46,278 nucleotides of DNA. Source: a bacterium. Its GTDB lineage: Bacteria > Bdellovibrionota_C > UBA2361 > SZUA-149. The position numbers and the translations under genes were made by a program. Below, one piece after another: positions 1-46,278 of the stretch; position 1 is the stretch's first letter; every line of letters starts with the position of its first letter. The DNA is taken from the NCBI GenBank assembly GCA_030433295.1, contig JAUIMJ010000004.1, positions 1-46,278 of the forward strand, written 5' to 3'. The notes under the pieces are model-generated. The model searched no databases. It had not been told where the DNA came from and was given only the letters and a program-made list of their open reading frames with translations.

Positions 1-123
1 GGGTAGTCAAAGGAACTCTGTTTCCCGCAGGGGCTCTCTATCTCTGTGGGATGCAGCAGCAATTGAAAAAGGGTTTTTGTTTTTTTGTTTCAGGTTTTGC
101 TTATCACTTAAATCAAAAAGCAT

Positions 124-178
124 GATTATAGAAACGGTAGTTTGTATGAGCGAGGTATGAACTCCCGTTTCTATAAAT
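124..178. repeat. Long inverted repeat / hairpin upstream of the first gene
   Basis: Positions 126-137 (TTATAGAAACGG) and 165-176 (CCGTTTCTATAA) are perfect reverse complements. The match extends outward to about 15 bases with a one-base bulge (GAT/ATC). The loop is about 27 bases. The structure ends about 27 bases before the ATG at 205. It could be a leader hairpin, the terminator of a gene to the left, or a cruciform binding site. There is no T-run, so a classical terminator is not favoured. The first 200 bases otherwise hold nothing I can support. Confidence 0.55.
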
Positions 179-204
179 CGTGATCTCCGACCCCAGGCGT
201 TTTG

Positions 205-501
205 ATGAACGTTGACCAATTTGAGTCACTCCAAGTCTTCTGCGTACGTCTCAGGAACAACCTGGGATATTCGTTGGATCAGACTTACGTCGAAGACGGA
301 ATTTTCTGTCTGAATGTTCGTTTTAGAGGAAAAGTTCTGGTCCGCTTAGCCGCGGAAACAGATGGGAGTGGCTGGGACCGTGACAAAGAAGTTACGGTCA
401 GTGTAAGCCGAGTTGTTGACGGCCGAATGGTTGATGAACCGTTCACTGTCGAAACACTGGCAGAAATCGAAGAATACCTGACCACAGTCAGCATTCTTTG
501 A
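205..501 (+). CDS. Small hypothetical protein (98 aa)
   Basis: I do not recognise this protein. It is acidic and reads like a compact mixed alpha/beta domain: an N-terminal helix (FESLQVFCVRLRNN), several strands rich in V/R/L, and a C-terminal helix (VETLAEIEEYLTTV). There is no signal peptide or membrane segment, so it is probably cytosolic. Starts are possible at TTG 202 and ATG 205. I chose ATG 205; the upstream sequence (CCAGGCG) is only a weak ribosome site. A hairpin sits about 30 bases upstream. The neighbours are a HigBA-type toxin-antitoxin pair and other small unknowns, which fits an accessory region. The coding call rests on the open frame and protein-like composition. Confidence 0.5.
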   Translation: MNVDQFESLQVFCVRLRNNLGYSLDQTYVEDGIFCLNVRFRGKVLVRLAAETDGSGWDRDKEVTVSVSRVVDGRMVDEPFTVETLAEIEEYLTTVSIL

Positions 502-681
502 TTTTTCGGGGGGAATAACGGTGATATAACCTTACGGTTTGCTTCAAAGCTGCCGCTCCCCTCCATCCAAAACTCAGTTTCAGCTAATACTTCAGGATAA
601 CGGGATCGTTGCGCCCATAAGAAAGGTATCAGGTTATTTCCCCAAAATAATCACAGGATTGCCAGACAGTGAAGAGACAGC

Positions 682-951
682 TCAGGCAGCTTCAGCTTCA
701 GAATCCCAACCTGGAAAGACCAAAACTGCTGGATGGCACCGCAGCGCACGCGCAAGAGTCTTGGCTCGCTCCACTCCCAATCGAATTCGATTATTTTCAA
801 TGGCTGAAATCGTGGACTGAGGAATTCCTGTCAGCTCTGCCAATTCACTTTGGCTTAGCTCTTGCAACTCACGAACAATGCGCAAAGACTCACCAATGGA
901 AACGTCGATCAGTTTTCGAGCCGCTTCAAATTGTTTTTTACTTCCTGCCAT
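682..951 (-). CDS. higA: HigA-like antitoxin, XRE-type helix-turn-helix
   Basis: This is an 89-residue protein with a central XRE/Cro helix-turn-helix at about residues 23-75. The pattern is LSQSELAELTGIPQSTISAI followed by an N-rich turn and a basic helix. A helical N-terminal segment precedes it and a short A/P/E tail follows. In HigBA systems the antitoxin neutralises the toxin and represses the shared promoter through this domain. Its ATG (951-949) shares one base with the toxin's stop codon, so the pair is translationally coupled in the toxin-first order typical of higBA. The assignment to a HigA-type antitoxin is firm at domain level. The exact TA subfamily is inferred from order and partner. 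Confidence 0.85.
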   Translation of the reverse strand: MAGSKKQFEAARKLIDVSIGESLRIVRELQELSQSELAELTGIPQSTISAIENNRIRLGVERAKTLARALRCHPAVLVFPGWDSEAEAA

Positions 952-1232
952 TACTTCCTCCGATAATCGTGGGCAGTTACGTCGATCACTTTAACTATTA
1001 AATGGTCATCTTCTTTTAGATATATAACTCGGTATCTATCACCTAATCGAGATGAACGATGCCCCTTCCATTTCCCGCCTAAGGCTTCATCATGAAAGCC
1101 CTTGATGAGTCGAAGCCCGCCTGGACCTGAAAGATGTACAATATCTTTCCACTTTTCGTATCGTTTCTTTACCTCCAGAGGGAGCTTCACGAGGGTTTTG
1201 CGTAAACCCTTTTTTTCCAAGATCTGCCACAT
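951..1232 (-). CDS. higB: RelE/HigB-like mRNA interferase toxin
   Basis: This 93-residue basic protein has the RelE/ParE-superfamily fold signature. An N-terminal helix pair (residues ~8-32) is followed by a glycine-rich LIKGFHDEALGGKWKGH stretch and the strand RYRVIYLKEDDHLIVKVIDVT, and the end is HDYRRK. The R/Y/H-rich last third is where RelE-type toxins carry their ribosome-dependent RNase residues. It is the first gene of a two-gene unit with the XRE antitoxin (one-base overlap). A perfect 18-bp palindrome lies 14 bases upstream of the ATG and is a plausible operator. The length suits RelE/HigB. Target specificity cannot be read from the sequence. Confidence 0.82.
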   Translation of the reverse strand: MWQILEKKGLRKTLVKLPLEVKKRYEKWKDIVHLSGPGGLRLIKGFHDEALGGKWKGHRSSRLGDRYRVIYLKEDDHLIVKVIDVTAHDYRRK

Positions 1233-1245
1233 AACTTATTTGTAC

Positions 1246-1263
1246 TATACCATATTTGGTATA
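1246..1263 (-). promoter_or_regulatory. Palindromic operator of the higBA-like operon
   Basis: TATACCATATTTGGTATA is a perfect 18-bp inverted repeat (7-bp arms, TATT centre) lying 14 bases upstream of the toxin ATG. A TATAGT box on the minus strand (1244-1249) overlaps it and may be the -10 element, although no good -35 is evident. An operator covering the -10 fits autorepression by the HTH antitoxin. The function is inferred. Confidence 0.6.
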
Positions 1264-1329
1264 TCCAGAATACCTGATTTTCGACTTTGTTACCAGGACA
1301 CCCATGATTTCGAGACAGCTGGCCATCCA

Positions 1330-1707
1330 CTACGCCTCACAGGCATGCTCCCCATCGCCCTCCGCCAAAAATGCCCGTAGTTCATCCCCGAACTCCCGTG
1401 TAGAGCTATAGCCGTCTTCCCTTCGCGGCATCTGACTTACCAGCTCCATTCGCTTCTCAAGTCTTTCATAAGTCACACGAACCTCTTCCTCAGTCATAGC
1501 GCGCTTCTCAACAGTGCAATGCCGCCACGATTCCCGTGAAATTCCGATTCGCGCATCCCCGATCGACAGCCTGATGAGCGGGTCTCCGAAGGATTCCAGT
1601 CGATACGTTCCGGCAGGCGTCGTAAAGATATCGCGATGTAGAATAACAGTATCTCCCGGCTCCGGTTGGGCCTGTCTTTTGTTTTTGAGTCTTTTGGCTT
1701 TGCCCAT
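1330..1707 (-). CDS. Hypothetical protein (125 aa)
   Basis: I do not recognise this protein. It starts with a very basic segment (MGKAKRLKNKRQAQP). Next comes a small beta-rich domain (PGDTVILHRDIFTTPAGTYR, then FGDPLIRLSIGDARIGI), an acidic helix near residues 70-90 (MTEEEVRVTYERLEKRMELV), and an acidic tail. The open frame continues upstream, but ATG 1707 is preceded by an excellent ribosome site (AAGGAGCGATC), so I chose it. There is no signal peptide or membrane segment. It could be a nucleic-acid-associated accessory protein, judging only from the basic N terminus. It stands alone, convergent to nothing obvious. Confidence 0.5.
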   Translation of the reverse strand: MGKAKRLKNKRQAQPEPGDTVILHRDIFTTPAGTYRLESFGDPLIRLSIGDARIGISRESWRHCTVEKRAMTEEEVRVTYERLEKRMELVSQMPRREDGYSSTREFGDELRAFLAEGDGEHACEA

Positions 1708-2124
1708 ATGATCGCTCCTTCTCTGTTTCTTGCTCGTTAGGAGTAATCGCATTTGGGGAGGTGGTTGTTGCGTGGGAACTCTGAGGGGCCTGGTTTCCTG
1801 CGTACTACGGCAATAACTCCAGGAGACGTAGTAGTACTTCACCGGGCACGCTCTATCCCCAAAGGACCTCATACCTATTCAAGGGGGTCCTTGGGGCTAA
1901 GGTCTACAGGCTTTTCCTCGGCATTACTTTCCCGACTATTCGAAATTCGAGAGCAACGTCATTAAGACTGTTATCAAGATTGGAGAGCCGCTCAACCTAA
2001 TCGCGCTTTGACGCAAGCTCAAAGCGCGATATCCTCTGAATTCAGAACAGCAAGGCGCCAAGCACTAGAATACCTCCACAAAGCATGAGTAGCACCTGAT
2101 AGCATTGCAAGTAGGCTTCAATCT
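1708..2124. other. Gene-free stretch containing a 12-bp-stem hairpin
   Basis: I see no convincing gene between the ATG at 1707 (minus) and the promoter at 2125. The only clear structure is a perfect hairpin at 2000-2030: ATCGCGCTTTGA, a 7-base loop (CGCAAGC), then TCAAAGCGCGAT. It has a terminator-like G+C-rich stem but no T-run on either side. It may be a rho-dependent or degenerate terminator, or a protein site. Confidence 0.5.
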
Positions 2125-2153
2125 TTGACTAGAAAGCTATATCTTGATATATT
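2125..2153 (+). promoter_or_regulatory. Sigma70-like promoter for the 2278 gene
   Basis: TTGACT (2125-2130), a 17-base spacer and TATATT (2148-2153) match the sigma70 consensus at ideal spacing. The predicted start near 2160 would give a leader of about 118 bases that includes the hairpin at 2213-2250. Confidence 0.55.
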
Positions 2154-2212
2154 TTGTCGGGAGTTTGCATTCACACAGGTTGTAGAACTCTTATTCCAGT
2201 GAACATAGTGAA

Positions 2213-2250
2213 GTAGCCTTAAAGCGTAAGAGGCTGGGCTTTAGGGCTAC
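2213..2250 (+). repeat. Leader hairpin before the 2278 gene
   Basis: GTAGCCTTAAAGC (2213-2225) pairs with GCTTTAGGGCTAC (2238-2250) over 13 base pairs, with a single G-U wobble on RNA. The loop is 12 bases. It lies between the predicted promoter and the start codon, so it would be in the mRNA leader. It could affect RNA stability or be a regulatory element. Confidence 0.5.
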
Positions 2251-2277
2251 GTCAATTTGTTTAACGGAAAGAGTACC

Positions 2278-2610
2278 ATGAAAGCTCAAAGAACTCGCTT
2301 TGAGGAAGGAGTAGGGTGGTTTTTATTGCTTGGCGCGCTTCTAGTAATGGCCTTGTTTTCAGTCGTCACGTGGATCGATATTCAAAAGATTCCGTCGAAT
2401 AATAGCTTGCCTCACACGGCACATCTATCAGTCGATGCGAAGTACTGTGAGACAATCGACCAAACTGCCAACTTGAAGCATCAACTGCCTATAGAGCAAC
2501 AGTCGATCTCTGCAGCAAGCATAAAGGATTGTTTGTTGAAGATTTCCGCTACGATGGCAGTAAGCTTGTGCGCTATGGCCATCGGATACGCTTTTTGGCT
2601 TTTTGCCTGA
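2278..2610 (+). CDS. Small protein with two membrane helices (110 aa)
   Basis: I do not recognise a family. Two hydrophobic segments are visible: near residues 14-34 (GWFLLLGALLVMALFSVVTW) and near 90-110 (MAVSLCAMAIGYAFWLFA). About 55 polar residues with three cysteines lie between them. With both helices spanning, the loop would lie on one side of the membrane and both ends on the other. The N terminus is basic (KAQRTR), favouring ends in the cytoplasm and the loop in the periplasm. I chose ATG 2278 over TTG 2257 because GGAAAGAG lies just upstream. A sigma70-like promoter and a leader hairpin precede it. The protein ends right at the second helix. Confidence 0.55.
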   Translation: MKAQRTRFEEGVGWFLLLGALLVMALFSVVTWIDIQKIPSNNSLPHTAHLSVDAKYCETIDQTANLKHQLPIEQQSISAASIKDCLLKISATMAVSLCAMAIGYAFWLFA

Positions 2611-2645
2611 GCAGAATCAGAGGTTTTAAAAAGAGAGTTTGAACA

Positions 2646-2843
2646 ATGCAAACTCCACCTCTCTTATCGGCATACAACTCGTTCGCTCCATCGACGACAA
2701 GCTCGCTTAGTTCAACGCTTTTAAGCAAGCATTTCACCCACAACTACAATGGGTTGCCTTCAAAAGATCTCCGTTTTCGCCGTATTTCTTTATTTCCACC
2801 TTCTTTAAGTGTTCCAGGATATCGGAATAACGTAAGGAATTAA
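2646..2843 (+). CDS. Possible small Ser-rich protein (65 aa), doubtful
   Basis: This short open frame begins 35 bases after the preceding gene. A weak purine-rich ribosome site (AAAAAGAGAG) lies 8-17 bases upstream. The product is rich in Ser, Leu and Pro with a basic tail, and no domain or membrane segment is evident. It could be a real small gene co-transcribed with the two-helix membrane protein or a chance frame. Composition gives no strong support. Confidence 0.2.
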   Translation: MQTPPLLSAYNSFAPSTTSSLSSTLLSKHFTHNYNGLPSKDLRFRRISLFPPSLSVPGYRNNVRN

Positions 2844-2878
2844 GCGTTCTGCCGAAGGTGCTCAGTTATCCTTTATGG

Positions 2879-2925
2879 CGCTGCGGGTGGAAAAAACGTA
2901 TATGCCAGAAACATACCCCGCAGCG
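2879..2925. repeat. Inverted repeat downstream of the receiver gene
   Basis: CGCTGCGGG (2879-2887) and CCCGCAGCG (2917-2925) are perfect 9-base reverse complements separated by 29 bases that include an A6 run. It lies 34 bases beyond the stop of the minus-strand receiver gene. It may act in termination, but there is no T-run after the stem in that direction. Confidence 0.35.
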
Positions 2926-2958
2926 TCCTGCACATCTCGAGCGGTCAGCGGCTCCGGA

Positions 2959-3327
2959 TCAAGTCGCAGAACTACGTTCTTCGAGGAACGTTCGAACTAC
3001 CGACTGTATCACTTCTGAGTCTACCGGCTTCTCAAGGATCGCCCGCGCGGACTCCAGCACTCGCTCGCTGAAGTCAAACTCGGTATCCGAGGATAGCACA
3101 AAGAAAGGAACTCTCTCGGCAACCTCTGCATCGAGAAACTCCGCCGAGGTGCCACCGACGAGACGATAATCACTGATAAGCAGGTCCGTGCCCTCGAGTT
3201 CTGCGCGAGCCTCGTCAACGGTCTCGACCCAGACGAGTTCGACGGCGTCATCAGAAAACATCCGCTCGAGCACCGCGAGCAGCGCACGGGCAATTGCTCT
3301 TGTGTCTTCGAGTATGAGAATTTTCAT
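2959..3327 (-). CDS. Stand-alone CheY-like response regulator receiver protein (122 aa)
   Basis: This is a single receiver domain with no output domain. The acidic pocket is E7-D8 (LILEDT), the phospho-acceptor is D53 (LLISDYR), the switch residue is S79 or S80 (FFVLSS) and the conserved K100-P101 follows (AILEKPVD). All catalytic positions are therefore present. The partner kinase is not in the window. The chosen start (ATG 3327) matches the normal beginning of receiver domains (KILILED), and upstream residues of the longer frame do not fit. Such proteins relay phosphate or act on motility. A flagellin remnant lies next to it, so a motility role is possible but only inferred. Confidence 0.85.
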   Translation of the reverse strand: MKILILEDTRAIARALLAVLERMFSDDAVELVWVETVDEARAELEGTDLLISDYRLVGGTSAEFLDAEVAERVPFFVLSSDTEFDFSERVLESARAILEKPVDSEVIQSVVRTFLEERSSAT

Positions 3328-3625
3328 GGGAACTTCCGAAAGGACCAGGGGGAGGAGGGAATACTGCAAAGGGAATAAAACAGTTACGAGATACAAATCC
3401 CGAAAAACCAGGGTTCCACCCGTTGCAGCAAATGAAAGAACAAGGCAAGGCTAGCATAGATTTCTTTCTCAATGCTAACTGTGCGCTAAGAGCGATACTC
3501 TGAGAGCCAAAGGGATTAGATTTTCGAGACTTTAGGCCCCCCTGCCCCTAAAAACTTAGGTCCAAAGCGGGCTCAGGCAATTCTCGCTATTCGCGGTCAA
3601 TTGTCTGCTCCTAAATCGCGCCCTA

Positions 3626-3805
3626 CTAAACGCCACCCAACAAGGTCAATGCCAGGTCCGGCTGACTATTAGCCTGCGCGAGTATCGCACTCGCCGACTG
3701 CTGCAAGATCTGCGTCCTGGTCAGATTCGCAGCCTCTTCTGCCACATCCACATCGGTAATTTGTGATGCCGCCGCCTGAAAGTTCTGCAGCCTCTTGAGG
3801 ACTGT
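3626..3805 (-). pseudogene. Flagellin C-terminal fragment (broken gene)
   Basis: The frame reads TVLKRLQNFQ, then ITDVDVAEEAANLTRTQILQ, then SASAILAQANSQPDLALTLL before its stop at 3626. This is the canonical D0/D1 C-terminal coiled-coil of bacterial flagellin. The region upstream in the same frame is not flagellin, and the D0/D1 N-terminal half is absent, so only about 60 residues remain. It is closer to the classical consensus than the intact flagellin at 37986-38849, so it is not a simple recent copy of that gene. I interpret it as the remnant of a second flagellin gene truncated by deletion. Confidence 0.8.
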
Positions 3806-3941
3806 ATTCTTCCAGTGAGAGAAGCTCACGAAACAGCAGAAACCGAAAAACCTCCAGCCTTTCTTCGGAAGGGCCAATCAGGATATTTCGGCTCTCCATA
3901 TCCATAAGCGCCGAACAACGAATCCTCATATACAACGTCAT
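3669..3941 (-). CDS. ORF running into the flagellin remnant (90 aa), likely a fusion or frameshift product
   Basis: ATG 3941 is preceded by a strong ribosome site (AAGGAGTAAGTC). The first ~47 residues (MTLYMRIRCSALMDMESRNI... to about LLSLEEYS) look like a real but unrecognised N terminus. From about 3800 onward this frame crosses the flagellin remnant in the wrong frame and turns to nonsense rich in C, G and R. The likely history is a deletion that joined the start of one gene to the 3' end of a flagellin gene out of frame. It may still be translated as a short product. Confidence 0.35.
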   Translation of the reverse strand: MTLYMRIRCSALMDMESRNILIGPSEERLEVFRFLLFRELLSLEEYSPQEAAELSGGGITNYRCGCGRRGCESDQDADLAAVGECDTRAG

Positions 3942-3996
3942 GACTTACTCCTTATAGGACTAAGTCCACTTGCCTGATTGCTACTAACCGTTAGGA

Positions 3997-4040
3997 GCAA
4001 GGGCCTCAGCTAAAGCGTTTGCCTGAGCTAAGGGCCTTGC
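3997..4040. repeat. Imperfect 15-bp stem-loop
   Basis: GCAAGGGCCTCAGCT (3997-4011) pairs with AGCTAAGGGCCTTGC (4026-4040) with two mismatches around a 14-base loop. It lies between the flagellin remnant and the RHH/Doc genes. It may be a terminator, a protein site or a recombination scar. The rest of 3942-4247 shows no gene. Confidence 0.45.
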
Positions 4041-4247
4041 ATTTGCATTACCCCTGATAACTGTAACACGTAGACGCCTCGCACTTCGCAAGACGTCCAT
4101 ACCTCACAGTGTCGAACGTAAAAGAACCCTATCTGCTTATTACTTGCTGCGGGGAAGTAGCAACGCTCAAGGGGAGCGGTCTACTTTTCAGTAAAAACCT
4201 AAGCGTTACGCGATGAAGACTATATAGTTTGGGAGAACTCATCCATC

Positions 4248-4277
4248 TTGACACTTCAAGTTTTATCATGATATCAT
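4248..4277 (+). promoter_or_regulatory. Promoter and palindromic operator of the RHH/Doc operon
   Basis: TTGACA (4248-4253), an 18-base spacer and TATCAT (4272-4277) form a strong sigma70-type promoter. The -10 overlaps the perfect 10-bp palindrome ATGATATCAT (4268-4277), a good operator for a ribbon-helix-helix antitoxin. The predicted transcript start is at or within a base or two of the ATG at 4284, so the mRNA is probably leaderless. Confidence 0.65.
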
Positions 4278-4283
4278 CCGGAG

Positions 4284-4502
4284 ATGAGTACAGACCTAGA
4301 AAAATTCAGTTCTCAGATGGACGCCAAAGTACTCGCGGAACTTCGAGCCTATGCGAAGACGAATAACAAGCGTATCGCGGATATTCTCAGTGAAGCAGTT
4401 AGCAGCCATCTTCAACAAGTGCGCCTGCGCCCCGCCTTTCGGAGCGCCGTGGATCTCGTAATCGAAGAGAACTCTGAATTACTCGAACGTCTTGCCAAGT
4501 AG
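4284..4502 (+). CDS. Ribbon-helix-helix antitoxin of a Doc system (72 aa)
   Basis: This is a small ribbon-helix-helix-like protein. An N-terminal strand (FSSQMDAKVLAEL) is followed by helices around residues 12-50 (AYAKTNNKRIADILSEAVSS) and a basic/acidic C-terminal tail (residues 50-72). That tail would be the part that wraps the toxin. It sits 5 bases ahead of the Doc toxin gene, the usual antitoxin-first order of phd-doc units, though the DNA-binding fold appears RHH rather than Phd. It should bind and inhibit Doc and repress the operon at the palindrome overlapping the -10. The only ribosome-like sequence (CCGGAG) abuts the ATG, which fits leaderless translation. Confidence 0.78.
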   Translation: MSTDLEKFSSQMDAKVLAELRAYAKTNNKRIADILSEAVSSHLQQVRLRPAFRSAVDLVIEENSELLERLAK

Positions 4503-4507
4503 CACCT

Positions 4508-4900
4508 GTGGACACCACGATTTTCCCAACACTTGAAGAGGCTCTTTACCTCCATACCAGGCTCATTGAAGACTTTGGGGGGCCTTCCGGTATTCGTGAC
4601 CTCGGTTTGCTGGAGAGTGCTCTCAGTCGGCCACGTTCAGGATATTACGATACACTCTCTGAGCAGGCGGCTGCGATGATGCAAAGCCTCGCTCGCAACC
4701 ATGCGTTCGTCGATGGCAACAAAAGAATGGCCTTTGCACTCACCGCTGTTTTTCTTCAGTTAAACGGATATACACTGAAGGTCGCCGCGTCCGCTGCCGA
4801 AGAATTCATAAAGCAGCAGCTCATCACCGCGCATATCGAGGTAGGGACAATTGCCGCATGGCTGGAAGCCCATATGACTCCAGTTTCGAAAGGCCGCTGA
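4508..4900 (+). CDS. doc: Doc-family (Fic fold) toxin
   Basis: This 130-residue protein carries the Doc signature HAFVDGNKRMA with H65, D69, N71, K72 and R73. The GNKR form is typical of Doc proteins, which phosphorylate EF-Tu, whereas Fic AMP-transferases have GNGR. Other family features are the N-terminal LEEALYLHTRLIEDFGG and LGLLESALSRPRSGYYD. Length and order match phd-doc operons. It starts with GTG 5 bases after the antitoxin stop, so the two are co-translated. All key residues of the active loop are intact. It ends 22 bases before the convergent selenoprotein candidate. Confidence 0.9.
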   Translation: MDTTIFPTLEEALYLHTRLIEDFGGPSGIRDLGLLESALSRPRSGYYDTLSEQAAAMMQSLARNHAFVDGNKRMAFALTAVFLQLNGYTLKVAASAAEEFIKQQLITAHIEVGTIAAWLEAHMTPVSKGR

Positions 4901-4922
4901 GTCAGCCGGCGTCGGAAAAGAC

Positions 4923-5243
4923 CTACGATTTTTTACCCAGAGAGACCGATGCACCCTCGACGATAAAGGGTCGTTTGATCAGCATGCCGTCGCTGCTAAG
5001 CAAATCAACTGCCTCAGTAGTACTCATCTTTTCGATTTTGTCCTTCAGCTGAAGCTCACGATACTTCTGCCCGGAGGTGTTAAACACCTTCTTGACACCA
5101 TGCTGCTTGATCGCAGAGCGGAGCTCAGTTTTTGTAGGAACGTCAGTCGTAAGGTCTATGGTCGTGTAAGAAGCACCCTGCTTCTCCAACGCTTTCTGCG
5201 TTGTCTTACAACTCGTTCAACGAGGGTGGAGATATAGTTTCAT
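4923..5243 (-). CDS. Probable selenoprotein: ArsC/Spx-family thioredoxin-fold protein with Sec (TGA) at the first position of CxxC
   Basis: Read with TGA 5219-5217 as selenocysteine, the 106-residue product starts MKLYLHPRUTSCKTTQKA. That is a beta strand, the redox motif U9-T-S-C12, then a helix. It ends in the ArsC/Spx tail with the conserved Arg-Pro (LIKRPFIVEG, near residue 93). This is the family's layout and near its usual length. Family members carry Cys where the TGA lies (CTSC in Spx). ATG 5243 has a good ribosome site (GAGG, 5 bases upstream). The only start after the TGA is a TTG at 5189 with no ribosome site, which would remove the strand and active site. A bSECIS-like hairpin begins 13 bases after the TGA. 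The substrate is unknown; a thiol/selenol reductase role is inferred. It is monocistronic and convergent to doc. Confidence 0.82.
5187..5203 (-). promoter_or_regulatory. bSECIS-like hairpin for UGA recoding
   Basis: On the minus strand CAACGC (5203-5198), loop AGAAA (5197-5193) and GCGTTG (5192-5187) form a perfect 6-bp stem with a 5-base loop. There are 19 bases between the TGA and the loop. Bacterial SECIS models ask for a short stem, a small apical loop with G in its first two positions, and roughly 16-37 bases between UGA and loop. Here the second loop base is G, so all criteria are met. It is coding sequence as well. Confidence 0.72.
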
Positions 5244-5338
5244 CTGAGCCTCTTGGAATTCTAGTAGGATACGCTTTTTAATCCGATGTGGATTCTACCA
5301 GTTTTTCTGATTTTTGCGAGGGGGAATGAAACTATATC
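5231..5338. repeat. 13-bp inverted repeat covering the start of the selenoprotein gene
   Basis: GATATAGTTTCAT (5231-5243, the complement of the first 13 bases of the selenoprotein frame) is repeated in inverse orientation as ATGAAACTATATC at 5326-5338. The second copy follows a purine-rich GAGGGGGA and opens a short frame starting MKLYRTSG. This may be a chance or a scar of inverted duplication. Apart from this, 5244-5580 shows no supportable gene. Confidence 0.45.
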
Positions 5339-5580
5339 GAACCTCAGGGGTCAAAGCGTGGAGAATACTTCCACAAATCGCTCTCAGCCCCAGCGGTATC
5401 GGGTCGACAGCGCTCGCAAGCCACGGCTCCGCCGTACGGCTCTTCCCCGCTGGATTTTATTTCCTGGCATTGCTTTACCTCTCTGTCTTGCACCTCAACA
5501 GCTCTTGTATCTCTCCGGCAGTGATGAGATTCTAAAGCTTCACCTGGGTAGGGAAACAATTCATAGATGAGAATGCGTGC

Positions 5581-5880
5581 ATGGCGCTTGAATACGAATA
5601 TTATTGTGAGGCAAATGGTCGTTGCCTTAGCGTAAGGCACGGGATGAGCGAGGAGATACGCACCTGGGCGGAACTTTGTGCTCGCTCTGATGAAGCCCTG
5701 GGGGACACCGACCCGCAGGCAAAGGTTAGTCGCGTAATTTCCGGTGGAATTCTCTCCCTTGCTCGAAGAGTGAGTAAGCAGACACCCGACACAGGGCTTG
5801 ATCCTGTATTACACGGCAGCGATAGCTGCACGCCCTGTGCGTGTGGCAAAAAAACAAAGCATGAATGCGGAACTGACTAG
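5581..5880 (+). CDS. FmdB-like small protein (zinc-ribbon family, Cys-poor variant)
   Basis: This 99-residue protein opens with MALEYEYYCEANGRCLSVRH. Next come a W-E-L-C segment (TWAELCARSDEALGDTD) and VSRVISGG. That layout matches the FmdB-type regulatory/zinc-ribbon proteins, in which a Y-Y-C start, an HGM box, a WGE(V/L)C box and an (V)ERLI box follow each other. The usual two CxxC pairs are not present near the N terminus; the visible cysteines are C9, C15 and C33 plus a C-terminal CTPCAC cluster. FmdB proteins have been linked to regulation of formamidase genes, but most members have unknown roles. Function here is therefore uncertain. The ribosome site is weak. Confidence 0.55.
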   Translation: MALEYEYYCEANGRCLSVRHGMSEEIRTWAELCARSDEALGDTDPQAKVSRVISGGILSLARRVSKQTPDTGLDPVLHGSDSCTPCACGKKTKHECGTD

Positions 5881-5940
5881 TACGCTCCTATGTTAGAGCA
5901 CTTCTAAGGATTTGCATCATGCAGTAGCAGACTCTCAACA

Positions 5941-7902
5941 TCAGAAATTAACCCGAGTTGTTTCTTCCGGCTTAATTACTACCCCCTCAAGCACTCGTGA
6001 CAGACCGCCAACGGTCTCCACGCGATACTCGCCTGCGGGCAGGACAATTGGCGCGCCGCCGATAATCCCTTTTCCGGCAACTTCGTTTTTACTGTCGAAG
6101 ACTTTAAAGGGTCCCGAGATGACGGTCCTCAGAGATTTGCTTAGTTCCTCGGCCGAGTTTGCATCGAAGTACGTTCCACCGCCAAGTTTCGCCCAGGTTT
6201 CAAATTGTTCTTTCAGTGCCGGCTCATCAATGGCGAACCCTACGATTGATACCTGAATATCCAGACCCTGAGCTCTAAGGTTTCTTATCACTTGTTCCGG
6301 ATCACCATCACAGGTCTCCTCCCCGTCGGTTATCAGAATAACCATCTTAGGTCCTTTTGCCCCAGACAAATCCGAGGGGACCTTGGCGAGCGAGTCAGCA
6401 ATAGGCGTCTTGGCCAGGTTCTTTGCGTTCACCGCAGCTATCTGTTTGGCCACGCTGTTTCGCTCAAGGGTGCTCAGGGGAATTTCAAGATCGCTGCGGC
6501 AGGCGTTTGCCTGCTTGTGTCCAAAGACGCGGAGCGCAAACTTCTGCTCATCCGGCAGATCTTCTTTGACCAGCTTCGTGAGAACATCCCTTGCAATTTC
6601 AATTCTCCGGCTGCCACCCAGCTTCTGCAGCATACTTCCGGATGCATCAAGAATAAGTTCTACGGCACCTTCCCCACCACTGGCTGCAGCATTGCTCGTG
6701 ATTGTCCCCTCTGTCTCAAAGACCACTGCGAGCTTTCCGGCTGGTTCAATTGTAATCGGGCGTCTCGCGAGGACAGTCCCCTTTTGTGCGGTTCGGTAGC
6801 GCAGTTCGTACTCGCCCTGCACGTCCGGAAGCAGAATCGGTAGTGGGTTCTGCTCGTTTAGAATTGCGCGGGACACAAGTGGTTTTGCCGTATCAGCTGA
6901 ACCGGCTTTAAAAACAGCTATCTGATCGTATCGATTGCCGGGTCCTTTCCACGCTACGTCAATGCTGGTCGCGGCAGTCGCCCGCTCGGGTGCCTCAAGA
7001 GCGCTTTCAACAGCGCCGACAGTAATGGCTCTACGAGCAAGTACCTGACGGCTTTTATTTAGAACATAGCGCAGCTCATATTTGCCGGGGTCTTCCGGCA
7101 GGCGAATGCTGACCGGCGAAGAATTAAGGATTGAAGCTCCGGTGACGCTTTTCGCATTGTCCGCAGCACCCTCGGGATACAAGGCAATGCGGTCATAACT
7201 ATTGCCGGGGCCGGTCCATTTCACTGTTATTGTTGCCCCCAGCTCCGCCTGTTCCGGAGCCTCAATTGAGGAATCAACCCCCTCTACCGTAATCTTCCTC
7301 CTGGCGAGAATGCGACGAGTTTTTCTGGTCATATATCGGAGCTCATAGGTGCCGGGAACTTCAGGCAGCTTCATCGAAAGTGAGCTTCGCCCTTGCAGCA
7401 CCGTGCCCCCGACCAGGGCCTTAGCGTCATCCGCTGCATCGTTTTCGTAGAGAGACAGCGATTCATACGAGTTTCCCGGCCCTTTCCAAGAGACCGTAAC
7501 CTTCTCTCCGATCGAGGCAGTTTCCGGAGCGTCTATCGAAGTCGGAACATCGACGACGGTGATCGTTCTGCGGGCTGCGATAGAACCCACAGACTTCGGC
7601 TTATACACAATGTCGTATTCTCCGGGCGTCTCGGGCATGTTGAGAAGCACGGGATTCCTCTTACTGATGATGCTTGTCGAACTGAGAGACTTTGCATCTT
7701 CACCGCCGTTTTTCTCCACAAGATAGATGGGGTCATACTGATCACCAGGTCCTGTCCAGGTGACCTTGATCTGGGAGCCAATTACAGCCTCAGCAGGTGC
7801 GGAAAGCGAAGCATTATCGGCAAGTGCTATAACGCCGCTGAGAAGGACGGCGATTAAAGCAACAATAAAAGCTTGAATCATTTGGCGGTCTTTACGTTTC
7901 AT
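5941..7902 (-). CDS. Secreted VWA-domain protein with four tandem Ig-like repeats
   Basis: This 653-residue protein has a Sec signal peptide (basic start, hydrophobic residues 9-27, ALA/D site near 28). Four consecutive repeats of ~90 residues follow (about 33-122, 123-212, 213-301, 302-391). Each has the pattern (I/L)xAP...VxWxGPGxxYD, then PGxYxLRY and LARRxITV, and each is probably a beta sandwich. A VWA domain comes next (~412-590) with the metal-site motif DASGS and a second box ITDGEETCDGD, so the MIDAS site looks intact. A final beta domain carries LPAGEYRVE. It probably acts in the periplasm or on the surface in metal-dependent binding. ATG 7902 is preferred over a TTG upstream because it begins the signal peptide. 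Confidence 0.82.
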   Translation of the reverse strand: MKRKDRQMIQAFIVALIAVLLSGVIALADNASLSAPAEAVIGSQIKVTWTGPGDQYDPIYLVEKNGGEDAKSLSSTSIISKRNPVLLNMPETPGEYDIVYKPKSVGSIAARRTITVVDVPTSIDAPETASIGEKVTVSWKGPGNSYESLSLYENDAADDAKALVGGTVLQGRSSLSMKLPEVPGTYELRYMTRKTRRILARRKITVEGVDSSIEAPEQAELGATITVKWTGPGNSYDRIALYPEGAADNAKSVTGASILNSSPVSIRLPEDPGKYELRYVLNKSRQVLARRAITVGAVESALEAPERATAATSIDVAWKGPGNRYDQIAVFKAGSADTAKPLVSRAILNEQNPLPILLPDVQGEYELRYRTAQKGTVLARRPITIEPAGKLAVVFETEGTITSNAAASGGEGAVELILDASGSMLQKLGGSRRIEIARDVLTKLVKEDLPDEQKFALRVFGHKQANACRSDLEIPLSTLERNSVAKQIAAVNAKNLAKTPIADSLAKVPSDLSGAKGPKMVILITDGEETCDGDPEQVIRNLRAQGLDIQVSIVGFAIDEPALKEQFETWAKLGGGTYFDANSAEELSKSLRTVISGPFKVFDSKNEVAGKGIIGGAPIVLPAGEYRVETVGGLSRVLEGVVIKPEETTRVNF

Positions 7903-8191
7903 TCCAGCGCTCGTTTGATGGTAATCAGTTGCTAACAAAAGGAGAATGCAACTTCGGATTCATATAAACAGTCGGAATTTCATTCCAGCAACACGTGACC
8001 TTGCGCGCCCTATCCTGGACGCTCACCACGGTCGTATCAGGTTCCAAGCCAAAAAAACAGCCCATTGTTTTTAAGGGATACTGCATCCAATTAAGAAGCT
8101 GGCATGCGAAAGGGAGTAATGGTTTGTCCCATCGCTTTGCCACACAAGGTGATATGACAAAGCGAGAAAAACTCCGGGTAGACGGTGGTAG
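7903..8191. other. Gene-free stretch
   Basis: No supportable gene or strong repeat was seen between the VWA gene start and the end of the next minus-strand gene. It should contain the VWA gene's promoter, which I could not identify with confidence. Confidence 0.4.
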
Positions 8192-8725
8192 CTAATTGAG
8201 AACGCGACGCTCGTTGGACTTCGGCAGGGACGAACTTAGACTGCAGTCCATCCCGGCCAGCATGCTGTAAATTGTGACGTTTAGGATCGATATAATAACC
8301 CCATACATCACCGGCACTTCCAGGATCTCTCGCGGGCCAATCACCTGCATCGTCATCAGCACCAGTACAAGGATTACAGCAACAAGGCAGACTGTAAAAC
8401 CGGCGACACAAGATAAGAACACCTGCTTTCCCATTTGAGCCTTGAAATTCTTCTCCGAGTCACTAAACGGTCGAACTGTCGTGAAAAGACTGTAGCCACA
8501 GAGGAACAAGCCACCGATCATCAACAATACCCCGTGGTGCCACACAATCGCGGGCTCCGTATAAGGGTTCGGAAACAAACTCACAACAAGGTGCGTCACA
8601 GCCACCGACAAAGTAAAAGCGCTGGCTGCCTGGAAAACCCAGTAGCTCAGCAGGCTCCAGGTAAACCCTGATTCGATACAAGTCGGCGACGAACTTTGAT
8701 ACGGATTAATATCCGGTGCTAGCAT
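8192..8725 (-). CDS. Four-helix membrane protein, unknown function (177 aa)
   Basis: I do not recognise the family. Four hydrophobic segments are visible: near residues 24-49 (LLSYWVFQAASAFTLSVAVTHL), 62-86 (WHHGVLLMIGGLFLCGYSLF), 101-125 (VFLSCVAGFTVCLVAVILVL) and 135-160 (VPVMYGVIISILNVTIYSML). The N terminus (~20 residues) and the Ser-rich C terminus are polar, so both ends are likely on the same side of the inner membrane. The start at ATG 8725 is chosen for its strong ribosome site (GAGGAAAG). No catalytic motif is obvious. It is transcribed alone. Confidence 0.65.
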   Translation of the reverse strand: MLAPDINPYQSSSPTCIESGFTWSLLSYWVFQAASAFTLSVAVTHLVVSLFPNPYTEPAIVWHHGVLLMIGGLFLCGYSLFTTVRPFSDSEKNFKAQMGKQVFLSCVAGFTVCLVAVILVLVLMTMQVIGPREILEVPVMYGVIISILNVTIYSMLAGMDCSLSSSLPKSNERRVLN

Positions 8726-8833
8726 AAAACTTTCCTCAAAACGCGGTGGGGACAAACCATATACATCTGCTCGAAAGATATTTCACTGTAGAAACATGCC
8801 TATTTCTCGATAAAATGTCTAGCCTTTGAGATT

Positions 8834-9040
8834 CTACCGGCCGTCCCCATGGTAGAACGGCTCCCCCTCCATGCCTTGCTCCACAACAAAGCAAACGAAA
8901 CTATCGGTGATGTATAAATCGCCAAAATCCTTTGCAGATGAAAATCGGGTTGCCTCAAAGAAGCCGACAACCCGATACCTGCACACCCTGCACGGAGCAT
9001 TTCGGAAGAAACTCCATGCAGTACAAGCAACACGGACCAC
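8834..9040 (-). CDS. Possible small protein downstream of the ARPP-1 gene (68 aa)
   Basis: This open frame continues 22 bases after the stop of the ARPP-1-like gene on the same strand. A GTG at 9040 gives a product with a CRVC pair (residues 17-20), then FFEATRFSSAKDFGDLYITD and a second Cys-containing hydrophobic stretch (FVCFVVEQGMEG). The composition is protein-like in this part, whereas the same frame further upstream is a shadow of the ARPP-1 gene. Start choice is uncertain (a purine stretch GGCAGGG lies ~12 bases upstream). Possibly a metal-binding small protein; unrecognised. Confidence 0.3.
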   Translation of the reverse strand: MVRVACTAWSFFRNAPCRVCRYRVVGFFEATRFSSAKDFGDLYITDSFVCFVVEQGMEGEPFYHGDGR

Positions 9041-9062
9041 AGCGGGAAACGCCCTGCCTATT

Positions 9063-10016
9063 CTAGTTGGCACTGAAGAGACAGGCGTGCACGAGGTCTG
9101 ATTCGAGGCAGACGACAGTGGCACTCGATTGTGCGCCACGCAACGTGCTTCGACTCTCTTCTCCGCAGCCGACCGATTGCTCGCTGTCGACACTGGTCCA
9201 CTTGCTGCGAGCCGCTTTGACGATGAGCTCGAGCGCTGTAGCCGGATTCGGTGCTTCATCTTTCTCCTGAACACTAAGACCTTCAAGAATTGCTCCCGAC
9301 AACAAGGTGTCCCAGAGCTTCTCGCAGGTCTTGGCCGAATTAAAGAGATGAACCGCTCGAATCCTTCCACCGACGGCAATTGCCATGCCGGAGGAACCAC
9401 GGCTGTAGCGCAGCTCCTGCTGGGAGGAACGTATGCGCTCGGCATTCGAGGTAAATGCTCCGCAAATGCTTTTCGTCGCATTTGAACCACCGACGTCTTT
9501 CAGCGTTTCATTAACCTGGGCCCAGACCGTATCCTGATCGGATTGATGCCCGGAACCACGTTTGACCGAGATGGAAACCGACTCGTCAAGTGTGTGTGCC
9601 ATCGACGGCGGCAGACTGCTGCCGGTCGAGGACATATCTTCACTTGTGCCCGGGGACCACCTTCCATGTTCAACACAGGTCGCAGGCGCGACAACGGTGG
9701 ATTCAGCGTCAACCAGCATCGTTGTATTAAGCACACGATTCTGGCCAGCGCCCTTAAATACAACTCCGGCAACGAAAAGCACCGGCACAGAGGAACGATT
9801 AGCTATCCGCAACTTTCCCCAGTGTGCACGACTTCCGTCAGAGTTGTCTTCGGTCACCGAAACCAGTCCCTGTTCCCTCGCCTCACTTTCAAGTAAATAA
9901 TCCAGCGGTGGGGCGTCGTCGAGTATGAGCGGATAGACCGCAACAGCCCCGGCGCATTTCGGGGCTACGATCGTAACCCGCTCCATCAATTTCTGAAATT
10001 TCGCTCGTTCTACCAT
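9063..10016 (-). CDS. ARPP-1-like domain protein (317 aa)
   Basis: The protein matches what I remember of the ARPP-1 family. It has a central segment with EQGLVSVTE, a stretch IANRSSVPVLFVAGVVFKGA, then GQNRVLNTTMLV and VVAPATCVEHGRW. A Ser/Arg-rich middle (SSQQELRYSRGSSGMAIAVG) and a C-terminal conserved half follow. The family is found in bacteria and is of unknown biochemical role; the name refers to association with rhodanese/phosphatase-type proteins. There is no signal peptide, so it is cytosolic. The start at 10016 (ATG) begins a family-like N terminus. A perfect hairpin (10075-10092) lies upstream. A small ORF follows closely and may be co-transcribed. Confidence 0.7.
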   Translation of the reverse strand: MVERAKFQKLMERVTIVAPKCAGAVAVYPLILDDAPPLDYLLESEAREQGLVSVTEDNSDGSRAHWGKLRIANRSSVPVLFVAGVVFKGAGQNRVLNTTMLVDAESTVVAPATCVEHGRWSPGTSEDMSSTGSSLPPSMAHTLDESVSISVKRGSGHQSDQDTVWAQVNETLKDVGGSNATKSICGAFTSNAERIRSSQQELRYSRGSSGMAIAVGGRIRAVHLFNSAKTCEKLWDTLLSGAILEGLSVQEKDEAPNPATALELIVKAARSKWTSVDSEQSVGCGEESRSTLRGAQSSATVVCLESDLVHACLFSAN

Positions 10017-10386
10017 GAAAAAACCTCACCTCGTAAAAGGGAAACGTCTCGCGTTACCACATCGCGATATGTGACGCCTAAACCGTTAGGCGATTTAACA
10101 TCTCCGAAGTCAGGCCCCAAGCAGAGAATACCGGTGCAGGCAAAACTCTGGAGATGCAATCTGTTTCACTAAACGATTGAGATTTCGAAAGAGCAGAAGC
10201 TGAGTATCTTCAACTGAATTTTACGTGCTCTGCGGGGCTTAATCTACCGGCTGTTCGGGAGGCAATTGATCGCCGGCACATCACAAGAGTGTCGCCGGAA
10301 ATGACGGCAACAAGGCGAAAACTTGCTGTGTCCTGAGGAAAACGGGAAGCTATTACTTGTAGCGCGGAATGGAACTCAACCCAGAG
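10017..10386. other. Gene-free stretch with a strong small hairpin
   Basis: No gene is supportable here. CGCCTAA (10075-10081), loop ACCG and TTAGGCG (10086-10092) form a perfect 7-bp stem 59 bases upstream of the ARPP-1 start, so it is probably in that gene's leader or promoter. A second short inverted pair (CACAT...ATGTG) lies at about 10059-10073. Confidence 0.5.
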
Positions 10387-11070
10387 TCATCCAGAATCCT
10401 TGAGGCGGGAAATGCTCTCATACGCCGTCTGAACCTTCTCAAATTGCTGCCGGCTCCAGTCGGCATCGGCGTTGGCGGTATCTATACGATCAGGATGGTA
10501 TTTCTTTACGAGGCGACGATAGGAGGAACGAACTTCCTCAAAGGAAGAGTCTGCCGTGCACTCAAGGGCCTCAAGATGCTGGGACAGGGCTCGCGAGTGG
10601 TAGTCCGCCTGAAAACCGCTGGCGCAAAGAAAACATTCAAGGTGAAACTGCAGCTCATCAGGAATCAGATCCAACTCTCCGGGTGTCAGCATGAATATCT
10701 GGAAGACGTCGCTAAGATATGAGCGATCCCGGCGCGAGACCATACCCTCGTGTATGGCCAATCGAAGAAGTATTGAGAACACCATGACGAGTAAAAAACG
10801 CTCGTCTGCCATCTGCTGTTTCAGACGCAGAGCCGAGTCACTGAGTACCGGGCGAAACTCACGGGTACGATGAAAGATGGCCCGCACCCGCTCCAGAGCA
10901 TCTTCAGGAAGGCGCGCGCCACCGACGATATCCTGCATCGCCGATTCAAAGGTCTGTTCACCCAACTCATTGCTTCCATCATCTCTAAGGAAGACAAAGA
11001 AAAGCTCGAATACCGAGCCGACACGCTCGATATCTAAAAGGGCCTTCGTAATGTGTTCGGCTTGATACAT
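10387..11070 (-). CDS. TerB-like plus C-terminal J-domain protein (DjlA-like co-chaperone)
   Basis: This 227-residue protein ends in a clear J domain (about residues 165-225). It has LEALECTADSSFEEVRSSYR, then the RLVKKYHPDRID box with HPD at 192-194, and FEKVQTAYESI. The first ~155 residues are all helical, with a segment typical of TerB/DjlA middle domains (FLLVMVFSILLRLAIHEGMV and RDRSYLSDVFQIFMLT). The J domain would stimulate an Hsp70 (DnaK) ATPase. Unlike E. coli DjlA there is no obvious N-terminal membrane anchor. The HPD motif is intact, so it should be active. The ATG at 11070 is the natural start. It is transcribed alone, ahead of the HupE gene. Confidence 0.85.
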   Translation of the reverse strand: MYQAEHITKALLDIERVGSVFELFFVFLRDDGSNELGEQTFESAMQDIVGGARLPEDALERVRAIFHRTREFRPVLSDSALRLKQQMADERFLLVMVFSILLRLAIHEGMVSRRDRSYLSDVFQIFMLTPGELDLIPDELQFHLECFLCASGFQADYHSRALSQHLEALECTADSSFEEVRSSYRRLVKKYHPDRIDTANADADWSRQQFEKVQTAYESISRLKDSG

Positions 11071-11144
11071 ACCGACTAAGAATAATAAGTAAGCGAGTTA
11101 AACGACGGCAGAAACGAGATTGCGCTTCTGCATGAGCCTCTCCG

Positions 11145-11732
11145 CTAAGCAATCAGAATATGAAACCCGATTCCCGCTATCCCTGCTCCGCAAAATCGCA
11201 GCAATTCATTCCGGCTCGTATCCCGCTTCGCAAAGACACCAATAAAAACACCAAGAATATGCAGCCCGGCACTACCCATGACAAAGCCACAGGCATAGAG
11301 GTACGGGTTTGCGACGTAAGGCATTTCGGTGCCATGGGCATGACCGTGGAATATCGCGAAAATTGCCACAAACACCATAGCTGCAAGCTGTGAAAAATGC
11401 TTCTCTGCGGCGAGTGCGATTCCAAGTGCGAACACTGAGAACGCGATACCGAACTCAACCCCAGGAATCCCAGCATCTGCCATACCAAGAACTCCTCCCA
11501 GCACCATGACGGAAACAAACGTTGCGGGAACTGTCCAAATAGCCCTTCCCCCCAACTGCGCGCTGAGTATTCCCACCGACACCATAGCTAACAAATGGTC
11601 AAAACCCAGGACCGGATGCGTGATACCAGAGATGAAACCACCTCCACCGGGAACGGTGTGGGCAAACGCAAGCGCGGGGAACGTCAGCGCACAAAGGCAG
11701 GACAGAAAGGAAAGTCTCATCACTGTTTTCAT
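11145..11732 (-). CDS. hupE: HupE/UreJ family membrane protein
   Basis: This 195-residue protein has a signal peptide (LSFLSCLCALTFPALAFAH), then the family hallmark HPVLGFDHLLAMVSVG. Five further hydrophobic helices follow, and a second His-rich box (FAIFHGHAHGTEMPY) precedes the last helices. These two His boxes are characteristic of HupE/UreJ proteins, which are associated with nickel or cobalt uptake for hydrogenase or urease. No hydrogenase or urease gene is in the window, so the metal and client enzyme are unknown. Length is normal. I chose ATG 11732 because it opens the signal peptide; a TTG at 11747 is an alternative. Confidence 0.88.
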   Translation of the reverse strand: MKTVMRLSFLSCLCALTFPALAFAHTVPGGGGFISGITHPVLGFDHLLAMVSVGILSAQLGGRAIWTVPATFVSVMVLGGVLGMADAGIPGVEFGIAFSVFALGIALAAEKHFSQLAAMVFVAIFAIFHGHAHGTEMPYVANPYLYACGFVMGSAGLHILGVFIGVFAKRDTSRNELLRFCGAGIAGIGFHILIA

Positions 11733-11798
11733 AATCAGAAATCCCAAAGGTCATAGTAAGAAAAGACTGCGACGATTGTATCGTACACAAGGAGACAC

Positions 11799-11834
11799 AA
11801 AAAGAAAAAGGCGACAGGAAAATTCCCGTCGCCC
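11799..11834 (-). terminator. Rho-independent terminator of the 11865-13369 operon
   Basis: On the minus strand GGCGACGGGAATTTTCCTGT, then CGCC, forms a G+C-rich hairpin (11833-11810) followed by TTTTTCTTTTT (11809-11799). It begins 32 bases after the last stop codon. This is a textbook terminator for the three-gene operon. Confidence 0.85.
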
Positions 11835-11864
11835 GTAATGCTGAGACAGCCATAGCGATACATC

Positions 11865-12482
11865 CTAGGAAAGGCCCAGTCGCTCGGCGACTTGCTCTCG
11901 ATCGGAAATGTACCAAAGTGAAAAACCTCGCGATCCATCGTGGATCCCATTCAGGGTCGGACGTTCGCACTTCGTTTGATCACCGCGCCAGGAAGAAAGC
12001 TCCCCGGTGCCCAGCCAGCCATCTCCTTCATCCAAAGGCGTGCTGCTTTTTGATCCGGAATTCATCTCAAGCAAGAGATGCCAGGTACCGGATACCTCGT
12101 TACCCACTTCGGCCAATCCAAGCTCCCGCTCGCGAGAGAAGTCATCTCCGCCCCCGGGGGGATCTGGCGGATGGGTCAGCGCCACGGCCAGCACAGCGCT
12201 ATCGGAAAAACCCTTCTCCAGGAGCTCTCGCAGATAGGTGCTGGGGCCATGGTCTTTTGCCGAGACCTGAATGAAACGATGTGGCTCGACCTTTTGCGTC
12301 ACGACTTCCAGAGATTCGACAAATGCCGGGTATTCACACCCGAGCAACTGAATCACCTCGGATGTCGGGTCGAAATTGATCATCTCGCCAACGCAGACAT
12401 CGGTACCCTCGATCTTGCGACTCATAGGGTCAGAGCCGTCGGGTCGGGTCAGTAGCTGCAGAATCAATAACTTCGGGGTCAT
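11865..12482 (-). CDS. Hypothetical protein, third gene of an overlapping operon (205 aa)
   Basis: I do not recognise a family. The sequence begins with a strand/helix MTPKLLILQLLTR and has acidic mid sections. It includes THPPDPPGGGDDFSRERELG, a beta-rich part (GTWHLLLEMN) and an ending LWYISDREQVAERLGLS. No signal peptide or membrane helix is evident. ATG 12482 carries a strong ribosome site (GAGGAG, 7-base spacing) but overlaps the preceding gene by 53 bases. ATG 12425 is an alternative start 4 bases after that gene's stop but has no clear ribosome site. It is the last gene before a strong terminator. Function unknown. Confidence 0.55.
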   Translation of the reverse strand: MTPKLLILQLLTRPDGSDPMSRKIEGTDVCVGEMINFDPTSEVIQLLGCEYPAFVESLEVVTQKVEPHRFIQVSAKDHGPSTYLRELLEKGFSDSAVLAVALTHPPDPPGGGDDFSRERELGLAEVGNEVSGTWHLLLEMNSGSKSSTPLDEGDGWLGTGELSSWRGDQTKCERPTLNGIHDGSRGFSLWYISDREQVAERLGLS

Positions 12483-12894
12483 CTCGAGACTCCTCGGGGG
12501 TGTAGTGTTTGTTTCTACGTGGAGGTGCATGAAACACACAGCCACGAAACCTGAGGTAGTTCAGGTCTTCCTCGCCGCAGACAGCGATCACGGAATTGTT
12601 GTTGTGAAATCCCATGCAGGAAACTCGAATCTCCCTGGTCAGAGAAATCTGTTCCAGAAAGACCTCGATCTCTCGGCAAAATACAAGCTCAAGCCCACGG
12701 GTGTGCTCCTGATCACTGTATTCCGCGAGGACATCATCTATCTGTGCTTGTGTGACCGTGATGGCACGGTCTTTGGGCACCAGTCCGTTACGCGGATAGG
12801 CAAACAGCAGTTCGCCGTCAAAGTCGCGGATGATCCAGTGCTTTTGCAGCTCTGTAGGCTCGTCACCCCAGAGCAAGAAAAAATCAAGTGCCAC
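12430..12894 (-). CDS. Hypothetical protein, second gene of an overlapping operon (154 aa)
   Basis: I do not recognise a family. A GTG start at 12894 is favoured because GGAGG lies 6-7 bases upstream. The longer upstream frame would instead overlap most of the end of the previous gene. The start overlaps the preceding stop by 11 bases, so translation is coupled. The product reads MALDFFLLWGDEPTELQKHW, a strand segment (DGELLFAYPRNGLVPKDRA), an acidic helix and then FCREIEVFLEQISLTREIRV. A basic tail (PPRRNKHYTPEES) is near the end. It is cytosolic by appearance. Function unknown; order with its two partners is fixed by overlaps. Confidence 0.55.
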   Translation of the reverse strand: MALDFFLLWGDEPTELQKHWIIRDFDGELLFAYPRNGLVPKDRAITVTQAQIDDVLAEYSDQEHTRGLELVFCREIEVFLEQISLTREIRVSCMGFHNNNSVIAVCGEEDLNYLRFRGCVFHAPPRRNKHYTPEESRDDPEVIDSAATDPTRRL

Positions 12895-13369
12895 GGGGAG
12901 CCTCCAGTCGTACTCTTTGCGATCCCTCGCCGGGAAGAAACTTGTCAAGACGGGGGTCGTTTGTGAAACCGCGAACGATGTCGGCGAATCCCTCGGCCGA
13001 GAACTCCTCGTCATCCGGAAGCAGACCGAACTCCACCATAGGGATAGTTCGATCGCGTCCGTAATTTCCAGCGTTCTCCAGCTGCCAGATATGGTGATGG
13101 CCGTTTCCGACTTCGATCACCAGTGCCTCTACCGGCATGCGAATGCAGTTCGTCAGAATGGCACCGCCGCGCGAAAGCTTGAGCTTCAGATACAGCTGGG
13201 CCGTGTCGTATGTTCGCTCACTGTAGGGCTCACCGATCATCTGCTCGACAAACTCCTGGCTCGCAAAGCCAGTAACGTAGATGCGTAGATTATTGTGGAA
13301 AAAATCGGGCGCAATACTGCAGCCCACGAGGCTCATCCTGGAGGACGGCCCACATGTCAGGACAAACAT
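12884..13369 (-). CDS. Hypothetical protein, first gene of an overlapping operon (161 aa)
   Basis: I do not recognise a family. The product begins MFVLTCGPSSRMSLVGCSIA, then FFHNNLRIYVTGF. Its middle is beta-rich (YLKLKLSRGGAILTNCIRMP and ALVIEVGNGHHHIWQLENAG). The C-terminal part is acidic (LPDDEEFSAEGFADIVRGFT). A His cluster (GNGHHHIW) is notable but not a recognised motif. There is no export signal that I trust. The ATG is preceded by GAAAGG. The gene leads an operon of three tightly overlapping unknown genes that ends in a strong terminator, so the three products probably act together. Confidence 0.6.
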   Translation of the reverse strand: MFVLTCGPSSRMSLVGCSIAPDFFHNNLRIYVTGFASQEFVEQMIGEPYSERTYDTAQLYLKLKLSRGGAILTNCIRMPVEALVIEVGNGHHHIWQLENAGNYGRDRTIPMVEFGLLPDDEEFSAEGFADIVRGFTNDPRLDKFLPGEGSQRVRLEAPRGT

Positions 13370-13586
13370 CGTAGTAACCTTTCAAAAACGAATGCGAACT
13401 CTTCTAACCAAACAACGCTTTTCAGCCCGCTCAAATTACCGGGAAATTCTATCGGGAACAAGGGGCGGGCGGTAGTCTAGCTGCCCCTCTACTACCCAGT
13501 CTCTCCTGTCTGACTAAGGAAATCCGATTGCACCCTGGTCCTCGGAGAGTTAAGTGTTTAAAAACAGGCCATTACAGGAGGCGAAT

Positions 13587-16016
13587 ATGCTTACCCAAAG
13601 TTCCCCCATCCGATGGAAACTCCTCACTCTCATTGGGCTGGTACTCTGCTACCTGGGTGTTAAGTATACTCACCACACTATCTGCATCGAGCGCTCCAAA
13701 GAGGTGGTGATGGACGTCGATACCCTCGTTGATGAGCTGGACAGTTCGCTTTCCTGTGTTCGCTCCAGAGCCGCATTCGATCTGCAAAAAGTGGGGGGCA
13801 AAGGAAAGCCGGCTATACCTCGCCTGCTGTCCCTTCTCGATGACCCTATAGATTCTATTCGCTGGCGTAGTGTTGCGGCATTGGGCCATATAGGCTCATG
13901 GGACGAGACCACGAAAGCCAGGGTCTATACCATGATCGAAGATCCCAACAAGACTACTCGACTCAATACCCTGTTTGCCATTAGTCGCATGCGATACGAC
14001 CTTGCCGCTGATGGAAGACGACCCGACTACTACAATCCCAAGCCGCTTTCCGCGGATGCCCTCATGGTTTTTCGCAGGGCGCTCGACGATCCGATACCGA
14101 AGGTCGTCGTAAAGTCGATGCTTCACTTCGACCCAAAAGAACTCGAGAATCTCGATCCTTCCTCCAAGGAAGAATACATTAAAAAGATCAAATCACTGCT
14201 CAAGAGCAGACACGAGGAAGTTCGGCTTAACGCGATGCTTACACTCGCGCGCACTCTCCCCACAGACGAAATGCGCACAGTACTACCTGACTACCTGGCA
14301 CAACTTCGCAGTTACACAAAGAGCGATGATCGCTTTCTCCGAATTCGCGCTCTGCGGGCTGTCGCCAGGTCCGAGGGCAAAACACTTCCCCTACTCATGG
14401 ACGGCGCCGAAGGACAGACCGAAGCCTTTAAACGACGCTGCATGAAACGAGCGCAGGAATTTGATCCCATGTCGTCATGCTTTCACCTCGGTCAGCTCTA
14501 TGAGTATCAGGGAGATAAGAAACGAGCCTACGCGTATTACGAGCAGTCGTGCGCCAAAGCTCCGGGGGATAGAGTCGCCGGATGCGAAAAGCTGGGGGAT
14601 CGCGCACTTGCTGCAGGGAATACCACGCTCGCACAGGACTACTACGAGCGTTCAGCCCAGGTATACGGTACGCGATCGGACGCTCTCCCAAAACTTGCGT
14701 CATTGTTGATGCAAAAAGGAGAGCATGAGAATGCCTGCTTCTGGCTTGTTTTGAGCTGCGGCAACAAGAATGAGAATGCCTGCAAACGAGCAGCAACATG
14801 CCCCGATCTAGAACAGGCGCTTGCCGCTCGCAAAAAAGCCAAAAATCGCGACGCCAAGGCAAGCGTCGCAATGACGAACAAAGCCCACAAACTCAAGCGA
14901 AGTGGAAACCTTGAGGCAGCTATCGGTATGCTTGAGGAATCATGGTCGAAAGGTAATGGTTTTGCGGTGACCTCGCTTTCTGACATGTATGTTGAAGTCG
15001 GACGAACAAAGGATGCCCTTACACTACTCGAAAATGCCTGTCATAGCATGGAACCCCTCAGCTGCAGCTGGTTGGGACGGCTATACTCGCAACAGGGAAT
15101 GACGAAAGCAGCCGAGGCGGCGTATAAGCGCGAGTGCAATATAAATCGGAGCGGCTGCGGAGAATCTCTCGCCTACTTCTACGCTACACAAGGTAAAGCC
15201 GATAAGGCGCGAGAGGAGTATCGATTACTGTGCAATCTCACCATTGGGGAACGCCAGAAGGAATATTGCGAAAAAGCAAAAAAACAAGCAATACCCGTCG
15301 ACGCAGCACAATTGGAAAACGACTGCCTCTCCAATGACTACACCGCCTGCAGAAAACTCAGAGCGCTCTATGAAAAGAATCTCGCTCACGAAAAGACCGT
15401 GGCTTTAGATAAACGTCTTTGCGAGGCAGATCGCAAGTACTGGTCCTGCCGGAACTATCTTGGCTCTCTCTTGTCTTTAGGAAAACAAAGCGAACACGAC
15501 GAATTTCTTGCGAGTTTCTGCCCCGACGGCATAGATTCAGGAAGCATCGATGCCTGTCTCGCTCTAGCCAGGCGGAACAAAGTATTGGGGCGACATCTTG
15601 ACGCACTTGAGCTGGAACAGGCGGCCTGCCTGAAATATAGGAAAGAATCATACTGCCGCAGGATGCGCAAAACCGCGCGGCTTCACCTAAAAGATGCGGA
15701 GTATCGCAGCTTACTGTCCAGACTCTGCGAGACCGAGTCACACGCCACTTCCTGCCTCACCCTCGCACTTCGTGACGACGCACAGCCACAGGCGGTGTCC
15801 GACGCACTGCAGTTGTTGCTGAAGGAAGTAAACAAAGAATGCCTCTCCGGCGAGCCACATGCATGTTCCGAAGAAGGCATTGTGCGCTGCGCACTTGGTC
15901 AGAAGGTCCATGGGCGGGCGCTCTTGCTCGGTGCCTGCAAGCTTCTTAAAAATGGCTGTCCCCCAGAAATCAATTGTGACAACGCCATGGCATTGGTCAA
16001 AGAGCGATTTAAATAG
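13587..16016 (+). CDS. Membrane-anchored, Cys-rich HEAT plus TPR/Sel1-like repeat protein (809 aa)
   Basis: An N-terminal transmembrane helix (residues ~12-30, LLTLIGLVLCYLGVKYT) is followed by helical-repeat modules. Residues ~40-280 resemble HEAT repeats (ALGHIGSWDE; AFDLQKVGGKGKPAIPRLLS). From ~290 to the end there are many TPR/Sel1-like helix pairs. In these, cysteines recur in each repeat (SCFHLGQLYEYQGDKKRAYA; YYEQSCAKAPGDRVAGCEKL). The spacing suggests disulfides bridging each repeat, as in secreted Sel1/HcpC-like proteins, so the body is likely periplasmic. It probably scaffolds protein interactions. ATG 13587 has a near-perfect ribosome site (AGGAGGCGAAT). It is divergent from the three-gene operon and transcribed alone. 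Confidence 0.75.
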   Translation: MLTQSSPIRWKLLTLIGLVLCYLGVKYTHHTICIERSKEVVMDVDTLVDELDSSLSCVRSRAAFDLQKVGGKGKPAIPRLLSLLDDPIDSIRWRSVAALGHIGSWDETTKARVYTMIEDPNKTTRLNTLFAISRMRYDLAADGRRPDYYNPKPLSADALMVFRRALDDPIPKVVVKSMLHFDPKELENLDPSSKEEYIKKIKSLLKSRHEEVRLNAMLTLARTLPTDEMRTVLPDYLAQLRSYTKSDDRFLRIRALRAVARSEGKTLPLLMDGAEGQTEAFKRRCMKRAQEFDPMSSCFHLGQLYEYQGDKKRAYAYYEQSCAKAPGDRVAGCEKLGDRALAAGNTTLAQDYYERSAQVYGTRSDALPKLASLLMQKGEHENACFWLVLSCGNKNENACKRAATCPDLEQALAARKKAKNRDAKASVAMTNKAHKLKRSGNLEAAIGMLEESWSKGNGFAVTSLSDMYVEVGRTKDALTLLENACHSMEPLSCSWLGRLYSQQGMTKAAEAAYKRECNINRSGCGESLAYFYATQGKADKAREEYRLLCNLTIGERQKEYCEKAKKQAIPVDAAQLENDCLSNDYTACRKLRALYEKNLAHEKTVALDKRLCEADRKYWSCRNYLGSLLSLGKQSEHDEFLASFCPDGIDSGSIDACLALARRNKVLGRHLDALELEQAACLKYRKESYCRRMRKTARLHLKDAEYRSLLSRLCETESHATSCLTLALRDDAQPQAVSDALQLLLKEVNKECLSGEPHACSEEGIVRCALGQKVHGRALLLGACKLLKNGCPPEINCDNAMALVKERFK

Positions 16017-16146
16017 GACGATGGCCTGCCCTGATGGTCCGCTGTGGCTGTCGTCGCCCGCAATACACTAGCCTCAAGTTTTTTCTGTGTGTATATGTCA
16101 CACTTTCGCAACTCCCAGGCATAACGTTAGACATGGGGGGTATCAG

Positions 16147-16168
16147 GCGCAGACCCGGGGTCTTGCGC
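16147..16168 (+). repeat. Hairpin upstream of the transglutaminase-like gene
   Basis: GCGCAGAC, loop CCGGG, GTCTTGCGC forms an 8-bp stem with one bulged T, about 20 bases before the GTG start at 16188. The rest of 16017-16187 shows no gene. It may lie in the leader; function unknown. Confidence 0.35.
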
Positions 16169-16187
16169 TGGTACGAAGGATAAAAAG

Positions 16188-16979
16188 GTGAGGCTATTCA
16201 TTCTTGCGCTGGCGTGCCTGATGCTCCAGTCTTGCGGGGGGCTTACCGCAGCTCAACTTATTGGCCTGGAGTCAGTGCCGGGAGTGCCTGTTGGTTATCG
16301 ACTCTTTAGAGAGAAGATTGAATACGGACAACCCGCACCGGCAATCATTAACTCTCTCTACTCCGCCGAGCGCTACGACACCTACTACTACAGACACCTA
16401 AACGAACTCACGAAGATTCCCGTCCTTCAGCTCCGCACAGGCGGCCAGCATCAGCCTTTTCACATAGAGCTGGGCTACGGAAGCGATACAAAACTGCATT
16501 TTATCCAATCGTATTTTCTCGGCATAAAGCCCGAGGGCTTAAAAACAATGCAGGACGCAAGTCGCTTTGTTCGTGACCGCGTTCAGTACGTTACCGACAA
16601 GGCACAGTTTGGGAGAAAAGATATCTGGCTGACCAGTGTGGAAACGCTTCGCAGAGGCAAGGGAGACTGCGAGGACCATGCCGTGCTCCTAGCGGATATT
16701 TTGATTTCTCTTGGCTACGATGCCCGGATCGCTGTCGGGCAATGGGATAACGGCCGTCATGCATGGGTATTGATACCTGACGAAACCGGAAGGCTACAGC
16801 TGATTGAAGCGACGGAAAAAGAAGACAAGATGATCACTGAGGATCCTATTGACTGGCGACTTCGCTATATTCCCGAGCGCATGTTTAACAATCGCTACAC
16901 CTGGGTTTTAAACGGGAGCCGCTCCGGTATGTATCGTTCGGACTGGATACTGGCTGCGGAGGTTACGCCCGTTCAGTAG
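16188..16979 (+). CDS. Lipoprotein transglutaminase-like cysteine peptidase (263 aa)
   Basis: A lipoprotein signal (MRLFILALACLMLQSC, lipobox LQSC with C16) begins the protein. The transglutaminase-like core follows, with catalytic C161 in GKGDCEDHAVLLA and H191 in GRHAWVLIP. The third site is probably near LIEATEKED (residues 206-214). These are the order and spacing of the bacterial transglutaminase-like cysteine peptidase families. The protein would be lipid-anchored in the inner or outer membrane facing the periplasm, where such enzymes may cleave or cross-link surface proteins. GTG 16188 is supported by a purine-rich AAGGA and by the signal peptide. Its substrate is unknown. Confidence 0.8.
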   Translation: MRLFILALACLMLQSCGGLTAAQLIGLESVPGVPVGYRLFREKIEYGQPAPAIINSLYSAERYDTYYYRHLNELTKIPVLQLRTGGQHQPFHIELGYGSDTKLHFIQSYFLGIKPEGLKTMQDASRFVRDRVQYVTDKAQFGRKDIWLTSVETLRRGKGDCEDHAVLLADILISLGYDARIAVGQWDNGRHAWVLIPDETGRLQLIEATEKEDKMITEDPIDWRLRYIPERMFNNRYTWVLNGSRSGMYRSDWILAAEVTPVQ

Positions 16980-17001
16980 CTGCCGGGGGATTTTACGTCA
17001 C

Positions 17002-17040
17002 TTGCGGGAGTCGGCGTTGTGGTATATACTGGTATATACC
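17002..17040 (+). promoter_or_regulatory. Promoter/operator of the nucleotidyltransferase-RHH pair
   Basis: GGTATATAC occurs twice (17021-17029 and 17031-17039); the second copy is part of the perfect palindrome GGTATATACC, immediately before the ATG at 17041. A -10 like TATACT (17025-17030) lies inside the first copy, and TTGCGG (17002-17007) sits 17 bases upstream. The promoter therefore overlaps the repeats. They suit binding by the downstream RHH protein, and the mRNA would have almost no leader. Confidence 0.55.
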
Positions 17041-17502
17041 ATGTTTCTCTTAACGCTCATTCGTGCCCTGGAACGGCAAAAGCTTGCCTACGCGCTTGTC
17101 GGCGGCTACGCCGTCTCTCTGCATGGTGCCGTCCGAGGTACGCTTGATGTAGACATCGTGATTCCGCACACCAAAAAAAGCTTTGTCGCCACGGAAGAGA
17201 CCCTCGCCAGTATCGGACTAAGACCTCGACTTCCGCTACGGGCAGAGGAGGTATTTTCATTTCGCGAGGAATATATTCAAAACCGCAATCTCACCGCCTG
17301 GGGTTTTCAAAACCCCGGTGACCTCTCTCAGTTAGTAGATGTGATTATCACGCACGATCTGCGGAAGATGAAAACGCTCAGGAAGAAAGTAAAAAACACC
17401 GCCGTATCCCTCATCTCGATTGATGACCTCATTCAAATGAAACGAGACTCAGGCAGGCCGCAGGACCTTGCTGATGTTGAGGCACTGGAGAAACTGCAAT
17501 GA
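17041..17502 (+). CDS. Nucleotidyltransferase of a toxin-antitoxin-like pair (153 aa)
   Basis: The pol-beta-type nucleotidyltransferase signature is clear. GGYAVSLHG (residues 21-29) is followed by RGTLDVDIVI with the metal-binding D36 and D38 in the T-x-D-V-D pattern. A later conserved DVIITHDLRK and DDLIQMKRDSGRPQDLADVE fit the AbiEii/DUF6036-like families, in which the last box sits in the helical end. Enzymes of this type add NMP to tRNA or proteins; some are TA toxins. The gene overlaps the following RHH gene by four bases (ATGA), so they are co-translated. The target is unknown. The longer upstream frame is rejected because the palindromic promoter lies in it. Confidence 0.72.
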   Translation: MFLLTLIRALERQKLAYALVGGYAVSLHGAVRGTLDVDIVIPHTKKSFVATEETLASIGLRPRLPLRAEEVFSFREEYIQNRNLTAWGFQNPGDLSQLVDVIITHDLRKMKTLRKKVKNTAVSLISIDDLIQMKRDSGRPQDLADVEALEKLQ

Positions 17503-17750
17503 AAACTGTGCAATATTTCAGCGATGAGTATCTGGAGTCCTGCAAAGGTCTCAGTCCAACACAGATAGTGAGCTTTCTCGAAGATTTTCGCGAGCTGCAT
17601 CGTGAACCGGGAAAGTCAAAACTGATAAGTATCAAGGTTCCGGAACGGCTACTCTCCCTTTTTCGGCAGAAAGCAGAACTCATGGGTGTTCCCTATCAGA
17701 CGCAGATAAAAGCGCTCATGAACGAATGGCTCTCCGGCGAGAGTAAGTGA
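17499..17750 (+). CDS. Ribbon-helix-helix (CopG-like) partner protein (83 aa)
   Basis: The C-terminal half (about residues 45-80) reads KLISIKVPERLLSLFRQKAE, then LMGVPYQTQIKALMNEWL. That is the strand plus two helices of ribbon-helix-helix DNA-binding proteins of the CopG/BrnA type. The N-terminal 40 residues (YFSDEYLESCKGLSPTQIVS) are helical and could bind the nucleotidyltransferase. It starts within the stop of the preceding gene. It is the likely repressor of the GGTATATACC operator and a probable antitoxin. Order (enzyme first) is less common than antitoxin-first, so which member is toxic needs testing. Confidence 0.7.
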   Translation: MKTVQYFSDEYLESCKGLSPTQIVSFLEDFRELHREPGKSKLISIKVPERLLSLFRQKAELMGVPYQTQIKALMNEWLSGESK

Positions 17751-17890
17751 GACGAATTCACTCGATACAGCCCCGCTTGTATTCCGACTATTCCTATGTC
17801 AAAATCGCCCTCTTATGACCCGCTCATTGCAGTATAGATTTGGGTAACTGAAGAAAACCACAAGGTTTTTACCTCTTTCGCAGGGATTCT

Positions 17891-17924
17891 AAAAGACTCA
17901 GCTCAATCGGAGAACGAGTCTTTT
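17891..17924 (+). repeat. Stem-loop with T-run upstream of the AAA gene
   Basis: AAAAGACTC (17891-17899) pairs with GAGTCTTTT (17916-17924) around a 16-base loop, ending 26 bases before the ATG at 17951. The trailing TTTT resembles a short terminator or attenuator. The remainder of 17751-17950 shows no gene. Confidence 0.45.
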
Positions 17925-17950
17925 CTATACCCTGTGAAGGAAAGTTTAGC

Positions 17951-18955
17951 ATGAACGATTCTCAAAGTGGCGACGCCGCTACGGCTACCGCCATTGCGAT
18001 GCAAAGCCTGATCGACCAATCAGTAGACACCCGGCTCGAACACCGACTGCCCGACCTCGTTGGCCAGAAGGTCGGCGAGTCGCTAAGCGGACTCCCGCCC
18101 CTGCAGGTGGAAGTCACAATTCAGAACGGCGACGAAACAAAAGTCACCACACTGGAGCGCCAGCACTATCTCTTCCCTGCGGTGCTTCAGCTCATGGCCT
18201 GTCGGGACAATAAGGGAAATCCCATCCCTCTGGCTCTAGTCGGGCCGCCGGGCACGGGTAAGACCTACATGGGTCTGAGCTACGCACGGGCCACTGAATC
18301 TGATTTCGTCATCGACAGCTTCAACCCGCAAACACCGGTGTCCTCGCTCAAGGGCTACATGGACGCCGGAGGAAACTACGTTCCGACTGGTTTCTATCGC
18401 GCTTTCACCGAAGGCCTGGTTTACATCGCGGACGAATACGACCGTGCCAGTGGCCGGGTGAGCACCGCGCTCAACTCCGCCGTCGGCAATCGCGTCACGA
18501 CGTTTCCTGACGGAACGACCCGTGAGGCGCATGAGAACTTCGCATTCGTTGCCACGATGAACACCTACGGCACCGGCGGCACCAGTCGCTTCGTCGCTGA
18601 CAAGCAGGACGAATCCGTGCTCGACCGTTTGCTGTATCTCTGGATTCCTCGCGACGAGGGTCTGGAAGCGCATATGATCGGCCTGTCCGACGTCACTTCG
18701 CCAAAGTGCAAGCTGAACCAGGGCGGAAAGATTCCGAGCACGAAGAAGCTCTGGGAGCTGGTCGGTAAACTGCGTGATGTCGTCAAACGGCACGACATGC
18801 ACTTCGACATCTCCTCGCGTTCTCTGCTTTTTGCTGAGGCCATGCGACGGCAAGGCTTTGGCAAACGCTGGATCCTGGAATGTGCGCTGCAGCGTCACAT
18901 GCCGATCGATCAATGGAACGAGCTCATCGAAGAAGTTGGGGAGGCCGCCAAATGA
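17951..18955 (+). CDS. MoxR/CobS-like AAA+ ATPase (334 aa)
   Basis: Walker A is GPPGTGKT (residues 98-105), Walker B is LVYIADE with D161-E162, and sensor 1 is in ATMNTYGTGG (N204). The spacing and the insert before Walker B are typical of the CobS/MoxR/dynein-related AAA group, seen also in phages. About 80 residues of helical N-terminal region come first. Such ATPases remodel a partner protein, often one with a VWA domain. The next gene starts inside this gene's stop (ATGA), so it is the likely partner. The DNA appears richer in G+C than its neighbours by eye, hinting at recent transfer. All motifs are intact. Confidence 0.85.
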   Translation: MNDSQSGDAATATAIAMQSLIDQSVDTRLEHRLPDLVGQKVGESLSGLPPLQVEVTIQNGDETKVTTLERQHYLFPAVLQLMACRDNKGNPIPLALVGPPGTGKTYMGLSYARATESDFVIDSFNPQTPVSSLKGYMDAGGNYVPTGFYRAFTEGLVYIADEYDRASGRVSTALNSAVGNRVTTFPDGTTREAHENFAFVATMNTYGTGGTSRFVADKQDESVLDRLLYLWIPRDEGLEAHMIGLSDVTSPKCKLNQGGKIPSTKKLWELVGKLRDVVKRHDMHFDISSRSLLFAEAMRRQGFGKRWILECALQRHMPIDQWNELIEEVGEAAK

Positions 18956-19767
18956 TCACCTCGCAACGCTTTAGCATGCGCGAGGCGGTCAAGTTGCTCG
19001 ACCCCAAGGCTGCCCCCGAAGGCATGAGTCGGGCAAGCGACGGCAATTCAGCTTCCGAAGACTGGGATCTGAACGCCGGATACGAGACCTCCTATAAGTA
19101 TGCGCGTTTTGGATGGCAGGAACAGGCAAAGCGCTTTAATCAGCTGATGCTCTCGATGGCGACCAAGACCGTACCGCCGGATAACTGGAACTACGCCGTT
19201 TCCGGCGCGTACGTCGATGTCGCGCTCTACCTTGAGGGTGAACCTGAGTGCATGGTGGAATTTGAATCGGAACCTGACAAAATGATCGAAGTTATGGTTC
19301 CGATCAGCACCATGGCGAGCATTGACGCGGAGTACATGTTCAACCGCGGCAGCGCTATTGCCTCGATTGTCTACTCCCTGCTTTGCTCCAGCTACAAGGT
19401 TCGCCTGGAAGTCGTGGAGTGCATTGGCGAGTCCTGGGACCGGCACCTGACCAGAATTGTGATAAGTGAGTTCGGCGACATTCTCGACCCGGCTCGCTTC
19501 GCCTACTGGCTGGTGCACCCCGCGGCGCTTCGTCGCTCGATTTTTCGCCTCAATGAGCAGAACTCAGAGGAGCTCCGAGAGAACTTTGGCTTTTATGAGG
19601 GCGGCGGCTACGGCTCTCCTCGTAATTACCCCAAAGATCAGATTCCGGACGGCGCTCTGTACTTTCCGATCATTGACAGTGACAACTACTACGACTACGC
19701 CACCCCGGCATCTGCTAAGGAAGCAGTCCACAAGGTCTGTCGGGACTTCGGACTCGTCCTGGGCTAA
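18952..19767 (+). CDS. Partner protein of the AAA ATPase, unknown function (271 aa)
   Basis: The gene overlaps the ATPase by four bases and is co-translated. The first ~30 residues (ITSQRFSMREAVKLLDPKAA) look like a flexible or helical lead. The middle (residues ~75-190) alternates strands and helices in a Rossmann-like pattern (YVDVALYLEGEPECMVEFES; RGSAIASIVYSLLCSSYKV; RLEVVECIGESWDR), somewhat like VWA folds. No MIDAS motif (DxSxS) is visible. The end is DSDNYYDYATPASAKEAVHK. I recall similar proteins coupled to CobS-like ATPases in phages but cannot name a family with confidence. G+C content resembles the ATPase gene, so they travel together. Confidence 0.6.
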   Translation: MITSQRFSMREAVKLLDPKAAPEGMSRASDGNSASEDWDLNAGYETSYKYARFGWQEQAKRFNQLMLSMATKTVPPDNWNYAVSGAYVDVALYLEGEPECMVEFESEPDKMIEVMVPISTMASIDAEYMFNRGSAIASIVYSLLCSSYKVRLEVVECIGESWDRHLTRIVISEFGDILDPARFAYWLVHPAALRRSIFRLNEQNSEELRENFGFYEGGGYGSPRNYPKDQIPDGALYFPIIDSDNYYDYATPASAKEAVHKVCRDFGLVLG

Positions 19768-19815
19768 TGCAGGCTGGCGCGTCGCGTTCAAACTAAGGAG
19801 CACGCAATGGGTTTC

Positions 19816-19843
19816 GGGTGTTTTAGAGTTTTCTTCAACACCC
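19816..19843. repeat. Short inverted repeat between convergent genes
   Basis: GGGTGTT (19816-19822) pairs with AACACCC (19837-19843) with a 14-base loop. It lies between the AAA partner gene and the convergent SDR gene and may help termination. An AAGGAG followed by ATG at 19807 looks like a start but opens only into antisense of the SDR gene. Confidence 0.3.
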
Positions 19844-19890
19844 TCCCATTCGCTTCCCTATCCAACAATCAGGACAATTCCCCGAGCACG

Positions 19891-20628
19891 TTAAATAGGC
19901 TGAGCCGTCGGTCGAAACAGAATCTCATTCACATCGACGTTTTCGGGCTCATTAATCGCAAAGGCCACCATACGCGCAAAGGAATCAGCCGGAACAGCTA
20001 TCTGATTAACAAAGTCCTTTGTTTGCTCCCGTGTTTCCTGGTCCGAGATATGATCGGTCAACTCAGTCGCTACCGCACCGGGAGAAATAATCGTAGTTCG
20101 GATGTTGTACGGCTTAACTTCCTGCCGCAAGCCCTCAGACAATGCCCGCACTGCAAACTTTGTCGCGCAATATACCGTCGCTGAAGGCCCTAGCTTGTGG
20201 CCGTATACCGAGGAGACATTGATGATATGCCCACTCTTTTGTTTCTTCATGTAGGGCAAGGCCGAGGCGACTCCGTAGAGACCCCCCTTGAGATTCACAT
20301 CGATCATCTGATCCCATTCGTCGACCTTAAGCTGCTCAATTGGTGCCAGCGGCATAATGCCTGCGTTGTTGATGATGACATCGACTTTTCCGAACTTCTC
20401 GGCTGTCGTGTCTACGAGATTCTGCACCTGCTCACGTATGGATACATCTGTTTCCACAGCAATTGCATCACCATCGAGCTCATCTGCAAGAGCGGAAATG
20501 CGGTCAGAGCGCCGTGCGGCAAGCGCAAGCTTTGCACCCTGACTCGACAATAAACGAGCCGCGGCTTCACCGAGTCCGCTGCTGGCTCCGGTTATGATTA
20601 TGACTTTTCCTTGTATGTTATCGAGCAT
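19891..20628 (-). CDS. Short-chain dehydrogenase/reductase (SDR), NAD(P)-dependent
   Basis: This 245-residue classical SDR has the cofactor loop TGASSGLG (residues 13-20), NNAG (87-90), catalytic S139/S140 (INVSSVYG) and YCATK with Y153 and K157. D or S/R residues following beta-2 ([10 protein letters not shown]) suggest NADP preference. SDRs reduce ketones or oxidise alcohols; the true substrate is unknown. The C-terminal region ([16 protein letters not shown]) is standard. It lies 34 bases after a tautomerase gene on the same strand, so both probably form an operon, perhaps of small-carbonyl metabolism. Ribosome site AAAGGAGAA precedes the ATG. Confidence 0.93.
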
Positions 20629-20662
20629 TGATCTTCTCCTTTATTCGAGGTCTTTCCTTTCG

Positions 20663-20890
20663 CTACATTGAATATCCTGGCTTCTTAAAAAGCATATCCG
20701 CTTTCTCCACAATGTCCGGCTTGTACACTTTCTGCTTCCACTCATCAGCTTCGATTTCCTCAAAACCAACGGAGACTGACTCCTCGCCGTACTCCAGAAC
20801 TTCCATCACCGCCTGATTAATTTTCTCGGCCAGTTTCTTTTTTTGCGCCTTCGTTTTTCCAGGCCACAATTTTATGATTACATGGGGCAT
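20663..20890 (-). CDS. 4-oxalocrotonate tautomerase family protein (75 aa)
   Basis: This short protein starts [13 protein letters not shown], so after Met removal Pro1 would be the catalytic base as in tautomerases. The length (75), the strand-helix-strand layout ([20 protein letters not shown]) and [18 protein letters not shown] suit the PptA/YdcE-type group of the superfamily. Members tautomerise enol/keto compounds. It leads a likely operon with the following SDR gene (34 bases), giving a tautomerase-reductase pair. The substrate is not readable. Confidence in the family is good from the P-x-V-x-I start and the size. Confidence 0.85.
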
Positions 20891-21198
20891 CTCGTTCCAC
20901 TCCGATGTTGTTCAGGGGATATTTCCACGTGTCACAAAACCTCCGAGCACTCGAGGGGTGGCCGGCCACACTATTGCCCGGGGGCGTGACGACTAAAAAG
21001 ACTGAGGTTGTAGCACCGCTAGGTAATGCTATTTTTATACAGGGGCTGACGGACGCTTAGCAAATAGCGCAGAGGAAGTTTGAGGGGTAATCCGATAGGA
21101 ACGAAAAACCCCTTAAAAAGTTAAGTAACGAATACGACAGAGAGCCGTTATCGCCACGTGATGTTTCATCGATGCCTCGCATCGATACACTAGTGCTC
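20891..21198. other. Gene-free stretch
   Basis: No gene is supportable between the tautomerase start and the end of the LarA-like gene. A loose inverted pair AGGGGT/ACCCCT lies at about 21083-21114, next to an A-run, and may assist termination. Confidence 0.35.
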
Positions 21199-22464
21199 CT
21201 ACCACTGGAGCTGAATCTCCCCGTCGATGAAGCAGGCGTCAGCGGCTTCGCTCAGGAGCCGCAAATCTTCACGTGCCCGCACCACCTCGAGCATGTTCTC
21301 CGAGGCGTAGAGCGTCCGAAGCTGTCCGGTGTCTTTTGCGATAACAACAACTGCTCCGCCGTCGCGCTCGGGCACCATGGACACAGCACGTTCCAGCATG
21401 CGTTCATCGTTTTCACAGACTTCTGGCTGCGCAATGAGATTCAGGGCACCTGCCGTTTCGGCATTCGTCCTTGTTGGATGCCAGTCGATGTCGTCAATGA
21501 GCTGCTGAGTGACCAGATCGAGAAGACCAAGGCCGATAGCATTTCCTTTGCTTTCCGGCGAAAGGCACCGGCAGCATAAGACGGCAATCGAAGCCTGCCC
21601 CGGTCTCGGAAGTTCGCGAATTCGCCAGCCTTCACGTCGTTTGCAAACGACATTGGTGTCAAGACCGGTGCCACTGACATTCTTTCCCATTCGATCAAAG
21701 AGACAGACGTCGACTACTTCAAAGGGTAACTGCATAAGCAGAGTCAGGGAATATTGAAGCAATTCCTTTTCCTGCTCGATAAATGCATCCGGCGAAGTCG
21801 GCGTTACGGCCTGCACCCGGGCGGTCTGCTTGTCGGCATTGTCAATCAATGCGATGCCCCCGAGGAGTTTCTCGGCTTCGATGAGCTTCTCGAGAAGTCG
21901 CCGTGCAGCATCAAGTACCGCTTTGCCCATGCCGACGTTCTCAGAACGGGCATGAATGCTCTGGGCGCCGGCATAGCGTCCGCCACCAATAGCGAGCATC
22001 TTGCACAGTCCCGACTCAACTTCGCTGACAAAACCCGTGTGGGCCTTGATGCGATTGATGACGAGCATGGCATCCGCATTGAGGAGTGAATCGGAGAAAT
22101 GAATTTCCGATCCCTCGATGACATCGACCACGGTGGTGCTCATGTCGCCGATGATGGGACAGCCGAGGCTCTCCTCAGTAATACCGTAGCCGGCCAGGTA
22201 TTTAACCTGGCCCTCAGCCGTTCCGCCGCCATGACTGCCCATGGTGGGGACGACAAAGGGTTCCGCACCCTTCTCACGAAGATAGGCAACGATGGTGGAC
22301 AGAATCAACACGATGTTGGGGATGCCACGACTTCCCCCGGTGAGCGCAACGCGCTTACCGCTTAGATCTCCGATTCTCAGGGAATCCAACTCCCGGCGGG
22401 TTGCCGCAGCGACATCGTCTTCACGAGGCTGATCAGCAATCTGCTCAAACTTGAAAAACCGCAT
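21199..22464 (-). CDS. LarA-like (lactate-racemase domain) protein (421 aa)
   Basis: The N-terminal half has the LarA-type N domain: GGSRGI, then VVPTMGSHGGGTAEGQ (H78), RIKAHTGFVSEVESGL (H142), KMLAIGGG and HARSE. These His/Lys residues sit where LarA binds the nickel-pincer cofactor and substrate. The C-terminal half (DRMGKNVSGTGLDTNV, then GLDTNVVCKR) is the second LarA-like domain. Length (421) is as expected. LarA racemises lactate; LarA paralogs handle other hydroxy acids. No larBCE maturation genes are in the window, so cofactor supply is unknown. The HupE-type nickel transporter gene lies ~10 kb away. Ribosome site GAGGGAG precedes ATG 22464. Confidence 0.85.
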   Translation of the reverse strand: MRFFKFEQIADQPREDDVAAATRRELDSLRIGDLSGKRVALTGGSRGIPNIVLILSTIVAYLREKGAEPFVVPTMGSHGGGTAEGQVKYLAGYGITEESLGCPIIGDMSTTVVDVIEGSEIHFSDSLLNADAMLVINRIKAHTGFVSEVESGLCKMLAIGGGRYAGAQSIHARSENVGMGKAVLDAARRLLEKLIEAEKLLGGIALIDNADKQTARVQAVTPTSPDAFIEQEKELLQYSLTLLMQLPFEVVDVCLFDRMGKNVSGTGLDTNVVCKRREGWRIRELPRPGQASIAVLCCRCLSPESKGNAIGLGLLDLVTQQLIDDIDWHPTRTNAETAGALNLIAQPEVCENDERMLERAVSMVPERDGGAVVVIAKDTGQLRTLYASENMLEVVRAREDLRLLSEAADACFIDGEIQLQW

Positions 22465-22701
22465 ATTCTACTCCCTCTCATCTGAGTATAATTTGTTTAG
22501 GCTAACCATAGAGTTCCTACACGGACACCCCTTCCTCTGGACGCCAAAGACGCTCACAGAAAGATGCGTAATCCCTCAAGTCTTCCCTTTTTTGTATCGG
22601 ATTCAGGTAGCAGAATATTCTTACACCAGGCTTTCTCTGTCTAAGCCCACAGTGATGCCTTCGAAGATGTCTATAGTAGTGTGTACGGCTGGAGATTGGA
22701 A

Positions 22702-22764
22702 GAGAGCGCGGCCTGTGCATCTCCGTCTGCAGCGATAGCCTCGCTACAAAAACCGCGCGCTCTC
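22702..22764. repeat. Complex nested hairpin (~63 bases)
   Basis: GAGAGCGCGG (22702-22711) pairs with CCGCGCGCTCTC (22753-22764) with a two-base bulge. Inside it AGCGA/TCGCT (22731-22745) makes a second stem. GGAGAT/ATCTCC (22691-22696/22719-22724) offers an alternative pairing. It lies downstream of the 22804 gene on the minus strand and might be a terminator or a structured RNA. It lacks a tRNA T-loop. The rest of 22465-22803 has no gene. Confidence 0.45.
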
Positions 22765-22803
22765 CAAAGTAATGCCATGGACGCCACAATTGCCCTGAGT
22801 CGA

Positions 22804-23181
22804 CTAGAGCGTTGCGGATTTCGCCTCTCGCTGCATCGCCTGTTCAATCGGAAAGGTCTCGTTGTAGTCCAGAGCGATATCGGGACGACCCCTGCGATTG
22901 GTATGGACCATGGTGTCATTCTGACACTTCACGCTGACCTCACGAGCGTGCTCGGCCCAGGCGGCGAACTCCCACCAGGCCGTCATGCCGGTACTTTCGA
23001 GTTCCTTCGGAATTTCCTCGCCGTGGGTTGGCAAACGCTCCGGTGAGGACTCGCGGACCTGCAGAAACTCGGCAAACAATGACACGGCGGATTCGAAGCC
23101 ATCGCAATTTGTGAGTCGATGGGTGGTCGAACACTGCCCACCATCGGGGGCAGTATACATCGTCAAGAGGTCGTAATGCAT
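22804..23181 (-). CDS. Hypothetical protein (125 aa)
   Basis: I do not recognise this protein. It begins MHYDLLTMYTAPDGGQCSTT and has a conserved-looking helix (ESAVSLFAEFLQVRESSPER). A Trp-rich segment (MTAWWEFAAWAEHAREVS) is followed by a basic segment (HTNRRGRPDIALDYNETF) and a helical tail. It has no export signal or membrane helix. ATG 23181 has a strong ribosome site (GGAGATGCC). An inverted repeat about 50 bases upstream may be an operator. Transcribed alone. Function unknown. Confidence 0.5.
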   Translation of the reverse strand: MHYDLLTMYTAPDGGQCSTTHRLTNCDGFESAVSLFAEFLQVRESSPERLPTHGEEIPKELESTGMTAWWEFAAWAEHAREVSVKCQNDTMVHTNRRGRPDIALDYNETFPIEQAMQREAKSATL

Positions 23182-23880
23182 AAGGCATCTCCTTCATTGG
23201 GAAACGGGGAGAGGAATGGAACAGAAACGTGCGTAGCACCATGTCGCTGATAACGGCAGGGTACTACGCACATCAAGGTCCGATTGCTCAGGATGCAATC
23301 TCCCGGATCGAAGAAGTCGTCGCATGAGGTGCTGGAAACGCAAAACCTGGTACAAAACCCTGGCACAAGCGCCGGCTCTCCAGAGGGTGAAATCGGTATT
23401 CGTCCTCCGGGAGACAGCGTAGCTACCTACCTCCAAAGCCGTGCAATGAAAGAGCGCCGCTATCAATTATCAGCGGCTAAGGACCCACTACGGCGATCCA
23501 CATAGAAAAACTAGCAAATTTATCAAATTTAATCCAGATACCAGACCCTGGTCGCCTCAAGCCTAATAACTTGAAACAACTCAATATAATCGCAATTCAG
23601 GCCTGTTTTTGAAGTAGACTGCTCCTCTACGCATGATTGATTAGCGCTGCTGAACCCTCTACCATTGAGGTTTTAAACGCCATTTGCTCTTTCCCTTCCC
23701 TGCTACGGGCAGCTCACCCCCGTGTCACCTCCATTGAGAAAACTCCACGTGCTCGCCTCTGGCTCATTGCCCGACATCGCCTGTGTTTTCAAGGGAGGCA
23801 GACGCGCAACAGCGTTTTTGCTCAGGTTGTAATCCTGAAACTCCTTTCAACAGCCTTTCCCCTTTTTCCATGGTGCAATT
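23182..23880. other. Gene-free 700-base stretch with inverted repeats
   Basis: No gene was supportable. GTGCGTAGCACC (23229-23240) and GGTACTACGCAC (23260-23271) are reverse complements with one mismatch, near the start of the minus-strand 22804 gene (possible operator). GCCGCT/AGCGGC (about 23457-23478) is a second small stem. The bulk is A/T-rich around 23500-23600 and probably contains divergent promoters. Confidence 0.45.
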
Positions 23881-24753
23881 ATGAACAACAGAACTGCCGT
23901 GATTGGGGATACGCACGGCTGCGCGAAAACCCTACAGGCACTACTCAAGAAACTCCAACTGGAACGAGGCGATGCTCTCGTTCCCGTTGGTGACTACGTC
24001 GACCGAGGGCCGGACTCACGAGGAGTTATCACGAGATATCTTGCGGAAAAGAAGCGCGGAGTTAAAATCTACCCGCTACTTGGCAACCACGACGCCATGC
24101 TGATAGCTCTGCTATGCCTCAGTAAGAAGTGGCGGGCCCGCTTCCCGATTCGATTCCCCGGGCACTTCTGGCAGTCCGCCCTCATTCCGGGCAATGGGCT
24201 GATCGACACCGCTGACGCCTACGGATGGGACTGGCCTCTCTTTCGAGAGCCAGGCTATCAATCGATGAAAGTTGATGAGTTCTTTGAAATGGTCATGAAG
24301 CTTTATTGCTCGACCGATTACTTGAAGTTCGTTCTGGAAGCTCTGGCCGACAAAGCCGAGATGCCGAAGTCACACGTCAAGTTCTTTCAGAGCATGCGTT
24401 TTTGCTATCACGATTCGGACCTCGACGTTCTCGTAGTGCACGCGGAACTTCCCCTCCGCTCCCTTCGAAGAACGACCGCAGAATCGGCTATGCGAGCAAT
24501 ATCAAGGCAGGACGCCTTCGACTCAGTGCTCTGGGGACGAAAGTACTTCAACAGGACTCCGAGATTCAGCACCCCTATCATTCATGGACATTCCCAACTG
24601 AAGCATCATCCTCTGTATGCTGCGGATGAGACCATGCCCCGAATGATCAAAGGTAAGATGGATCTGGACACCGGCGCCGCGAGCGGTGGATTGCTCAGCG
24701 CCCTGGTTCTGCCGGAATGGAAAATCGTCCAGCAGGAGAATCTCGACCAATAG
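23881..24753 (+). CDS. PPP-type metallophosphoesterase / Ser-Thr protein phosphatase-like (290 aa)
   Basis: All five PPP metal motifs are visible in order: GDTHG (residues 9-13), GDYVDRG (37-43), GNHD (68-71), VVHAELP (a conserved His) and IIHGHSQL near the C terminus. That gives a dinuclear metal site for phosphoester hydrolysis. Bacterial members include Ser/Thr phosphatases and diadenosine tetraphosphatases (ApaH). It is longer than classical ApaH and lacks its C-terminal block by eye, so the protein phosphatase class is favoured but not certain. ATG 23881 fits. A hairpin between this gene and the convergent VOC gene may terminate both. Confidence 0.87.
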   Translation: MNNRTAVIGDTHGCAKTLQALLKKLQLERGDALVPVGDYVDRGPDSRGVITRYLAEKKRGVKIYPLLGNHDAMLIALLCLSKKWRARFPIRFPGHFWQSALIPGNGLIDTADAYGWDWPLFREPGYQSMKVDEFFEMVMKLYCSTDYLKFVLEALADKAEMPKSHVKFFQSMRFCYHDSDLDVLVVHAELPLRSLRRTTAESAMRAISRQDAFDSVLWGRKYFNRTPRFSTPIIHGHSQLKHHPLYAADETMPRMIKGKMDLDTGAASGGLLSALVLPEWKIVQQENLDQ

Positions 24754-24758
24754 GCCCA

Positions 24759-24815
24759 AAGGACCGACGTGAATTCACTTCACTCGAACCACCGTTTTCA
24801 TGCGCGTCGGTCCTT
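24759..24815. terminator. Inverted repeat between convergent genes, possible bidirectional terminator
   Basis: AAGGACCGACG (24759-24769) and CGTCGGTCCTT (24805-24815) are perfect 11-base reverse complements with a 35-base spacer, which itself contains the palindrome GTGAATTCAC. It lies 5 bases after the phosphatase stop and 24 bases before the VOC stop, so a bidirectional termination role is likely. The loop is long for a classical terminator. Confidence 0.55.
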
Positions 24816-24839
24816 ACATCACGCCAATGCCGCCTCAGG

Positions 24840-25337
24840 CTAGAGTTCCTTCATCAAAGAATCTATATCAAGCGCTTCCGTCACCATCGCAAGCTCACCA
24901 TCCGGTGTGCGAGGCCAGTTCTCCTCCGGTCGATCCCAGTACAGCTCTACTCCATTTTGATCGGGGTCTCGCAGATACAGGGCTTCACTGACCCCATGGT
25001 CGCTTGCACCGTCAAGTGACACTCCTGCCTGCATCAGTCTCTGCAATGCGACAGCGAGTTCCCTCCTGGTTGGATAGAGGATAGCAAGATGATACAAACC
25101 ACTTGCGTGTTCCGGGGGCGGCGAAGCCCCGGCGCTTTTCCAGGTGTTGAGCGCGATGTGATGATGGTAGCCACCCGCCGAGAGAAACACGGCCTGGCTT
25201 CCATAGCGTTGAGTAACCTCAAAGCCCAGTATGTCACGATAAAAATGAAGTGCCCGATCCAAATCAGACACCTTCAGATGCACATGCCCGATTCTGACCC
25301 GTGGATCCAAAGCCGGGATTTCCCGTTCGCTTTTCAT
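24840..25337 (-). CDS. VOC/glyoxalase-superfamily dioxygenase-like protein (165 aa)
   Basis: A vicinal-oxygen-chelate domain is evident. The first beta-alpha-beta-beta unit is RIGHVHLKVSDLDRALHFYR with His near residue 15, then a second unit (GGYHHHIALNTW; GLYHLAILYPTR) and a final metal-Glu region (ALYLRDPDQNGVELYWDRPE). The two YHHHIAL/YHLAIL-type boxes suggest a type like CatE/extradiol dioxygenase. Metal ligands appear to be H15, H~68 and E~145. ATG 25337 has a good ribosome site (AGGTAGGGAA). It starts 4 bases after the DoxX stop, so it is in an operon with doxX, both likely controlled by the divergent MarR gene. Confidence 0.8.
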   Translation of the reverse strand: MKSEREIPALDPRVRIGHVHLKVSDLDRALHFYRDILGFEVTQRYGSQAVFLSAGGYHHHIALNTWKSAGASPPPEHASGLYHLAILYPTRRELAVALQRLMQAGVSLDGASDHGVSEALYLRDPDQNGVELYWDRPEENWPRTPDGELAMVTEALDIDSLMKEL

Positions 25338-25341
25338 TTCC

Positions 25342-25809
25342 CTACCTGCCTGCAAGTTTCGCATGCAATTTCTCATCAGCGGAATACTTTCCTCCTCCAG
25401 AGAACACCAGCGTTAGGGCAAGACCGATTACGAGCGGGTGATATTCAAAACCTTCCCCGCTCTGCTGTCCGGACCAGTTCATAAAAAAGCCATGTGACCA
25501 ATGAGCCATAGAAATCGCACCCCCCATTACGATGATAAGGCTTGCCGCACAAAACCTGGTCAAAAGTCCCAAACCAAGAGCAATCGCTCCCAGGGATTCG
25601 GCGGCAATCACCAAAAGGGCAATAATAAAAGGAACTCCAAGCGTTCCGGTAAAAAAGCCCAGCGTCCCCTGCAGACCATAGCCGCCAAACATCCCCAGAG
25701 TCTTCTGTAGTCCGTGAGGAAGAATGACCAGGGCCAGCGTCAGACGGGCAATCAGCGCAGGTATGTCTGCGGCATCGGTTTTGAGCATAGCTCCAATTTT
25801 CTCATTCAT
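25342..25809 (-). CDS. DoxX-family membrane protein (155 aa)
   Basis: Four hydrophobic helices are visible. The DoxX pattern includes LIARLTLALVILPHGLQKTL (first helix), GFFTGTLGVPFIIALLVIAA, SLGAIALGLGLLTRFCAASL and the final HPLVIGLALTLVFSGGGKYS. The G(L)Q and GGGKYSAD boxes are typical of the family, which sits in the inner membrane and is often linked to thiosulfate/quinone or oxidative-stress functions. ATG 25809 follows GGAGGAGACAA, a strong ribosome site. It overlaps a conserved pair of operators upstream with the divergent MarR gene and is followed at 4 bases by a VOC gene. Confidence 0.88.
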   Translation of the reverse strand: MNEKIGAMLKTDAADIPALIARLTLALVILPHGLQKTLGMFGGYGLQGTLGFFTGTLGVPFIIALLVIAAESLGAIALGLGLLTRFCAASLIIVMGGAISMAHWSHGFFMNWSGQQSGEGFEYHPLVIGLALTLVFSGGGKYSADEKLHAKLAGR

Positions 25810-25829
25810 TTGTCTCCTCCTTCTATTTG

Positions 25830-25887
25830 GTTGACAAGTCAACTATACGCCCTTTTAGTTGACAGGTCAACTATCGGCCGTTATACT
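25830..25887. promoter_or_regulatory. Twin MarR-type operators and marR promoter
   Basis: GTTGACAAGTCAAC (25830-25843) and AGTTGACAGGTCAACT (25857-25872) are nearly identical palindromes in the divergent region. TTGACA of the second (25859-25864) is 17 bases from TATACT (25882-25887), a perfect -35/-10 for marR. The ATG at 25894 is 6 bases after the -10, so the marR mRNA is probably leaderless. Both sites suit autorepression and control of doxX. Confidence 0.75.
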
Positions 25888-25893
25888 GTTGTT

Positions 25894-26376
25894 ATGTCAC
25901 CGAAATCAGAAGATTTACTTGCTGCCTGGGGCTCTTTTTTTGTCGCCCATGCACTCTCCATCCAAAAGATTGAGAAGGCACTTTCTGCCAGTGCCCCCCT
26001 TTCGCTGCATGAATACGATGTGCTGCTGACCATTGAGCGATCGCCGGAGCAGAAGATTCGTTATTCAGCCCTGGCGTCTGCCAGCATATTCACTAAAAGT
26101 GGTATTACGCGGATTTTAAAGCGTCTCGAATCGCGGGGCTTCATCGACCGCATAGTCTGTGAAAGCGATCGCCGAGGGGCCTTCGCGCAATTAAATGCTG
26201 AAGGGGCCAGGGCGATCAAAAATACCTGGGAGATATACTCAGAAGAAATTCTTGCGATACTGGGTCCTGCCCTTACACAGACGGAGGCAAAAGACTTTGA
26301 AAAAACCCTGGGTAAGATAATCAACGAAGTTCGAGGCACTTCTCTTGTCCAAATTGGCGCGAAAACATCAGGTTAG
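25894..26376 (+). CDS. MarR-family transcriptional regulator (160 aa)
   Basis: A classic MarR winged helix is visible. It has SLHEYDVLLTIERSPEQKIR, then the recognition helix FTKSGITRILKRLESRGFID and the wing VCESDRRGAFAQLNAEG. Dimer helices lie at both ends. It should bind the twin palindromes between itself and the divergent DoxX-VOC operon and respond to a small molecule, probably a phenolic or oxidant compound judging by DoxX/VOC neighbours. The start ATG 25894 is fixed by the promoter geometry. The mRNA is probably leaderless, with the -10 box ending 6 bases upstream. Confidence 0.88.
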   Translation: MSPKSEDLLAAWGSFFVAHALSIQKIEKALSASAPLSLHEYDVLLTIERSPEQKIRYSALASASIFTKSGITRILKRLESRGFIDRIVCESDRRGAFAQLNAEGARAIKNTWEIYSEEILAILGPALTQTEAKDFEKTLGKIINEVRGTSLVQIGAKTSG

Positions 26377-26465
26377 AAGAGACTACCTTTTTGTGTCAGC
26401 GACCCAATGCAATTCCCCATTAGCCACAGCCTGGGAAGGAAAGCGGCATGCTCAAAGCATCTAAG

Positions 26466-27611
26466 CTACTTCCCCCTGTGTTGCGAAAATGCTCTATACG
26501 TATCCCGTACCGAGCGAAAAATTAGGCCGAAGATTCCCGGACGAAAATCCCGTATGGCATGCTTGCAGATGAGATAATTCAAATAGCGTAGGAACGTCGC
26601 TAGCTGCCCTTGCGCTCGCAGCTCGGGATCCAAGCGAAAAAAGAATAATAACTTTTTTGGAGCCTGTCCAAGCATGAGTCTCGCTGGCTTGCTCTCGGCC
26701 AATGACTCAAGCCGCTCCTGCATGCTGACCGGGATAGCAGTTGCACCAGATAGCACGTTCTCGGGTATCCCAGCTTCACAGTAATTTGAAAGATAGCGAA
26801 GCGTCATTAGACTCACGCAACCGAGCTTTCTTTGCTCACAGGAACTCACAAAGATATCCCAGTCTATCGTGATGGAAGCGGAGCGCAATATACTTATGGC
26901 ATCGACAATCCAATAACATTTATGGCCAACGAACGCGGCCCCATGGAGACAGACGTTTAGTAGCAGATCGCTGGGGTCGAGACTATAGGCTTCCCTCCCC
27001 TGAAACGTAACCGCCTTCTTTCTCTGCCAGAGCGTTTCATCAAGGCGGGAATTTAGATCCAGATACGACAGACTCGTGTGCAAATCGATTTGCTCATCCG
27101 CAGTAACACCTTTGCTGAGAGTCACAGAATGGGAAAAATCAGGATGAGAATGAATCGCTGGTTCGACGATCTTGAAACCGGAGTCTCTAAGGGTGTTGAT
27201 CGCTAACTCGCGCTGCTCAGGTCTTATTAGGAGATCAATATCAGCTAAAAATCGAGCACCGGGATCTATCAATCCAAGCGAATACAGAGCAGCTCCCTTT
27301 AGCAGCATGACGTCAATATTGTGAAGCTGAAAAATCCTGAGAAGTTCTTCTCCAGCAGCCAGGACGTTCTTGTTCCAACGCGCACTGCGTTCATAGGCCC
27401 AGCGCAACAACTCCATGGAGGGATCCCAATACTCCATTTCCTGAAGGCGCAGGTATACCAGCGGTAGCAGTCTGTGATGCTTATGTAATTCCAGGTCTGC
27501 TCCAAACTCAGCCTTCCAAGCAAGCCATGCGTTCAGACCTACTGCCGGATCATCGGCGATAACAGCCTCTAGCAGAAGTTCGCGGAACGGCGGAGCAGTT
27601 CTGGTATTCAC
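26466..27611 (-). CDS. Uncharacterised nucleotidyltransferase, PF14907 type (381 aa)
   Basis: This protein shows the DNA pol-beta-like signature of the Nucleotidyltransf_5 family: VMLLKGAALYSLGL (KGAAL 105-109), then FLADIDLLIRPEQRELAINT with D124 and D126 as metal ligands. The C-terminal half is helical (DPSDLLLNVCLHGAAFVGHK; SLMTLRYLSNYCEAGIPENV). Such proteins often occur with HprK-like kinases in unexplained modification clusters, and here two HprK-like genes lie a few kb away on the same strand. A GTG start (27611) fits the normal N terminus; a GGAGG lies 13 bases upstream. Function unknown. Confidence 0.75.
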   Translation of the reverse strand: MNTRTAPPFRELLLEAVIADDPAVGLNAWLAWKAEFGADLELHKHHRLLPLVYLRLQEMEYWDPSMELLRWAYERSARWNKNVLAAGEELLRIFQLHNIDVMLLKGAALYSLGLIDPGARFLADIDLLIRPEQRELAINTLRDSGFKIVEPAIHSHPDFSHSVTLSKGVTADEQIDLHTSLSYLDLNSRLDETLWQRKKAVTFQGREAYSLDPSDLLLNVCLHGAAFVGHKCYWIVDAISILRSASITIDWDIFVSSCEQRKLGCVSLMTLRYLSNYCEAGIPENVLSGATAIPVSMQERLESLAESKPARLMLGQAPKKLLFFFRLDPELRAQGQLATFLRYLNYLICKHAIRDFRPGIFGLIFRSVRDTYRAFSQHRGK

Positions 27612-27733
27612 GGATTCTTATTGACCTCCGATGTATTTTACATCAGTCCTACGGGATATCGATTATAACTGCTCTGGGACAGCGTTCCTCTTTTTACTTC
27701 CTGTAATTTTCTTCTTGTATTAAGTCGTCAGAC

Positions 27734-28900
27734 ATGTCGAAAAGAATACTCGTCATCTCGCCCATACCAACACACCAGCAATCCGCTGGCAATCGGGTAC
27801 GCGTCTTCTCATTTGTCGAAATTCTGCGTAAAAAGGGAGCAGAAGTTTTCTTTGCGCTTGTGGGCAACATCTCCAATTTCTCCCGGGCGGATCTCGACGA
27901 ACTCGAGGATTATTGGGGGCCCAACGTTCGTATATTTGATACAGAATATATAGACATTTCCGGTGGCGGACTGGCATCTTTCTCACGCTCTGTTGCAGGA
28001 GATGATTGGCCCGGCGCTGAAGTAGAAGATGCACTTCAAAATTTTGCGCGCGAAATTCAGGCCGACATGGCGGTTGTAACGTATATTTTCCTGGCGCGAC
28101 TCCTTGAATGCTTCGACAGCTCTACCGTAAAAATAATTGACACCCTCGATATTTTCACTGAGAGAAACGAGAAAATGGCCGCTCATGGGATCACATATGA
28201 ACCCGCTCAGAGTTCCCTACGCTTGGAGCATGAGAGCGCTGCGATTTCATACTCTGATGTTGTTCTCGCAATTAAAGAAGAGGACCGGGGCTTTTTCTCT
28301 TCGCTCACTGATTCCCCGGTAATTCACCTCGGACATAATGTGCAACTTGGCACACCTCATCTTGCTTCTGTCGCTGCGCCTATTGTATTCTTCGGCTCAT
28401 GTAGTCAGATCGGCAAGAGAAACGTACTTCATTTCATCGAAAGGATTTTGCCAGAAATCCAGAGTGATGTACCAGACGTCCGCCTTGCCATCATTGGCGG
28501 CGTGTGCGACCTGCTGGAGGAGCTACCTGAAAACTGCATAACGCTGGGTATCCGAGGTGACCTTGCGCAACTGTGCACTGATGCCCGACTCGTTATCAAC
28601 AGTGACGTTTTTGCAACCGGGCTAAGTATTAAATCGATTACGGCGCTGGGCTTCGGAAAGCCGCTGGTTTCTACACCTATCGGCGCACGAGGCCTCGAAG
28701 ACGGTGCACACTCCGCCTATCTGCTTGCTGACAACGATCATGCTTTTGCAGAAGCAGTAACGCGAATATATCGCGACGATGGGCTTGCACTACGGCTTTC
28801 TGAACAAGCTCTCACCTATGCCCGAAGAAACAACAGGATAGTCGGCAGTTCAGTAGATCAGTTATTGCACGTGAGCAGCGAGATTCAGCAATCGCGTTGA
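27734..28900 (+). CDS. Glycosyltransferase, GT4/GT1-like (388 aa)
   Basis: The protein opens with the GT-B N-terminal strand and loop (RILVISPIPTHQQSAGNRVR). It ends with a GT4-like nucleotide-sugar half: VVFFGSCSQIGKRN, then ALGFGKPLVSTPIGARGLED. The PIGARGLED box contains the usual Glu-rich donor-binding site. It is a probable glycosyltransferase of surface-glycan synthesis. It is convergent with the GT8-like gene, overlapping its end by 16 bases. Start ATG 27734 is preceded by a weak ribosome site. Length fits. Confidence 0.82.
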   Translation: MSKRILVISPIPTHQQSAGNRVRVFSFVEILRKKGAEVFFALVGNISNFSRADLDELEDYWGPNVRIFDTEYIDISGGGLASFSRSVAGDDWPGAEVEDALQNFAREIQADMAVVTYIFLARLLECFDSSTVKIIDTLDIFTERNEKMAAHGITYEPAQSSLRLEHESAAISYSDVVLAIKEEDRGFFSSLTDSPVIHLGHNVQLGTPHLASVAAPIVFFGSCSQIGKRNVLHFIERILPEIQSDVPDVRLAIIGGVCDLLEELPENCITLGIRGDLAQLCTDARLVINSDVFATGLSIKSITALGFGKPLVSTPIGARGLEDGAHSAYLLADNDHAFAEAVTRIYRDDGLALRLSEQALTYARRNNRIVGSSVDQLLHVSSEIQQSR

Positions 28901-29841
28901 CAGGTCATGTAAAACTTCCTTCTCTCTGCCGTCGTCAAGCGATGGTCCGGCTTCTCCGGCGCCAACTGCAGTTGCTTTTCATACCCGCGAACAAGTCTTG
29001 CATATTCCCGGACAACCTCCCCCAGGATCTTCGCCGCATGCAGTGAAGGAAAACGATTTCCCCGGGCATGAAAGGCATTGGACCGGCTCAAGTCGAAACC
29101 ACTCAAATGAAAAAAAACCACCTCTTTACCTTCAGTAAAGAAACGTCCGTCTCTACTTTCAAGCTTTCGCTCGTGCAGGTTCCAATAGGCAATGTTATAC
29201 GCAGCATCATCGAGATGCATGAGGTCTTTATGATACAAGGCTGCAGCAAGGGCGTACAAACGCTGGCCGGAAACCATCTGCTCGGGATCGTAAAAGCAGT
29301 GATGTTCACTTTCCCCGATAAGAAAATCAAGAATTCTCAGCGCAGGCTCAGAGTTCTTAAATGCCATAAAGCCGATGTTGTATACCCCATAACTGGCAAT
29401 CGAAAAGTTACTCGGTTCTAGAAAATCTATCGGTAGAGGCTTCCTAAGATGGGGAGTTAGGCAAAAACTTGTGCGCGCAAGATATCGCTGACAATCATCA
29501 AAACAACCGGTGACGAATATATCGCTATCGAGATAGATAACCTTCGCCTTGTTTTTCCGAACGAGTATATGTCGTATCAATGATGGGCGAAATGCGTCTG
29601 ACTGCTCAAGTAAATCATAATAGATTTGCATGTTCTCCAGTCCGGTAATACCGAGCTCCCGGAGATACAGGGGGGTAAATGGCAGGCCTTCTGCCGGGGG
29701 AAAATCAGCCTCCTCAATGTCCAGAAGGAGAACGTAGCACTGCGCATCGTCGTTGTGCTGCTTTACTGAATGACACATTGCGCAGGCCATTGGAAGATAG
29801 CGGCGACTGGCAATCGTACAAAACGTCAAGGGTTCGTTCAT
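28885..29841 (-). CDS. GT-A fold glycosyltransferase, GT8-like (318 aa)
   Basis: The protein has a GT-A fold. The start LTFCTIASRRYLPMACAMCH is strand-helix. A DxD-type metal site appears in KVIYLDSDIFVTGCFDD. The GT8-type core (LPFTPLYLRELGIT; GVYNIGFMAFKNSEPALRIL) follows, then a Trp/His-rich region and a basic tail. It likely transfers a sugar from UDP-sugar to a surface glycan or protein. The ATG (29841) overlaps the stop of the upstream HprK-like gene by four bases, so both are co-translated, as is the HprK-like gene before that. A kinase-kinase-glycosyltransferase unit is therefore fixed. Confidence 0.78.
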   Translation of the reverse strand: MNEPLTFCTIASRRYLPMACAMCHSVKQHNDDAQCYVLLLDIEEADFPPAEGLPFTPLYLRELGITGLENMQIYYDLLEQSDAFRPSLIRHILVRKNKAKVIYLDSDIFVTGCFDDCQRYLARTSFCLTPHLRKPLPIDFLEPSNFSIASYGVYNIGFMAFKNSEPALRILDFLIGESEHHCFYDPEQMVSGQRLYALAAALYHKDLMHLDDAAYNIAYWNLHERKLESRDGRFFTEGKEVVFFHLSGFDLSRSNAFHARGNRFPSLHAAKILGEVVREYARLVRGYEKQLQLAPEKPDHRLTTAERRKFYMTCQRDC

Positions 29842-30773
29842 GTAGCCACTCGTTTGCGTCCGGATGCACAAAGAACCGATGCTACTGCAGCCGCAGCCTT
29901 GCGGGCGTCGTTACCAATCAGCAGACGATAAAAACGCGTATCTGGAACAACTCCCCGATACAGTTCCCTAATTGCATGCCGCTGTTCTTCGTCACAATAC
30001 TCATACTCACGACGATTCAGTTCGTCGAGTGACGCTATCCCATCCTCATCGCTTAGGCTTTGCAAAACGCTATCCGCTTCCTGCCATTCATTCGCAAAAA
30101 TTATGGGTATCGGCATGCGTGCCGGTGTCATCGACTCAGTGTGCAATTCTGTGTGGGGATAGTGCTTTTTCAATTCATGATAATGATCTTCTCTACCCGG
30201 AAATCCCACCGCCGAAGAAATTAAACTGCGGTCCTTGAGGTCGATAAAGGGATTCTTACCGCTCAAAGATGCATTACGTTCCGCCATATACCTGGCAAGC
30301 GTGGAGCGTCCACATTCCGGATGTCCACTGATGATTACCGTGCTATCAGATCCCGTAAAAACGTGTCCGGGAATGTATGCACATTTCCTCTCGTGAAACA
30401 CACCTTTAACAAGCCAGCGAAGCATTTGTACCAGGTGCCAAGAACTTAGCGAAGATACATCGTCATAATAGAGATGAGACTCTAATAGACGCTTATCTAA
30501 AACGAGTAAAAATCCAGGTTCAAACAGATAGGAGACGCCGTCGTGGACAAAGTGCTCAGTTCCTCGAGATTCGTTTATGTGGGTGCGCAGGGCATTTTCC
30601 GGAATCAATGCCCTTCTGAGCGTATCCTCCGCACACCGCTCGACACGGAGCGCCCCCATGCAGTCATTCTCTTCCGACATATCGAACATCTCGTCAAGCT
30701 GTTCGATAATCGTAGAATGATCGCAGGAAACGCCAACACGAATGCCTGAGGTGGAAAGTGTTTTTTCTATCAT
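29838..30773 (-). CDS. HprK-like kinase with a degenerate P-loop (311 aa)
   Basis: A P-loop is at residues 150-158 (GHPECGRST), in the same place as in the neighbouring HprK-like protein. Position 156 is Arg where the Walker Lys (GKS/T) is normally found. The preceding strand (STVIISG) and the flanking helix (TLARYMAERN) match HPr kinase-like cores. The N-terminal 130 residues include a beta-sheet (RVGVSCDHSTIIEQLDEMFD). ATP hydrolysis may be weakened or lost, so this may be a pseudokinase regulating its partner. ATG 30773 overlaps the stop of the first HprK-like gene by four bases. No HPr-like substrate is seen. Confidence 0.65.
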   Translation of the reverse strand: MIEKTLSTSGIRVGVSCDHSTIIEQLDEMFDMSEENDCMGALRVERCAEDTLRRALIPENALRTHINESRGTEHFVHDGVSYLFEPGFLLVLDKRLLESHLYYDDVSSLSSWHLVQMLRWLVKGVFHERKCAYIPGHVFTGSDSTVIISGHPECGRSTLARYMAERNASLSGKNPFIDLKDRSLISSAVGFPGREDHYHELKKHYPHTELHTESMTPARMPIPIIFANEWQEADSVLQSLSDEDGIASLDELNRREYEYCDEEQRHAIRELYRGVVPDTRFYRLLIGNDARKAAAAVASVLCASGRKRVAT

Positions 30774-31693
30774 TCTTGTACTTCTAATAAGGCATCGAGC
30801 GCACGGCACACTTCCCGCTCCTCAGTACCAGCATAAAACTCATAGCAGGAGCTCTCGTTCACTATAGGCTCATAGCGTTCTCGCAGTACGTCTGCCTCAA
30901 GCGGCACTGCATTCCAGCTTGCTTCTTTCTCATAAATCGCAAGCAATCTTTCCAGGGCAAGCTCTTTTTCTAATTCGGCAAAACAGCTTTTCTGCGAATT
31001 ACGGATCTCGGGAAATACCAGAAGATCAATACCTTTTGCTATTCCGTTGCTCGGTGGGCTACTCCCCAATCGCATGCGTCCCTCCTGCATCCCAAAACGC
31101 TCAACGAAATCCTTGCGAACCTTGGTCGGAAGGCTAAATGGAGTAAGCTGGTTCTCGCGTACTAACGTAGTGTCGTTGCTTATTGCCTTGCCCCCTTTTT
31201 GGAGCAACCGCAGCAGGAAGGAGGACTTCCCACGTCCTGAATGACCGGCAAACACGATACCTCGTCCGTTCAACACGAGACTTGAGGCGTGTAAATACGA
31301 ATACCCTCGATGTTCGGCCGTCTTGATAACAAGCCATTTGACGGCCGCACGACTGTGCGTTGCAATCCACGAGCTGTCGGTATCGTAGTGAATTGTAACA
31401 GTATTATTTTGGAAGTCTTTCTCGATAAGGGCTTTGTCAAGCTGCTGGTCATAGATCCGCTTATTGAAAAAAAACTTTCTATGCGCCTGAGAACCCCAGT
31501 AGCCGGTTAGCCTCGCACCGAGGGGCACCTCATACTCACCATGCGAAGGGGTGAGTTCGAGGACACAATCAGCCACGTCAACGGAGTCGCAACAGTAGGG
31601 TAGTAGCTCCTCGTTCAGTCGCTGAAAAACAGAATCACCCTGATGTCGCAATTCGAGGAAGAAATCCGCAATATGATACGTCGCTGAAGCCAC
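30770..31693 (-). CDS. HprK-like serine kinase/phosphorylase-type protein (307 aa)
   Basis: An HprK-like core is evident. The strand YLHASSLVLNGRGIVFAG leads into Walker A GHSGRGKSS (150-158). The helix is followed by KAISNDTTLV (the SND at 172-174, like the 'DD' loop of HPr kinases), then the second half FSLPTKVRKDFVERFG. An N-terminal domain of ~130 residues precedes it. True HprK phosphorylates HPr in sugar regulation, but HprK-related proteins also sit in peptide or surface-modification clusters. Its partner is directly coupled downstream and a nucleotidyltransferase gene is nearby. GTG start 31693. Function is inferred only at family level. Confidence 0.72.
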   Translation of the reverse strand: MASATYHIADFFLELRHQGDSVFQRLNEELLPYCCDSVDVADCVLELTPSHGEYEVPLGARLTGYWGSQAHRKFFFNKRIYDQQLDKALIEKDFQNNTVTIHYDTDSSWIATHSRAAVKWLVIKTAEHRGYSYLHASSLVLNGRGIVFAGHSGRGKSSFLLRLLQKGGKAISNDTTLVRENQLTPFSLPTKVRKDFVERFGMQEGRMRLGSSPPSNGIAKGIDLLVFPEIRNSQKSCFAELEKELALERLLAIYEKEASWNAVPLEADVLRERYEPIVNESSCYEFYAGTEEREVCRALDALLEVQE

Positions 31694-31869
31694 ACCGTAA
31701 CCGAACTATATCTTAATAGGACTTCAAGCGAATATAGCGAAACGACGACCGACAGGCCAATCGTTTGTATTTAACGAAATCGGCCGTGTAGGTAAGCAGG
31801 TACAGGGATCGAGGAATAATGTGCACCAGAGCCGGGAATATATATTAGCAGCGGATACTTGCAGCAATA

Positions 31870-32472
31870 TCAGACGCCAAGTTCGGCCCTAAAGGTATCC
31901 AGGGGAAAGGCCGGGCCGGGATCTAGTTTTCGCTCCGGAGCAACCTCATCATGTCCAAGAATGTGACGTATGCCATAGTGTGCAATAAGCGTCCGGCAAA
32001 CATTTCGTGCAGAGGTAATTTGGGAGTCAGTATAGTTGTGCCAGAATGCAGGCTCGCTCCGATTTTGATGAATTGCGCAAATGACATCTTCAGGCTGATA
32101 CATCCCGCCCTGATGGGACGTAAACCCAGAGTCACTTACCCGTAGCAGCCCCGCGTTATCAAACTCGATTCCTATGGAACATGCATTGAGCGAGGTTCTA
32201 CCCTGCCAGGAGCTCTCCCCGGCATGCCAGGCAATCACATCAAAACTGAGCATCTGGGTTATGCTACCATCCCTCCCGATAAAAACATGCGCTGAGACCT
32301 CGTTTTCGGAGTCGCACAGATAGCGAATCGCACCTTCTGCCGTGTCCGCTGCCGTGTAGTGCAGAACGACCATGTCCGGGGCGTCATCCTCGAAGAGTCC
32401 ACCATGGTTCGGCGAATCTCTGTGGATAATTCCCGCCCCAAGCAGGCGATTATTTTCGATAGCCAGCGTCAC
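31870..32472 (-). CDS. N-acetylmuramoyl-L-alanine amidase, AmpD/Amidase_2 type (200 aa)
   Basis: This is a zinc amidase of the AmpD-like fold. Zn ligands are H38 (VVLHYTA), H174 and D184, in GHDEVAPERKLDPGPAFP. Catalytic E103 (GIEFDN) and K182 are in place. The family's length (~180-200) fits. It hydrolyses the bond between MurNAc and L-Ala of peptidoglycan or anhydro-muropeptides. There is no signal peptide, so it is cytosolic like AmpD, or may be exported otherwise. It is divergent from a GT51 transglycosylase gene. GTG 32472 is the chosen start. It is unusual to find it inside a glycan/flagellin region. Confidence 0.88.
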   Translation of the reverse strand: MTLAIENNRLLGAGIIHRDSPNHGGLFEDDAPDMVVLHYTAADTAEGAIRYLCDSENEVSAHVFIGRDGSITQMLSFDVIAWHAGESSWQGRTSLNACSIGIEFDNAGLLRVSDSGFTSHQGGMYQPEDVICAIHQNRSEPAFWHNYTDSQITSARNVCRTLIAHYGIRHILGHDEVAPERKLDPGPAFPLDTFRAELGV

Positions 32473-32551
32473 GATGTCGTCGCATTGATTTTTCTCTTGG
32501 GATATTGATCTGACTCTGAGACATTACCATGGGGTATTTGTCCTCACAAGA

Positions 32552-33478
32552 ATGTCCGAACAAGTAAACGTTCACACATGCTGCACGGGTTACATGATTC
32601 CGTTCCTTATGACATTACTGCTGATGCTCACCGCGGTTTTCGCCGTCTCAGCTCTTATCTATTTCAGCGCACCGATTGAAAAATTGAGAGGATCCTTCGC
32701 ATTCTTCTATAAAGGCGAGAAAAACTGCCCGGCGAACACGGGACTTACGTGCGAGACGTTTATTCCCGCGGAGGAAATTCCAACAAATGTCATCCTCGCT
32801 GTTCTCGTTACAGAGGACCCTTCGTATTTCTCCCACTCGGGATTCAATTGGGAGTCTATTAGAAACAGAATACGCGACACACTACGAAAGGGCGCAAAAC
32901 TTGCCGGAGGCAGCTCAATCAGTCAGCAGCTTGTAAAAGTTGTATTTACGAAAGCACAACGCTCGCTCTCACGAAAATACTTCGAAGCGCTGTATTGCAT
33001 CAAACTTGAGAAACTTTTCAGTAAATATGAGATTTTGTGTCTCTACCTAAGCACCGTTCGCTTTGGCGCTGAAGTGTACGGCATTCGAGCTGCCAGCCTG
33101 TACTACTTCAAAAAGCCCATGCAATCTCTTTCCATACCTGAAGCGGTAATGCTTGCGATCTTCCTCAGAGCACCGAGTTATTTTGATGAGCAAATCAGCA
33201 ATAATGGACTGAGCGATGACTTTTTCGCGATGTGCTATACCAAGTGTTTTGATGTTCTCGTGCTACTGAGTATTCTGGACCCCGACAGTATCCCTCCAAA
33301 AAGCGAGTATCCGATTGAAGTGGTCAAGGCTGTGCTGTGCGAGTGGTATCCGAAAAAAAACGTGCTGTTTCTGCCGCCGGCAAAGCTTAAAGAATTGGAG
33401 AGAACGGCATTGGATTACTACGTTGATTGCATCTCCAGAAGCCACGCAGAACGCAAGAAGGAAAGCAATAATGGGTAG
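32552..33478 (+). CDS. Monofunctional peptidoglycan glycosyltransferase (GT51), membrane-anchored (308 aa)
   Basis: A signal-anchor helix (residues ~14-38) is followed by the GT51 core: TEDPSYFSHSGFNWESI with catalytic E88, GGSSISQQLVK (119-129), RKYFEALYCIKLEKLFSKYE with E145, and ILCLYLSTVRFG (YLN.. normally has Asn where Ser is here). The transpeptidase domain of class A PBPs is absent, so it is an MtgA-like enzyme acting in the periplasm on lipid II. The cysteine-rich start and a Lys/Glu tail are unusual. It is divergent from an AmpD-like amidase gene (79-base gap) and followed after 6 bases by a glycosyltransferase gene. The catalytic Glu is intact. Confidence 0.85.
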   Translation: MSEQVNVHTCCTGYMIPFLMTLLLMLTAVFAVSALIYFSAPIEKLRGSFAFFYKGEKNCPANTGLTCETFIPAEEIPTNVILAVLVTEDPSYFSHSGFNWESIRNRIRDTLRKGAKLAGGSSISQQLVKVVFTKAQRSLSRKYFEALYCIKLEKLFSKYEILCLYLSTVRFGAEVYGIRAASLYYFKKPMQSLSIPEAVMLAIFLRAPSYFDEQISNNGLSDDFFAMCYTKCFDVLVLLSILDPDSIPPKSEYPIEVVKAVLCEWYPKKNVLFLPPAKLKELERTALDYYVDCISRSHAERKKESNNG

Positions 33479-33484
33479 ATTTTC

Positions 33485-34582
33485 ATGCATCTTCTCATAG
33501 TCCACGACGGCACAAGTCGTCTCGAGCGCATTGGTTCTTTTCTGCCAGCACTCACAAATCTCGGATGCGAGATATCTATATACAGCGAGGCACTGAATGT
33601 CGCACCGCTATCGTTTCACAGTCACATTCAGAATGTACCGCCACTGCTGCGTTGCCCCTCGTTGCGACAACACCTTTTCGAAGCTAATGGACACTATCAT
33701 GCTGTTCTTTTTTCCTCCCCGCTGGCAGCGGAGACCTACCGTGAAACGGTCTCTTTGCTCTCTCCCAAAAGCGCACTACTTTGCGACTCTGCGGGGTTTC
33801 TTGTACCGCCGGACTTCCTCCCGTCGGGCTCAGCCTCATCTCTCGAACGTGCCAAACTAGCCATTTCGTGCTGCGATATACTTCTCGTTGGAAGCCCTCT
33901 TGAGTATGAGCGCGCGCAAATACTCATTGGAGAACGGGTGTGCATACGGTTACTTCGCACGGTAGTCAGACCACAGGATACCATTCCTCGTGAGGCCGTG
34001 AGCTCTAAAACAATGTGCATCCTCCTCGCTGGAGATTTCGAACGCAGTAGCGAAAGTAATGCGTTGTCTGATTTCCTCGATTCAATCCTTCCCCTACTGC
34101 ATCGTGGGGGATGCACGCCAGAGCTCCTGGTGCAGGGGCATGGTTTGAGCCCGTCGCTGCGCGCCAGGGCCCGTTCGCTTGGCGCACAGATTATCCCGGA
34201 TACCGGCAATCTGCTTCCTTACCACATAGCCAATTGTATCGTTGCGCCAAACTCTGACTTCGATGGGGAGAAACCCGAGGTATTAAGAGCAATGGCGACT
34301 GGTCTCCCAGTGCTATCCAGCTTTTACGTAGCCCGTTATTTTGACCCGAGACACTCCGTCAATATGCTTATTGCCAGCTCGAAACTTGCAATAGCCGAAT
34401 CGGTAATCGCCTTATGCAATGGTAGTGAGACCAGCACCGACATTACACGTGCGGCACGCAAAGCGTGCATACATGAGCGCTCGCATACTATCGCTGAAGA
34501 GACATTTGCCACCTTGCTCGAAGGCGATTTAACGAATTCGACGAAAGGCGCAAGATACGCACAGGAGTATCATCGTGGATAG
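33485..34582 (+). CDS. Glycosyltransferase, GT4-like (365 aa)
   Basis: The fold is GT-B-like: N-terminal HLLIVHDGTSRLERIGSFLP, then a C-terminal half with CILLAGDFERSS and PNSDFDGEKPEVLRAMATGL. The EKPEVLRAMATGLPVLSS box resembles the donor-binding E-x7-E region of GT4 enzymes. The sequence is more divergent than the next gene. It lies 6 bases after the GT51 gene and overlaps the following GT gene by 8 bases, so the three are probably one operon. It likely builds a surface glycan. Ribosome site is moderate. Confidence 0.7.
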   Translation: MHLLIVHDGTSRLERIGSFLPALTNLGCEISIYSEALNVAPLSFHSHIQNVPPLLRCPSLRQHLFEANGHYHAVLFSSPLAAETYRETVSLLSPKSALLCDSAGFLVPPDFLPSGSASSLERAKLAISCCDILLVGSPLEYERAQILIGERVCIRLLRTVVRPQDTIPREAVSSKTMCILLAGDFERSSESNALSDFLDSILPLLHRGGCTPELLVQGHGLSPSLRARARSLGAQIIPDTGNLLPYHIANCIVAPNSDFDGEKPEVLRAMATGLPVLSSFYVARYFDPRHSVNMLIASSKLAIAESVIALCNGSETSTDITRAARKACIHERSHTIAEETFATLLEGDLTNSTKGARYAQEYHRG

Positions 34583-35819
34583 TTATGGGGGCATAGTACT
34601 GATAACCCGGGGGCCTCTTATTCCGGCAACGGGGGGTGGTGCCGTTCGCACACTCGCCTGCGCGCGCCGCCTTTCATCTATGTTCACCCGCGTAGTCATA
34701 GCCGGGACGGATGAATCATCATACCTTCTAATGCAAAATGGACGAGAAGAGAAAAAGTCATATCCTTTGCTGATAAAGAAAATTTCTCAGCTTCTTCGTA
34801 AAACGTGTAATCCCGAAAGACACACAAGCGATCTCGGAATCCCACATGAGGAAGCGCCTTTCTATTTTGCCATTTTTGATCGAGGATATGACATTCGGAT
34901 TGCATACCTTGCGCTTCGCTATCGGATCCGGACCTTTCAGGCAGAGTTCATAGGCTTTTGTATGCCGTGCCTCCGACTAAGATGGCTGTTCAGAGGAAAG
35001 GTGATTTCCGCGACGCATAATGTTGAATTTGAAAGAATTTCTCGAATTTATGCCGAGATACCTGAAAATAAAAAAGAACAGCTCGCCAAACTTGAAACGA
35101 CAATCAACAAACAATGTGACTCGGTAATTGCCGTTTCCGAACGCGACAGGAATACGTTTCTCAGCCACGGAATAAACGCCGAGAAAATATGCATTATACC
35201 TAATGGTGTTGAGCTAAAAAACTATGCATCAGTAGTTCCCTACCCGATTCGAGAGCTCTATGGACTTAATCGAGAAGCATTGATTCTTTTCTTTCATGGG
35301 GCAGTAAACTATCCGCCGAATTGGCGCGCGGTGACATTTATCGCTGAATCGATTCTGCCCGCACTCAAGAAAAAAGGAATAGAATCCGCTCTCATTGTTT
35401 CCGGAAAAAAACCTCAGAAGGCGCCGAAATGGCCGGAGGTTTATTTCACCGGCTACGTCGAAGAGCTGGCTTCGTTCATTGCGTCTGCTGATATTGCGCT
35501 TTGCCCGCTGGACAGTGGCGGCGGAAGTCGTCTGAAGCTCCTTGAGTATTTCGCAGCGGGCGTGCCTGTCATAGCAAGCAGCATTGGCGCAGAGGGCATT
35601 CCGGTACAAGACAACGAGCACCTGCGTATTGCAGAGTCCCTCGATGACTACGTCACCTGTATTTCAAAACTTGCGGCATCTGAGTCAGAACGGCAGAGAC
35701 TCGCCGATAACGCAAAGTGTTTTGTGAGGGACTTTGACTGGGACAAGCTATGGATACCATCCTATCAGGACACCCTTCTGCCAATGCTACGCTCCTCTGC
35801 CATTCATCGAACACACTAG
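34575..35819 (+). CDS. Glycosyltransferase, GT4 (414 aa)
   Basis: This is a GT4-type GT-B enzyme. The N-terminal half is VLITRGPLIPATGGGAVRTL and the C-terminal half has LILFFHGAVNYPPN, then FTGYVEELASFIASADIALC. The donor-binding GGGSRLKLLEYFAAGVPVIA contains E-x7-type Glu residues. GTG 34575 follows AGGAG with 7-base spacing, an excellent site, and overlaps the previous gene by 8 bases. Its role is likely addition of a sugar in surface polysaccharide or flagellin glycosylation. It ends 30 bases before the stop of the convergent 682-residue GT2 gene. Confidence 0.88.
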   Translation: MDSYGGIVLITRGPLIPATGGGAVRTLACARRLSSMFTRVVIAGTDESSYLLMQNGREEKKSYPLLIKKISQLLRKTCNPERHTSDLGIPHEEAPFYFAIFDRGYDIRIAYLALRYRIRTFQAEFIGFCMPCLRLRWLFRGKVISATHNVEFERISRIYAEIPENKKEQLAKLETTINKQCDSVIAVSERDRNTFLSHGINAEKICIIPNGVELKNYASVVPYPIRELYGLNREALILFFHGAVNYPPNWRAVTFIAESILPALKKKGIESALIVSGKKPQKAPKWPEVYFTGYVEELASFIASADIALCPLDSGGGSRLKLLEYFAAGVPVIASSIGAEGIPVQDNEHLRIAESLDDYVTCISKLAASESERQRLADNAKCFVRDFDWDKLWIPSYQDTLLPMLRSSAIHRTH

Positions 35820-35849
35820 CCGTTCTAATGAGCGCAGAGTTACAGTACG

Positions 35850-37898
35850 CTATCGGAGCGGCTGAAAAAGCGCGGTCAGGGATGATGAAAATGCGGTGGC
35901 ATCATGGTTAACGTGCAGTACGTGGCAGGACTGTTTATTCTCCTTCGCAAACAGCTCCGCTTCACTCTCACTCCAGGTAACTACCGAGTCTGCCGTCCTC
36001 GACAACACAATTTCACTGTTTCTAAAGGATTCCATATCCAATGCCATTGGCGGCGCAATCCGTTCCGACCTTTCTTCAAGATGTTCCACAGCACCACTTC
36101 TGACACACTCGTATACCACTGACGCGAACTGCGTCTCACCCGACGAAATACGTTCAAGCGAGTTGTTGAATCGCAACATTGCCTGGGGTCCACACACCAT
36201 GACGTGACTGTAAAAGCGGCTGCGCTGTTGCAGAAATCCGTCGAGCTCACTATCTGACACCGTGCAAACCAGTTCAACCCGTTCAGGAAGACGGCAACGA
36301 TTAATAGCATCCGCTTCTACAATCCTTCCGCATATGAGCACACTCACATATGCTCCCTGCTCAAGGAAAAAATCAATTATCTTCCTGGAACGTGCCGAGT
36401 CTAATGATTGATTCGGGTTGGGAATTTCGGGAAGGATATAAAGCAAACGTACGCCGGCGTTACTCGCATCAAATCCAAAGAGATCATAATCCAGATCATA
36501 GGGAAGCTGCTGAAGAAGCAGGTCCATATGTCTCGTCGAAAAAACTTCTCTATCAGAAAGCGCCACCGTCGAATCCAGCTCTCGAACCGCGGGATGTTTT
36601 GATGCATTACAAAGGCCAATGCTACCCGGACAATAGATGACGTGTGCTCCGCAGCTCGCCGCCCGGGCACAAAGATCTGCATCCTGGTACAGCTTCGTAC
36701 CATAGCCCTGGTAAAAACCCGCCAACTCAGCAAAAAGGGCAGACGTAGTGAGCAGGAAACTTCCGGAACAAAAATGGATATCTCTCAGAAAACCAGCCGA
36801 TGATAGATCGGCCCTGGAACCAACGCCGAAAAATCTAAGGCGGCCATCATTTGCAATAATGCCGCCTGCCTCTAGCAGGTTGGCATGGTGGTCGACAATA
36901 CGAGCTCCGAGCACCCCGCATTGCTCCATAGCCGAGGCGGTCTGACAGGCCATGCGCAGGGTGTCATCGAGGAGTTCGATATCAGCGTCAATAAAAAGAA
37001 GATACTTCCCTCGTGCCTGCTGAGCCGCCTGATTGCGAACCTGCGTACCGTGCACTGCACCACTACGGTTAATGATGCTCACGCCACGAACGCGCTCAAG
37101 GAGCACCCTGGTTTCCTCACAACAGTCATGAAGTAGCACAGACAGTTCAAAGGGTATGTCGTTCTGGCGCTGAAGCGAGCGAAGGCAGGCGAGGAGATTT
37201 GCGGCGCTGCTGCCCTGAGAGACGAAAATTGAGATTTCAATATCTCTGTATTCCGGAAACTGTATCTCAGTGTTTGTTCGCAAGAGCTGCGTAAAGGCAA
37301 GCTGACATACCTGAGAGCCATCAGTAGTCGCGGGAAGTATTGCTCCCTCATTGTCCGAATCGAACTTAGAACGTCGGCTGAGATGCACCGCTTCGAATCG
37401 GCCATCCTGAATACTGTTATCCGAAATGACTGCACGAAATACCAGACTTAGTGCGGTATCCGGAGCATTTCGCAACGGCAGCACGACATGAAAACCTGAA
37501 TAGTACGCGTTGTTCTCATGTGCGAACGTCTGCGCGACTTCCGGGCGGGGACGGTGGATATCAGCAGGACCCGAAACTCCTTGTTCTGAATATATCTGCA
37601 GAGAAACGATCTGCTTTCGTACATGAAACAGCCAACCGGTAACGTGAAGCTGATAACTAAGCCCCTGTCGTTGTACGACGATCTCGTCGATGAACCCGTG
37701 GAAGGAACCACTCGATTTACATGGATTCGTTCGGGCCTGATAATCGATCGCTTGTAAGAGGGGCTCCAGAGCCTCCGGACCATGGATCTTTCGGAGCAGG
37801 TGGGTGACGACCTTCAGCTTTATTGGGGAACGCGAACCGCTCGATACCGCCCTGCGGTAGGACCGTAATAGAGCAGGAGATACATAGGATTTCCACAT
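35850..37898 (-). CDS. Multidomain GT2 glycosyltransferase, C-terminally truncated relative to its paralog (682 aa)
   Basis: There are three parts. Residues ~60-170 form a beta domain (HVTGWLFHVRKQIVSLQIYS) shared with the 39152 gene. Residues ~220-440 form a GT2 domain with DAD at 304-306 (LFIDADIELL). Residues ~478-682 are an N-terminal GT-B (GT4-like) half ending at SSLTALFQPLR. In the longer paralog the equivalent point (SESEAYRF... onward) is followed by ~170 more residues with the donor-binding half, so this protein lacks half a domain. The stop lies 30 bases from the convergent GT gene, which suggests deletion at that junction. It probably adds glycans to flagellin or surface polymer. 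Confidence 0.8.
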   Translation of the reverse strand: MWKSYVSPALLRSYRRAVSSGSRSPIKLKVVTHLLRKIHGPEALEPLLQAIDYQARTNPCKSSGSFHGFIDEIVVQRQGLSYQLHVTGWLFHVRKQIVSLQIYSEQGVSGPADIHRPRPEVAQTFAHENNAYYSGFHVVLPLRNAPDTALSLVFRAVISDNSIQDGRFEAVHLSRRSKFDSDNEGAILPATTDGSQVCQLAFTQLLRTNTEIQFPEYRDIEISIFVSQGSSAANLLACLRSLQRQNDIPFELSVLLHDCCEETRVLLERVRGVSIINRSGAVHGTQVRNQAAQQARGKYLLFIDADIELLDDTLRMACQTASAMEQCGVLGARIVDHHANLLEAGGIIANDGRLRFFGVGSRADLSSAGFLRDIHFCSGSFLLTTSALFAELAGFYQGYGTKLYQDADLCARAASCGAHVIYCPGSIGLCNASKHPAVRELDSTVALSDREVFSTRHMDLLLQQLPYDLDYDLFGFDASNAGVRLLYILPEIPNPNQSLDSARSRKIIDFFLEQGAYVSVLICGRIVEADAINRCRLPERVELVCTVSDSELDGFLQQRSRFYSHVMVCGPQAMLRFNNSLERISSGETQFASVVYECVRSGAVEHLEERSERIAPPMALDMESFRNSEIVLSRTADSVVTWSESEAELFAKENKQSCHVLHVNHDATAFSSSLTALFQPLR

Positions 37899-37985
37899 TG
37901 ACTGATCGCGTATTCGAGTTAAGAATCACCACAACACTTAAGCACAGTTAACGGTGCTCCGGAAAGCCAGGTCTTCCAAAAATTC

Positions 37986-38849
37986 CTACAAAACCGATGG
38001 TAGAAGGAATAGTGCATTCCTCGGCTGTTGGTTCGCTTGTATGCTTATCGCCACGCTTGCCTGCTGGCGAATTTTCTCTTTCACCAGATTCGCTGCTTCC
38101 TGCGCCACATCAACACTACGAATCTGGCTTTCCGCTGAACTGAAGTTTTCCCGGGCTGTCTGGAGATTACTGATTGCAGTAGTGAGTCTGCTCTCCGTTG
38201 CCCCAAGCAGTCCTCGTTGAGAAGAAATTTCACTGATCGCAAGTTTGACAGATGCCAGCGCCGTCAGCGCAGCCCCTTGTGACTCAGCTTGCGTATTTGC
38301 GATAATCGAAACGCGTAGACCATCTCCTTCCCCAATACTTAGCGCATCGAGATTCCCTTGAACACCTTCGAACGAAATTTGAGAGTTCTCACTCGAATCG
38401 AGACCGACCTGGAAAAACGTAGTCCGAGTATTCGAGAGTAACCCAATACCATTGAAGGTCGTCACCTGCGCGATACGCTCAATTTCAGATCCAAGGGCGA
38501 CAAACTCGGCGCTAAGGCCAGAGCGCTGCGTGTTACCCATAGTCCCCGTTGCAGCCTGCTCTGAAAGCTCTGCCATGCGTGTGAGGATATTTGAAATTTC
38601 GTTGAGGGCGCTATCTGCTATGGATATCGCTGAGATTCCGTCGTTTGCATTACGAACGGCAACGGTAGAAATCGCGATATCAGCTCGGAGCGTCTCGGCT
38701 ATTGCCAATCCCGCCGCATCATCAGCCGCTGAGGTTATTCGCAACCCGCTGGATAATCGTTCGTAACTGGACGCAACTCCCCTATCCGCACTTTCCAAGT
38801 GACGTCGTGCCTGAAGAGAGCTCAGGTTACTATAGATAACAACTGCCAA
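37986..38849 (-). CDS. Flagellin (287 aa, D0/D1 only)
   Basis: The N-terminal region (SLQARRHLE, RLSSGLRITSAADDAAGLAI, NANDGISAISIADSALNEIS) and C-terminal region (QIRSVDVAQEAANLVKEKIR) are typical flagellin D0/D1 coils. The short middle has no D2/D3, so the filament should be thin and smooth. The C terminus (QQASVAISIQANQQPRNALF) departs from the usual ILAQANQ pattern. Start is TTG 38849, strongly supported by AAGGAGGAGAT. An upstream motif TAAA-N15-CGTCGAAT (38982-39008) resembles a sigma28 promoter. It lies between two large glycosyltransferase genes, suggesting that flagellin is the glycosylation target. A truncated second flagellin lies at 3626. Confidence 0.95.
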   Translation of the reverse strand: MAVVIYSNLSSLQARRHLESADRGVASSYERLSSGLRITSAADDAAGLAIAETLRADIAISTVAVRNANDGISAISIADSALNEISNILTRMAELSEQAATGTMGNTQRSGLSAEFVALGSEIERIAQVTTFNGIGLLSNTRTTFFQVGLDSSENSQISFEGVQGNLDALSIGEGDGLRVSIIANTQAESQGAALTALASVKLAISEISSQRGLLGATESRLTTAISNLQTARENFSSAESQIRSVDVAQEAANLVKEKIRQQASVAISIQANQQPRNALFLLPSVL

Positions 38850-38981
38850 ATCTCCTCCTTGAGCGCTCCCTAACCCTTTCTCACAAATAGTGAAGATCGG
38901 GCTGTGGGCGAAACTACATAGAACGGCGTCCCTGCCATTCAGCGCACAGAAGATCCCATATAGCGGTCTCCTAACTAAGTA

Positions 38982-39008
38982 ATTCGACGTAGATCTAGGG
39001 GTTCTTTA
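38982..39008 (-). promoter_or_regulatory. Sigma28-like promoter upstream of flagellin
   Basis: TAAAG, then CGTCGAAT with 15 bases after TAAA, about 130 bases upstream of the flagellin start. The same TAAAG-N14-CGTCGA spacing appears before the repeat protein at 41782. The match to the E. coli sigma28 consensus is only partial (GTCGA vs CCGAT), so this is a suggestion. Confidence 0.4.
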
Positions 39009-39151
39009 AGGAAAGAGGGGCAGATTCGGGGAAAAAGCCGTAAGCCTATGTGTTAATGGCACTTTTACAGGCGGAAATGCGAACAAAATGAGTGATTTTC
39101 TGCATCAAAAACGGGAACAAACCGTATCTCCCTCTGTGGACGGACAATAAC

Positions 39152-41599
39152 ATGACAGAAAAGCCAACTAGAGGGCACTTGCCGAAGAATGAGCGTAGCT
39201 CCAAAAACCCCTTCCAGGGGGCAATAGAGAAAGCCACTTGGTACCGCCGCAATTATAGTGAAATCACACTTAAAATTGAAGGCTGGCTTGTCAACATCGA
39301 TGAAAAAATTGTCGCCCTGCAAATGGGTATCCCGGGAAAAAGTCTCGTACTTGCGCAAACGATTGCTCGTCCCGATATTGCGCACATGCTCTCGAACGCC
39401 CTCGACGCTTCGGACGCGGGATTCAGAATCTGTCTGCATCTCAATGACGAATCGGAAATTACAAGGTTCGTGCACTTTCACGCCCTACTGGAAGATGGCG
39501 TCACCGTGGCCGGGGCCTTAAACCTTCCTGAAAACATAGTCAGACAGAACGAGACTGTCTCACTTGCCCAGGGACGCGGACCTATGCCCGTGAAAACCGA
39601 AGGCACCCTTCTTGAATACATTACGGCGGCACACCACGAACGCCTTTCTGTCTCGTTCAGAGCGTTTATCGAGTCAAGGGAGCGCATCAAATTCGAACGA
39701 CCCGACAAACCGGTATTGAGTATTATCACGCCCCTGTTCAACAAAGCTGAGCTCACACTTGAGTGTCTTCGCTCTCTAAAAGAAAGTTTCGGAGTATCCT
39801 TCGAACTCATCCTGATAAATAATGCATCTAGCGACGCAACACAGGAGCTTCTTTCTCGAATTGACGGTCCAATAATTATCAACAACAGCACAAACATGCA
39901 CTTCATCCATGCCTGCAACCAGGGCGCTGAGGCTGCACGCGGTCATAGTATATTATTTCTTAATAATGACACCACACTGGAGAAGCACTCACTGTTCGCA
40001 GCCACGAAGCTACTCTACTCAAATGAAGATGTCGGAGCCGTCGGCGGTAAGTTAGTGAGAATGGACGGAAAGCTACAGGAAGCAGGCGCGATTCTGTTCT
40101 CAGATGGGAGCACAATCGGCTACGGCGTAGGTGAGAATCCAAACGACGGAGAGTATCTTTTCCGGCGTACTGTCGACTATTGCTCGGGGGCCTTTCTCCT
40201 GACACGTAAAAATCTCTTCGACGCATGCGGCGGCTTCAGCACGAAGTACCAACCGGCATACTATGAAGACGTCGATTATTGTCTTCGAATACGCCAAATG
40301 GGCTATCGCACACTCTACGAACCCGAAGCCATCGTGTATCACGCGGAAAGCTCAAGCTCGAACGAAGATTCGGCAGCAAGGCAACAACGAAACAATCGGC
40401 AGATACTTACTGACAATCATGGAGGCACACTTGAAGGTCTTCTCCCACCTTCACGCAGCAACGCACTACTAAGTCGCAGCCGAGATCCAGGGGCAAAAAG
40501 AATACTGATTATTGAAGATCAGATTCCCCTGCGGGCGAAAGGTTCCGGATTTCCGCGTTCGAACGAAATAATCCGCAGTCTTTCAGCCCTCGGACATTTG
40601 ATCACACTCTTCACTATGCAGAGCCAATCCGAAACGCCTCGGAAGATACGGAATGAGATTCCACAAACTGTTGAAATCCTCACGAGCTCAGGCCAGGAAA
40701 ATCTTCGTGCCATGCTAGAGGAGCGGCAGAATTTCTTCGATTTCATTCTGGTCTCCCGTCCTCATAACATGGAACTATTCTCGCAAATATGGTGCGCTTT
40801 GGAGGGAGAAAAGCGGGGCACTATAATCTACGACGCTGAGGCGATTTACGCGGAAAGAGAAGTTGGAAAACTGCAAGTACAAAACGGCATCACTCTGAAC
40901 GATCAAGAGGTGAATGCGATTATTGAGAAAGAAATAGAGGTCGCACGACAATGCGACCAGGTAATCGCAGTATCAGAATCTGAGGCATATCGTTTTGTTC
41001 AGGCTGGGTGTGCTAATGTCACGATTCTTTCTCACGCGGTTGACTTGGCGCCCACCCATACACCCTTTATCGATCGTCACGGCATACTCTTTGTGGGACC
41101 GATTTATGAGGAGGGAACCCCAAACGAGGATGCCGTACGCTGGTTTATTTCCGAAATTCTCCCAAAGGTACAATCGCGGAATTCGGGGAATATTCTATTT
41201 CGTGTTGCTGGCGAGCGTACATGTTGCGCAACGTCAATGGAAACCAGCAGTAATACTCATTTCCTTGGCCCGATTGCAGATTTAACCGATAGCTATGCAA
41301 CACATCGTATTTTTGTCGCCCCCATTCGCTATTCGGCGGGTATCTCTCTCAAAGTAATTGACGCGATGGCTCATGGCCTCCCTACCGTCTGCACTTCGCT
41401 CCTAGCCAGACAACTTTCCCTACGAGACGGGCACGAGGTTCTCACCGCCGATACACCAGAGGCATTTGCTGAAAAGTGCCTTCAACTGCACGATTCTGAG
41501 GCACTATGGAACACCCTCCGTAGCAACGGCCTGCATCATGTGAAAATGCAGTTCTCGAAGTCAATGTTCACACAAAATCTCGAACACATACTTCGCTAA
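39152..41599 (+). CDS. Multidomain glycosyltransferase: N-terminal beta domain, GT2 and GT4 (815 aa)
   Basis: Residues ~25-125 form the beta domain (LKIEGWLVNIDEKIVALQMG) shared with the 35850 gene. Residues ~187-420 form a GT2 domain with VLSIITPLFNKAELTLECLR and NND at 271-273 as metal site. From about 466 there is a complete GT4 module: RILIIEDQIPLRAKGSGFPR, then SESEAYRF, FVGPIYEEGTPNEDA and a donor-binding part (YSAGISLKVIDAMAHGLPTV). Two catalytic units in one chain suggest it adds two sugars in succession, perhaps to flagellin, which lies divergently beside it. ATG 39152 is preferred to GTG 39092, as GGACGG lies upstream. Confidence 0.85.
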   Translation: MTEKPTRGHLPKNERSSKNPFQGAIEKATWYRRNYSEITLKIEGWLVNIDEKIVALQMGIPGKSLVLAQTIARPDIAHMLSNALDASDAGFRICLHLNDESEITRFVHFHALLEDGVTVAGALNLPENIVRQNETVSLAQGRGPMPVKTEGTLLEYITAAHHERLSVSFRAFIESRERIKFERPDKPVLSIITPLFNKAELTLECLRSLKESFGVSFELILINNASSDATQELLSRIDGPIIINNSTNMHFIHACNQGAEAARGHSILFLNNDTTLEKHSLFAATKLLYSNEDVGAVGGKLVRMDGKLQEAGAILFSDGSTIGYGVGENPNDGEYLFRRTVDYCSGAFLLTRKNLFDACGGFSTKYQPAYYEDVDYCLRIRQMGYRTLYEPEAIVYHAESSSSNEDSAARQQRNNRQILTDNHGGTLEGLLPPSRSNALLSRSRDPGAKRILIIEDQIPLRAKGSGFPRSNEIIRSLSALGHLITLFTMQSQSETPRKIRNEIPQTVEILTSSGQENLRAMLEERQNFFDFILVSRPHNMELFSQIWCALEGEKRGTIIYDAEAIYAEREVGKLQVQNGITLNDQEVNAIIEKEIEVARQCDQVIAVSESEAYRFVQAGCANVTILSHAVDLAPTHTPFIDRHGILFVGPIYEEGTPNEDAVRWFISEILPKVQSRNSGNILFRVAGERTCCATSMETSSNTHFLGPIADLTDSYATHRIFVAPIRYSAGISLKVIDAMAHGLPTVCTSLLARQLSLRDGHEVLTADTPEAFAEKCLQLHDSEALWNTLRSNGLHHVKMQFSKSMFTQNLEHILR

Positions 41600-41722
41600 A
41601 AGATTTCGTGGACGGCTCACCTAGAATACCTATTCTCATTGTTAAAAGTGGTAGCGCCTCTTCATACGAGGGGTTTGTGGAGCACTGCGCGCAAAATAAG
41701 GGCTATGGCGTGACCTAGACCC

Positions 41723-41749
41723 TAAAGCTTCGGTAGAAAACCGTCGAGT
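41723..41749 (+). promoter_or_regulatory. Sigma28-like promoter upstream of the repeat protein
   Basis: TAAAG at 41723-41727 is followed by CGTCGAGT at 41742-41749, giving 15 bases between TAAA and CGTCGA, as upstream of flagellin. It lies about 35 bases before the GTG start. Partial match to the sigma28 consensus only. Confidence 0.4.
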
Positions 41750-41781
41750 CTACAGGGGGTTAAGGAAACGGGGGATCTGAA

Positions 41782-43902
41782 GTGTACCGCTTATATCGCA
41801 CAATTTTTTCAGTACTACTTGCATCGGCGTTTATTGCAACGGCCGTTCACGCTCAGTGTCGTAACCTTCTCGCCGCAGATGGTCTGCGAATCGTGCATCC
41901 GGCAAACAGTGCCCAGCTGCGCGAACTACTCCCATCCGGGAAGATAGTTGGAATGAGCAGCACAGCGGATCACATGTACGTCGCTCTGCAGTCTGCCACC
42001 TCGTGGAGCACCTCCATCTATCGATTCAACTACGCTGAAAAGCGTTTTGTTGAAATTGGTGAGATTGACGAATGGGGGTACAACCGCCGAATTGAGTTTC
42101 ATCCGAGTGGAAAGTTTGTCTTTAACCTTGGTTACAACTCAATAAACATTGTTCCACTGGATACACTTCAGATACAGCCACTATTGACCATCCCGAACCA
42201 CTGGATACACGATGTGCAGTACGACGAGGCCTCGAACTCCCTTGCGTATGTCTACTCCCATCACGAGGACACGTTTGCGATTGAAGTCCTCAACCTGGAT
42301 ACAATGTCACGCAGAACTATTGCTGCGGGGCCCTCACCCTTTAATGAAAACATATCGCACTTTAGTCCTGTGCGTCTGGCAATCGACTCAGACAACGATT
42401 CTCTCTTTTTTGTCTATCACGCAGTTTCGAGTGAGAAAGTGACTGTCAAAAAATATTCGCTCTCCGACTCTCGGGAGCAGACCATTGCCGAGTTCTCTCA
42501 GGTTCCCTGGGTGGGCGCGGTGGATATTGACCCCGTTTTGAACAAAGTCTACGTCGGTATCCACCGAAGTCGCTATGGAGACAGCTTTGTTTTCTCTGCT
42601 AATTACGATGGTAGCGATATTCAGCAGATTGCTTCGGACGCTCGAGGCGAGATGCAATCTCTGGTCGCAATCCACGGGATAGAAGGGGCAGTGGTCGTCG
42701 GGTACTACGATGCCTTTACCTACAGCCTCGACGGAGAGAACTTTCAATCCGTGGCCAAGTTTAATTCTCCCGACTCCGTAATTGTAGATCAGAGTCAGAC
42801 TCCCGCGGTAGTCTACTACACGGTCAGCGAGACCAATCAGGCCTTTCAGACCGACCTTCTTGGTTCTTTTTCTCAGCTACTTCCACAGGCCGCTAATGAG
42901 CTATTCCCGAATCCGAGTCCGGCGGCGTCCCTACAAAAAAGCGAGGAAATTTGTGGAAGGGCAAAGAGTTTCGGCACACCGCACAAGCGGGAATTCGGCA
43001 CCTGGGCACCGGAAGTCACCACGCAGGGAGGCAATCCCATCTACGGTATCTGGGCAAGCAACAGCACCTATAGAGAAGCTCGCGATATTGCATATGGGGT
43101 TTCTACGCGCTGGGGACTCCCGGGGGACACACCTATATTCGCCGACCTCCTGGGTGACGGCATTATGCATCCCAGCGTCTGACGACCGGGAGATGGCTCC
43201 TGGTACACCCTGGATGAGTATCGCGAATCATTTTTTGTGGAGCAGTTTGGGCTACCCGGAGACATTCCTCTTGTCGGCTTCTTCGACTCGGATGATGTCC
43301 ACGACAAGGTTGTCTGGCGGCCCAGCACGGGCATGTGGTTCATACGACCTTCGAGCGGAGGAGTTGATACTGTCATTCAGTGGGGACTCCCCGGGGACGT
43401 TCCCGTCGTAGCAGACTTCGACGGTGACGCCACCGATGACCCCGCAGTGTGGCGACCGAGCAACGGCACCTGGTACATTCTCCTTTCATCACAAGGCTAC
43501 AGCAATCTCCCTGAAGATATCCTCGTGCGCCAGTGGGGTCTTCCCGAAGACCATCCACTCTCAGGTGACTTCGATGGCGATAAACGTGCCGATCTCGTGG
43601 TCTGGCGACCCAACACGGGGATGTGGTTTGTGTGCTCCTCTCAACATCAGTATCAGTGTCAGTATTCACGGCAGGAACAGTTTGGGCTCTTCGGGGACCT
43701 TCCTCTTCAGGCCGATTTTGATGGAGATGACGTCCTTGATCCCGCAGTATGGCGCCCGCACCCGGGGGGTGGGATGCTGTACTATCTCGGCTCCCAAAAT
43801 GGGCAGGCTGTTCAGCAAGCCTTCGGTTCGGGGATGCCCGGCACACACGTGCCCTTCTTTATGGGAATGAAGGATCGGGTGAGGACACTCTACCCCGAGT
43901 AG
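41782..43902 (+). pseudogene. Secreted beta-repeat protein interrupted by an in-frame TGA
   Basis: The frame is continuous from GTG 41782 to 43902 (706 codons plus the stop) except for TGA 43180-43182. A Sec signal peptide (LASAFIATAVHAQ) is followed by a beta-propeller-like region (~60-380), then FG-GAP/VCBS-like repeats with the motif VWRPxxGxWY (DKVVWRPSTGMWFI, PAVWRPSNGTWY, LVVWRPNTGMWF). The TGA occurs where the first repeat has MHPSV(TGA)RPGDGSWY, that is, at the conserved Trp (TGG). So a single G-to-A change is the simplest cause; the product would be a 466-residue form lacking repeats. A strong GGGGGA ribosome site precedes the GTG. An upstream motif resembles that of flagellin. Confidence 0.8.
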
Positions 43903-44047
43903 CTTTTCTCCAAGCCTGAAAGATCTGAATCTAATTCTCGGTGTGAGCAGCAGTATCTTGGATAATGCGAATCGCAATGCGAAATTTCGAAGTAAAGGTA
44001 TCGAGTCCTGACTATACTGTTCGACTTGTACAGCAAGAGGAATTCCA

Positions 44048-44149
44048 TTGAAAAAATTCAACATTCTACATAGTGAATTTCTCACCTTTATTCTGATTCT
44101 CTGTGGTGTAATCGGAGCACTGATTGGCGTCAGCCGGGATTTCTTCTAG
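44048..44149 (+). CDS. Possible 33-residue single-helix membrane protein
   Basis: A TTG at 44048 follows GAGGAATTCCA, a good ribosome site. The product is MKKFNILHSE followed by one hydrophobic helix (FLTFILILCGVIGALIGV) and SRDFF. Its TAG (44147-44149) interlocks with the stop codon of the convergent YihY-like gene on the shared CTAG (44146-44149). A TATACT box (44013-44018) is a possible -10. Lys-rich start, one helix and small size fit a genuine small membrane protein. It is too short to be certain. Confidence 0.4.
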   Translation: MKKFNILHSEFLTFILILCGVIGALIGVSRDFF

Positions 44150-45039
44150 GCTGCATTCACCTGCGCGAGGTCCTCTTTAGCGGTGCTCACGCGCTTGGAA
44201 CCAAATTCCCTCGCATAAATCTTGGTAAACTCGGCACCCAGAAACAAGATCTGCGAGGCGTAGTAGACCCAGAGCAAAAGCACCACAAGCGATCCGGCAG
44301 CGCCGTATACCGAGCCGATGGCCCCATGCGCAAAATAGAAGGCAATTAGAAACTTACCAAAGGAAAACAGCACGCTTGTTATGCAGGCACCGAGAATTAC
44401 GTCCTTCCACTCGATGCGCTCATCTGGCATGAGTTTAAAAATCGCCGCAAAAAGCAGTGTCACAATGCCCCAGGAGAGCAGGATATTCAGCAGTCGAAAC
44501 ACATAGAGTGAACCGCTGATTTGATCCTCCATGAAGGCACTCGCTGTTGCAAGTCCGGCACTAAGGATGAGTGAGACTAGAAGAAGGAAACCAACCGAAA
44601 GAATCAGAACGAATGATTTAAAGCGATCGACGAAAAACTGTAGGACGCCCGAGTATTTTCTTTCGGTCACACCCCAGATGGTATTCAGGGCATCCTGCAA
44701 CTGCACAAACACACCGGTTGCACCCATAAAAAGGGCACCGACGCCGAAGGCGCTTGCGATCAATCCAGACGCAGGTCGTGCTGCATTCTGCACAACACCT
44801 TTTACAAAATTAGCAGCATCCGCACCGACAATTTGCTCAATCTGCAGATAGATTTCACTTTTTGCTGCCTGCTCTCCATAGAATAGTCCAAGCAGGGCAA
44901 TGGTGACCAGAACCAGAGGAGCCAGCGAAAGTACTGTATAAAACGACAGAGCCGCCCCGAGACGAAGCGCTTTATCTGAAAGCCAGGCCTTGATGGTCAA
45001 TCTGATCAGGCGAAAGACGGCAAGAAAGAACGCTCGCAT
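44146..45039 (-). CDS. YihY/UPF0761 (BrkB-like) inner-membrane protein
   Basis: This 297-residue protein has six hydrophobic helices. The YihY pattern includes RLGAALSFYTVLSLAPLVLV, GLIASAFGVGALFMGATGVF, QLQDALNTIWGV and GAAGSLVVLLLWVYYASQIL with the terminal GAEFTKIYAREFG. Once annotated as RNase BN, the family is now taken as a membrane protein of unclear role (transport or virulence). Its ATG overlaps the mscL stop by one base, so it is in an operon with mscL. Both ends are polar. The final residues carry the family's K-Y-A-R-E-F-G. Confidence 0.88.
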   Translation of the reverse strand: MRAFFLAVFRLIRLTIKAWLSDKALRLGAALSFYTVLSLAPLVLVTIALLGLFYGEQAAKSEIYLQIEQIVGADAANFVKGVVQNAARPASGLIASAFGVGALFMGATGVFVQLQDALNTIWGVTERKYSGVLQFFVDRFKSFVLILSVGFLLLVSLILSAGLATASAFMEDQISGSLYVFRLLNILLSWGIVTLLFAAIFKLMPDERIEWKDVILGACITSVLFSFGKFLIAFYFAHGAIGSVYGAAGSLVVLLLWVYYASQILFLGAEFTKIYAREFGSKRVSTAKEDLAQVNAA

Positions 45040-45485
45040 CAGCCCCCCTGCTTGCCGGAGCTAAGTGCGTCTCTGATTTCTCTCAGTAACAGTACCTCTT
45101 CGCTCGGCTCTGGCGGCGTTTCGGCTTCTTTCTTTTCTTTTTCTTCCTCGGTTCGCTGCATATTGTTTATCGCTTTCACCACAAAAAATATTGAAATAGC
45201 GATAACCAGAAAGTCAGTCATGGACTGTATGAAATTTCCGTAGTTGAGCGTTGGTGCCCCGGCAAGCTTGGCCTCAGCTAGAGTCGCATACTCTTTATCA
45301 CCAAGATTGATAAAGAGTTTTGAGAAATGCACCTTGCCGGTCAGCGTCCCCAGAACCGGCATGACCAAATCATTAATCAATGAGCTAACAATTTTCCCGA
45401 ACGCCGTTCCGATAATCACGCCGACGGCCATATCCACGACATTTCCTTTGACGGCAAACTCTTTAAACTCAGCAATGAATTTCAT
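45039..45485 (-). CDS. mscL: Large-conductance mechanosensitive channel MscL
   Basis: MscL hallmarks are clear: the N-terminal [20 protein letters not shown] (amphipathic start and pore helix 1), [20 protein letters not shown], and the second helix [19 protein letters not shown] longer than usual acidic/Lys C-terminal tail ([20 protein letters not shown]) ends in a helix. Length is 148, near normal. It opens under hypoosmotic shock in the inner membrane as a pentamer. The start (ATG 45485) follows GGAGGAAA and overlaps the preceding stop by one base. It lies in an operon with a flavoprotein reductase and a YihY-like gene. Confidence 0.97.
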
Positions 45486-46278
45486 TATTTTCCTCCCAGG
45501 GTAAGTGCTCGTTTGGCAAGCTTCTGAATCAATGGTTTTGCTGCCCACTTCATAACCCAGATTTCTGCGATTCGTTTGTTTACAAATGAATACGTCGGAA
45601 ATGAATGCTGAAGAAAGAGGATACTGCTAAGTCGTTTACCCTCCTGGATCGCGAGGCCAAACTCGTGGATCATTTCCGAACTACCCTCTCCCACAATAGT
45701 TACGCCGTATATCTTCCCAAAGCGGCTCACCAGAGCTTTAACAAATCCCGTTTCGCAACCATCCGCCGTAGAGCGACCATAGTCAGCGTACTGGCTCTCG
45801 ATGACGTCGTACTTCACTCCGCGAGCACGAAGCTCGGCCTCTGTTTCCCCAACCTGTGAAACTTCAGGGTCAGTAAAAACGGACCAGGGCACTACGTATT
45901 TTTTAAATCGCTTCCTGAAGGGCGCCGGCGCAAGCGCGTTAATCAGCGCGATCATTCCCTGATGCATGGCCGCATGAGTAAAAAGCCTGTAGCCATTGCA
46001 ATCCCCTACGGCAAAGATGTGCTTTTGAGAAGTTCTAAGATAGGAATCGACGATTATCCCCTTTCTGGAATCAAACCCAACCCCCGCATTCTCGAGCATA
46101 AGGCCATCCAGAGCTATCTTCCTCCCGGCAGCAAGAAGAAGAGAGGCACCGCGTATCTCCGGACCGTTTTCGATGGAAACACTGATATCCTCTCCACTGC
46201 GAGAGACCGCCTTTACTCGAGCGCCGTTATGAACCTCGATTCCTTCCCTCGTAAAGGCCTCACACAATGTCTTTCCCG
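45485..46278 (-). CDS. FAD-dependent pyridine nucleotide-disulfide oxidoreductase, C-terminal part (partial)
   Basis: The frame continues beyond the window's end; about 263 residues are visible. The NAD-binding half includes [20 protein letters not shown]. The FAD-binding box is [20 protein letters not shown]. The dimer interface domain follows ([20 protein letters not shown]), and the end has [20 protein letters not shown], where the HxxPT-like box supplies the catalytic His-Glu pair in this class. It is like mercuric reductase or dihydrolipoyl dehydrogenase-like proteins. The CxxxxC redox motif would lie outside the window. Its stop overlaps the mscL start by one base. Confidence 0.85.

Follow-up and report, generated by a model that had tools for sequence, protein, structure and literature searches.

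A predicted selenoprotein gene and its surroundings

The window (the whole 46,278-nucleotide stretch of DNA that was analysed) carries on its reverse strand a small ArsC-related gene whose reading frame is interrupted by a single TGA triplet close to its 5' end (Table 1). The frame translates as MKLYLHPR-U-TSCKTTQKALEKQ...KRPFIVEGASVSLGKKS*, where U marks the TGA codon. An initial annotation of this DNA had extended the frame upstream past TGA 5219-5217 to the ATG at 5243, and the sequence AAGAGG stands five bases before that ATG. The same annotation had held that no intact domain could be made without recoding. Indeed, when the TGA is read as a stop, the sole start listed is a TTG at 5189, and the resulting 88-amino-acid product has neither the first strand nor either redox residue. 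Elsewhere in the full-length frame the other family motifs are intact (FNTSG, Y61 and KRPF), and the C-terminal end of the protein is a little shorter than the open frames of many relatives.

Table 1. Features of the window discussed in the text (positions are those of the forward strand).
Feature	Position	Strand	Remarks
ArsC-related (TIGR01617) gene, predicted selenoprotein	4923..5243	-	106 codons plus TAG stop; U9 and C12; open except for TGA at codon 9
In-frame TGA, codon 9, first position of UxxC	5217..5219	-	Aligns with Cys of all homologues covering the site
TGT codon for Cys12, predicted resolving residue of UxxC	5208..5210	-	C12 kept in nearly all homologues
SECIS-like hairpin	5187..5203	-	Perfect 6-bp stem CAACGC/GCGUUG, 5-nt loop AGAAA; loop starts 19 nt after UGA
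Probable ribosome-binding site AAGAGG	5249..5254	-	Read from sequence; upstream of ATG 5243
72-aa ORF, then Fic/Doc-family gene	4284..4900	+	Fic/Doc product 130 aa (Pfam Fic, 2.7e-15)
HTH_3 antitoxin-like gene and its upstream neighbour	682..1232	-	One-base overlap
ARPP-1 domain protein gene	9066..10016	-	Pfam PF20208, 7e-60

The Fic/Doc-family gene and the short ORF before it form a Doc-type toxin-antitoxin arrangement that is convergent with the predicted selenoprotein gene and ends 22 bases away from it. A link between the two was considered and rejected, as only their adjacency speaks for it. Another toxin-antitoxin pair is probably formed by the HTH_3 antitoxin-like gene and the gene upstream of it, whose YafQ/RelE-type toxin match is weak and below the Pfam cut-off. 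The window also encodes an ARPP-1 domain protein. The order to which this lineage belongs includes a MAG labelled Bdellovibrionales.

The UGA codon occupies a conserved cysteine position

The TGA had been placed at the first cysteine of the CxxC motif, and orthologues with cysteine at position 9 had been suggested as a check. The alignments agree with this placement. The codon 9 column is Cys in 101/101 homologues that cover the site, and in 35/35 of a second set (the two sets, 136 records in total, have a few records in common), such that every homologue aligned in these sets carries the expected residue. The residues ahead of the TGA had likewise been read as family sequence. This reading is upheld by relatives from the same order, which have MKYYYHPRC where the window protein has MKLYLHPRU, and the frame upstream of the TGA therefore appears to be coding.

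Besides codon 9, a single-base change could create a stop in the gene by 38 other routes, and the chance that a random single-base nonsense change would fall at a Cys codon 9, and not elsewhere, is approximately 1 in 40. Global recoding of UGA was also considered. This explanation is ruled out because TGA terminates 10 of the 30 long ORFs in the window, which shows that UGA does not generally encode an amino acid in this DNA.

The genome encodes the selenocysteine machinery

The genome assembly is fragmented (425 contigs, 86% complete), but a search for selA, selB, selC and selD, as the initial annotation had recommended, located all four genes. The tRNA-Sec encoded by selC scores 78.5 bits (gathering score 47) and has the anticodon TCA (UCA in the RNA), and SelB is found above its cut-off with 315.8 bits. 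SelA is present in two pieces (L172 and L173), one at the end of contig C110 and the other at the start of C32. The ends of these contigs overlap over ~38 bases, with two mismatches that suggest a mixture of strains in the assembly, and the resulting order fits selC-selA-selB. SelD (L018, G000:C392:13055-14014) scores 333 bits and carries an in-frame TGA of its own within the sequence GGUGSK. Selenocysteine-containing SelD is among the known selenoproteins (PMC13188914).

A hairpin downstream of the UGA codon

A SECIS-like hairpin can be drawn just downstream of codon 9 (Table 1), and the SelD gene of this genome has a similar hairpin with a 6-bp stem and a 5-nt loop, located 16 nt after its UGA. 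However, a loose rule for bacterial SECIS elements is matched as well by 28% of random codons and 35% of Cys codons. A stricter rule, which was chosen after the hairpin had been seen, is matched by 4.9% of control codons and by 16 of 135 Cys orthologues. The use of the hairpin as strong proof of selenocysteine (Sec) was dropped because control codons match at rates from 4.9% to 35%, depending on the criteria. The structure is consistent with a SECIS, although it is only moderately discriminating and does not constitute independent proof. An Rfam search of the window yielded no matches.

Family assignment

With U read as Cys, the window protein matches Pfam ArsC at 6.2e-16 and 58.9 bits (cut-off 24), and gives a weaker match to Glutaredoxin. 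It is also a member of TIGR01617 (arsC_related), a broad NCBIfam subfamily covering Spx, MgsR and ArsC-related proteins, with 91.5 bits versus a cut-off of 75.05. In contrast, the scores against models of Spx proper (PRK01655, PRK13344 and PRK12559) are 44.2, 33.6 and 27.8 bits versus cut-offs of 123, 152 and 159, respectively. The classical arsenate reductase model TIGR00014 gives 44.5 bits versus a cut-off of 106.05, and for this reason the assignment does not imply arsenate reduction. Membership in NF041106 (ArsC_rel_Se_1) was rejected as well (22 bits versus a cut-off of 85).

The solved structures that match best by sequence are 2M46, 3GKX and 3FZ4, whose entries name them as putative arsenate reductases or ArsC-related proteins and which rank well ahead of Spx. 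We refer to this ArsC-related type as YusI-like, after the Bacillus relative. These matches place the window protein, with its thioredoxin fold, among the ArsC-related proteins of the YusI-like clade; it is neither Spx proper nor a classical arsenate reductase. The ArsC/Spx label given initially is thus correct as regards Pfam ArsC and TIGR01617, but it does not extend to the true Spx models or to TIGR00014, where the protein falls far below the cut-offs.

Selenocysteine homologues in other genomes

Close Sec orthologues of the window protein were sought in several sets of genomes. None was found among 46 genomes of the phylum, nor in 64 genomes of a second phylum, where the sole homologue with a TGA is distant and Spx-like. 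The 387 genomes around G050 likewise yielded no close Sec orthologue and only one distant TGA homologue, and the 80 best loci on genome contigs contained none. The one match from viral contigs is partial and is without the site, and no homologue of the gene was detected in G001-G003, the other three genomes of this family. With no close Sec orthologue to compare, selection acting on the UGA in this clade is not demonstrable.

Two distant homologues of ArsC/Spx type have a TGA at the same alignment column and a UxxC motif. One of these, L136 (NRUSTC), belongs to a genome whose phylum includes a Latescibacterota MAG, and the other, L171 (FTUTSC), is located at G344:C1:93669-93968 on the reverse strand. 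Both genomes contain tRNA-Sec. L136 passes the TIGR01617 model, and L171 lies just below it at 73.9 bits (cut-off 75.05). L171 also resembles the window gene in its hairpin: the stem (AACGC/GCGUU) and the 5-nt loop size are shared and the distance to the UGA is almost equal, even though different residues are encoded.

A maximum-likelihood tree built from 53 rows places the window protein inside a clade of Cys proteins with support of 99/96. L136 and L171 fall apart from it, such that at least two changes are needed, but their own placing is unsure because their branches are long. This topology suggests an independent Cys/Sec exchange in the window protein. A broader proposal is that no Sec protein of the YusI-like branch had been recognised before this one, and that it arose by an exchange of its own, separate from the Spx-like UxxC selenoproteins. 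We offer this proposal tentatively, and we regard it as somewhat less probable than its converse.

Interpretation and alternative explanations

The locus very probably encodes a small ArsC-related (YusI-like) oxidoreductase in which codon 9, a UGA, specifies selenocysteine under the guidance of the downstream hairpin. The hidden selenoprotein proposed in the initial annotation is therefore supported by the reading frame, by homology, by the position of the TGA and by the Sec machinery in the same genome, and we treat the product as a predicted selenoprotein. We infer the following scheme, from Sec insertion itself and the role of the hairpin as a SECIS to the redox cycle and the type of substrate. 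The tRNA-Sec and SelB would decode UGA at codon 9, with the hairpin just downstream guiding them. On the model of thioredoxin-fold enzymes that have UxxC or CxxC, the selenol of Sec9 would then be the nucleophile that attacks the substrate (probably a disulfide, some other oxidised thiol or a metalloid species), and Cys12 would resolve the intermediate as a selenenyl-sulfide.

An assembly or sequencing error, or a strain variant, might instead conceal a true codon 9 of TGT or TGC, in which case the gene would encode an ordinary Cys-containing ArsC-like reductase. A Cys codon is only one base away from TGA, the gene is known from a single fragmented assembly, and the two mismatches in the selA contig-end overlap suggest a strain mixture. 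However, an error would have to strike this very codon among ~40 single-step ways of reaching a stop, and to do so in a genome equipped with the full Sec machinery. We consider this explanation improbable. A recent nonsense mutation at codon 9 would make the locus a young pseudogene, and the lack of the gene in other genomes of the family indicates that it may be dispensable. Given that the 106 codons hold no further lesion, that the FNTSG, Y61 and KRPF motifs and the ribosome site are retained, and that the stop sits at the single position at which Sec would be expected, this possibility is more improbable still. We give the least credence to translation from TTG 5189 into an 88-residue protein devoid of the redox residues. 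The shortened frame still matches Pfam ArsC, but its product would be without the first strand while the sequence encoded upstream of it matches relatives, and no clear ribosome site precedes the TTG.

If UGA is indeed decoded at codon 9, as we favour, the locus is a clean case, from a little-studied lineage, of a gene that standard annotation cuts short or overlooks by reading UGA as a stop. It would also add a Sec/Cys pair to a family with several solved Cys structures, in which selenol and thiol chemistry can be compared. The general picture of bacterial selenoproteins is unchanged.

Comparison with known ArsC-family proteins

The model cd03032, to which some selenium-containing relatives have been assigned, is one that we take to be of the Spx type. 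A study of the Sargasso Sea reported arsenate reductase selenoproteins with UxxS (PMC1088965). In 2008, the Global Ocean Sampling (GOS) study described 'Arsenate reductase 2', assigned to cd03032 and carrying UxxC, which comprises 42 sequences with Sec and 238 with Cys (PMC2398784), and reviews list both a UxxS arsenate reductase and the UxxC family NF041106 (PMC13188914; PMC9312934). The initial annotation mentioned ArsC-like selenoproteins proposed from metagenomes, and the 2008 report (PMC2398784) is of this kind. Because UxxC ArsC-family selenoproteins were reported at that time, this kind of protein is already known from marine metagenomes, and the window protein is a new example of it.

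The window protein resembles the GOS 'arsenate reductase 2' in its ArsC-family fold, in its predicted Sec as the first residue of UxxC and in having Cys in most homologues. The GOS set, which was compared by its description only, is assigned to cd03032, whereas the window protein clusters with YusI-like proteins. NF041106 (ArsC_rel_Se_1) belongs to the same superfamily and has UxxC (PMC13188914), but the window protein is below its cut-off. The Spx regulator shares the fold and the position of CxxC, and both fall within TIGR01617, yet the window protein reaches at most 44 bits with Spx models whose cut-offs are 123-159. With the YusI-like reductases 2M46, 3GKX and 3FZ4 it has the FNT.G and LVKRP motifs in common, and their CxxC lies at the same place, with Cys where the window protein is predicted to have Sec.
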